Below are positions 1-39,286 of a stretch of DNA of 39,286 bases, piece after piece (within the stretch, counting starts at the first letter, position 1; each line of letters opens with the position of its first letter). Both the position numbers and the translations under genes were made by a program. The DNA comes from Paracoccaceae bacterium (GTDB lineage: Bacteria; Pseudomonadota; Alphaproteobacteria; Rhodobacterales; Rhodobacteraceae): NCBI GenBank assembly GCA_007126375.1, contig SLBI01000304.1, positions 1 through 39,286 of the forward strand, written 5' to 3'. The notes beneath the pieces were generated by a model that saw only the letters and a program-made list of their open reading frames with translations, had not been told where the DNA came from and made no database searches.

Positions 1-293
1 CCTCGGCCGTGAAGAGTTCGATCGGGGTGAAGCTGGAAGAGCATGCCATAAGGCCATGCCTTACGCCTATTCACACCGCAAGCGCAGACGGCCTTCGCCG
101 AAAGCTTACGCTCGAGCTCGGATATGGTCCCCTTGAGGCCGAGCAGCAGGCGCCCGTTGGGGCTTCCGGGATCGTACACCCCGTCGCGGTATGCGACCTC
201 GCAGGACGGCAAGATATTGCCCCCACGACCGCTCGTTCGACGGTTGACCCGAAAGGAGCGCCCATACAGCGGGTGCCCCGGATCGCGAACCAT
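1..293 (-). pseudogene. Chimeric recombinase / DUF5372-like open frame, partial at left edge
   Basis: An ATG at 293 opens a minus-strand frame that runs without a stop through the left edge of the window. Its first ~35 residues (MVRDPGHPLYGRSFRV...) resemble the short DUF5372-type proteins found beside recombinase genes. It then continues in frame into a stretch (YDPGSPNGRLLLGLKGTISE) that matches the catalytic-domain motif of large serine recombinases of the resolvase/invertase family. After that the similarity fades. A recombinase catalytic core with no N-terminal half, joined to a different small protein, is most simply a fused remnant of a decayed mobile element, and a degraded IS66 relic lies just beside it. 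Whether the frame is expressed is unknown, and the downstream end is outside the window. Both family assignments rest on motif recognition by eye. Confidence 0.45.
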
Positions 294-503
294 GATCTCG
301 TCAGGAAGGGATTCGTCAGCCGCACTCGACGGGGTATTCCTAAACGCCCTCGCTCGACGGGCTGGAGTGGAAACGGGTGCGCCCCGTGGCGGTGAAAGCG
401 CCTGTATCTGCTGGCTAATCGGCCCGCGGCACAGTGAGTCGCCCCGGACCGGAATGCCGATCCCCCGAGGCATGGCGCGGCGGGCCGTGCTCTCCTTCGC
501 GGC

Positions 504-908
504 ATGCGCACCGATGATCTTTCCCTGCCCGACGACATGGACTGCTCAAGGCCATGGTCCGCACCATGGCGGAGAAGCGTCGGCGCTGGAGGACGAGAAT
601 GCGGCGCTGAGGGCGCGCAGCCTCGATGCCGACCCGCGGATCAAGCGGTTAGCGCTTCCTGACCGACGGCCTGATCGAGCTCGGCTCCAACACCGCCGAG
701 CGCACCATCAGGTCCCGGACCATCACCCGCAAGAACAGCCTCTTCGCCGGCTCGGATGGCGGCGGCCACCATCGCCACCCTCCTGCTGACCTGCAGGATG
801 AACAGCGTCGATCCCACGGTCTGGCTCACCCAGACCCTCGAGCGCATCGCCAACCAATGGCCAAGCGCCGAAACCGATACCCTCATGCCATGGAACGAAA
901 GACCCTGA
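504..908 (+). pseudogene. IS66-family transposase (tnpC) relic, frameshifted and internally deleted
   Basis: Reading from the ATG at 504 gives the typical start of an IS66 TnpC protein (DLSLPDDMD). After a frameshift it continues as LLKAMVRTMAEK, and after a second as ALEDENAALRAR with a leucine-rich coiled-coil-like stretch, up to about 652. The sequence then jumps straight to the C-terminal part of the same protein (FLTDGLIELGSN..AERTIRS, RKNSLFAGSDGGG). A further frameshift near 762 leads into the IS66 C-terminal domain (TIATLLLTCRMNSVDP, LTQTLERIANQWPS, TLMPWNERP, stop at 908). An intact TnpC is around 500 residues; roughly the central 400, including the DDE catalytic core, are gone. The element cannot be active. 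Neither terminal inverted repeat was recognised. The orf1 and orf2 genes that accompany IS66 are absent. Confidence 0.75.
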
Positions 909-1378
909 ACGACCGCAGAACCCCGGCTACGGTGTTCTCTCATGCCAGGCTTGCTGCCGGCTTCGCGCAGCCGCCGTCCACCCGCACAGGAATGACCTCC
1001 GGTATGGCTGCCGGCAGCGCTGTTGGTTGGGCTCAAGGCAGCCGGGTGGAGACTGACGGCCCTCACGCTGTTCCGGTACCGTGAACCTCTGCGTCCCCAT
1101 CGACGCCACTGTCGACGCGCTGTCGACAATCGGCAGACCCGGCACCGGGAAATCGGAGGGCACCGCCACATATCCGCATCTCGCATGAGGTTCGTGCCGG
1201 ACGAACTGCGCGGTGCTGGCGGGCAGGCGCAGCTGCGTGCGGATGGACGATTCTTGCCTTCTGCCTTTCGAAGCGGACGGTGGCGCAACTCCGTTGATGC
1301 ACAAGACTCGCGACAGCCGTGAACGCGGCAGCGACCTCCTGCTGACGCCAAACGGTTGGAATCTAACCGAAAGAAGAA
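909..1378. other. About 470 bp with no recognisable gene
   Basis: Several frames are open here on both strands, as expected at this GC content, but none gives a recognisable protein, a ribosome-binding site followed by a plausible start, or the codon pattern of the neighbouring genes. It follows the IS66 relic and ends at the terminator of the next gene. It is probably degraded mobile-element or accessory DNA. Confidence 0.4.
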
Positions 1379-1403
1379 AGGCCTCACCACTGCGATGAGG
1401 CCT
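1379..1403 (-). terminator. Rho-independent terminator of the BI-1 gene
   Basis: A perfect 8-bp stem (AGGCCTCA at 1379-1386 pairing with TGAGGCCT at 1396-1403) closes a 9-base loop. Read on the minus strand it is followed by a T-rich run (TTCTTCTTTC), the standard shape of an intrinsic terminator. It lies about 90 bp past the stop of the minus-strand Bax-inhibitor-like gene. Confidence 0.75.
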
Positions 1404-1495
1404 CTTGATGATGCACGACCCGGAAGCCGGCATCCTTCAGCGTTGTGACGGGACGACTCGATCCCATGGGGCCGATCGCCGTCCCGCCGTTCCTT

Positions 1496-2236
1496 TCACT
1501 CGCGATTGCCGAGGAACTGGAGCAGGAACATGAACATGTTGATGAAGTCGAGATAGAGGCGCAGGGCACCCATGATCGCCGACTTTTCCAGCCACTCTCT
1601 GTCACCATGCGCAGCGTGCTCGATGTATTCGTTCTTGATCGCCTGCGTGTCATAGGCGGTCAGTGCCGCGAAGATCAGCACGCCGAGCACCGACACCGCG
1701 AACATGATTGCCGGCGATTGCAGGAAGATGTTGACGATCATCGCCACGATCAGGCCTATCACCCCCATGATGAGGAAGGTGCCCCAGCCCGAAAGATCCT
1801 TCTTCGTGGTGTAGCCGTAAAGGCTCAGGCCCGCGAAGGCGATGGCCGTGACGAAGAACGTCTGGGCGATCGAGATGCCGGTGAACACGGCGAAGATCCA
1901 GCTGATCGACAGGCCCATCACCGCAGCGAAGGCATAGAAGACAAGGTTGGCCGTCGCTGCCGACATGCGGTTGATCATTCCGGCGAGGCCGAAGACCATC
2001 ACCAGCGGCGCGAACATCACGATCCAGCCGAGTATGTTGGGCGACATGGTCACCGGATCGCGGAAGATCGACAGCAGTGCCGGCGAGGTGCCCACTGCCC
2101 AGGCCACGCCCCCGGTCAGCACCATACCCACGGACATCAGCCCGTAGACCTTGTTCATGTGGGCGCGGAGCCCTTCGTCGATCTCGGCGGTGCGAGCCCC
2201 GGTCATGGGGCGGCGCATCGTCTGATAGTCGGCCAT
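1496..2236 (-). CDS. Bax inhibitor-1 / YccA family membrane protein
   Basis: A 246-residue inner-membrane protein of the Bax inhibitor-1 (TMBIM/YccA) family. After a short cytoplasmic N-terminus it shows about seven hydrophobic segments, starting near residue 30 and ending in a hydrophobic C-terminal helix. The family signature near the end is present (YDTQAIKNEY at about residues 193-202, then an acidic and amphipathic stretch before LRLYLDFINMFMFLL). In this family paired acidic residues near the last helices act as a pH sensor for calcium leak. E. coli YccA protects or modulates FtsH. The start at 2236 is supported by a strong GGAGGTAAGG ribosome-binding site directly upstream. It is monocistronic, with its own promoter (2295-2323) and terminator (1379-1403). 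The family is clear; the physiological role in this organism is inferred only. Confidence 0.93.
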   Translation of the reverse strand: MADYQTMRRPMTGARTAEIDEGLRAHMNKVYGLMSVGMVLTGGVAWAVGTSPALLSIFRDPVTMSPNILGWIVMFAPLVMVFGLAGMINRMSAATANLVFYAFAAVMGLSISWIFAVFTGISIAQTFFVTAIAFAGLSLYGYTTKKDLSGWGTFLIMGVIGLIVAMIVNIFLQSPAIMFAVSVLGVLIFAALTAYDTQAIKNEYIEHAAHGDREWLEKSAIMGALRLYLDFINMFMFLLQFLGNRE

Positions 2237-2294
2237 CCTTACCTCCGTTCAAAGCGACAGAAGCGGTTCCCCATCCGGAAATCGCTTTGGCAGT

Positions 2295-2323
2295 AATATT
2301 GTCGGGCCGCCATCAGTTTTCAA
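2295..2323 (-). promoter_or_regulatory. Candidate promoter of the BI-1 gene
   Basis: On the minus strand TTGAAA (2323-2318) is followed by a 17-base spacer and AATATT (2300-2295). This is a good housekeeping-sigma match about 60 bp upstream of the BI-1 start. The CTTGAA form of the -35 element is also shared with alphaproteobacterial heat-shock promoters, so RpoH control is possible. Confidence 0.5.
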
Positions 2324-2374
2324 GCGAATCCGGTGCCGCATGCTCACCGATGCGTTATCACCGGGCTGTCGGCA

Positions 2375-3337
2375 TCAGATCGTGATCACCACCTTGCCTG
2401 TCGACCGGCGGCTGCGCAGCAGCTCCAGCCCCTCCGCTGCGCGCACAAGCGGCAGCACATGGCTGACATGCGGTTTCAGGCGCCCGGCCGCGAGCCAGCC
2501 GAGAACCTCTGCCAGACTCTGCGTGAGCCGGTCCGGCGCGAAGACGAGATACCCGCCCCAGTAGAAACCGATCACCGAAAGATTCTTGACGAGAAGCAGA
2601 TTGGCCGGCACCTGCGGCACCTCGCCGCTCGCGAAACCGATCGCAAGCAGACGTCCGCCGGGCCGTGTGGCACGCAGCGCCGCTGTGAAAAGGTCGCCGC
2701 CGACGGGATCGTAGACCACATCGGCGCCGCCGAGCGCCTTGACCGCCGCGCGGATTTCGATGCTCTCGCTGTCGATGACGTGATGCGCGCCTGCGGCTTC
2801 GGCCACGGCGAGTTTCTCGGCACCGCGCGCCACGGCGATCACGCGTGCGCCGATCTGCCGGCCGATCTCGACCGCGGTGAGCCCGACGCCTCCGGCAGCG
2901 CCGAGAACCAGCAACGTCTCGCCCGCCGTCAGCCTGGCCGCATGCGTCAGCGCCAGATGCGAAGTTCCATAGGCGACCTGGAACGCCGCGCCGGTGATGA
3001 AGTCCATGCCTTCGGGCAAAGCCACGCAACGGGCGGCCGGCACCACGACCTGTTCGGCAAGCCCGTCGCGCCCCGGAAACGCTGCGACATGCATCCCCGG
3101 CCTGAGCCCCGCCACGCCCTCGCCGATCTCGAGAACCTCACCTGCCACCTCCATCCCGGGAGTGAACGGCGGTGTGACAGGCTCCTGATACTTCCCCGAG
3201 ATCATCAGTAGATCGGCGAAATTCAGCCCGCAGGCGCGGACGCGCAGCAGGACCTCGCCAGTTCCCGGACGCGGAGGTGCGATGTCGCGTGCCAATCGTG
3301 GCTCTGCCCCGGTGCCCTCGATCCGGATGGCGTGCAT
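2375..3337 (-). CDS. NADPH:quinone oxidoreductase, zinc-independent MDR family
   Basis: A 320-residue medium-chain dehydrogenase/reductase of the quinone oxidoreductase (QOR) type, which reduces quinones or enone-type substrates with NADPH. The N-terminal GroES-like half carries CGLNFADLL and the GMEVAGEV motif. The C-terminal half has the Rossmann fingerprint LGAAGGVGLTAVEIG (about residues 147-161) and DPVGGDLF. The structural and catalytic zinc cysteines of alcohol dehydrogenases are missing, which places it with QORs. The frame stays open 43 codons further upstream, but the ATG at 3337 (MHAIRI) has a GGGAGAGAGG ribosome-binding site and matches the usual family N-terminus. It is transcribed alone, divergently from the XRE regulator at 3672. 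The in vivo substrate cannot be told from sequence. Confidence 0.88.
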   Translation of the reverse strand: MHAIRIEGTGAEPRLARDIAPPRPGTGEVLLRVRACGLNFADLLMISGKYQEPVTPPFTPGMEVAGEVLEIGEGVAGLRPGMHVAAFPGRDGLAEQVVVPAARCVALPEGMDFITGAAFQVAYGTSHLALTHAARLTAGETLLVLGAAGGVGLTAVEIGRQIGARVIAVARGAEKLAVAEAAGAHHVIDSESIEIRAAVKALGGADVVYDPVGGDLFTAALRATRPGGRLLAIGFASGEVPQVPANLLLVKNLSVIGFYWGGYLVFAPDRLTQSLAEVLGWLAAGRLKPHVSHVLPLVRAAEGLELLRSRRSTGKVVITI

Positions 3338-3441
3338 GCCTCTCTCCCGCATGTGGTCCTCTGCTGCAGCGTTAGCCGCTGAAGGCTTCGGAGGCCAGTC
3401 TGCACGCCGGCTGTCGTGCCGTCGCAGGATGGAAAAGCTGA

Positions 3442-3476
3442 CGTTGCGGCATATTGCACTTTGCAACGCATAATGC
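3442..3476. promoter_or_regulatory. Cluster of small palindromes, candidate operator or upstream activator site
   Basis: Three overlapping inverted repeats sit here: CGTTGC (3442-3447) with GCAACG (3463-3468), the tighter TTGCA-CTT-TGCAA (3454-3466), and GCAT-A-ATGC (3468-3476). They lie about 105 bp upstream of the quinone oxidoreductase start and about 140-175 bp upstream of the sigma-54 promoter at 3618. That is the usual distance for an enhancer-binding protein, so they could serve either gene. The cognate protein is not identified. Confidence 0.35.
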
Positions 3477-3617
3477 TAAACACGCTTTACGGGAACTGTG
3501 CGCTGTTTTGATCGTCCTTGGGTATTGTTTCCGTGGCGGGAGCCAACAGAGCGGTAGAGCCTGTCTGGGTTGAGTGCCATTAAGGTTAACTTTTGAATAA
3601 TGGTGCTTTCGTGTGTC

Positions 3618-3633
3618 TGGCACGCTATTTGCT
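3618..3633 (+). promoter_or_regulatory. Sigma-54 (RpoN) -24/-12 promoter of the XRE regulator
   Basis: TGGCACG-CTAT-TTGCT matches every fixed position of the RpoN consensus (TGGCACG-N4-TTGCW). The invariant GG is at 3619-3620 and the invariant GC at 3631-3632, with the required 10 bases between them. The predicted start of transcription is near 3644, leaving a leader of about 28 bases that holds the GAGGAACG ribosome-binding site of the gene starting at 3672. The interval is otherwise AT-rich and non-coding. Confidence 0.7.
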
Positions 3634-3671
3634 GTAGAGGCAGTCGGAACCATTCATTCGAGGAACGAGAC

Positions 3672-4031
3672 ATGAAACACCCCGTCGACGTCCATGTTGG
3701 CAAGCGCATCCGGCACCAGCGATGGCTGGTCGGCATGACCCAGCAACAGCTCGCTGAGGCGGTGGGCATCAAGTTCCAGCAGATCCAGAAATACGAGACC
3801 GGGATGAACCGTGTGAGCGCCTCGCGTTTGTGGGACATCTCGGAAGCACTGGACGTACCTGTCGGCTTCTTCTTCGAAGGGGTCGAAGGGGCCGAAGAGG
3901 GGGCGGCTCCGGCCGGCGATGTGCTCGCCGACAAGGAAGCGCTGGACCTGTTGCGCGCCTATTACGCGATCCCGGAGGCGCAGCGCCGGCGACTGTTCGA
4001 TCTCGCTCGCGTCCTGGGAACAGCAGCCTGA
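3672..4031 (+). CDS. XRE-family HTH transcriptional regulator
   Basis: A 119-residue DNA-binding protein. A Cro/C1-type helix-turn-helix fills roughly residues 9-63, with the family core MTQQQLAEAVGIKFQQIQKYE followed by the linker RVSASRLWDISEALDVPVGFFFEG. The C-terminus is short and acidic, then a helical tail (residues ~88-119) ends in ALDLLRAYYAIPEAQRRRLFDLARVL, probably a dimerisation element. There is no effector domain. The ATG at 3672 is preceded by GAGGAACG; the in-frame ATG at 3600 overlaps the sigma-54 promoter and has no ribosome-binding site, so it was rejected. This is a widespread alphaproteobacterial regulator type with no agreed name. A sigma-54 promoter implies that its expression depends on an activator and environmental conditions. 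Targets are unknown. Confidence 0.9.
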   Translation: MKHPVDVHVGKRIRHQRWLVGMTQQQLAEAVGIKFQQIQKYETGMNRVSASRLWDISEALDVPVGFFFEGVEGAEEGAAPAGDVLADKEALDLLRAYYAIPEAQRRRLFDLARVLGTAA

Positions 4032-4102
4032 CACCGCCGCTTGCGGCTTGACCCCTCCGCAAGCCTTGGGCTAGCGGCGAGGCGGTGGCGAGGGGTGGGC
4101 CG

Positions 4103-4930
4103 ATGGGCGGATCGAAGACTGAGGCGAAACCCGACGTGGCAGCAGCGGACCGTGCAGACATCCTCTCGACGGCGCTGCAGCTTGCCGATGCCGCACGGGA
4201 AGCCGTGCTTCCATACTTCCGCAGCGCTTCCCTGGAGATCGAGAGCAAGGACGCGGCGAGTTTCGACCCGGTCACCACCGCCGACCGGTCTGCCGAAACC
4301 GCGATGCGTGATATCCTGCGCCGCCGCCGTCCGCGAGACGGTATCCTTGGCGAGGAGCTGGGGGCCCTGCGTGGCGAGAGCGGTCTCACATGGGTCCTTG
4401 ATCCGATCGACGGCACTCGCGCGTTTCTTTCCGGCGCGCCCACCTGGGGCGTTCTGGTCGCTCTGTCCGACGCGGACGGACCAAGGCTCGGCGTCATTGA
4501 CCAGCCCTGGATCGGCGAGCGGTTCGTCGGCGGTCTCGGCGAGGCCTGGTCGGATGGCCCGGCAGGGCGCGTCGCGCTGGCGACGCGCGCGCCGCGACGC
4601 CTGTCGCAGGCGATCCTCTTCACGACCTTTCCCGAGGTCGGCACCGAAGCCGAGGGCCGCGCCTTCCACAGGCTTTCGGCGCGCTGCCGCCTCACCCGGT
4701 ACGGGCTGGATTGCTACGCCTATGCGCTGGTCGCGGCCGGCCAGATCGATCTCGTGGTCGAGGCCGGGCTGCATCCCTACGACGTTCACGCGCCCATTGC
4801 CGTCATCGAGGCGGCCGGGGGCATTGTCACCGACTGGAAGGGAAAGCCTGCCCATCATGGCGGCCGCGTTCTGGCGGCGGCCAATTGCGCGCTGCACGCC
4901 GAGGCGCTCGAGATCCTGTCGCGCAGCTGA
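4103..4930 (+). CDS. hisN: Histidinol-phosphatase, inositol-monophosphatase type (HisN)
   Basis: A 275-residue magnesium-dependent phosphatase of the IMPase fold. Metal ligands are visible at GEE (residues 83-85), DPIDGT (100-105) and the distal aspartate D227 in YDVHAPIAVIEAAGG. That last motif is the form seen in HisN, the enzyme that removes phosphate from histidinol phosphate in histidine synthesis, rather than the WDVAAG form of SuhB-type inositol phosphatases. Assignment to HisN over another IMPase is likely but not certain. The ATG at 4103 has an AGGGGTG ribosome-binding site; a GTG at 4085 is possible. It lies between the XRE regulator and hslU on the same strand, not near other histidine genes. 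Confidence 0.82.
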   Translation: MGGSKTEAKPDVAAADRADILSTALQLADAAREAVLPYFRSASLEIESKDAASFDPVTTADRSAETAMRDILRRRRPRDGILGEELGALRGESGLTWVLDPIDGTRAFLSGAPTWGVLVALSDADGPRLGVIDQPWIGERFVGGLGEAWSDGPAGRVALATRAPRRLSQAILFTTFPEVGTEAEGRAFHRLSARCRLTRYGLDCYAYALVAAGQIDLVVEAGLHPYDVHAPIAVIEAAGGIVTDWKGKPAHHGGRVLAAANCALHAEALEILSRS

Positions 4931-4995
4931 TCCGGCCGCCCTTGGCTCCGGCGCGGGGGATGCGTAAGTGAACCCCGACAGGAGGACCGCGCCCC

Positions 4996-6300
4996 ATGAC
5001 AACCCTCACCCCTCGCGAAATCGTCTCGGAACTCGATCGCTTCATCATCGGGCAGCAGGACGCCAAGCGCGCCGTTGCGGTAGCGTTGCGCAACCGCTGG
5101 CGCCGCAAGCAGCTGGACGCCACCATGCGCGATGAGGTCTATCCGAAGAACATCCTGATGATCGGCCCGACCGGAGTCGGCAAGACGGAGATAAGCCGCC
5201 GGCTGGCGAAGCTCGCCCGTGCGCCGTTTCTCAAGGTCGAGGCTACGAAGTTCACCGAGGTGGGATATGTGGGTCGCGACGTGGAAAGCATCATCCGCGA
5301 TCTCGCCGAAGCCGCCGTTACCATGACCCGCACGCACATGCGCGAGGAGGTCAAGGCCCGTGCGGAAGCCGCCGCCGAAGACCGGGTCATCGATGCCGTC
5401 GCCGGCGAGAATGCACGCGAGCAGACCCGGGAGATGTTCCGCCGCAAGCTGCGCTCCGGCGACCTTGACGCGACCGAGATCGAAGTCGAGGTGGCCGATA
5501 CCTCGTCCCCTTTCCCGATGATGGAGATTCCGGGCATGCCTCCGGGGGGCGGTGGCGTGAACCTCGGCGATCTGCTGGGCAAGGCCTTTGGCGGGCGCAA
5601 GACCCGTCGGCGGATGAGCGTGGCGGAAAGCTACGAAGTGCTGGTCGGCGAGGAGGCCGACAAGTTGCTCGACGACGAGACAGTCAACCGGGCCGCACTG
5701 GAGACGGTGCAGGAGAACGGCATCGTCTTTCTGGACGAGATCGACAAGGTCTGCGGCCGCGACGGCATGAAGGGGGCTGAGGTCAGCCGCGAGGGGGTGC
5801 AACGCGATCTGCTGCCGCTGATCGAGGGCACCGTCGTGTCGACGAAATACGGTCCGGTGAACACCGACCACATCCTGTTCATCGCATCGGGTGCCTTCCA
5901 CGTCTCGAAGCCATCCGATCTGCTGCCCGAACTGCAGGGCCGGCTGCCGATCCGGGTGGAGCTGCGCGCCCTGACCGAGGGCGATTTCGTCCGGATTCTG
6001 ACCGAGACGGAAAACGCGCTGACACGGCAGTATGCCGCCCTGATGGGGACCGAGAGGGTGATCGTGGAGTTCACCGAGGACGGTATCGCCGCGCTGGCGC
6101 GAATTGCCGCCGAGGTGAATCGTGCGCTGGAGAACATCGGCGCACGGCGGCTTTACACGGTGATGGAACGGGTGTTCGAGGAGCTTTCCTTCACCGCCCC
6201 CGACCGTGCCGGTGAAAGGGTGTCTGTGGATGCGGCCTTCGTCGAGAAGCACCTGGGCGAGCTCGCACGCTCGGCCGACCTCTCGCGCTATGTCCTCTGA
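4996..6300 (+). CDS. hslU: ATP-dependent protease ATPase subunit HslU (ClpY)
   Basis: Full-length (434 residues) AAA+ unfoldase of the HslUV protease, which unfolds substrates and feeds them to the HslV peptidase in the cytoplasm. Visible are the N-terminal [17 protein letters not shown], Walker A GPTGVGKT (57-64), the pore motif GYVGRD, the inserted I domain (~110-235, with a glycine-rich [19 protein letters not shown]), Walker [10 protein letters not shown], and the C-terminal tail LSRYVL that inserts into HslV. AGGAGG lies upstream of the ATG. In many bacteria hslV directly precedes hslU; here hisN precedes it and hslV is not in the window. The intact docking tail argues that HslV is encoded elsewhere. 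Its 3' end meets the convergent smr gene with a 3-bp gap. Confidence 0.98.
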
Positions 6301-6303
6301 TCC

Positions 6304-6924
6304 CTACCGAGACCGGCGCAGCCAGACATAATACGCCCCGCCGCCGCCGTGGCGGGGGTGTGCCGGGACGACCTGTTGCACCAGCGGACCGAGCGGAGGA
6401 CGCGCAAGCCAGAGCGGAACCTCGTGACGCAGCGCTCCGGCCCGCTGGGGGATCGGCCCACGGTCATCGTCGCCCCGACCCTTCCCGGTTATCACCAGAA
6501 CGAGGCGGTGACCGGCCGCCTGCGAAGCAATGATAAAGCGCGACAGGCGCGGTTGCGCGGCATCAAGGGTCAGACCGTGCAGATCCAGCCGGCCTTCGGG
6601 GATGAGCTTTCCACGCTTCAGTCGCCGGTGAGCCTTCGCATCCATACGAAGCGATGCGCTGCCCAGTTGCTCGACCGGACCCGGTGCCAGATCGGTGGCG
6701 ACCCGGGGCGCCGCCGCCGTGCTTGCTCGCAGCGCACCAATGCGGAAAGGCTCGATCGGCGCCGTCGCCTCCGGCGGCGACGGGGGCGAAGGCATGGGTT
6801 CCGGCATCGAAGGGGGTGCCGGCGCAGGCCGTCCGGAATGCAGAGGCCGCGTGCTTTGCGCAACCGAGCGCCAAAGCTCGTGTTCCTCGGAGCGAAGCTC
6901 GCGGGGGGGACGACGTCGGCTCAT
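6304..6924 (-). CDS. Smr/MutS2-domain protein
   Basis: A 206-residue protein with a long proline- and alanine-rich N-terminal half (low complexity, probably disordered, ~1-90) and a C-terminal Smr domain. The domain is marked by LDLHGLTLDAA (~114-124), VLVITGKGRG (~142-151) and the end motif GGGGAYYVWLRR. Smr domains bind nucleic acid and in some proteins act as endonucleases; the LDLHG histidine and TGKG loop are both present. The role of stand-alone Smr proteins in alphaproteobacteria is not established. It lies 36 bp downstream of the Tim44-domain gene on the same strand, so the two are probably co-transcribed. Many relatives, as I recall, have a lytic transglycosylase gene (mltA) between these two; none is present here. 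Confidence 0.9.
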   Translation of the reverse strand: MSRRRPPRELRSEEHELWRSVAQSTRPLHSGRPAPAPPSMPEPMPSPPSPPEATAPIEPFRIGALRASTAAAPRVATDLAPGPVEQLGSASLRMDAKAHRRLKRGKLIPEGRLDLHGLTLDAAQPRLSRFIIASQAAGHRLVLVITGKGRGDDDRGPIPQRAGALRHEVPLWLARPPLGPLVQQVVPAHPRHGGGGAYYVWLRRSR

Positions 6925-6960
6925 GCGGGCCGCTCCGCGATTCTGCGGGAGCGGTGCGAC

Positions 6961-7629
6961 TCACTCGCCGGTCGCGACCAGCTGCCAGTTCGGATCGTCC
7001 ACACCCATCTTCCGCGCAAACGTCCAAGTGTCGCGCTGTCGCTTGATCTCGTTGGGGTCACCCTCGACGATCTCGCCTGCTCTGTTGCGCACGGCCGAAG
7101 TGAGCTCCGCCTCGAAGCGCACGGTGATCTCCCCTTCACGGCTGGCTTCACCGAACTTGGCATCGATAATGCGCACGTCTCGCAAGCCGACGAAGTTTGC
7201 CTCCACCGTCAGGCCCTGACGTTCCCGCATCTCGACCACCTCCATGAAGCTCTCGTAGACGTCGCGGGCAAGAAACGGAACGAGGGCGTCCATGTCACCC
7301 TTCTCGAAGGCCATGAGGATCATCTCGTATGCCTGCCGCGCACCGTGGAGGAAATCACCCACATGGAATTCGGGTTCCGCCGCCTTCATCTCGGCCAGCG
7401 CCCTTGCGGCCGCGCTGCCTTCTGCGACATGGTCGATGATGTCCGTGTCCGGGCCACCTTCGATCACTTCGAATTCCGGGCGGGCTGCACCGCTCCGGGA
7501 AGCCGGCCGGGCATCGGTCACCGGCGGTTTCTCGAACCCCTCACGGCTGCCGAGAACGCTCTTCAGGCGCAGCACGAGGAACACGGCAATGCCGGCAAGG
7601 ACGAGAAGCTGCAGCACGGCGGAGTCCAT
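6961..7629 (-). CDS. Tim44/TimA-domain membrane-anchored protein
   Basis: A 222-residue protein with one N-terminal transmembrane anchor (~5-22), an acidic linker, and a C-terminal Tim44-like domain (~75-222: FHVGDFLHGARQAYEMILMAF, FLARDVYESF, then the beta-strand region EITVRFEAELTSAVR and DTWTFAR). Alphaproteobacterial Tim44 homologues (TimA) are inner-membrane proteins related to the mitochondrial import motor component Tim44; a role in membrane-protein handling has been proposed. The ATG at 7629 places the anchor directly at the N-terminus. The frame stays open upstream, but the extra 51 residues are arginine- and histidine-rich and look non-coding. Diverges from fxsA and sits near secB, a suggestive protein-export and membrane context. 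Confidence 0.9.
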   Translation of the reverse strand: MDSAVLQLLVLAGIAVFLVLRLKSVLGSREGFEKPPVTDARPASRSGAARPEFEVIEGGPDTDIIDHVAEGSAAARALAEMKAAEPEFHVGDFLHGARQAYEMILMAFEKGDMDALVPFLARDVYESFMEVVEMRERQGLTVEANFVGLRDVRIIDAKFGEASREGEITVRFEAELTSAVRNRAGEIVEGDPNEIKRQRDTWTFARKMGVDDPNWQLVATGE

Positions 7630-7784
7630 TTCTGCCTCATGGCGGGTGCGGTTGGGTCGCGTCGCGTTCGGCCTTATGTAAGGCTGATGCGGGGCCGAGT
7701 CCACCTGCGCTGAACGATCGGCGCAGGGGTGAGCCCGACCCAGCCGCCGATGCATGGCGGGTCCCTGAAGCGAGACGTGCAAAC

Positions 7785-8312
7785 ATGTGGCTTTTCCTTG
7801 TCTTCGTCGCCGTCCCCTTGATCGAGATCGCGCTCTTCATCCAGATCGGTGGCTGGCTGACCCTGTGGCCGACACTCGCCCTCGTGGTCATCACCGCGGT
7901 CATCGGCACCGCGCTTGTGCGCCGTCAAGGGTTGCAGGTGCTTCGGGATGCGCAGCGAGCGCTCGATGAGCTGGGCGATCCGCTGGCCCCGCTTGCCCAC
8001 GGGGCGATGATCCTGTTCGCCGGTGCGCTCCTCCTGACCCCGGGATTCCTGACGGATGCTTTCGGCTTCGCTCTGCTGATCCCGGCCGTTCGAATCGCTC
8101 TGCTTCGCTGGGCAGTGCGAAACCGCATCCATGTGACGGTCTTCGGCGCACGCCCCGGAGCGGCCGGGCGCCGTCCCGATCACGCGCGAGCGGATGGGGA
8201 AGTGATTGACGCCGATTTCCGCGACGTCACGCCGCAGGGCAGGCCGGAGAACGACACACCCGCTCAACCGAAGGACAGCAGTCCGTGGCGCCGTGGGGGC
8301 AAGCAGCATTGA
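7785..8312 (+). CDS. fxsA: FxsA family membrane protein
   Basis: A 175-residue inner-membrane protein. The FxsA signature is clear: FVAVPLIEIALFIQIGGWLTLWPTL near the N-terminus, the VITAVIGTALVRRQG loop and the LLLTPGFLTDAFGFALLIPAVR segment. Four hydrophobic helices are expected in the first ~115 residues, followed by a charged cytoplasmic tail rich in arginine, aspartate and proline. E. coli FxsA (YjeG) suppresses F exclusion of phage T7; its normal role is unknown. The ribosome-binding site (GAAGCGAG) is weak. Transcribed towards secB, with a 66-bp gap, and divergent from the Tim44-domain gene. Confidence 0.92.
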   Translation: MWLFLVFVAVPLIEIALFIQIGGWLTLWPTLALVVITAVIGTALVRRQGLQVLRDAQRALDELGDPLAPLAHGAMILFAGALLLTPGFLTDAFGFALLIPAVRIALLRWAVRNRIHVTVFGARPGAAGRRPDHARADGEVIDADFRDVTPQGRPENDTPAQPKDSSPWRRGGKQH

Positions 8313-8378
8313 GCGGCCGAACGGAACCTGATAGGCACCGCGCGGTCACGGAAACGGTAGCATTCGGGAGAAAGAGCA

Positions 8379-8900
8379 ATGGCCGAAAACGGCAACGGCG
8401 GCGCAGCGGCGCCCCAGCCCCAGGGTCAGCAGCCGCAGGTGCGGGTGCAGATCCTGGCGCAGTACATCAAGGACATGTCCTTCGAGAATGCCTTTGCCCA
8501 GCGCGGCGGCAAGGCCGAGGGTGTGCAGCCCGACATCCGCGTGCAGGTGAGCCTTGACGCGAAGAAGCGCGAAGGCGCCGAGAACCAGTACGACGTGACC
8601 AGCAAGTACAAGGTGGAATCGACCAACAAGGCCGACGGCAAATCCTTGTTTCTGCTGGAGCTCGACTATGCCGGCACCTTCCTGATCGATGGCGTTCCGC
8701 AGGAGCAGCTTCATCCTTTCCTGCTGATCGAATGCCCGCGACTGCTTTTTCCTTTTGCACGCCGGATCGTCAGCGACTTGACCCGGGATGGCGGTTTCAT
8801 GCCGCTCAACCTCGACCTGATCGATTTCATGGCACTCTACCGCCAGGAGGTGATGCGACAGGCGGAACTGCGCAAGCAGCAGGGCCAAGCGCCGGCGTGA
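8379..8900 (+). CDS. secB: Protein-export chaperone SecB
   Basis: A 173-residue cytosolic export chaperone that keeps preproteins unfolded and delivers them to SecA. Conserved features are VRVQILAQYIKDMSFENA at ~23-40, the beta-sheet stretch DIRVQVSLDAKK, FLLELDYAGTF, HPFLLIECPRLLFPFARRIVSDLTRDGGFMPL and LDLIDFMALY. The N-terminus is a glycine- and glutamine-rich tail typical of alphaproteobacterial SecB. GGGAGAAAGAG precedes the ATG. The 3' end faces dnaQ with a 22-bp convergent gap containing CCTTAAGG. Confidence 0.97.
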   Translation: MAENGNGGAAAPQPQGQQPQVRVQILAQYIKDMSFENAFAQRGGKAEGVQPDIRVQVSLDAKKREGAENQYDVTSKYKVESTNKADGKSLFLLELDYAGTFLIDGVPQEQLHPFLLIECPRLLFPFARRIVSDLTRDGGFMPLNLDLIDFMALYRQEVMRQAELRKQQGQAPA

Positions 8901-8922
8901 TGCCGCCTTAAGGACGCCAAGG

Positions 8923-9612
8923 TCACACGTAGCGCTTCCAGATCGCGCCGTCGCCCAGAGACGCAACAAGACCCGTGTGGGCTGCGGCTTCCGCCCCGGT
9001 GATCCGGGGCGGCAAGGGGGACTGTCGGGGGCGCGGGCGCCAGGCTTCGGCACGGCGGGTGTCCGGAGCTTCCCGGTGCGTTGCAAGCACCAGATCCGGC
9101 TGTCGGCCGCCGATAAGCTCCAGATAGACCTCCGCCAGCAACTCGCAGTCCAGCAGGGCGCCGTGCTTCTCGCGTGCGGAGTTGTCCACGCCGAAGCGGC
9201 GGCAAAGCGCGTCGAGCGAGGCTGGAGATCCCGGAAAACGCGCCCGTGCCATCGCAAGGGTATCCAGCGCCCTTTCGGAGTCCAGAAGGGCGCGACCTGT
9301 ACGACGCAATTCGGCATTGAGGAAACGCATGTCGAAGGGGGCGTTGTGGATAACCAGACGTGCCTCTCCGACAAAGCCCAGGAACGCATCCACGACCTGC
9401 GCGAACGGCGGCTTGTCGGACAGGAAACGGTCGTCGAGCCCATGCACTTCCTGCGCTTCGGGTGTCATCGGCCGTTCGGGATTGATGTATTGGTGCCAGA
9501 CTTGCCCGGTTGGCAGATGATTCAGCAATTCCACCGCCGCAATCTCGACGATCCGATGGCCATCTTCCGGGTCGAGGCCTGTGGTTTCGGTGTCGAGGAC
9601 GATCTCACGCAT
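8923..9612 (-). CDS. dnaQ: DNA polymerase III epsilon subunit (proofreading exonuclease)
   Basis: A 229-residue 3'-5' exonuclease of the DEDDh class. ExoI is [12 protein letters not shown] (~4-15), Exo[16 protein letters not shown] (~89-102) and Exo[20 protein letters not shown] (~148-164). All metal ligands and the catalytic histidine are present. The C-terminal tail, which binds the polymerase alpha subunit, follows a basic, proline-rich linker. The ATG at 9612 overlaps the end of coaE by 8 bp, so the two are translationally coupled. It is the last gene of the maf-aroE-coaE-dnaQ operon; the in-frame upstream extension to 9669 lies inside coaE and was not used. Confidence 0.97.
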
Positions 9613-10222
9613 GGCTGGCCACCCCGATCCGCTGTCTGATCCGGCCCACAAGCGCACGCACTGCTGCACGCGCCGCGTTCATCGTCCGGGTCTCGATGAC
9701 GTGGTCGGCCCGGGCGCGTTTCTCGGCGTCCGACATCTGTCGGGCAAGGAGTCGGGTGAAGGCCTCTTCGGTCATGCCGGCGCGGCCGAGAACGCGGTCG
9801 CGTTGAACGTCGGGCGGAACGGTCACGACGACGGTCTCGTCGCACACGGTGTCCCCGCCTGTTTCGAAAAGGAGCGGAACATCCAGGACAACAATATCGG
9901 CGCCCTCGGCTGCCGCGCTGGCGACAAAGGCCGCCCGGTCTGCGGCAACCAGAGGATGCACCTTGGCCTCCAGCCTCGCCAGATTTCCGGGCCTGGCGGC
10001 AAGCCACCGCGTCAATGCGACCCGGTCCACACCCTCGGCGCCGACCGCCTCCGGGCACAGCCGGGCGACGGCGCTGGCACCTGCCCCACCGGAGGTGTAG
10101 AGGCGTCGAACCGCTTCGTCAGCATCCCAGACCGGAACACCTTCGTCGGCGAACATCGCCGCCGTGGTGGATTTTCCCATTCCAATGGACCCGGTGAGAC
10201 CGATCACGAACGGCCGTTGCAT
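9605..10222 (-). CDS. coaE: Dephospho-CoA kinase
   Basis: A 205-residue enzyme catalysing the last step of coenzyme A synthesis, phosphorylation of the 3'-hydroxyl of dephospho-CoA by ATP. It has the P-loop [13 protein letters not shown] (~7-19), the substrate-binding [11 protein letters not shown], the [11 protein letters not shown] motif (~113-123) and the lid region [17 protein letters not shown]. Length is normal. It lies 10 bp downstream of aroE and overlaps dnaQ. Confidence 0.97.
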
Positions 10223-10232
10223 CGTCCCATCC

Positions 10233-11078
10233 TCATCCCTTCAGCAAGGCCCGGCGCGCGAGATCGTCGACATCGGGACGGTGACCGAACCAACGCTCGA
10301 AGCCGGGTGCAGCCTGATGCACCAGCATGCCCAGCCCGTCGACCGTGCTGCATCCTCGAGCGGCGGCCTCTTCGAGCAACCCGGTCTGTAGTGGCGCATA
10401 CACGAGGTCGCACACGATGGTATCGCGGGTCAGTCCGTCCAGCGGCACTCGGAGCTCCGGCTTTCCCGTCATGCCCAAGGCAGTGGTGTTGACCAACGTG
10501 GCCGCACCTTCGAGCATGGCGCCGGCCTCGACCCAATCATAGACGGTGACGCGTGCGCCGAATTCGATCCGCATCAGGTCCGAGCGTGCCCGGGTGCGAT
10601 TGGCAATCCGGATTTCGGGAACACCTGCCTCGAGCAGAGCAGCCAGGACCGCCCGTGCCGCGCCACCCGCGCCCAGCACTGCCGCCGGCCCTGTCGCCGG
10701 GTGCCAGTGCGGCGCCTGCTGCCGCAGGTTGGCAATGAAACCATAGCCATCCGTATTGTCGGCGTGAAGCTTGCCGTCCTGACGATAGATCAGTGTGTTG
10801 GCAGCACCGATCAGCGAGGCCCTGTCGGTCACGATGTCGGCCAGCTTGAGCACGGTTTCCTTGTGCGGGATCGTCACGTTGAGACCGACAAACCCAAGCC
10901 GTGGAAGAAAGCGGATGGCTTCAGCGAGATCCGCCTGCGTGACGTCCAGCGGCACATAATGACCCGGCAACCCGTATCGCGCCAGCCAGTGCGCATGCAG
11001 GACAGGCGACAGGCTGTGCGCCACCGGGGAACCGATCACTCCGGCCAGAGGGATCCTGTCTTGCTCTGCCATGTTCAT
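10233..11078 (-). CDS. aroE: Shikimate dehydrogenase
   Basis: A 281-residue NADPH-dependent enzyme that reduces 3-dehydroshikimate to shikimate in aromatic amino acid synthesis. Motifs are the substrate-binding GSPVAHSLSPVLHAHW (~16-31), the catalytic lysine in NVTIPHKE, NTDGYGF, the nucleotide-binding loop VLGAGGAARAV (~133-143), NRTRAR for NADP, and the C-terminal DGLGMLVHQAAPGFERWFG. The ATG at 11078 overlaps the maf stop codon (ATGA), implying coupling; a second ATG at 11072 is equally possible. Confidence 0.97.
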   Translation of the reverse strand: MNMAEQDRIPLAGVIGSPVAHSLSPVLHAHWLARYGLPGHYVPLDVTQADLAEAIRFLPRLGFVGLNVTIPHKETVLKLADIVTDRASLIGAANTLIYRQDGKLHADNTDGYGFIANLRQQAPHWHPATGPAAVLGAGGAARAVLAALLEAGVPEIRIANRTRARSDLMRIEFGARVTVYDWVEAGAMLEGAATLVNTTALGMTGKPELRVPLDGLTRDTIVCDLVYAPLQTGLLEEAAARGCSTVDGLGMLVHQAAPGFERWFGHRPDVDDLARRALLKG

Positions 11079-11674
11079 CCCTCGAGTTCCCCGATACGGA
11101 TGAGATGCCCAAGCAACTCTACCAGTGGCAGACCCAGAACGGTGAAATGCGACCCTTCTATCCGTGCGAAAAGCCGCACACCTTCCTCCTCCAACCGATA
11201 GGCGCCGACCGACTCTGAGATCGCCGGCCAGTGCCGCCCGAGATATCGTGCAAGATAGCTGTCGGAAAAGCTGCGCATGGTCAACCGGGCGACCCCGACA
11301 TGTCGCCAGACAGGGGCACCGCGGTGACAGAGCACGACCGCGGAATAGAGACAGTGCGTCTCACCGCGCAAGCGAAGTAACTGGGATCGGGCCTGTTCGA
11401 GCGTGACAGGCTTTGCCAGGATTTCACCTCGATGCTCGAGGGTCTGGTCGCACCCCAGCACGAGAGCTTCCGGTCGGCGCCGGGACACCTTGCGCGCCTT
11501 GGCCTCGGCAAGCGCATCGGCGATGTCGCGCGCCGAGGCTTCCTCTTCCGCAAGGCCGGCCCGCAAGGCCTCCTCGTCGATGCGCGCCGGCACTGCCTCG
11601 GCCTGGATACCGGCATTGCGAAGCATGGAGGCCCTGGTGGACGAGGCGGAAGCAAGGATCAGCGGAGCGGACAT
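11075..11674 (-). CDS. maf: Maf-family nucleotide pyrophosphatase, YceF type
   Basis: A 199-residue Maf-fold protein beginning SAPLILASASSTRASMLRNAG, the family's triphosphate-binding N-terminus. The specificity motif reads LGCDQ (~73-77). Maf proteins with a DQ pair here (E. coli YceF) prefer 7-methyl-GTP, whereas those with DT (YhdE) act on dTTP and UTP, so m7GTP pyrophosphatase is the better guess. The conserved KP in GEILAKP and the distal ISESVGAYRLEEEG and SHFTVLGLPLVEL are present. First gene of the maf-aroE-coaE-dnaQ operon, reading away from the putative origin. The ATG at 11674 matches the family start; a GTG at 11683 is possible. Neither has a clear ribosome-binding site. Confidence 0.92.
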   Translation of the reverse strand: MSAPLILASASSTRASMLRNAGIQAEAVPARIDEEALRAGLAEEEASARDIADALAEAKARKVSRRRPEALVLGCDQTLEHRGEILAKPVTLEQARSQLLRLRGETHCLYSAVVLCHRGAPVWRHVGVARLTMRSFSDSYLARYLGRHWPAISESVGAYRLEEEGVRLFARIEGSHFTVLGLPLVELLGHLIRIGELEG

Positions 11675-11683
11675 GGCAGGCAC

Positions 11684-12092
11684 AAGTGGCGGGAAATCCC
11701 TGTGGGCGAAAGGCGGCGACGTCAGGGACGATCGACACCCGGGAAGTTATGGACCGGACCATGGCGATCCGGGTCCGGAGTGTCCACCGTGGAAGGTCAG
11801 GCCGGCAGGCCTGTGGAGGATCGGCTTATACCCCCCTGCAACAGCGCCTCATGCACAGGGCAGCCACGATGATCTCCCTTCAAAGCATTGAAAAACATGT
11901 ATTTATAACTGATCCGGGAGCTTGAAAGAAACCATCCACAAGGTTATCCCACTACAGCGGAACTGTGCGCGAACATGAGGACAACCGCATAATCCCCATC
12001 ATCCCCACCGCATCATCTTACCTCATTCTCTTTATTTACTCCTGAGATTAGAAGGGCCCGGGCGACGGACGCAAGCGACAGCAGGAGAGATC
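11684..12092. other. Putative chromosomal replication origin (oriC)
   Basis: A 409-bp interval without a plausible gene. It separates minus-strand maf-aroE-coaE-dnaQ from plus-strand hemJ-rho-mnmE-mnmG-rsmG-parA-parB, so transcription points away from it on both sides. Its right half is far more AT-rich than its surroundings (11,881-11,930 and 12,013-12,050, including ATGTATTTATAACT and TCATTCTCTTTATTTACTCC). Imperfect DnaA boxes relative to TTATCCACA are CCATCCACA (11932-11940, 7/9), TGTGGAGGA on the opposite strand (11812-11820, 7/9) and TTATCCCAC (11944-11952, 6/9). No perfect box was found. The two parS sites and parAB lie 3-8 kb away, and an origin next to maf fits known alphaproteobacterial gene order. 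dnaA is not in the window. Position is inferred from context more than from motifs. Confidence 0.6.
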
Positions 12093-12539
12093 ATGGACTG
12101 GCTGGGCAGCGCATACCTCTGGATCAAGGCGTTTCACATCATGGCGGTCATCGCCTGGATGGCTGGGCTGTTCTATCTGCCGCGCCTCTATGTCTACCAT
12201 GTCGAACAGGTAAGCGGCGGAAGTGAGACGGATGCGCTGTTTCAGACGATGGAGGAGAGGCTCCTGCGCATCATCATGAACCCGGCGATGATCGCGGCAT
12301 GGGTTCTCGGACTTCTGCTGGTACTCACACCGGGTGTGGTGCAGTGGTGGGCTGCCTGGCCCTGGGCCAAGCTGGCCGCTATCCTCGGCATGACCTGGTT
12401 TCACATGTGGCTGGCACTGCGGCGTCGGGATTTTGTCGCGGGGCGCAACACACTCACCGGGCGGCAGTTCCGCATGATGAACGAGGTGCCGACCCTTCTG
12501 ATGGTCGTGATCGTGATTTCAGTGGTGATCAAGTTCTGA
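12093..12539 (+). CDS. hemJ: Protoporphyrinogen IX oxidase HemJ
   Basis: A 148-residue four-helix membrane protein, the HemJ form of protoporphyrinogen oxidase that makes protoporphyrin IX in heme (and bacteriochlorophyll) synthesis. The conserved histidine motif KAFHIMAVIAWMAGLFYLPRLYVYH (from residue 12) includes the invariant His and the RLYVYH loop. The second signature is WAKLAAILGMTWFHMWL (~91-107), followed by RFRMMNEVP-like FRMMNEVPTLLMVVIV. A strong AGGAGAG ribosome-binding site precedes the ATG. It is the first gene to the right of the putative origin; rho follows after 163 bp. Confidence 0.95.
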   Translation: MDWLGSAYLWIKAFHIMAVIAWMAGLFYLPRLYVYHVEQVSGGSETDALFQTMEERLLRIIMNPAMIAAWVLGLLLVLTPGVVQWWAAWPWAKLAAILGMTWFHMWLALRRRDFVAGRNTLTGRQFRMMNEVPTLLMVVIVISVVIKF

Positions 12540-12558
12540 CGGTGCAGAAACGATCCCG

Positions 12559-12586
12559 TTGACTCCCCGTCCATGCAGGGTGTAGC
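12559..12586 (+). promoter_or_regulatory. Candidate rho promoter
   Basis: In the 163-bp hemJ-rho gap TTGACT (12559-12564) is followed by a 16-base spacer and TGTAGC (12581-12586). The -10 is poor, so this is only a candidate. The remaining ~115 bases before rho would form a long leader, as expected for autoregulated rho genes. Confidence 0.3.
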
Positions 12587-12702
12587 ACGCGTCGCAGCGT
12601 CCCGTCCGGGGCGGCGGATCCCGAGCAGCACAGGACGCGCGGAGCCGGTTGGCCCAATGCCCGTCGACAGAGTGCCGCCGGCACACTCGCACAGGAATTC
12701 TC

Positions 12703-13974
12703 ATGTCCGAGCAGAGTCTGAACCTCGCCGATCTCAAGCGGCAGAGCCCCGCCCATCTTCTCGAGATGGCCGAGGAGCTGGAGATCGAGAACGCTTCCTC
12801 GATGCGGAAGGGCGAGATGATGTTCTCGATCCTGAAGGAGCGTGCCGAAGAGGGGTGGGAGATATCCGGAGACGGGGTGCTGGAAGTGCTGCAGGACGGC
12901 TTCGGCTTTCTGCGCTCGCCGGAAGCCAATTATCTTCCGGGTCCTGATGACATCTATGTGTCGCCCGAAACGATCCGTCAGTTCGCTTTGCGGACCGGCG
13001 ACACGGTGGAGGGCGTGATCGCTGCGCCCGGCGAGAACGAACGCTATTTCTCCATGGTGCGCGTGACGCGGATCAACTTCGACGCTCCCGAGCGGGCCCG
13101 GCACAAGGTGCATTTCGACAATCTCACGCCCCTTTACCCGGACGAGCGTTTGTGGATGGAGACAAGCGATCCGACGACGAAGGACCGCTCGGCGCGCATC
13201 ATCGACATCGTGTCTCCGCTCGGGAAGGGGCAACGTGCCTTGATCGTCGCGCCACCACGGACCGGCAAGACGGTGCTGTTGCAGAACATCGCGCATTCGA
13301 TCGAGCAGAATCACCCCAATTGCTACCTTATCGTGCTGCTGATCGACGAGCGCCCCGAGGAAGTGACCGACATGCAGCGCAGTGTGAAGGGCGAGGTGGT
13401 GTCCTCGACCTTTGACGAGCCGGCGACACGCCATGTGGCGGTGGCGGAAATGGTGATCGAGAAGGCAAAGCGCCTTGTCGAACACAAGCGTGACGTGGTG
13501 ATCCTGCTTGACTCCATCACCCGCCTCGGGCGCGCCTTCAACACGGTGGTGCCATCGTCGGGCAAGGTTCTGACCGGTGGCGTTGACGCGAACGCCCTGC
13601 AGCGTCCGAAACGGTTTTTCGGGGCGGCGCGGAACATCGAGGAGGGCGGTTCCCTTACCATCATCGCCACCGCGCTGATCGATACGGGAAGCCGGATGGA
13701 CGAAGTGATCTTCGAGGAATTCAAGGGAACCGGCAACTCGGAGATCGTGCTGGACCGGAAGGTGGCTGACAAGCGAGTGTTCCCGGCGATTGACATTCTG
13801 AAGTCCGGCACGCGAAAGGAAGACTTGCTGATCGATCGTGCAAACCTGCAGAAAACCTTCGTTTTGCGGCGTATCCTGAACCCGATGGGTACGACGGATG
13901 CGATCGAATTCCTCATCTCCAAGCTCAAGCAGACAAAGACGAACAGCGACTTCTTCGATGCGATGAACAGCTGA
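12703..13974 (+). CDS. rho: Transcription termination factor Rho
   Basis: A 423-residue hexameric RNA helicase that terminates transcription. In order: the N-terminal Rho_N helix ([26 protein letters not shown]), the cold-shock-like RNA-binding domain with [23 protein letters not shown] (~65-87), and the RecA-type motor with P-loop APPRTGKT (183-190), catalytic [10 protein letters not shown] and the Walker B strand [16 protein letters not shown]. Length is standard. The ATG at 12703 has AGGAA upstream; the in-frame ATG at 12649 lies in the leader and was rejected. mnmE follows after 10 bp, so both share a transcript. Confidence 0.98.
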
Positions 13975-13984
13975 CGCGGAGACG

Positions 13985-15268
13985 ATGGACACGATCTTCG
14001 CACTGGCCACGGCCCGCGGCCGGGCCGGGGTGGCGGTGATCCGGATCTCCGGCCCGCATGCCTTGTCCGCCGCTGAAAGTCTGTGTGGGACGCTGCCCCC
14101 GCCAAGGCGGGCCAGTCTGAGACGGCTGACCAGCGGCGGTGCCCTTATCGACGAGGCGATCGTGATCGTTTTCGAGGCGGGTCAGAGCTTTACTGGGGAG
14201 CCTGTGGTGGAACTGCAGGTGCATGGCAGTCCGGCGGTGGTGCGCGCGATAACAGAGGCCTTGGGTCGCCATGTTGGTCTGCGAATGGCCGAGCCCGGCG
14301 AGTTCACCCGGAGGGCTATGGAGCACGGCCGTATCGATCTGACCCAGGTGGAGGGTCTGGCGGACCTGCTGTCTGCCGAGACCGAGGCACAACGTCTTCA
14401 GGCGCAGCGGGTGTTGGCAGGCGCCTTGGGTCGGCTGGCCGAAGCCTGGCGGCGGCGATTGATCCGGGCTGCGGCCCTGATCGAGGCGACGATCGATTTC
14501 GCCGAGGATGATGTGCCTGCGGATGTCGTGCCGGAGGTGGCGACAGGACTGCGGGATCTGGCTGCAGAGCTGCGGAGCGAAATCGACGGATACGGCGTGG
14601 CCGAACGGATCCGGGATGGATTCGAAGTGGCTATCGTGGGTCGCCCGAATGTTGGAAAGTCGACGCTTGTCAATGCTTTGGCCGGCCGCGACGCAGCATT
14701 GACGTCGCCTCATGCCGGGACGACGCGTGATGTGATCGAGGTGCGCCTGGAGCTTTCCGGTCTGGCGGTGACGGTACTCGATACAGCGGGGTTGCGCGAT
14801 ACGGAGGATGCGGTGGAACGTCTGGGTGTGTCCCGCGCGCGAGACCGTGCCGCGGCGGCTGACCTGCGCGTATTGCTGGTGGAACCGGGCGATATGCCAT
14901 GCGAACCGGTGCCACAGGAGCATGATATCGTGGTGGTGTCGAAGGGGGATCTTCACGGCGAGGTTGCGGATTCGGTGTCGGGCTTGACCGGCGACGGTCT
15001 GGATACCCTCGTCGCACGTATCGGCAGGGTACTTTCGCAGCGGACCGTTGGCGCTGCGACGGTGACGCGGACGCGGCATCGGAATGCCCTGGAGCGGGCT
15101 GAGCAGGCGGTCCAGAGGGCGCTGGAGGAATTGTCTGCGCGAAGGCACATGGAGCTTGCGGCCGAAGAAGTGCGGACGGCCTTGCGGGCGCTGGATGCCC
15201 TTGTCGGGCGGACTGACGTGGAGCATATCCTTGACGAGGTGTTTCAGAGCTTCTGCATCGGCAAGTGA
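13985..15268 (+). CDS. mnmE: tRNA modification GTPase MnmE
   Basis: A 427-residue GTPase that works with MnmG to make 5-carboxymethylaminomethyl- (or taurino-/amino-methyl-) uridine at the wobble position of certain tRNAs. The N-terminal folate-binding domain ([34 protein letters not shown]) is followed by the G domain with G1 GRPNVGKS (219-226), G2 AGTT, G3 DTAGLRDT (266-273), and the obligatory C-terminal CIGK (424-427). The G4 position reads SKGD (319-322) in place of canonical NKxD. Starts 10 bp after rho; its stop lies 2 bp before the mnmG ATG. Confidence 0.97.
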
Positions 15269-15270
15269 GG

Positions 15271-17142
15271 ATGTTTCACGTGAAACGCTTTGATGTCATC
15301 GTGATCGGAGGCGGCCATGCCGGGAGTGAGGCCGCGCATGCGGCGGCGCGCATGGGTGCCGAGGTCGCACTGGTGACCTTGAGGGCAGAACTGATCGGCA
15401 CCATGTCCTGCAATCCCGCGATCGGGGGGCTTGGCAAGGGCCATCTGGTGCGTGAGATCGATGCCCTCGATGGCCTGATGGGGCGGGTGGCGGACCGTGC
15501 GGGAATACAGTTTCGGCTTTTGAATCGCAGCAAAGGCCCTGCGGTTCAGGGGCCACGTGCCCAGGCTGACCGTAAGCTGTACAAGCAGACGATACAGGAC
15601 GAGATCGCCGCCCGGCCCGGATTGAGCGTCGTCGAGGGAGAGGTGGTGGATCTACTCATGAGCGGTTCCGGCGTGAAGGGGGTGGTTCTTGCCTGCGGCA
15701 CCCGCCTCGGTGCAGAGGCCGTGGTGCTGACGACCGGGACCTTCCTGCGCGGAATGATACACATCGGCGACCGGCGGATACCGGCGGGACGCATGGGTGA
15801 GGCTGCTGCAGTGCGGCTCGCAGCCCGCATGGAAGGATTGGGACTGCCGCTGGGTCGTTTGAAAACCGGCACGCCACCACGCCTTGATGGCCGGACGATT
15901 GCCTGGGACAGACTGGAGAAACAACCGAGCGACGCAGAACCGGTGATGTGCTCGTTCATGTCCAATGGGCCCTCGGTCCGGCAGATCGAGTGCGGCGTAA
16001 CTCATACCAACGAACGCACCCACGCGATCATCCGCGACAACCTCCATCGGTCGGCGATGTATGGAGGTCAGATCGACGGGATTGGCCCACGCTACTGCCC
16101 GTCGATCGAGGACAAGATCGTCCGCTTCTCTGAAAAGTCAGCGCATCAGGTCTTTCTCGAGCCGGAGGGGCTTTCGGACAACACGGTGTATCCGAACGGC
16201 ATTTCCTGCTCGCTGCCCGAAGACGTCCAGGAGGATTATGTCCGTACAATAGCCGGTCTTGAGACAGCCCGGATCGTGCAGCCGGGGTACGCGATCGAAT
16301 ACGACTTCATCGATCCGCAGTCTCTCCGACCGACACTGGAACTGCGCCATGCGGAAGGGCTGTATCTGGCGGGGCAGATCAACGGCACTACAGGCTACGA
16401 AGAAGCCGCCGCCCAGGGTCTCTTGGCCGGACTGAACGCTGCGGCACGGGCGCTGGACCGGGAGGCGGTGACGTTCAGTCGGGCGGAGAGTTATATCGGA
16501 GTGATGATCGACGACCTCGTCACGCGTGGCGTCAGCGAGCCCTATCGCATGTTCACCTCGCGCGCAGAATTCAGGTTGCACCTCCGCATTGACAATGCCG
16601 ATCAACGTCTGACGCCCTTGGGTCAGCGGATCGGATGCGTGAGCGAGTCGCGCATGGCCGGCTTCGATGCGAAGATGGAGCGGCTGGTGGCAGCGCGGGA
16701 CCGGCTTCGGGCTATTGATATCAGCCCGAACCGGATCGCTGCTGCCGGCATCGCGATCAGTCAGGACGGTGTCAGACGTAACGGATTAGCGCTACTGGCT
16801 TTTCCGGACATCTCCTTTGCAGATCTCACGATGCTGGTGCCGGATCTGGCGGATATCGATGATGCCACGCGCGCGCAACTGGAGCGTGAGACTCTCTACA
16901 CACACTATGTCCAGCGCCAGCAGGAGGATGTGGCGGCTTTGCGTAGAGACGAGGCGCATCCGATTCCGGATGGCTTCGACTACAACGGGCTTCCGGGGCT
17001 GTCCGTCGAACTGCAGGGCAAATTGGCCCGGGTGCGCCCCGCGACGCTGGCACAGGCTGCGCGGATCGAGGGCATGACTCCGGCTGCCTTGACGCTGTTG
17101 CTGGCGCGTTTGCGGTCCGGCGTCCGGACGCGCGTGGGGTGA
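15271..17142 (+). CDS. mnmG: tRNA uridine-5-carboxymethylaminomethyl modification enzyme MnmG (GidA)
   Basis: A 623-residue FAD enzyme, partner of MnmE in wobble-uridine modification. The FAD-binding fingerprint [23 protein letters not shown] begins at residue 7, followed by the [24 protein letters not shown] signature, [19 protein letters not shown]-like [16 protein letters not shown], the catalytic region CSFMSNGP and the C-terminal helical domain ([10 protein letters not shown]) that binds tRNA and MnmE. The ATG at 15271 is chosen; a GTG two codons earlier overlaps the mnmE stop. The start codon and codons 2-6 (MFHVKR) lie inside a parS site, so the N-terminus is dictated by a DNA-binding site. 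Its stop overlaps the rsmG start (GTGA). Confidence 0.98.
15272..15287. promoter_or_regulatory. parS: parS centromere site 1
   Basis: TGTTTCACGTGAAACG differs from the universal 16-bp ParB-binding palindrome (TGTTTCACGTGAAACA) only at the last base. It covers the mnmG start codon from its second base. ParB loads here and spreads along DNA, with ParA moving the complex. parA and parB are 2.5 and 3.3 kb downstream. Confidence 0.93.
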
Positions 17143-17750
17143 TCGTGCCGCCTTCGCTGGATGTTTCACGTGAAACCGCCGCGCGCCTCGCAGCCTTCGT
17201 GGAAACGCTGACGAAATGGCAACAACACATAAATCTGGTTTCGCGCGCCACGATGGACCATCTGTGGCAGCGCCATATCGCTGACTCGGCGCAACTCTTC
17301 GAGCTCAGGCCACCAGGCGCACTGCATTGGGCCGATCTCGGCACAGGTGGCGGGTTTCCCGGCCTTATCGTCGCGATTCTCGCGGCTGACAGGGCCCCGG
17401 ATCTCCGTATCACACTTGTCGAGAGCGACAGGCGCAAGGCTGCCTTTCTTGCTACGGCCGCCAGGGCGGCTGACGTCGCACCGGACATCCGAGCTGAGCG
17501 AATCGAATCCCTGGCACCGTTGCGCGCCGATGTCCTCTCCGCCCGCGCTCTCGCCCCACTGCCTCAACTCCTCGCCTATTCCGAGCGCCACCTGTCAAGC
17601 GGCGGCACCGGCCTCTTTCCCAAAGGGGCTGCTCATGCCCAGGAGATTTCCGATGCGCTTGCAAGCTGGCGGTTCAGGGTACAGAAACACTCCAGCCGGA
17701 CGGATCCAGCCGGCACCATCCTTGCCATCGACGGAGTGTCGCGTGTCTGA
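17139..17750 (+). CDS. rsmG: 16S rRNA (guanine-527-N7)-methyltransferase RsmG (GidB)
   Basis: A 203-residue SAM-dependent methyltransferase acting on G527 of 16S rRNA; loss in other bacteria gives low-level streptomycin resistance. Motifs are [15 protein letters not shown] (~24-38), the SAM-binding [13 protein letters not shown] (~65-77), the [16 protein letters not shown] strand, and [14 protein letters not shown]. The start is GTG at 17139, overlapping the mnmG stop by 4 bp, or a second GTG at 17145. The parS site at 17162-17177 encodes residues in DVSRET. The 3' end overlaps parA by 8 bp, giving an unbroken mnmG-rsmG-parA chain. Confidence 0.97.
17162..17177. promoter_or_regulatory. parS: parS centromere site 2
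   Basis: TGTTTCACGTGAAACC again matches the consensus at 15 of 16 positions. It lies 1,890 bp from the first site, inside rsmG codons ~8-13, and shares with site 1 an identical 18-base core beginning GGATGTTTCACG. The reading frame across it differs from that in mnmG. Confidence 0.93.
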
Positions 17751-18567
17751 TCTTCTTGCCCCGCCGGCCGACGCGCCCCGTCTGATCGCCGTGGCCAACC
17801 AGAAAGGTGGTGTCGGAAAGACGACCACCGCTGTAAATCTCGCCGCCGCTTTTGCCGAGGCGGGGCGGAAGGTTCTGCTGGTCGATCTCGACCCGCAAGG
17901 CAACGCTTCGACAGGCCTTGGCATCGCTGTCACGGACCGCACGCTTTCCACCTATGACCTGCTGGTCGAAGACGCATCGATCGATGACGTCATCCGTCCG
18001 ACGGGCCAGGACGGTATTGCGATCTGCCCCGCCACGACCGATCTGTCGTCGGCGGACATTGCCCTCGCACAACTGCCGGATCGCACGGGCAAGCTCCGGC
18101 AGGCGCTATCGCGGGACATTCTCGGTGGCCATGGCTTCGACTATGTTCTGATCGATTGTCCGCCTGCCCTCAGCCTCCTGACGGTCAATGCCATGGTGGC
18201 AGCTCAGTCGGTCCTCGTTCCGCTGCAGGCGGAGTTCTTCGCGCTTGAGGGCCTTTCGCAGCTTATGCTCACCCTGCGACAGGTGCGCGAGACCGCCAAT
18301 CCCGGCCTGCGGATCGAAGGTGTCCTGCTCACCATGTTCGATCGCCGCAACAACCTCGCCCAGCAGGTCGAGGCCGATGCCCGCGACACCCTGGGCGATC
18401 TTGTCTGCCGCACGGTCATCCCGCGCAATGTGAGACTCAGCGAGGCTCCGTCCTTTGCCCAGTCCGTCCTGACCTATGACCCGAGCTCCAAGGGCAGCGA
18501 GGCCTATCGTGCGCTTGCCCGCGAGCTCGGCCGCCGTCACGCCGCATTGCCGCAGCCTGCTGCCTGA
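17743..18567 (+). CDS. parA: Chromosome-partitioning ATPase ParA
   Basis: A 274-residue Walker-type ATPase (Soj/ParA) that binds the nucleoid and moves ParB-parS complexes apart during segregation. It has the deviant Walker [13 protein letters not shown] (18-29), the switch [14 protein letters not shown], Walker [15 protein letters not shown] and the C-terminal signature [20 protein letters not shown]. The open frame extends 132 codons upstream, but that part lies inside rsmG in another frame and looks non-coding. The GTG at 17743, with CGGAG upstream, gives the family's normal length and an 8-bp overlap with rsmG. Confidence 0.97.
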
Positions 18568-18585
18568 ACCCATGGAAGGACCCCG

Positions 18586-19461
18586 ATGACCGAGCGCAAG
18601 GACCGCCGCGGCCTGGGCCGCGGCCTGTCTGCCCTGATGGCCGATGTCGCCCCTGCGGACTCATCCGAAGGGCCGCGCCGGCCCGACCGCACTTTGCCGA
18701 TCGATCGCATCCATCCCAACCCGGACCAGCCACGCCGCCACTTCTCCCCCGAAGCGCTTGATGAACTGGCCGCGTCGATCAGCACCCGCGGTGTCATCCA
18801 GCCGCTCATCGTGCGCCCGGATCCTGATCGCCCCGATGCGTATCAGATCGTTGCCGGCGAGCGCCGATGGCGTGCTGCCCAGCAGGCGCGGCTGCACGAG
18901 CTGCCGGTTCTTGTACGGGATCTGGATGACAGCCAAGTGCTTGAAATTGCAATAATCGAGAACATACAGCGCGCCGATCTCAACCCTCTGGAGGAGGCAC
19001 AGGGGTTCCACCAGCTCATGCAGCGGTTCGGCCACACGCAGGAAAAGCTCGCTCAGGCGCTCGGCAAGAGTCGCAGCCACATCGCCAACCTTCTGCGGCT
19101 GCTGCAACTCCCCGAGGAAGTGCAGGATCATCTACGCGCAGGAAGGCTTACCGCAGGGCATGCGCGCGCGCTGATACCCGCCCCGAATGCCGTCGAACTG
19201 GCCCGGCAGATCGTCACCAGACGTCTGTCCGTGCGCGAAGTCGAGGCGCTGTTGCGCCGCGGCGCTCCGCCACGAAAGCGTCGTTCCGCTGCCAGCGCCA
19301 CCAAGGATGCCGACACGCGGGTTCTCGAACAGGACCTTTCCGCGAATCTTGGAATGGCTGTTGTCATAGATCACCGTCCCGATGGCGAGGGCAGAGTTAC
19401 GATCCGCTACGGAAATCTCGATCAACTGGACCAGCTCTGCCAGTTGCTGGGCGGTCATTGA
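18586..19461 (+). CDS. parB: Chromosome-partitioning protein ParB (CTPase clamp)
   Basis: A 291-residue centromere-binding protein that loads at parS and slides as a CTP-dependent clamp. In order: the N-terminal ParA-activating peptide RRGLGRGLSALMAD (7-20), the CTP-binding domain with GERRWRAAQ (91-99) and ENIQRADLNPLEEA (125-138), the helix-turn-helix that reads parS (TQEKLAQALGKSRSHIANLLRLL, ~151-173), a basic linker and a C-terminal dimerisation helix (VTIRYGNLDQLDQLCQLLG). AAGGACC precedes the ATG, 18 bp after parA. Last gene of the rightward cluster; it converges on hemW. Confidence 0.98.
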   Translation: MTERKDRRGLGRGLSALMADVAPADSSEGPRRPDRTLPIDRIHPNPDQPRRHFSPEALDELAASISTRGVIQPLIVRPDPDRPDAYQIVAGERRWRAAQQARLHELPVLVRDLDDSQVLEIAIIENIQRADLNPLEEAQGFHQLMQRFGHTQEKLAQALGKSRSHIANLLRLLQLPEEVQDHLRAGRLTAGHARALIPAPNAVELARQIVTRRLSVREVEALLRRGAPPRKRRSAASATKDADTRVLEQDLSANLGMAVVIDHRPDGEGRVTIRYGNLDQLDQLCQLLGGH

Positions 19462-19473
19462 CGTAGCGTCAAT
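19457..19473. terminator. Short palindrome containing both convergent stop codons
   Basis: ATTGACG-TAG-CGTCAAT is a perfect 7-bp inverted repeat around a 3-base centre. It contains the parB stop (19459-19461) and, on the other strand, the hemW stop (19469-19471). No T-run follows in either direction, so bidirectional terminator function is only a possibility. Confidence 0.3.
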
Positions 19474-20656
19474 CCTGCAGCAGATGTCGTAGCACAGCAT
19501 TCAGCAACAGCCGGCCGCGACCGGTGGCAACGAGCCGCCCGTTCCGTTTCTGCAGCATTCCATGTAGCGCCAACTCATTGATTTTGCTTGTGTCAAGACA
19601 CAAGCCCAATCCCCGCAACAGCTCCGGGTCCACGCCCTCGGTCAAGCGCAGACCCATCATCAGAGCTTCTTCACCGACGTCAGCGGGGCGCAGCGGGGAA
19701 CATACGGTCTCACCCGATCCGAACCGTTCGACTCGCGCCAGCCATTCTCCAGGCCCAAGCGTCGTTTCCGTCGCATGCCTGCGGCCGGCCATCGTCAGGC
19801 GCCCGTGGGCGCCCGGTCCGATGCCCACCCAGTCGCCGCAGCGCCAGTAGATCAGGTTGTGCCTGGATTCCGCCCCGGGACTTGCATGATTGGAGATTTC
19901 ATAGGCCGGCATGCCCGCCACTGCGCAGAGCTCCTGGGTTGCTTCGAACATTTCTGCCGCCAGCCCTTCTTCCGGAAGCCCGTGCAACTTGCCGGCGGCG
20001 GCCCGGTCACCGAAGGCGGTCCCCGCTTCCACGGTCAACTGATAGAGGGAAAGATGATCCGCTGCCATCTCGAGAGCGCGTGACAGTTCGGTGCGCCAGG
20101 CGGCCACTGTCTGGTCCTGTCGGGCGTAAATCAGATCAAAGCTCACCCGGTCGAAAATGTTCCGTGCAACGGCAAAGGCGGCAAGCGCTTCCGCGACATC
20201 ATGAAGCCGCCCAAGCCGGCGCAGATCCGCGTCTACAAGCGCCTGCACCCCCATCGAAATGCGCGTCACACCGGCATCCCGATAGCCGGCGAAGCGCCCT
20301 GCCTCCACCGATCCCGGATTCGCCTCGAGCGTCACCTCGAGATCGTTTGCGACCGGCCAGCAGGCACGCACCTCTCTCAGGATGTCCGACACGACCGCGG
20401 GCTCCATGAGTGAGGGAGTCCCGCCCCCGAAAAAGACCGTGTTCAGAACGCGGCCGTCGGTCATCTCGGCCACGCGCCGCAGTTCGGCCCTGTAAGCTTC
20501 CAGCCAGCGGCGCTGATCGATACGCGCTGCGACATGGCTGTTGAAATCGCAATAGGGACATTTCGATGTGCAGAACGGCCAGTGTAGATAGAGCGCGAAG
20601 CCCACAGACCGCCAATGATGCTGCAATCGCCCGGTTTCTTCTGATGTCCCTCTCAA
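19469..20656 (-). CDS. hemW: Radical-SAM heme chaperone HemW
   Basis: A 395-residue radical-SAM protein formerly called a coproporphyrinogen dehydrogenase-like HemN. The 4Fe-4S cluster motif CTSKCPYC (cysteines 29, 33, 36) is followed by DFNSHV, the FFGGGTPSL motif, EANPGSVE, and GVTRISMGVQALVDADLRRLGR. The HemW-specific SRHNLIYWRCGDWVGIGPGAHG is present. HemW binds and transfers heme rather than oxidising coproporphyrinogen, so the old name is misleading. No ATG fits: the best start is TTG at 20656, with GGGGA upstream overlapping the end of the Rid gene; a GTG at 20605 is the alternative. It is linked to ridA-rdgB-rph upstream. Confidence 0.93.
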   Translation of the reverse strand: MRGTSEETGRLQHHWRSVGFALYLHWPFCTSKCPYCDFNSHVAARIDQRRWLEAYRAELRRVAEMTDGRVLNTVFFGGGTPSLMEPAVVSDILREVRACWPVANDLEVTLEANPGSVEAGRFAGYRDAGVTRISMGVQALVDADLRRLGRLHDVAEALAAFAVARNIFDRVSFDLIYARQDQTVAAWRTELSRALEMAADHLSLYQLTVEAGTAFGDRAAAGKLHGLPEEGLAAEMFEATQELCAVAGMPAYEISNHASPGAESRHNLIYWRCGDWVGIGPGAHGRLTMAGRRHATETTLGPGEWLARVERFGSGETVCSPLRPADVGEEALMMGLRLTEGVDPELLRGLGLCLDTSKINELALHGMLQKRNGRLVATGRGRLLLNAVLRHLLQD

Positions 20657-20659
20657 GCC

Positions 20660-21034
20660 TCATCCCCGAAAAGCCGTCACCTCGATCTCGATCTTCATTT
20701 CCGGTCGCGCCAGCCCGGCCACGAGGAGGGTTGCCGCCGGCCGGACCTCGCCCAACGTGGCCCGCAGGACAGGCCGCACCGCGTCCAGATCGTCGAGGTC
20801 GGTCAGGATGTAGGTGACACGCACGACGTCCGCCAGCGTGAAACCGGCTTCTCGCAGGACCTCCCCGATCGTGGCGACACAGTTGCGCGTCTGGTCCACA
20901 GGGTCTGACGGCATCGTCATGGTCGCAAAGTCATAGCCGGTCACGCCGGACACGAAGCACCAACCTCCCTTGACCACCGCGCGGCTGTAGCCCATCGCTT
21001 CCTCGAACGGCGAACCTGTTGAAATCCGTCGCAT
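20660..21034 (-). CDS. Rid (YjgF/YER057c) family protein lacking the RidA arginine
   Basis: A 124-residue trimer-forming Rid-fold protein. SGVTGYDFATMTMPSDPVDQT, NCVATIGEVLREAG, and the C-terminal PEMKIEIEVTAF mark the family. Canonical RidA deaminates enamine and imine intermediates using an arginine in a PARS-type motif near residue 105. Here that motif reads RPAATLLV, with alanine in the arginine position, so this belongs to a Rid subfamily without the known deaminase activity. The ATG at 21034 is chosen; the open frame runs 42 codons further up through proline-rich, non-coding-looking sequence. It lies 109 bp downstream of rdgB and 3 bp from hemW. Confidence 0.87.
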   Translation of the reverse strand: MRRISTGSPFEEAMGYSRAVVKGGWCFVSGVTGYDFATMTMPSDPVDQTRNCVATIGEVLREAGFTLADVVRVTYILTDLDDLDAVRPVLRATLGEVRPAATLLVAGLARPEMKIEIEVTAFRG

Positions 21035-21143
21035 GGCGGTCCTTCTCAGCCTCCAGGCTGCGCAGGTCAAGGGGTGTGCACCGCCTCCGGATCGAGCCTT
21101 GCCCATCCCTGTCGACGGCGGTGGCCGCGCAGTCGGATCCGGA

Positions 21144-21758
21144 TCAAAGGCATCCGTCAACGAACTTTCGAAACGCGTCCGCCCGATGGCTGATGCGGTT
21201 CTTCGCCCAGCGGTCCATTTCGCCGAAGGTCAGGTCATGGCCGTCCGGCTGAAAGATCGGATCGTACCCATGTCCAAGAACGCCCCGCATCGGCCAGACG
21301 ATCCGGCCGTCGATCCGACCTTCGAACACCGCATCGGTGAAATCCGGCCATGCCAGAACCAGTGTGCACCGAAAGGCGGCGCGACGAGGTTCCGGAGCGT
21401 GCGCAGCCTCCAGCGCCTCCCAGGTCCGCCGCATCGCCTGTTCGAAGTCCCGGCCCGTCGGCGTTTCGGCCCAGTCTGCCGTGTGGACCCCTGGCGCCCC
21501 ACCCAACGCATCGACTTCGATACCGGAGTCATCGGCCAGTGCCGGAAGGCCCGTCGCCGCCACGGCCGCATGCGCCTTGATGCGCGCGTTGCCCACAAAA
21601 CTCTCTTCGGTTTCCTCGGGTTCCATGAGTCCCAGTTCGGCCGCACCGGTCACGGTCACGCCGTAGGGCCGCAGAAGGGCGGCGATTTCATCCAGTTTGC
21701 CGCGGTTGTGGGTCGCCACCAGCAACCGGTCGCCCGGTCCAAGGCGCCGCGCCGTCAC
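21144..21758 (-). CDS. rdgB: XTP/dITP pyrophosphatase RdgB (HAM1 family)
   Basis: A 204-residue house-cleaning enzyme that hydrolyses non-canonical purine nucleotides (dITP, XTP) to monophosphates. Motifs: [14 protein letters not shown] (~12-25), [58 protein letters not shown] and NRISHRADA. The GTG start at 21758 overlaps the rph stop (GTGA), giving translational coupling. Confidence 0.96.
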
Positions 21759-22468
21759 GCCAGTGCCGCCCGCTGCGCCGAAACCAGCGCCGCCGTTCCC
21801 GCGACGGCCAGTTCCATCAGCGCATCCATCTCGCTGCGGCTGAAGGTTGCACCCTCCGCCGACATCTGCACCTCGATCAGCCGCTCGGCGCCGGTCAGCA
21901 CGAAGTTGCCGTCGACCCCTGCAAGGCTGTCTTCAGCATAGTCGAGGTCCAGAACCGGCACTCCAGCATAGAGCCCGGCGCTGATCGCCGCAACATGGTC
22001 GGTGATCGGATCCGATACCAGCACGCCCGACTTCAGCAATCGGTTCACCGCCAGCCTCAGGGCCACCCAGCCGCCGGTGATTGCTGCACACCGTGTCCCG
22101 CCATCGGCCTGAAGCACGTCGCAGTCCACCGTGATCTGCCGTTCGCCAACTGCGGAACGGTCCAATCCGGCGCGCAGGCTTCGACCGATCAGCCGCTGGA
22201 TCTCCACCGTTCGGCCGGTCTGCTTGCCGACTGCGGCCTCACGCCGATTCCGCGTCGTCGTCGCCCGCGGCAACATGCCGTATTCGGCCGTTACCCAGCC
22301 AAGCCCGGTGTTCTTCAGAAAGGGCGGCGTCCGTTCCTCGACCGACGCCGTGCAGAGCACATGCGTGTCGCCCATGCGGATCAGGCAGGACCCTTCGGCA
22401 TGTTTTGCCACGTCCGGCTCGATGGTGACCGCGCGCAGGCTTCCCGCTTCCCGTCCCGATGGCCGCAT
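21755..22468 (-). CDS. rph: Ribonuclease PH
   Basis: A 237-residue phosphorolytic 3'-5' exoribonuclease that trims tRNA precursors. The family start [12 protein letters not shown], the [11 protein letters not shown] and [22 protein letters not shown] blocks, [31 protein letters not shown] and DLDYAEDS are all present. The ATG at 22468, with GAGAGGG upstream, gives the family's normal length; an ATG six codons earlier is possible. It diverges from hrcA with a 128-bp gap, a pairing common in alphaproteobacteria. Confidence 0.97.
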
Positions 22469-22549
22469 TCCTGTCCCTCTCGTCATGACTGTCGCCTTAT
22501 GGGCGCGGCGTTGTTGCAGAGGCAACCCCGATCCGCTTCGCATGTGCGA

Positions 22550-22578
22550 TTGACGTGACCGCGCGTTGCGCCATATCT
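22550..22578 (+). promoter_or_regulatory. Candidate hrcA-grpE promoter, possibly heat-shock sigma type
   Basis: TTGACG (22550-22555), a 17-base spacer and ATATCT (22573-22578) lie just upstream of hrcA. The -10 context CATATCT comes close to the heat-shock -10 (CYTATNT) described for alphaproteobacterial RpoH. No CIRCE element (the HrcA operator) is visible here. Confidence 0.45.
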
Positions 22579-22596
22579 CGTAGCTGGAGCCCGCAG

Positions 22597-23670
22597 ATGC
22601 AGGACGCTGGCAAGTTACTCTCCGAACTCAACGACCGATCGCGCGAAGTCTTTCGCCGCGTCGTGGAAGGGTATCTCGATTCCGGTGATCCGGTCGGATC
22701 GCGCACACTGAGCCGCAGCATGAGCGAGCAGGTGTCCGCCGCGACAGTCCGTAACGTGATGCAGGATCTCGAATATCTCGGCCTGCTTGACAGCCCGCAT
22801 GTCTCGGCCGGGCGGGTGCCGACGCAGATGGGCCTCAGGCTCTTCGTGGATGGATTGCTGGAAGCGACCCCACTCGCCGATGCCGATCGCGAGAAGCTGG
22901 ACGCAACGCTCGGCGCCAATGACCGCGACGTCTCCTCGCTGCTCGATCGGGTGGGCGCGGCTCTTTCCAGCATTACCCAGGGCGCCTCGGTAGTGCTGGC
23001 ACCCAAGCACGAAGCCGCGATACGGCACATCGAATTCGTCAGTCTGGCTGCCGACCGGGCACTGGTGGTGCTCGTCTTCGCCGATGGGCATGTCGAGAAT
23101 CGCATCTTCGCGCCGCCACCCGGCCAGACGCCGTCCTCGATGCGCGAGGCGGCAAACTTCCTCAACGCCATGGCCGAGGGGCGGACACTGGCCGAACTGC
23201 GCGGTCGCATGACCACCGAGATCACCCGACGGCGGCAACAGATCGACACGTTGGCGCGGGCACTCGTCGAGAGCGGCCTGGCCGTGTGGGAAAACGAGGG
23301 CGAATCGCAGGAACGGCTGATCGTGCGCGGTCAGGCGAATCTTCTCGGCGACGCCTCCGGCGCGGTGGAGGAACTGGACCGCATCCGCTCTCTGTTCGAC
23401 GATCTGGAGCGAAAGCGCGACATCGCCGAGTTTCTCGCCCTCGCCGAGGAGGGAGACGGCGTGCGCATCTTCATCGGATCCGAGAACAAGCTTTTTTCGC
23501 TGACGGGTTCCTCTCTGGTCGTCTCTCCTTATATGAACGCCGAACGCCGCGTCATCGGCGCGGTGGGCGTGATCGGACCGACCCGGCTGAACTATGGCCG
23601 GATCGTGCCGATCGTCGATTACACGGCCCAACTGGTTGGCCGGCTGCTCGGCGAACACGGGCGCGGGTGA
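22597..23670 (+). CDS. hrcA: Heat-shock repressor HrcA
   Basis: A 357-residue repressor that binds CIRCE operators, usually upstream of groESL, and needs GroEL for activity. The winged-helix N-terminus contains [30 protein letters not shown] and [18 protein letters not shown] with [20 protein letters not shown]. The central GAF-like and dimerisation parts include [15 protein letters not shown], and the C-terminus holds the family signature [21 protein letters not shown] and [22 protein letters not shown]. The ATG at 22597 (GGAG upstream) gives the normal N-terminus. grpE follows after 40 bp in the same operon. Confidence 0.97.
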
Positions 23671-23710
23671 ATGATGGGGCCAGGACGGTCGAGTAGGTCA
23701 GAGGACAGAC

Positions 23711-24298
23711 ATGGCAGAAGCACGCAAGCAGGATGCATACGCCGAGACGGACGGGCATGGGGCGGTCGCCGACGGTATGGCCGAAGACGCGGCCGAGGCG
23801 CCCGAGGCGTCCGAGCCGATTGATCCGGACGGCGGGATCGAGGCCCTCAGGGAGGAGCGCGATCTGCTTCGCGACCGGCTGATGCGGGCGCTGGCCGACG
23901 CGGAAAACACCCGCAAGCGCGCCGAGCGCGATCGCCGCGAGGGGCTGATGTACGGCGGTGCCAAGCTGGCCCGGGACATGCTGCCGGTCTATGACCATCT
24001 CTCCCGCGCGCTTGATGCCGCCGGCGAGGAAATGAAGGGCAACGCGTCCGCACTTTACGAGGGCATCGACCTCACCTTGCGGGAACTGGTCAACGTCCTG
24101 TCGAAGCACGGCGTGGAACGTGTGGCGCCGCAACCCGGAGATGCCTTCGATCCGCATCTGCATCAGGCAATGTTCGAGGCGCCGGTACCGGATTTCGCCG
24201 CTGGCCAGATCATCCAGGTGATGGCGGTGGGTTTCCGGATGCATGATCAGCTGCTGCGCCCCGCTCAGGTCGGTGTCTCCTCCACACCCTCCGGGTGA
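23711..24298 (+). CDS. grpE: DnaK nucleotide-exchange factor GrpE
   Basis: A 195-residue co-chaperone that releases ADP from DnaK. An acidic, low-complexity N-terminus (~1-40) leads into the long dimerisation helix (ALREERDLLRDRLMRALADAENTRKRAERDR), the four-helix region (GGAKLARDMLPVYDHLSRAL) and the beta-domain signature FDPHLHQAMFEAPV, AGQIIQVMAVGFRMHDQLLRPAQVGVS. GAGGACAG precedes the ATG. Pairing with hrcA places it under heat-shock control. Confidence 0.97.
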   Translation: MAEARKQDAYAETDGHGAVADGMAEDAAEAPEASEPIDPDGGIEALREERDLLRDRLMRALADAENTRKRAERDRREGLMYGGAKLARDMLPVYDHLSRALDAAGEEMKGNASALYEGIDLTLRELVNVLSKHGVERVAPQPGDAFDPHLHQAMFEAPVPDFAAGQIIQVMAVGFRMHDQLLRPAQVGVSSTPSG

Positions 24299-24310
24299 CG
24301 CGGCGCAAGC

Positions 24311-27001
24311 CTAACCCGGCGGAGTTCTGCCGGGTTGGTCCAACAGTGCCTTCAGTTCGTAGACGAGTGCCAGTGCGTCGCGCGGTGCCAGGTCATCGGG
24401 AAACACCTCCGCCAGACGCGCCTCCACCGCGGAGTGTTTCGGTTCGGAAGTTGCGGCTGGCGCCCGTGCGGCGGCGCTGAACAGGGGCAGGTCGTCCATC
24501 AGCGCCGCGGCACGGCCGCCGCCCTCGCGCTCACCGGATTCCAGCGCTTCCAGCACCACGCGGGCGCGCTCCACGACAGCGGCGGGCAGGCCCGCCAAAC
24601 GGGCCACCTGCACCCCATAGGACCGATCCGCGGCGCCCGGCCGCACCGTGTGCAGAAAAATAACCTCGCCTTGCCATTCCCTCACTGCCAGGGTCGCGTT
24701 CTCGACCCCGGCCAGTCGTGCCGCGAGCCGTGTCAATTCGTGGTAATGCGTGGCAAACAACGCGCGGCAGCGGTTGATATCGTGGAGATGCTCCAGTACG
24801 GCCCATGCGATGGACAGCCCGTCCCAGGTGGCGGTTCCTCGGCCGATCTCGTCGAGGATGACCAATGCGGCGCCGTCGGCCTGATTGATGATTGCGGCCG
24901 TCTCGATCATCTCAACCATGAAGGTCGACCGGCCGCGCGCAAGGTCGTCGGCTGCGCCGACCCGGCTGAAAAGTTGATTCACGAGGCCGATGCGCGCGCA
25001 TTCGGCCGGGACGTGGCTGCCGGCCTGGGCGAGGACGGCGATCAGCGCATTCTGACGCAGGAAGGTCGACTTGCCCCCCATGTTGGGACCGGTGACGAGC
25101 TGGATTGCCGCGCCCTCCGCTGCGGGGGTGAGGCTGCAATCGTTGGCGACAAAGCTGCCGCCCTCCCGCCGCAGCGCCGCCTCAACCACCGGATGGCGGC
25201 CGCCGACAACCTCGAAGGATCGGCTGGTGTCCAGCTCGGGAGCGCACCAATCCCCCTCGGCGGCAAGCTCGGCAAAGCCCGCGGCAAGATCGAGTTCGGC
25301 AAGCGCGCCGGCCAGAACCCCCAACGGCCCGGCGACGGCCAGCACCGCGCTCCGCAGGCCCTGGAAGATGCGTCGCTCCACCTCCAGAGCCAGGCTGCCG
25401 GCGTTCAGGATCCGCGTTTCCATCTCTGCCAGTTCCAGTGTCGTGAACCGCAGCGCGTTCGCGGTGGTCTGACGGTGGCGGAATGTCTCGTTCAGCGGCG
25501 GCGCCAGCATTCTCTCGCCATGCGTCGATGTCGTCTCGACGAAATAGCCCAGCACGTTGTTGTGGCGTATCTTGAGCGATCCGATACCCGTCGCCGCGGC
25601 GTATTCCCCCTGCATCCGCGCGATCACGCTGCGGCCCTCGTCGCGCAGTTGCCGTGCCTCATCGAGTTCGGCATCGTATCCGGTAGCGACGAAGCCGCCG
25701 TCCCGGAGCATCGTCGGCGGTTCTTCCACCAGCGCATGGTTAAGCGAGTGCGCCAGGGCATCTTGTCCGGTCAGGCGCTGTGCCGCCTCGGCCAGCCGTC
25801 CCTCCGGCAGCCCGGCAAGCAATTGCGCGATCCTTGCCGCCTGCCCCACGCCATCGCGCAGGGCTGCGAGGTCGCGCGGTCCACCGCGGTCCAGTGCAAG
25901 GCGTGACAGCGCCCGCTCGATGTCCGGCACCTGCCGCAGCATCGCACGGAGCCCCTCGCGCAGGCCGCTGTCGGCGCGCAGGTAGCTCACCGCTTCCAGC
26001 CGTGCCCGGATCTCGTCGAGGTCGCAGGAAGGCGCCGAAAGCCGTTGCTCGAGCAGGCGTGCCCCGCCGCCGGTCAGCGTCCGGTCGGCCACCGCCAGCA
26101 ATGCCCCCTCCCGCCCGCCCGACAGGGATCGCGTCAGCTCGAGGTTGCGCCGTGTGGCGGCGTCGATCCGCATGGTCTCCCCCGAGTTTTCGCGAAGGGG
26201 GGGGCGCAACAGAGGCAGGCTGCCGCGCTGCGTCAGGTCGAGGTATTCCGCGATGGCTCCAAGAACCGAAAGCTCGGCCCTGCAGAAGGCCCCGAAGCCT
26301 TCCAGGCTGCCCACCCGATATAGGCCACCGAGTCGTGCCTCGGCCGCGCTGCTGTCGAAGGCCGCGCGCGGCCGTTCGGTCAGCACTGCGCCCGCGTCGG
26401 CTGCAACTGCCGCGACACTCTCGGCATGCCCTTCCACGACCAGCAGTTCGCGCGGCGCCAGCCGGGCAAGCTCCGGCCCCAAACGCACACGCGGACAGGG
26501 CATCACCCGGATTTCCCCGGTCGAGATGTCGCACCACGCCAGCGCCGCGTCGTCGCGCAGTTCGCCCCAGGCAGCCAGCCAGTTTGCCCGCCGTGCCTCC
26601 AGCAGGCTTTCCTCGGTCAACGTTCCGGGGGTCACCAGCCGCACCACGGCCCGCGCGACCACCGATTTCGAGCCGCGCTTCCTTGCCTCGGACGGGTCTT
26701 CGATCTGTTCCGCGATGGCGACACGAAATCCCTTGCGGATCAGTGTCAGCAGATAGCTCTCGGCGGCGTGCACCGGCACGCCGCACATGGCGATATCCTG
26801 TCCCTGATGCTTTCCGCGCTTGGTCAGCGCGATATCGAGTGCCGCGGCTGCTGCCACGGCATCCTCGAAGAACAATTCGTAGAAATCGCCCATCCGGTAG
26901 AACAGCAGCGCATCGGGATGCTGTGCCCGTATTCCGAGATACTGCGCCATCATGGGCGTGATGGCGCCGGCGTCCTCCTCGGCCAAGTCTTCCCCCTTCA
27001 C
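24311..27001 (-). CDS. mutS: DNA mismatch repair protein MutS
   Basis: An 896-residue mismatch-recognition ATPase. The mismatch-reading FYEL motif is at residues 40-43 within DALLFYRMGDFYELFF. Connector and lever domains follow (e.g. NNVLGYFVETTSTHGERM), then the ATPase with Walker A GPNMGGKST, SRVGAADDLARGRSTFMVEM, Walker B VILDEIGRGTATWDG, and ATHYHELT. The C-terminal tail is short. The start is uncertain: GTG at 27001 has no ribosome-binding site; TTG at 26986 follows GGGGGAAG well; ATG at 26953 matches the usual MMAQYL beginning. It converges on grpE and follows the three-repeat gene on the same strand after 62 bp. Confidence 0.96.
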   Translation of the reverse strand: MKGEDLAEEDAGAITPMMAQYLGIRAQHPDALLFYRMGDFYELFFEDAVAAAAALDIALTKRGKHQGQDIAMCGVPVHAAESYLLTLIRKGFRVAIAEQIEDPSEARKRGSKSVVARAVVRLVTPGTLTEESLLEARRANWLAAWGELRDDAALAWCDISTGEIRVMPCPRVRLGPELARLAPRELLVVEGHAESVAAVAADAGAVLTERPRAAFDSSAAEARLGGLYRVGSLEGFGAFCRAELSVLGAIAEYLDLTQRGSLPLLRPPLRENSGETMRIDAATRRNLELTRSLSGGREGALLAVADRTLTGGGARLLEQRLSAPSCDLDEIRARLEAVSYLRADSGLREGLRAMLRQVPDIERALSRLALDRGGPRDLAALRDGVGQAARIAQLLAGLPEGRLAEAAQRLTGQDALAHSLNHALVEEPPTMLRDGGFVATGYDAELDEARQLRDEGRSVIARMQGEYAAATGIGSLKIRHNNVLGYFVETTSTHGERMLAPPLNETFRHRQTTANALRFTTLELAEMETRILNAGSLALEVERRIFQGLRSAVLAVAGPLGVLAGALAELDLAAGFAELAAEGDWCAPELDTSRSFEVVGGRHPVVEAALRREGGSFVANDCSLTPAAEGAAIQLVTGPNMGGKSTFLRQNALIAVLAQAGSHVPAECARIGLVNQLFSRVGAADDLARGRSTFMVEMIETAAIINQADGAALVILDEIGRGTATWDGLSIAWAVLEHLHDINRCRALFATHYHELTRLAARLAGVENATLAVREWQGEVIFLHTVRPGAADRSYGVQVARLAGLPAAVVERARVVLEALESGEREGGGRAAALMDDLPLFSAAARAPAATSEPKHSAVEARLAEVFPDDLAPRDALALVYELKALLDQPGRTPPG
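24313..24336. terminator. Hairpin between grpE and mutS ends
   Basis: AACCCGGC (24313-24320) pairs with GCCGGGTT (24329-24336) around an 8-base loop, 14 bp past the grpE stop and inside the last codons of mutS. No T-run follows, so it may slow or protect transcripts rather than act as a classical terminator. Confidence 0.35.
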
Positions 27002-27063
27002 AGGCGCCGGTGCAGCCTAGCCGTCTGTTCCGGCCGGCGGAAGGGGTACTTGCGGAGCTGTTG

Positions 27064-27621
27064 TCAGACCGTTTCGCCTCGAGCGATGCGCAGGAACTCG
27101 CGCAGGCGTATCATCGCCGTCGCGTCGCCACGGCGTGTCCGCAAGGCGCGCACCGACGGATGTATGCCTTCGGACCGTGCCAGCTCCACATAGCGGGCTG
27201 CGCGTGCCGGCGCCGGATCGTGCGGGGCATCGGCCACATGTCGGCCCTTCGGCGCGGACTCAGCCCGGGCCTGACGCAGGAAGGCGCGCATCCGTGCGAC
27301 AGCGGCGGGATCGCGCGATCTGCTGTGCAATGCCGCGATCGCCGGGTGCAGGCCTTCGCGCCGCGCCATCTCCACGTAACGCGGTACGCGGGAAGGCGAC
27401 GACCCGCGCGCTTCGTCGGCAACATGCTTGCCCTCCGGACCGGTCTCCGAACGCGCCTGCGCCACGAAAGCTTGGAGGCGCAGCGCGTCCGGTACCTCCT
27501 CGGGGCGCATTCGCAGCGCCTGGACAGAGCGGTGCAGTCCCTCTCCGCGGGCGATGTCCAGATACCGGGCCGGGCGGCTGGGACTGGGCGTGCGGGACTT
27601 GTCGGCAATATGCCTGGACAC
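27064..27621 (-). CDS. Uncharacterised protein made of three tandem ~62-residue repeats
   Basis: A 185-residue basic protein that I do not recognise. It consists of three consecutive copies of one unit: residues 1-63, 64-125 and 126-185. Each begins with [KR]H[VI]AD, has a variable stretch of about six residues, then [SA]P[SA]RxxRY and the helix-like [VL][ED]xARxEG[LI]H, a spacer with AL, and the second helix-like R[LM]xxF[LV]xxARxE. Nothing in the sequence suggests a signal peptide, membrane segment or cofactor site. Expression is well supported: the GTG start at 27621 follows AAGGAGGAAAGCC with ideal spacing. It lies 79 bp downstream of regA on the same strand, where Rhodobacter species carry hvrA, but it shows none of HvrA's H-NS-like features. 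A nucleic-acid or protein-binding role is a guess from its charge and repeat structure. The copies differ at many positions, so the triplication is old and under selection. Confidence 0.85.
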   Translation of the reverse strand: MSRHIADKSRTPSPSRPARYLDIARGEGLHRSVQALRMRPEEVPDALRLQAFVAQARSETGPEGKHVADEARGSSPSRVPRYVEMARREGLHPAIAALHSRSRDPAAVARMRAFLRQARAESAPKGRHVADAPHDPAPARAARYVELARSEGIHPSVRALRTRRGDATAMIRLREFLRIARGETV

Positions 27622-27700
27622 GGCTTTCCTCCTTGTTTCAGCTGGCCACTGGCCCTCACGCAGATATGGAAGCCAGGACGCCGCGTGTCACCCGCCCCCG

Positions 27701-28255
27701 TCAGCGGGGCGAGCGTTTGGCAAGGATGCGCTGCAGGGTGCGGCGATGCATGCTCAGGCGGCGGGCAGTTTCGCTTACATTGCGGTCGCATTGTTCATAG
27801 ACGCGCTGAATGTGCTCCCATCGCACACGGTCCGCCGACATGGGATTCTCGGGCGGCGGGGGCAGGCTGTCGCCGGTTGCGAGCAACGCATGCGTCACGT
27901 CATTCGCATCCGCGGGTTTGGAAAGATAGTCCACGGCGCCGATCTTCACCGCCGCCACGGCCGTGGCGATGGCGCCATAGCCGGTCAGCACCACCACCCG
28001 GCAATCGGGGCGCCGAGCATGCAGTGCCTCCACCACATCGAGCCCGTTTCCGTCCTCCAGCCTTAGGTCTACAACGGCGTAGGCCGGCGGCCTTGCCACT
28101 ACCGCAGCCTTCCCCGCAGCTACCGAATCGGCCGTCGCCGGCTCGAAACCGCGCTTTTCCATGGCGCGGGCGAGCCGCCTGAGGAACGCCTCGTCGTCGT
28201 CCACGAGGAGCAGCGAGCGGTCGGCACCGATCGCCGCCAGCGGTTCGTCCTCCAT
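27701..28255 (-). CDS. regA: Redox response regulator RegA (PrrA/ActR)
   Basis: A 184-residue response regulator, partner of RegB. The receiver domain has the acidic pocket LLLVDDDEAF, phosphoacceptor D63 in VVDLRLEDGNGLD, T91 in VLTGYGAIATAVAAVKIGA and K113 in LSKPAD. After the proline linker LPPPPENPMSADRVRW comes the Fis-type helix-turn-helix DRNVSETARRLSMHRRTLQRILAKRSPR at the very C-terminus, which is almost invariant in this family. RegA controls photosynthesis, respiration, nitrogen and carbon fixation genes in response to redox state. The ATG at 28255 gives the family's usual 184 residues; the frame is open to 28282. It follows senC by 117 bp. Confidence 0.97.
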   Translation of the reverse strand: MEDEPLAAIGADRSLLLVDDDEAFLRRLARAMEKRGFEPATADSVAAGKAAVVARPPAYAVVDLRLEDGNGLDVVEALHARRPDCRVVVLTGYGAIATAVAAVKIGAVDYLSKPADANDVTHALLATGDSLPPPPENPMSADRVRWEHIQRVYEQCDRNVSETARRLSMHRRTLQRILAKRSPR

Positions 28256-28372
28256 CGGCCTGATTGTCCTTTCGCCATCCATGCGCTGAACCTAGGGCGC
28301 CCGTGACAAAAGGTCAATTTTCATGCGGGTCAGATCGTCGCAGAGATCTGTCGCCGGTGGCAGCGGGGTCCG

Positions 28373-28984
28373 TCAGCTTGCAGCCGCGAAACAGGCGACG
28401 GATTCTGCGATCTCTTCGGGCGATTGGGTCCGTCGGTAGACCTCGACCACTCCGTGTTCCGGAAGTGCCAGATAGCTGAAGGTCGAGTGATCCACGAGGT
28501 AGAATTCATCGTCCCCGTCCTGCTTCTGATAGAAGGTGCGATAGGCTTGGCTGGCCGCGCGCACCTGTTCGGGCGTGCCGGTCAGCCCGATCATGCGTTC
28601 GTGCAGATTGCCGACGAAGCGGGACAGGACTTCGGGCGTATCGCGCTCGGGATCGACGGAGATGAATATCGGCCGGGCGTCCAGTCCGTTCTGGGCGAGG
28701 ATATCGGCCACGACGGCATTGCGCGCTGCGTCCAGCGGGCAAACGTCGGGGCAGAAGGTGTAGCCGAAGTAGATCAGGCTGGGGCGATCGATCACGTCAG
28801 CGTCGGTCACGGGGCGGCCCTCGTGTGTCACGAGGGAGAATTCCCCGCCTATGGCACCGGCAATCGCCGTCTCGCGGCAATGTGCGAAGCGCGCCTCGCC
28901 GCGATCCGACAGGATGAAATAGCCCAGGCCGCCGAGCACTGCCGCGATCAGCACACCCGCCGATACCGCATATTTCCAAGCCAT
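28373..28984 (-). CDS. senC: SCO1/SenC/PrrC copper-binding thioredoxin-fold protein
   Basis: A 203-residue membrane-anchored periplasmic protein. An N-terminal hydrophobic anchor (~6-26) precedes a thioredoxin-like domain with the copper-binding CPDVCP (C78, C82) and the distal histidine H166 in VDHSTFSYL. SCO proteins deliver copper to the CuA or CuB site of cytochrome oxidases. In Rhodobacter, SenC/PrrC links oxidase assembly and redox signalling to RegB/RegA. The ATG at 28984 has GGGAGCGG upstream. It is transcribed with regA and divergently from regB across 99 bp. Confidence 0.96.
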   Translation of the reverse strand: MAWKYAVSAGVLIAAVLGGLGYFILSDRGEARFAHCRETAIAGAIGGEFSLVTHEGRPVTDADVIDRPSLIYFGYTFCPDVCPLDAARNAVVADILAQNGLDARPIFISVDPERDTPEVLSRFVGNLHERMIGLTGTPEQVRAASQAYRTFYQKQDGDDEFYLVDHSTFSYLALPEHGVVEVYRRTQSPEEIAESVACFAAAS

Positions 28985-29083
28985 GGGGCCGCTCCCGCAC
29001 CGCCGCTCGTCGATGGCACCGTTGATCGCCGATGAGGCGCAGCCTAACAATGGCAAACTGCCCGGTGTGACACTTGGACCCGC

Positions 29084-30487
29084 ATGCTTTCACCCAGTTA
29101 CGGCCTGATGCGCAGCCGGACCCGCAGCCAGTGGGTGCGCTTGCGCACGCTCCTGCTGTTGCGCTGGATGGCGGTGTTCGGCCAGTTGGTGGCGATCACC
29201 GTCGCCGACCGGTATTTCGGCATCCGGCTTGACCTCGGCCTCTGCTATCTGGTGGTCGGCGCCGCGGTCATCGCGAACCTCACCGCCATCTGGCTTTCGC
29301 CGGTGAACAAGCGGCTGTCCGAAATCGAGGCGATGCTGACGCTGCTGTTCGATGTCGCGCAGCTTGCACTGCTCCTCTATCTCACTGGCGGGCTGACCAA
29401 TCCCTTCTCGCTGCTGATGCTGGCGCCGGTCACGATCTCGGCGACGGTGCTGCATCTGCGCACGACGCTGTTTCTCGGCAGCATCGCCATCGCGCTGGTG
29501 ACGCTGCTGGCGGTCTTCTACGTGCCGCTGCGCTTCGAATCCGGTGAAGTGCTGATAGTGCCGCCGCTGTTCGAGCTGGGCTACTGGCTGGCCATGGTCA
29601 CCGGCATCGTCTTCATCGGCCTCTATTCCCGCCGGGTGGCCAGCGAGATGCACGCCATGTCGGACGCGCTGCTGGCGACACAGATGGCGCTTGCGCGCGA
29701 GCAGAAGCTGACCGACCTCGGCGGCGTTGTCGCGGCCACTGCACATGAGCTGGGCACGCCGCTTGCCACCATAAAGCTCGCAAGCGCCGAGTTGGCCGAC
29801 GATCTGGCCAGACTGCTGCCCGAGCGTTCCGATCTGGTGGAGGATGCCCAACTGATCCGCGAACAGGCCGACCGATGCCGGGACATCCTTAAGTCGATGG
29901 GCCGGGCCGGAAAGGAGGATCAACACCTCAAGCAGGCCCCCCTCGGTGCGGTATTGCGCGAGGCGGCCGAGCCGCATTCGGCGCGCGGCAAGAAGATCGT
30001 CTTCACCGTCCGCCCCGCCGAGGAAGGCGACACCCGCCCGCCGGCGATCCTGCGCCGGCCCGAGGTGATCCACGGGCTGCGCAACCTGATCCAGAACGCC
30101 GTCGATTTCGCCCGGTCCACCGTGTGGGTTTCGGGAGACTGGAGCAACGACGCGCTGACCGTCCGGATCATCGACGACGGGACGGGTTTTCCGCCGCATC
30201 TGCTGGGCCGTATCGGCGAGCCCTTCATGCGGCCACGCCGCAGCGGCGCCGACCGGGTGGAGCGGCCCGGCTACGAGGGAATGGGACTGGGCCTCTTCAT
30301 TGCCAAGACGCTGCTGGAGCGCTCCGGCGCCACGGTCAACTTCATCAATGCCATGGACGCCAACCGCGATGTCGGCCCCGCAGCCGCCGTACCGCTGGGG
30401 GCCATGGTCGAGGTGGTTTGGCCGCGCGCCCGAATCAGTCCGGACCCGGCGATGCCGTTGGGGCGTAATCGCCCGTTCGCCGTCTGA
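29084..30487 (+). CDS. regB: Redox sensor histidine kinase RegB (PrrB/ActS)
   Basis: A 467-residue membrane sensor kinase. Six hydrophobic segments fill residues ~20-182, with the quinone-binding loop GGLTNPF at 102-108. The phosphoacceptor H221 lies in HELGTPLATI. The redox-active cysteine is at residue 265 in QADRCRDIL, the number known from R. capsulatus, where it forms an intersubunit disulfide or sulfenate. The kinase domain shows HGLRNLIQNAVDFA (N box), DDGTGFP (G1) and GMGLGLFIAKTLLE (G2). It phosphorylates RegA under low-oxygen or reduced conditions. Confidence 0.97.
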   Translation: MLSPSYGLMRSRTRSQWVRLRTLLLLRWMAVFGQLVAITVADRYFGIRLDLGLCYLVVGAAVIANLTAIWLSPVNKRLSEIEAMLTLLFDVAQLALLLYLTGGLTNPFSLLMLAPVTISATVLHLRTTLFLGSIAIALVTLLAVFYVPLRFESGEVLIVPPLFELGYWLAMVTGIVFIGLYSRRVASEMHAMSDALLATQMALAREQKLTDLGGVVAATAHELGTPLATIKLASAELADDLARLLPERSDLVEDAQLIREQADRCRDILKSMGRAGKEDQHLKQAPLGAVLREAAEPHSARGKKIVFTVRPAEEGDTRPPAILRRPEVIHGLRNLIQNAVDFARSTVWVSGDWSNDALTVRIIDDGTGFPPHLLGRIGEPFMRPRRSGADRVERPGYEGMGLGLFIAKTLLERSGATVNFINAMDANRDVGPAAAVPLGAMVEVVWPRARISPDPAMPLGRNRPFAV

Positions 30488-30541
30488 CTTCGCGCGCCGC
30501 GGTTCTTGCGGTGTGGCCTGACACGCGCACTCGAGAGCGGG

Positions 30542-30556
30542 TTAACAGGGCATTAA
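30542..30556. promoter_or_regulatory. Perfect CtrA-binding site
   Basis: TTAA-CAGGGCA-TTAA fits the full CtrA consensus TTAA-N7-TTAA exactly, in a GC-rich genome where two TTAA tetramers so spaced are rare. It lies about 75 bp upstream of the DivL-like gene, where CtrA would overlap the -35 region. Confidence 0.6.
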
Positions 30557-30631
30557 CGATTTCTCTCAAAAGTTGTGATGTTGTCGCTCCGTTTCCGCGG
30601 TGGTGACGGCTTCGGCACGGAGTGTCTATCG

Positions 30632-32389
30632 ATGATGCAGCAGATCGCCCTGGCGACGGTGATGGTGGCAACATCGCTCGCCGCAGCGTTTGCGGCGCTG
30701 CTGGGCATGCATGGTTTCCTGCGCTATCGCGCCGGGCAGGCAGCACGGCGCGAGGCCACTCGCCCGGCCGCGGACGAGGATGCGGTGCTGTTGTTCGACG
30801 ACGAAGCTCTGGTCGATGCATCCGAAACGGCGAGATCGCTCCTCGCGGCGCTGCCGCCAGGGACGAGTGAATGGGCGCGCTTCGCCGCCTGGGCCTCCGC
30901 GCGCTTTCCCGCATTTGCCGCGCAGATGGCAGGGCTGTGCGAGGTAGGTCGCCTGCGTCTGGAGTCGGCGACGGCGCAACCGATCGTGCTGAAGGCCGAA
31001 TGGCTGGACGGGCTCGCCCGTATCTCGCTGCTCGATCCGCGGGCCGAGGGGCGCACCGTGCCGGTGGAGCGCCTGAGCCTCGCCGCCACCGAGGAAGAAC
31101 TGACCCAGTTGCGCCGGATCATCGATGCCGCACCACTGCCCGTCTGGCGCGAGACCGATGCCGGCGAGGTGGTCTGGGCCAACCAGAGCTATCTGCAGCG
31201 CGCGGCGGACGCCGCCGGTGTCGCGCCGCTGACATGGCCGCTGCCACGGCTGTTCGAGATCCCGCGCCCCGCGTCCGCGGCGACCCGGCCGGCCAGGGTC
31301 TCCGGGGCTGCTCCCCCTTCCGATGACGTCGGCGAAGACGCACCGCAGCCCGGGGCCGATCCTGGCAGGTCGTCCCCCGCTGCCGGCCCGTCCCTGCGCC
31401 GCGCGCTGGACCGCGGTCCGGACGGTGGCCGTCTCAGCTTCGATTGCTTCACCGCGGATGACCGTGAGGGCGGCCGGCTCTGCTACGCCCTGCCGGCCGA
31501 TGCGGCGGAGCGGGCCGAGGCCGCGCTTGCCGATCTGGTGCAGACGCTCTCGCGCACCTTCGCGCATCTGCCGGTGGGCCTCGCGGTCTTCGACCGCAAG
31601 CGCCGGCTGCAGCTGTTCAACCCGGCCTTGACCGATCTCACGACGCTGCCTCCGGAGTTCCTCTCCGCCCGACCCGGTTTCGAGCAGTTCTTCGACGCGC
31701 TGCGCGCGCGGCAGATGATCCCCGAGCCGAAGGATTACCGAGCCTGGCGCCATGGCCTGACCGGGATCGAGCGCGCCGCCGCCTCGGGTCATTATCAGGA
31801 GATCTGGTCGCTCACCACCGGCCAGACCTATCGCGTCACCGGCCGCCCACATGCCGACGGCGCGGTCGCTTTCCTGATCGAAGATGTCAGCGCCGAGGTT
31901 TCACTGACCCGCCGCTTCCGCGCCGAGATCGAGACCGGCCAGGCGGTGATCGACAGCCTTGTGGAGGCGATCGCAGTGTTTTCGCCTGCCGGCGTCCTGG
32001 TGATGGCGAACGCCGCCTATGCCGAAATGTGGGGGACCGACCCGGAAACCGGGCTGGGCGAAACCGGCGTGGCCGAGGCACTCCGCCTTTGGAAGGCGAT
32101 GGCCCATCCCAGCCCGCACTGGGCCGAACTGCGCACCCTGATCGGCGCCGGCGGTCCACGTCGCAACTGGGAGGGCATGATCCAGCTGCGCGATGGCCGC
32201 CACACCCTGTGCCGGCTCACCCCGCTGGCCGCTGGCGCCACGCTGGTCGGCTTTCGCCCGGCCGTGTCCGGCGGCGCCACGCCGGTTCCGGTAATGACCG
32301 ATGAACCCGCTGGCGCGCCGGCCAGTGACGGCAAGGCCGATCGGGCTGCGCCGATAACGGCCCGCGCGGTCGGCGGCCCAGCCGGCTGA
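30632..32389 (+). CDS. Multi-PAS membrane protein, DivL-like, without kinase domain
   Basis: A 585-residue protein with an N-terminal transmembrane helix (~3-30) and at least two, probably three PAS or PAS-like domains: ~155-190 (LRRIIDAAPLPVWRETDAGEVVWANQ), ~305-421 (FAHLPVGLAVFDRKRRLQLFNPAL) and ~433-537 (VIDSLVEAIAVFSPAGVLVMANAAYAEMWG). A proline- and aspartate-rich linker separates the first two. It ends soon after the last PAS domain; the phosphotransfer and ATP-binding domains of a kinase are absent. This matches what I recall of Rhodobacter DivL, which modulates the CckA-ChpT-CtrA pathway, and its neighbourhood beside regB agrees. The name is an inference. The ATG at 30632 (GGAG 9 bases upstream) is preferred over the one at 30575, which has no ribosome-binding site. 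Confidence 0.75.
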   Translation: MMQQIALATVMVATSLAAAFAALLGMHGFLRYRAGQAARREATRPAADEDAVLLFDDEALVDASETARSLLAALPPGTSEWARFAAWASARFPAFAAQMAGLCEVGRLRLESATAQPIVLKAEWLDGLARISLLDPRAEGRTVPVERLSLAATEEELTQLRRIIDAAPLPVWRETDAGEVVWANQSYLQRAADAAGVAPLTWPLPRLFEIPRPASAATRPARVSGAAPPSDDVGEDAPQPGADPGRSSPAAGPSLRRALDRGPDGGRLSFDCFTADDREGGRLCYALPADAAERAEAALADLVQTLSRTFAHLPVGLAVFDRKRRLQLFNPALTDLTTLPPEFLSARPGFEQFFDALRARQMIPEPKDYRAWRHGLTGIERAAASGHYQEIWSLTTGQTYRVTGRPHADGAVAFLIEDVSAEVSLTRRFRAEIETGQAVIDSLVEAIAVFSPAGVLVMANAAYAEMWGTDPETGLGETGVAEALRLWKAMAHPSPHWAELRTLIGAGGPRRNWEGMIQLRDGRHTLCRLTPLAAGATLVGFRPAVSGGATPVPVMTDEPAGAPASDGKADRAAPITARAVGGPAG

Positions 32390-32411
32390 GCCAGGGCGCC
32401 CGGGGTACCGC

Positions 32412-33782
32412 TCAGTAGCTGTAGTCCCGATAGATCCGCGCCAGATCGCCGCCCCAGTCGCCATGATAGCGGGCGAGAAGTTCATCGGCCGGGGTCTGGC
32501 CGCTCTCGACACTTTCCTTGAGTGCATTGAGGAAATGAGTCTCGTCGGGCAGCAGGCCGCCGGCGCCCTCCCGGGCACGCGCCTTCAGGCCGGCTTCGGC
32601 AATCGCCACCACGTCACGCGCGAGATCGCGCATCTTCAACCCTCGCGCTTCGGCCGCCAGCCCATCCACGCTCGCCGCCACCCTCAGCGCCTCGCGCGTC
32701 TCGGCATCCCAGGAACGACAGAGATCCCACGCGGCATCGAGCGCGGTCCGGTCGTAGACCAGCCCAACCCACAGCGCCGGCAGGGCACAGAGCCGCCGCC
32801 AGGGGCCCCCGTCGGCGCCCCGCATCTCGATATAGCGCTTCACCCGCGCCTCGGGGAAGATCGTGGTCAGGTGATCGGCCCAATCCGAGAGTGTCGGCAC
32901 CTCGCCCGGCAGCGCGGGCAGCCGGCCCTTCAGGAAATCCCGGAACGACTGGCCCAGCGCGTCGATGTAGCGGCCCTCGCGGTAGACGAAGTACATCGGC
33001 ACGTCGAGAGCATACTCCACGTAGCGCTCGAAGCCGAAACCCTCCTCGAAGACGAAGGGCAGCATGCCGGTGCGGGCCGGATCGAGATCGCGCCAGATGC
33101 GTGCGCGCCACGACTTGTGGCCATTTGGCCGGCCCTCGAAGAAGGGCGAATTGGCGAAGAGCGCGGTGGCCACCGGCTGCAGCGCCAGTGCCACGCGCAG
33201 CTTCTGCACCATGTCGGCCTCGGAGGCGAAGTCGAGGTTCACCTGAACGGTGCAGGTGCGATACATCATCTGCGTGCCATGGGTACCGACCCGTCCCATG
33301 TAGCCGGTCATCAGCGCATAGCGGCCCTTGGGCATCACCGGCATGTCCTCATGCCGCCAGATCGGCGCGGCGCCGAGGCCGATGAAGGCCACGCCGATCG
33401 CGTCGGCGACCGTCTTCACCTCGCGCAGATGTTCGTTCACCTCGTCGCAGGTCTGGTGGATGTTCTGCAGCGGCGCGCCGGACAGTTCCAGCTGCCCGCC
33501 GGGTTCGAGGCTGACATTGGCGCCGTCCTTGGTCAGACCGATGATGTGGCCGGCTTCCTCGACCGGCGCCCAGCCGAACCGGTCTCGCAACCCTTCCAGC
33601 ATTGCCCGGATCGACCGCGGCCCGTCATAGGGCAGCGGCTGCAGCGTGTCGCGGCAATAGCCGAACTTCTCGTGTTCGGTGCCGATGCGCCAGGCCTCGG
33701 GCGGTTTGCAGCCTGCCGCGAGGTATTCGGCCAGCTGTGCGCGATCCTCGATCGGCCCGCCGCCGGATTGTGGAATGGACAT
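32412..33782 (-). CDS. gshA: Glutamate-cysteine ligase, alphaproteobacterial/plant type
   Basis: A 456-residue enzyme for the first step of glutathione synthesis, joining glutamate and cysteine with ATP. It belongs to the plant-like class II group: RIGTEHEKFGY (~32-42) with the glutamate-binding Glu, VSLEPGGQLELSGAPL, MYRTCTVQVNLDF, LFANSPFFEGRPNG, RARIWRDLDPARTG, YFVYREGRYID and the YIEMRGADGG motif. Length is standard. It ends 22 bp past the convergent DivL-like gene. Confidence 0.96.
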   Translation of the reverse strand: MSIPQSGGGPIEDRAQLAEYLAAGCKPPEAWRIGTEHEKFGYCRDTLQPLPYDGPRSIRAMLEGLRDRFGWAPVEEAGHIIGLTKDGANVSLEPGGQLELSGAPLQNIHQTCDEVNEHLREVKTVADAIGVAFIGLGAAPIWRHEDMPVMPKGRYALMTGYMGRVGTHGTQMMYRTCTVQVNLDFASEADMVQKLRVALALQPVATALFANSPFFEGRPNGHKSWRARIWRDLDPARTGMLPFVFEEGFGFERYVEYALDVPMYFVYREGRYIDALGQSFRDFLKGRLPALPGEVPTLSDWADHLTTIFPEARVKRYIEMRGADGGPWRRLCALPALWVGLVYDRTALDAAWDLCRSWDAETREALRVAASVDGLAAEARGLKMRDLARDVVAIAEAGLKARAREGAGGLLPDETHFLNALKESVESGQTPADELLARYHGDWGGDLARIYRDYSY

Positions 33783-33904
33783 TGGCGCGCTCCGAGCCGG
33801 TCTTCGCGACCCTCGTGGCGCGCGGCCGGGGGCAAGTCAAGGCAGCCGGGTGCGCGCGGTCCGGTCCGGCGTGCGCCAGAGGGCGGGCACGGCGGCGGCG
33901 TGGC

Positions 33905-34420
33905 TCAGCTTCGCAGCCGAGACCGGCTCTGGCGTCGCCACACGACCTGCGGCGCGGCGCCCGGACGGCCCAGCGCCGCATGCAGCGCGCCCATGTCGAT
34001 GCCCGGAAGGGCGGCGAACCAGTCTGCCAGCGCCTCGGCCCCGGCAGCCGCGACCGGTATCTCCAATGTGCCGTCGGGTTGTTCCAGAACCCAGACGGCG
34101 CCCTGCGGGCGTGGTTCCAGTCGCAATTCCTCGACCTCGGTCAGTGCGGCAAAGCCCCCGGTGTCGGGCCCGAAATAGGCAAGCTGGCCTTCCACCAGCT
34201 GCACCACACCGGGTGCCAGTCCTGCAGGGCGAAACCGCAGCCGTCGCAGCCCGCCCAGCGCAAGCCCGAGCCCCGCCAGCGCGGCGAGGGCGCCAAGCCC
34301 CTGCCAGAACGGCCCCCCCAGCGTGGCCAGCCAACCGCCAGCTGCAACGACCGCCAGCGCGGCGAGGACTTCGCGCCAGCGATGCAACGCGGTGGCGATC
34401 TCTGGCCGGACGAAGCTCAT
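33905..34420 (-). CDS. Conserved membrane-anchored protein, function unknown
   Basis: A 171-residue protein with two hydrophobic segments (~18-34 and ~41-57) near the N-terminus and a soluble C-terminal domain rich in beta strands (VVQLVEGQLAYFGP, FAALTEVEELRLE, AVWVLEQPDGTLEIPV). That domain recalls bacterial PH-like or DUF-type membrane-associated folds, but I cannot name the family. The ATG at 34420 overlaps the rsmE stop, so it is translated with rsmE. gshA starts 122 bp further on. Confidence 0.8.
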   Translation of the reverse strand: MSFVRPEIATALHRWREVLAALAVVAAGGWLATLGGPFWQGLGALAALAGLGLALGGLRRLRFRPAGLAPGVVQLVEGQLAYFGPDTGGFAALTEVEELRLEPRPQGAVWVLEQPDGTLEIPVAAAGAEALADWFAALPGIDMGALHAALGRPGAAPQVVWRRQSRSRLRS

Positions 34421-35178
34421 GCGCCGCCGGTCCAGTCGCCGCAGGCAAGCTGCCAGACGGCCAGGGCCGCCACCGCGGCGGTATCGGCACGCAGGATGCG
34501 CGGGCCCAGTCGCACCGGCACGACGAAGGGCAGCGCCGCGAGGCGCTCGCGCTCGGCGGGTGCAAAGCCACCCTCGGGGCCGGTCAGCACCGCTGCCGGC
34601 CGTCGTTGCGGCAAGGCTGCCGTCAGTGTCGCGGCATCGGCGGCGGCAGCCGGCCGGTCGGCCAATCCCTCGTCGCACCACATGATCCGCCGGTCCGGGT
34701 TCCAATCCGCCAGGACCGCCGAAAGTGGTGCCAGCGGTGCGACCTCGGGCACGAACACGCCGCCGCATTGTTCCGCCGCCTCGATCGCATGGGCCTGCAG
34801 CCGATCGCGGTTGATCCGGTCCGTTCCGGTGAACGCGGTCGTGACCGGGAGGATCCGCCGCACCCCGAGTTCGGCGGCCTTCTCGACGATGAAATCGGTG
34901 CGGGTCTTCTTCAGCGGCGCGAAAAGCAACCACAGATCGGGCGGCAGAACCTGAGGCGCCGACTGGAGGTCACAGCGCAGGCTGCCGCGCCGGCGCCCGG
35001 TTTCCGTCACCAGAGCCTGCCATTCCCCGTCGCGCCCGTTGAACACCGCCACGGCATTGCCGGTCTCGAGCCGCATCACGGCGAACAGATAGTGCGCCTG
35101 CGTTTCCGTCAGCCCGACGGATTGCCCCGGTCCCAGCGGGTGATCTACAAACAGCCTGACCTTCGATCTTTCATTCAT
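34417..35178 (-). CDS. rsmE: 16S rRNA (uracil-1498-N3)-methyltransferase RsmE
   Basis: A 253-residue SPOUT-class methyltransferase. The N-terminal PUA-like region includes RLFVDHPLG and THYLFAVMRLE-like AHYLFAVMRLE. The knot domain has LLFAPLKKTRTDFIVEKAAELGVRRILPV, the NRDRLQAHAIEAAEQCGG signature and the SAM-binding LTGPEGGFAPAERERL with LGPRILRADTAAVAAL. The ATG at 35178 (MNERSKVRLF) is the family start; the long open frame upstream lies antisense to ubiA. Confidence 0.96.
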   Translation of the reverse strand: MNERSKVRLFVDHPLGPGQSVGLTETQAHYLFAVMRLETGNAVAVFNGRDGEWQALVTETGRRRGSLRCDLQSAPQVLPPDLWLLFAPLKKTRTDFIVEKAAELGVRRILPVTTAFTGTDRINRDRLQAHAIEAAEQCGGVFVPEVAPLAPLSAVLADWNPDRRIMWCDEGLADRPAAAADAATLTAALPQRRPAAVLTGPEGGFAPAERERLAALPFVVPVRLGPRILRADTAAVAALAVWQLACGDWTGGA

Positions 35179-35191
35179 GGGGCCGAAGCCT

Positions 35192-36163
35192 ATGACCCAA
35201 CCGCCCGCAACGCCAGAGGTCGCCGGAACCGTTGCCGATGCGCCGAAGGGCAACTGGGTGGACCGCCTTGCGCCGGGCTGGAGCCGGCCCTGGCTGCGGC
35301 TTTCGCGGGCCGATCGCCCGATCGGCACCTGGCTTCTGCTACTGCCCTGCTTGTGGGGGGTGTTCCTTGCCGCGGCGAGCTCCCCGGGCAGCCTCGGCGG
35401 CATCACGCTCTGGATCGTGACCGGATGCACGCTCGGTGCATTCCTGATGCGCGGCGCCGGCTGCACCTGGAACGACATTACCGACCGCGATTTCGACGGC
35501 CGTGTCGCGCGCACCCGGTCGCGGCCGATCCCCTCGGGGCAGGTCACGGTACGGGGGGCGATCCTTTGGATGGTGGCACAGTCCCTGATCGCCTTCCTGA
35601 TCCTGCTGACCTTCAAGCCTGCGGCCATCGCGCTCGGCGTGGCTTCGCTTGCGGTCGTGGCGATCTATCCCTTCGCCAAGCGTTTCACCTGGTGGCCGCA
35701 GGTCTTTCTCGGTCTTGCCTTCAACTGGGGAGCGTTGCTGGCCTGGGCGGCGCAGACCGGCAGTCTCTCGCTGGCGCCGGTGCTGCTCTATCTCGCCGGT
35801 ATCGCCTGGACCGTGTTCTACGACACGATCTATGCCCATCAGGACAGGGAAGACGACGCGCTGATCGGCATCAAGTCCACCGCGCTGCTGTTCGGCGACC
35901 GCACCAGGGCCTGGCTGCGCGGCTTCCTGCTCGCCGCGGCGGTGCTGATGACATCGGCGGTGGTGGCGGCGCTGACGCCCGCTGCCAGCCTGACGGCGCT
36001 GTTGCTCGCGTTGGCCGGTGTCTGGGGCTTTGCGGCGCATCTCTTCTGGCAACTTGCCCGCCTCGATCCCGACGATGCGGATCTGTGCCTGCGGCTCTTT
36101 CGTTCGAACCGCGACGCGGGCCTGCTGGTTGCGCTGTTTTTCGCTGGTGCCGCGATCGTGTGA
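35192..36163 (+). CDS. ubiA: 4-hydroxybenzoate polyprenyltransferase UbiA
   Basis: A 323-residue membrane enzyme that attaches the polyprenyl tail to 4-hydroxybenzoate in ubiquinone synthesis. The two aspartate-rich, magnesium-diphosphate-binding motifs are NDITDRDFD (94-102) and YDTIYAHQDREDD (~210-222). LRLSRADRPIGTWLLLLPCLWG and eight or nine hydrophobic helices are typical. The ATG at 35192 (MTQPPATP) is taken; the ATG at 35177 overlaps the rsmE start codon itself. Ubiquinone is the redox signal read by RegB 5 kb away, though no direct link is shown. Confidence 0.96.
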   Translation: MTQPPATPEVAGTVADAPKGNWVDRLAPGWSRPWLRLSRADRPIGTWLLLLPCLWGVFLAAASSPGSLGGITLWIVTGCTLGAFLMRGAGCTWNDITDRDFDGRVARTRSRPIPSGQVTVRGAILWMVAQSLIAFLILLTFKPAAIALGVASLAVVAIYPFAKRFTWWPQVFLGLAFNWGALLAWAAQTGSLSLAPVLLYLAGIAWTVFYDTIYAHQDREDDALIGIKSTALLFGDRTRAWLRGFLLAAAVLMTSAVVAALTPAASLTALLLALAGVWGFAAHLFWQLARLDPDDADLCLRLFRSNRDAGLLVALFFAGAAIV

Positions 36164-36199
36164 TTGCGGCCCGCGCGCACCGCGACTAGGGGATGCGGC

Positions 36200-38152
36200 A
36201 TGGCACCCGCCCGCAGACGCGACCCTCGGCTCAGGCGCATCCGTGTCGCGCTGTCGCTTGCAGCCTTTGCCCTTGCGGCGTTGACCGCCACCGGCGCGGC
36301 CGTATGGGCTGTCGGGGTGATCGAGCGTGCGGCGCAGCGCGGCATCGTCGATCAGCTGGACATGGCCGGCCTCGACTGGGCCACGGTAACCACCGATGGG
36401 CTCATGGTCACCCTGTCCGGCACCGCCGCCAGCGAGGCGGAGCGTTTCCGGGCGCTGCAACTCGCCAGCACCATCGTGGATGCGGCCCGGGTGATCGACG
36501 GCATGGAGGTGGCCGATCCCGACGCGCTTGCCCCGCCGCGTTTCTCGATGGAGATCCTCAGAAACGATGACGGCGTTTCGCTGATCGGCCTGATGCCCAC
36601 CGCCTTTGGCCGCGACGGTATCCGCGCGCGCATTACCGCCCTGACCGAGGGTGCCCCGGTCACCGACATGCTGGAAACCGCCGACCACCCGGTGCCGGCC
36701 GGATGGCGGCCGGCGGTGGAATTCGGTCTGGACGCGCTGGCGCTCCTTCCGCGATCGAAGATATCGGTGGCCGCCGACCGGGTGGCCGTGACCGCGATCA
36801 CCGGCGGTCATGACGAACGCCGCCGAATCGAGACGCAGCTGGCACGAGCCGCCCCGCCGGGGATCGATGTGAGCCTCGACATATCGGCGCCGCGTCCGGT
36901 GATCGCCCCTTTCACCCTGCGATTCGTGATCGACGAGCGCGGACCCCGCTTCGACGCATGCGCCGCCGACACCGACGCCGCACGCGACCGGATCCGCGCC
37001 GCCGCGGCGGCGGCCGGCGTTCCGGGCGAATTCTCCTGCCTGATCGCGCTGGGCACGCCCTCGCCCGACTGGGCCGCCGCAGCCGTCTCGGGCATCGCCG
37101 CGGTGGCCGAGATGGGGGCGGGGAGCGTCACCTTCTCGGATGCCGATGTCTCGCTGATCGCCCCGCACGAGGTGGACGAGGCCGTCTACGATGCCGCGGT
37201 CGGCCGGCTGGACGCCGCACTGCCTGCGGTGTTCTCGCTCGATGCATCACGGCTTCCGGCCCCGGTCGAGGAGCGTCCCGAGGCAGAACCGGCAGAATTC
37301 ACTGCCACCCTTTCGGATGCCGGCGAGGTGCTCCTGCGCGGCCGGATCGGCGATGCGCAGATGCGCGCCGCGATTCAGGGTCTGGCACGGGCGCGTTTCG
37401 GCGCGGGTGCGGTGCAGGATGCGCTGCGGCTGCAGGAGGGGCTGCCCGAGGGCTGGGCGCGCCGGGTCATGACCGGCATCGAGGCGCTGGCGCTGCTGCA
37501 CGAGGGCCGCGTGGCGGTGCAGCCCGCTCGCCTGACCATAGAGGGGCGCAGCGGCGACCCCGAGGTGTCGGATGCGGTTTCCGGGCTGCTGGCCGGAAAA
37601 CTCGGCCGTGGCCAGGTCTTCGGCATCGATGTGGTGTATGACGAGACGCTGGACCCGGTGGCGATGGCGCCCACGCCCGAGCGATGCATCGCCCGCATCG
37701 ACGAGATCGTCGCGGAGCGCAAGATCATCTTCGCCCCCGGTGCGGCCCGGGTGGACAGCGAGACAGGGCAGACGCTCGACGCCATCGCCGCGGTGCTGCG
37801 CGAGTGCGGCGAGGTCCCGCTGGTGATCGAGGGCCACACCGACAGCCAGGGCCGTGCCGAGATGAACCTCGCGCTGAGCCAGCGGCGGGCAGATGCGGTG
37901 CGCGAGGGACTGGCCGCGCGGCGCGTTCTGGTCTCGGCAATCGAGGCTGTAGGCTACGGTCAGACCCGGCCCATCGCCGACAACGCGACAGCCGAGGGCC
38001 GCGAGGCCAATCGCCGCATCGAGTTCCGACTCCGCACGCCGCCCGAAGAGGCCCCGGGGCGCGACCCGGCGGCCGAAGCCCTGCTTGAAATCCCGGTGGC
38101 AATCGCCGATGACGAGGCTCCGCGGCCGCGACCCCGTCCGGATGCGGATTGA
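36200..38152 (+). CDS. BON- and OmpA-domain membrane-anchored protein
   Basis: A 650-residue protein. An arginine-rich N-terminus and one hydrophobic helix (~17-40) anchor it in the inner membrane. BON-like segments follow, including VTTDGLMVTLSGTAASEAERFRALQL and ATLSDAGEVLLRGRIGDAQMR. The C-terminal OmpA-like peptidoglycan-binding domain (~510-630) has IIFAPGAARVDSETGQTLD, LVIEGHTDSQGRAEMNLALSQRRADAV and VGYGQTRPIADNATAEGREANRRIEF. The final ~25 residues are proline-rich. It probably spans the periplasm from the inner membrane to peptidoglycan. AGGGGATG precedes the ATG at 36200. It lies downstream of ubiA and upstream of the small coiled-coil protein. Confidence 0.9.
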   Translation: MAPARRRDPRLRRIRVALSLAAFALAALTATGAAVWAVGVIERAAQRGIVDQLDMAGLDWATVTTDGLMVTLSGTAASEAERFRALQLASTIVDAARVIDGMEVADPDALAPPRFSMEILRNDDGVSLIGLMPTAFGRDGIRARITALTEGAPVTDMLETADHPVPAGWRPAVEFGLDALALLPRSKISVAADRVAVTAITGGHDERRRIETQLARAAPPGIDVSLDISAPRPVIAPFTLRFVIDERGPRFDACAADTDAARDRIRAAAAAAGVPGEFSCLIALGTPSPDWAAAAVSGIAAVAEMGAGSVTFSDADVSLIAPHEVDEAVYDAAVGRLDAALPAVFSLDASRLPAPVEERPEAEPAEFTATLSDAGEVLLRGRIGDAQMRAAIQGLARARFGAGAVQDALRLQEGLPEGWARRVMTGIEALALLHEGRVAVQPARLTIEGRSGDPEVSDAVSGLLAGKLGRGQVFGIDVVYDETLDPVAMAPTPERCIARIDEIVAERKIIFAPGAARVDSETGQTLDAIAAVLRECGEVPLVIEGHTDSQGRAEMNLALSQRRADAVREGLAARRVLVSAIEAVGYGQTRPIADNATAEGREANRRIEFRLRTPPEEAPGRDPAAEALLEIPVAIADDEAPRPRPRPDAD

Positions 38153-38153
38153 T

Positions 38154-38179
38154 CCCGGCCCGCCGGCGCCATGGCCGGG
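38154..38179 (+). terminator. GC-rich hairpin after the OmpA/BON gene
   Basis: CCCGGCC (38154-38160) pairs with GGCCGGG (38173-38179) right after the stop codon. There is no T-run. It could attenuate transcription into the next gene. Confidence 0.3.
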
Positions 38180-38232
38180 CCGCCCGAGCAACCTGCGTCG
38201 GAGCTTTCCGCGCCTGTCAGCCGAAGCGAGCC

Positions 38233-38553
38233 GTGAGCCGAACCGAGTTCATCGTCGTCACCGCCATCGTGCTGCTCGTCGCCTTTGCGCTGGGCTGGTT
38301 CGCGCATTGGCTGCTGCATCGATTCACCCGAGTGACCGATGGTGACATGGGGGAGGTCGACCGTCTGGCGCAAGCCCTCCATGAAGCCGAGGAGATGCGG
38401 GATCAGGCCATCACCTACCTGCAGCAGCGTGAGGCCGAGTTGACCGGCCAGTTGGCACAGTCCGAGGCCGAGTTGCGCGCCGCGATGGAGGGGTTGCGCG
38501 ACGCCCGCCGTCACGTTCAGGACTTGGAATCCCGCCTCGAAACCGGCCGCTGA
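38233..38553 (+). CDS. Small membrane-anchored coiled-coil protein
   Basis: A 106-residue protein with one N-terminal transmembrane helix (~6-28, FIVVTAIVLLVAFALGWFAHWLL) and a long amphipathic, heptad-rich tail (~45-104: EVDRLAQALHEAEEMRDQAI, YLQQREAELTGQLAQSEAEL) that should form a coiled coil. The start is GTG at 38233 with GAAGCGAG upstream; the in-frame ATG at 38149 overlaps the previous gene. I do not recognise a named family. Its place directly after the OmpA/BON gene suggests a shared envelope role. Confidence 0.75.
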   Translation: MSRTEFIVVTAIVLLVAFALGWFAHWLLHRFTRVTDGDMGEVDRLAQALHEAEEMRDQAITYLQQREAELTGQLAQSEAELRAAMEGLRDARRHVQDLESRLETGR

Positions 38554-38590
38554 CCGCCCTGGGCGCCGGAGGCCGGCGAAGCGGCCCGGC

Positions 38591-38980
38591 TCAGCCGCGC
38601 AGCGCCTTCAGCCGCGACAGCGCGTCGACCCGCTGCTCCCAGGGAACGAGGATCTGGTCGTGATGGAACCCTGCGATCATGTTTGCCGGAATGCCGCCCT
38701 CTGCCAGCGCGGCACTGACGGCCGCGGTCAGGCCCACCGCCTCCAGCGCCGAGTGCACAGTCAGGGTGATCCGCGCCCAGGGTCCGCCCGGGTCCAGGCC
38801 CGCGCGGGCAAGTGCGGCCTGAGGTGCGATCACTGTCAGCCCCTCATCCTCGCGCACCAGCGCGACCCATGCGAGGCCGGTGGGAACCTCGCCGTCGATC
38901 ACCGCGAAGCCATGCGGTTCGGGGTCGAGTCGCGGTGCGAGCCCGGAAAGCAACCGGTCAGGATCGGTCTCGCCGCCCAT
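38591..38980 (-). CDS. ACT-domain-containing protein
   Basis: A 129-residue protein of the small stand-alone ACT type (two ACT-like halves). It shows FAVIDGEVPTGLAWVALVREDEGLTVIAP in the first half and ITLTVHSALEAVGLTAAVSAALAEGGIPANMIAGFHHDQILVPW in the second, the typical paired beta-alpha-beta folds that bind amino acids. The ATG at 38980 is chosen, although its ribosome-binding site is weak. It starts 5 bp after the Sua5-like gene, so the two are probably co-transcribed. Confidence 0.87.
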   Translation of the reverse strand: MGGETDPDRLLSGLAPRLDPEPHGFAVIDGEVPTGLAWVALVREDEGLTVIAPQAALARAGLDPGGPWARITLTVHSALEAVGLTAAVSAALAEGGIPANMIAGFHHDQILVPWEQRVDALSRLKALRG

Positions 38981-38985
38981 CCCGG

Positions 38986-39286
38986 TCAACCGCGCGGCGC
39001 GGCGGCGCGGCGCAGCCGGTCGTTGATCGCACGGCCAAGGCCATGATCGGGAACCGGCCGGGCGGCGATCCGGCCCGCGGGGCCCGCCAGCGCATCGGCC
39101 TCGCGCAGGCATGAAAACAGTTTGGCGGCAGCTTCGGCCAGATCCCCGCTCGGCGACAGGTTGAGCGTTGGCGCGTCGTCAGCGCCGGATTCTTCGGCAC
39201 CGAATCCGATCCAGACCTCTCCGGCCCGCGGTCCGTCGGGCGCTAGCCGCAGCCTCGCCGCGGGCGCGTAGTGCGAGGCCAGCATC
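38986..39286 (-). CDS. L-threonylcarbamoyladenylate synthase (Sua5 type), C-terminal part
   Basis: About 100 C-terminal residues of a protein whose start lies beyond the right edge. MLASHYAPAARLRL, GEVWIGFG, LNLSPSGDLAEAAAKLFSCLREAD and DHGLGRAINDRLRRAAAPRG match the Sua5 domain attached to the YrdC catalytic domain in the longer (Sua5) form of the enzyme. It makes threonylcarbamoyl-AMP for the universal t6A37 tRNA modification. The catalytic domain is not in the window. Confidence 0.9.
   Translation of the reverse strand, partial: MLASHYAPAARLRLAPDGPRAGEVWIGFGAEESGADDAPTLNLSPSGDLAEAAAKLFSCLREADALAGPAGRIAARPVPDHGLGRAINDRLRRAAAPRG

Follow-up and report, generated by a model that had tools for sequence, protein, structure and literature searches.

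The gene directly after regA that we describe here very probably encodes an internally triplicated, relocated member of an undescribed family of small Rhodobacteraceae proteins, a reading built on homology and on gene position. It lies in a window of 39,286 nucleotides (the whole stretch of DNA that was analysed), which spans positions 1 to 39,286 of contig SLBI01000304.1 in a Paracoccaceae bacterium assembly (GCA_007126375.1). Each of its three units corresponds to what elsewhere is a complete protein of 55–68 aa, nearly always encoded once per genome. The comparison thereby exposes a small-protein family that is present in about a third of the sampled Rhodobacteraceae genera and that gave no match above threshold in Pfam or NCBIfam. 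As to function, we tentatively favour a small basic helical protein whose arginine-bearing helices would contact nucleic acid; identity and mechanism taken together we consider about evenly balanced.

A three-unit gene between regA and mutS

The open reading frame occupies the minus strand, for which the preliminary description had given no orientation. Its neighbours, identified by profile, confirm the regA-locus setting in which that description had placed it:

24311..27001, minus strand: mutS (MutS domains I–V), downstream of the three-unit gene, 62 nt gap
27064..27621, minus strand: coding sequence of the three-unit protein, 185 aa, GTG start
27433..27621, minus strand: unit 1, residues 1–63
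27247..27432, minus strand: unit 2, residues 64–125
27067..27246, minus strand: unit 3, residues 126–185, the most conserved unit
27628..27634, minus strand: ribosome-binding site AAGGAGG, read from the sequence, ending 6 nt before the start codon
27701..28282, minus strand: regA (ActR/PrrA/RegA response regulator; NF033791, E 4.3e-96), upstream, 79 nt gap
28373..29056, minus strand: SCO1/SenC gene (PF02630), upstream of regA
29084..30487, plus strand: regB sensor kinase (NF045988, E 2.6e-220), divergent

The three repeats of about 62 residues align pairwise without gaps over 58–61 residues, with local BLOSUM62 scores of 145, 145 and 159, i.e. 21.5–23.7 SD above 2000 shuffles of one partner, and share [KR]H[VI]AD at residues 3, 65 and 127. 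The earlier claim of a three-repeat protein is therefore well founded, as is that of its basic character (calculated pI 11.5). The same can be said of translation, which had been proposed from the near-perfect ribosome-binding site. Support for it extends beyond that site because, among four triplicated homologues, dN/dS stays under 1 whichever unit or pair is compared (unit 1, 0.20–0.70 and the highest unit in four of six pairs; unit 2, 0.19–0.61; unit 3, 0.10–0.38), values to be read with caution in the several pairs whose synonymous sites approach saturation. GGAGG or a close form also stands ahead of most of the single-unit homologues inspected for it. By codon position, the GC content of the gene (0.77/0.59/0.76) is like that of regA (0.73/0.50/0.77) at the first and third positions and higher at the second, and Rfam gave no structured-RNA match in the window.

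Each unit is itself a doublet of the motif R-x3-[FY]-[LA]-x-[IL]-[EA]-R, a feature absent from the preliminary description, so that the window protein carries six copies:

27547..27576, minus strand: helix motif copy 1, residues 16–25
27451..27480, minus strand: helix motif copy 2, residues 48–57
27361..27390, minus strand: helix motif copy 3, residues 78–87
27265..27294, minus strand: helix motif copy 4, residues 110–119
27175..27204, minus strand: helix motif copy 5, residues 140–149
27079..27108, minus strand: helix motif copy 6, residues 172–181

The copies begin at residues 16, 48, 78, 110, 140 and 172, i.e. at spacings of 32/30/32/30/32, and H-[VI]-A-D precedes each doublet. Not one of 20,000 shuffles held two or more copies of the search pattern, which had been composed after inspecting the window's own copies.

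Single-unit relatives in the Rhodobacteraceae

A whole-protein search of 61 genomes recovered close triplicated homologues from three further genomes in the window's genus and, as three weaker matches, single-unit genes of 61–64 aa with their own ribosome-binding sites; the window protein alone matched single-unit genes in genomes G005 (7.6e-9), G021 (1.4e-4) and G015 (1.9e-4). Profiles of one unit, a search that the preliminary description had suggested, widened this view considerably. A first profile matched 141 of 394 Rhodobacteraceae genomes at E 0.01, and a second, at E 0.001 and with up to 16 candidates scored per genome, found the unit, elsewhere a protein of 55–68 aa, in at least 143 of the 394, equivalent to at least 142 of 393 genera. 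Profile A2, to which the window protein's three units contribute three of the 32 rows, recognises all of them with E values from 1e-20 to 4.6e-19. Three unit matches occurred only in G000 (the window's genome) and G004, the two genomes of the window's genus in this sample; G197 and G413 had two each, on different contigs and with the second weak. In a class-wide sample of 240 genomes the window's own was the one that matched, with none among the best 26 or fewer candidates of each of the other 239, at least two of which belong to the Rhodobacteraceae. A larger profile likewise found nothing in 30 Rhodobacteraceae genomes without an earlier match (0/30, in a run that held no positive control). 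The family thus looks patchy rather than universal in the Rhodobacteraceae.

The doublet recurs in the single-unit proteins. Among 69 of them, the first motif was found in 63, the second in 59 and both in 54, compared with 2 of 3450 shuffles, and in 53 of the 54 the copies lie 31–36 residues apart; the window protein agrees, each of its units holding two copies of R-x3-[FY]-x2-[IL]-x-R about 31–36 residues apart. Column make-up is alike in both copies (R, [LVT], [KR] or other, x, [FY], [LA], x, [IL], [EA], R), with R at position 7 commoner in the second copy (53/59) than in the first (24/63). Judged by 50 shuffles each, 48 of the 69 proteins were self-similar at p 0.05. These proteins are mutually related, so that the doublet counts do not amount to 69 independent events.

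Searches of known families bear out the earlier suggestion that the repeat is undescribed. The window protein had no above-threshold match in Pfam, NCBIfam, PHROGs or PDB, nor had its single-unit relatives in Pfam, NCBIfam or PDB, and the profile match to a known domain family that would have spoken against novelty was thus looked for with no result above threshold. Sub-threshold matches of the window protein (Lipase_GDSL_2, E 0.03; DUF6626, 0.058; and weaker ones) and lone ones of the relatives (NF003262, 0.052; DUF4244, 0.16; Filaggrin, 0.033) were rejected because none of these families turned up repeatedly when 32 members were scanned. Literature searches covering titles and the beginnings of abstracts, with subscription papers mostly outside their coverage, brought up no description that we recognised as this repeat family. 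A mobile origin was also considered and rejected: plasmids and phages held no match for the window protein, nor plasmids for one single-unit protein.

The usual genomic home of the family was read from 69 single-unit loci, which comprise the 28 best-scoring ones of the first profile, the G005 gene and 40 chosen from the second-profile ranking. The last were taken on contigs long enough for the purpose, so that the sample is non-random; together the loci cover 68 of the 141 second-profile genomes other than G000 and G004, and the flanks of the first 29 reach up to 1.5 kb. By profile, QueG (TIGR00276), EamA (PF00892) or an ilvE-type aminotransferase stood near 63 of the 69, and none of the three near the other six. 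Within about 4 kb, the 40-locus set had QueG in 32 cases, a branched-chain aminotransferase in 26, MarR in 24 and EamA in 15. The marR gene and the response regulator beside ilvE are presumably petP/petR, for which the literature search gave no confirmation. Among the 69 loci, the immediate co-oriented upstream neighbour, at a distance of up to 260 nt, was QueG in 24 and EamA in 15, with neither in the other 30. Placement of the small gene directly after queG or eamA on the same strand (39/69) raises the possibility of co-transcription with tRNA queuosine synthesis. In G005 (contig C188; loci L006 and L100) the single unit is found away from the usual place, beside open reading frames that we take to be hslU, STAS and anti-sigma-type genes. 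The window gene stands between regA and mutS and so lacks the queG/eamA/ilvE neighbourhood, a trait that is typical (63/69) and non-defining.

History of the triplication and possible function

Six genomes of the window's genus bear on how the three-unit gene arose. Three units in one gene occur in G000, G001, G002 and G004; G003 and G005 have one unit each, elsewhere in the genome. In all four carriers the triplicated gene follows regA directly, with SCO and regB beyond. The next gene is mutS in G000, G001 and G004; the G002 contig runs on for 1.26 kb without mutS, the start of which is found there on another contig, without regA. The single unit of G003 is in the usual place, convergent to ilvE and beside marR, and the mutS gene of this genome lies away from regA, next to what is presumably a malic-enzyme-like gene. 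The ilvE–marR pair has been kept in G000 and G004 with no unit adjoining; an ilvE gene was not found in G001. We ran 72 unit queries against the queG locus of each of the six genomes and against the ilvE loci of G000, G002, G003, G004 and G005. Outside G003's ilvE locus they gave three short matches at E ≤1e-3, all of them in G000 (one at the queG locus, two at the ilvE locus; best 5.8e-4), which we attribute to chance since they were absent from the results of the whole-genome profile search. That profile search found no separate single-unit gene in the four triplicated genomes, a result convincing only for G004, which is 99% complete; the other genomes of the genus are 66–87% complete, which leaves the absence of a second copy insecure there.

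A tree of 24 units separates the 12 triplicated units from 12 single-unit rows (99/97) and arranges them by position with three changes, the minimum. Unit 1 forms a supported group (92/87) and units 2 and 3 form none; the G003 row sits on a long branch, and its placement is uncertain. The simplest reading would be one triplication before the four genomes split: in their ancestor, the unit would have been tandemly triplicated inside one gene, which now stands after regA.

The three copies have not fared alike. Unit 3 is 73–82% identical between the four genomes versus 29–52% for unit 1 and, with its lower dN/dS, is the more constrained; a conserved function would therefore sit mainly in unit 3, with units 1 and 2 perhaps giving added avidity or representing decaying copies. 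Taken to its end, this would make the triplication neutral, with only unit 3 at work and units 1 and 2 drifting relics, an account that is compatible with the other readings and that we hold to be possible, if on the doubtful side. The contrast in identity speaks for it, as do G001 and G004, in each of which a looser pattern finds only three of the six motif copies. However, the window protein has kept all six copies intact, and G002 also shows six by the looser pattern; none of the four genomes has a broken frame; and dN/dS in units 1 and 2 does not reach 1 in any pair, although synonymous sites approach saturation in several. The family offers a precise motif, a typical neighbourhood and, in one unit versus three, a natural experiment, which makes it straightforward to test at the bench.

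Structure prediction of one unit and of the whole protein, which had likewise been suggested, delivered in part. AlphaFold placed three helices in a unit modelled from a six-unit alignment (pLDDT 69, pTM 0.30); both this model and that of the whole protein, made from two sequences (pLDDT 43), are weak, and Foldseek found no match in PDB for the weak unit model. We therefore predict a fold of three short helices per unit with low confidence. The single-unit proteins have a median pI of 11.5 and a net charge of −1 to +12 (median +7). Proteins of this kind may contact nucleic acid through their arginine-bearing helices, as we tentatively propose; the target would more likely be RNA or ribosomes than a specific promoter. 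It counts against such a binder that no known nucleic-acid-binding family was matched in Pfam, NCBIfam, PHROGs or PDB. Furthermore, the common glutamate of the motif and three single-unit proteins with a pI of 9 or below argue against a simple charge-driven binder.

The same features could belong to a protein–protein adaptor, in which a paired-helix hairpin would dock on a protein partner and part of the basicity would stem from high-GC codon use. Arginine mixed at fixed spacing with conserved Phe/Tyr, Leu/Ile and often Glu would suit helix packing, and one member has a pI of only 6.4. Yet the pI exceeds 9 in 66 of 69 members, and neighbouring genes vary and include no known partner, so that we regard an adaptor as rather unlikely. 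A membrane-binding amphipathic helix is not supported: the motif windows have hydrophobic moments of 0.39 and 0.46 against 0.39 and 0.41 in shuffled windows, i.e. amphipathicity no higher for helix 1 and barely higher for helix 3.

The regA neighbourhood and known systems

The preliminary description saw in the gene a possible new accessory of the RegB/RegA regulon that had taken the slot of hvrA. Transcriptional coupling of HvrA to RegA has been described (PMC5359404), and in the case at hand co-transcription with regA is plausible because consensus scans of 26900–28450, weak tests by nature, found nothing promoter-like and, on the strand of the gene, nothing terminator-like. An accessory that replaced hvrA after regA in this lineage and serves the redox regulon would also explain why the triplicated gene lies directly after regA in four of four carriers. 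This adjacency, which holds even in G002 without mutS following, fits a link to regA better than relocation needs.

The wider family tells against such a role. MutS, SCO or RegB was near the single-unit gene in none of the 69 loci, and a RegA-like response regulator was near two (L141 and L151) at a looser cut-off; in the 40-locus set, one response regulator matched RegA at 26% identity. Among 42 genomes in which both regA and the small gene could be placed, the two were on different contigs in 27 and on one contig in 15, and they lay within 10 kb of each other in just one, the window's own, followed by distances of 13.5 and 51 kb. In seven of the 14 other one-contig genomes, regA and the small gene are 106–119 kb apart, a hint of a conserved chromosomal region. 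G003 and G005, moreover, retain one unit elsewhere. Nor does linkage to regA extend across genera, since the four genomes in which it was seen all belong to the window's genus. The scatter with no link to regA that had been named as speaking against a regA role is thus what the family displays, and it is not what the four triplicated genomes display. A regulon accessory is therefore improbable, and as a general role for the family it finds no support. The lineage-specific link remains, and a role may have been acquired beside regA in this one lineage. Under the relocation that we prefer, the position beside regA would probably be incidental to function, even if the two genes may be transcribed together. 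As a separate observation, the closeness of regA to mutS is unusual, mutS being within 1.5 kb in 0 of 29 other regA loci.

As for hvrA itself, 80 of 110 genomes with regA encode an H-NS domain somewhere and 15 have one no more than 3 kb from regA; the H-NS gene lies directly after regA in both loci that were read closely (G029 and G133). In a RegA–SCO–RegB tree of 30 loci, the window's genome falls into a group of 11 whose members all have the small gene and eight of which carry an H-NS gene beside regA. That regA is often followed by an H-NS gene thus holds for the surrounding clade, and the slot probably held hvrA in an ancestor. Replacement of hvrA is favoured by this clade (8/11) and undercut by the rarity of the arrangement overall (15/110). 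As to whether carriers lack hvrA, which had been asked, the window's genome has an H-NS gene on another contig, a candidate hvrA orthologue, and this also weighs against the regulon reading. The small gene is present in 14 of the 15 genomes with H-NS beside regA versus 28 of 95 others (Fisher p 3e-6), a figure that would favour a connection to the regulon; however, we do not take it as functional evidence because both traits follow clades on the RegA–SCO–RegB tree. In genome G131, open frames of 506 and 343 aa (contigs C534 and C722) have three Histone_HNS matches each, which suggests H-NS proteins with tandem DNA-binding domains.

A still bolder variant, in which a doublet already present in a small family-restricted protein was triplicated into a new multivalent helical array of six motifs that binds nucleic acid and was captured directly after regA, where relatives keep hvrA, so that redox control became linked to this protein in one lineage, strikes us as very improbable. 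The locus illustrates how gene position can mislead, given that a neighbour of regA resembled part of its regulon, yet the relatives that were read live elsewhere.

Three known groups of proteins invite comparison. HvrA/Spb (PF00816) is similarly small and in some relatives its H-NS gene takes the post-regA position, whereas the window protein has repeats and not the H-NS DNA-binding tail. Profile comparison shows no H-NS resemblance either, so that kinship was rejected, with no PF00816 match up to E 10 and an hhalign probability of 0.1% from a shallow set of five sequences. The DUF1127 proteins (PF06568) are likewise tiny, Arg-rich and alphaproteobacterial. Kinship was again rejected (no PF06568 match; hhalign probability 0.1% with seven sequences, also shallow), and their motif is unlike that of the window protein, which makes them a possible functional analogue only. 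CcaF1 of Rhodobacter sphaeroides is, we assume, a DUF1127 protein. It is described as a small RNA-binding protein. The third group is that of the single-unit Rhodobacteraceae proteins of 55–68 aa, which share homology over the whole unit, the H-x-x-D start, the doublet motif and a similar ribosome-binding site with the window protein, and differ from it in having one unit and, usually, a queG/eamA/ilvE neighbourhood away from regA.
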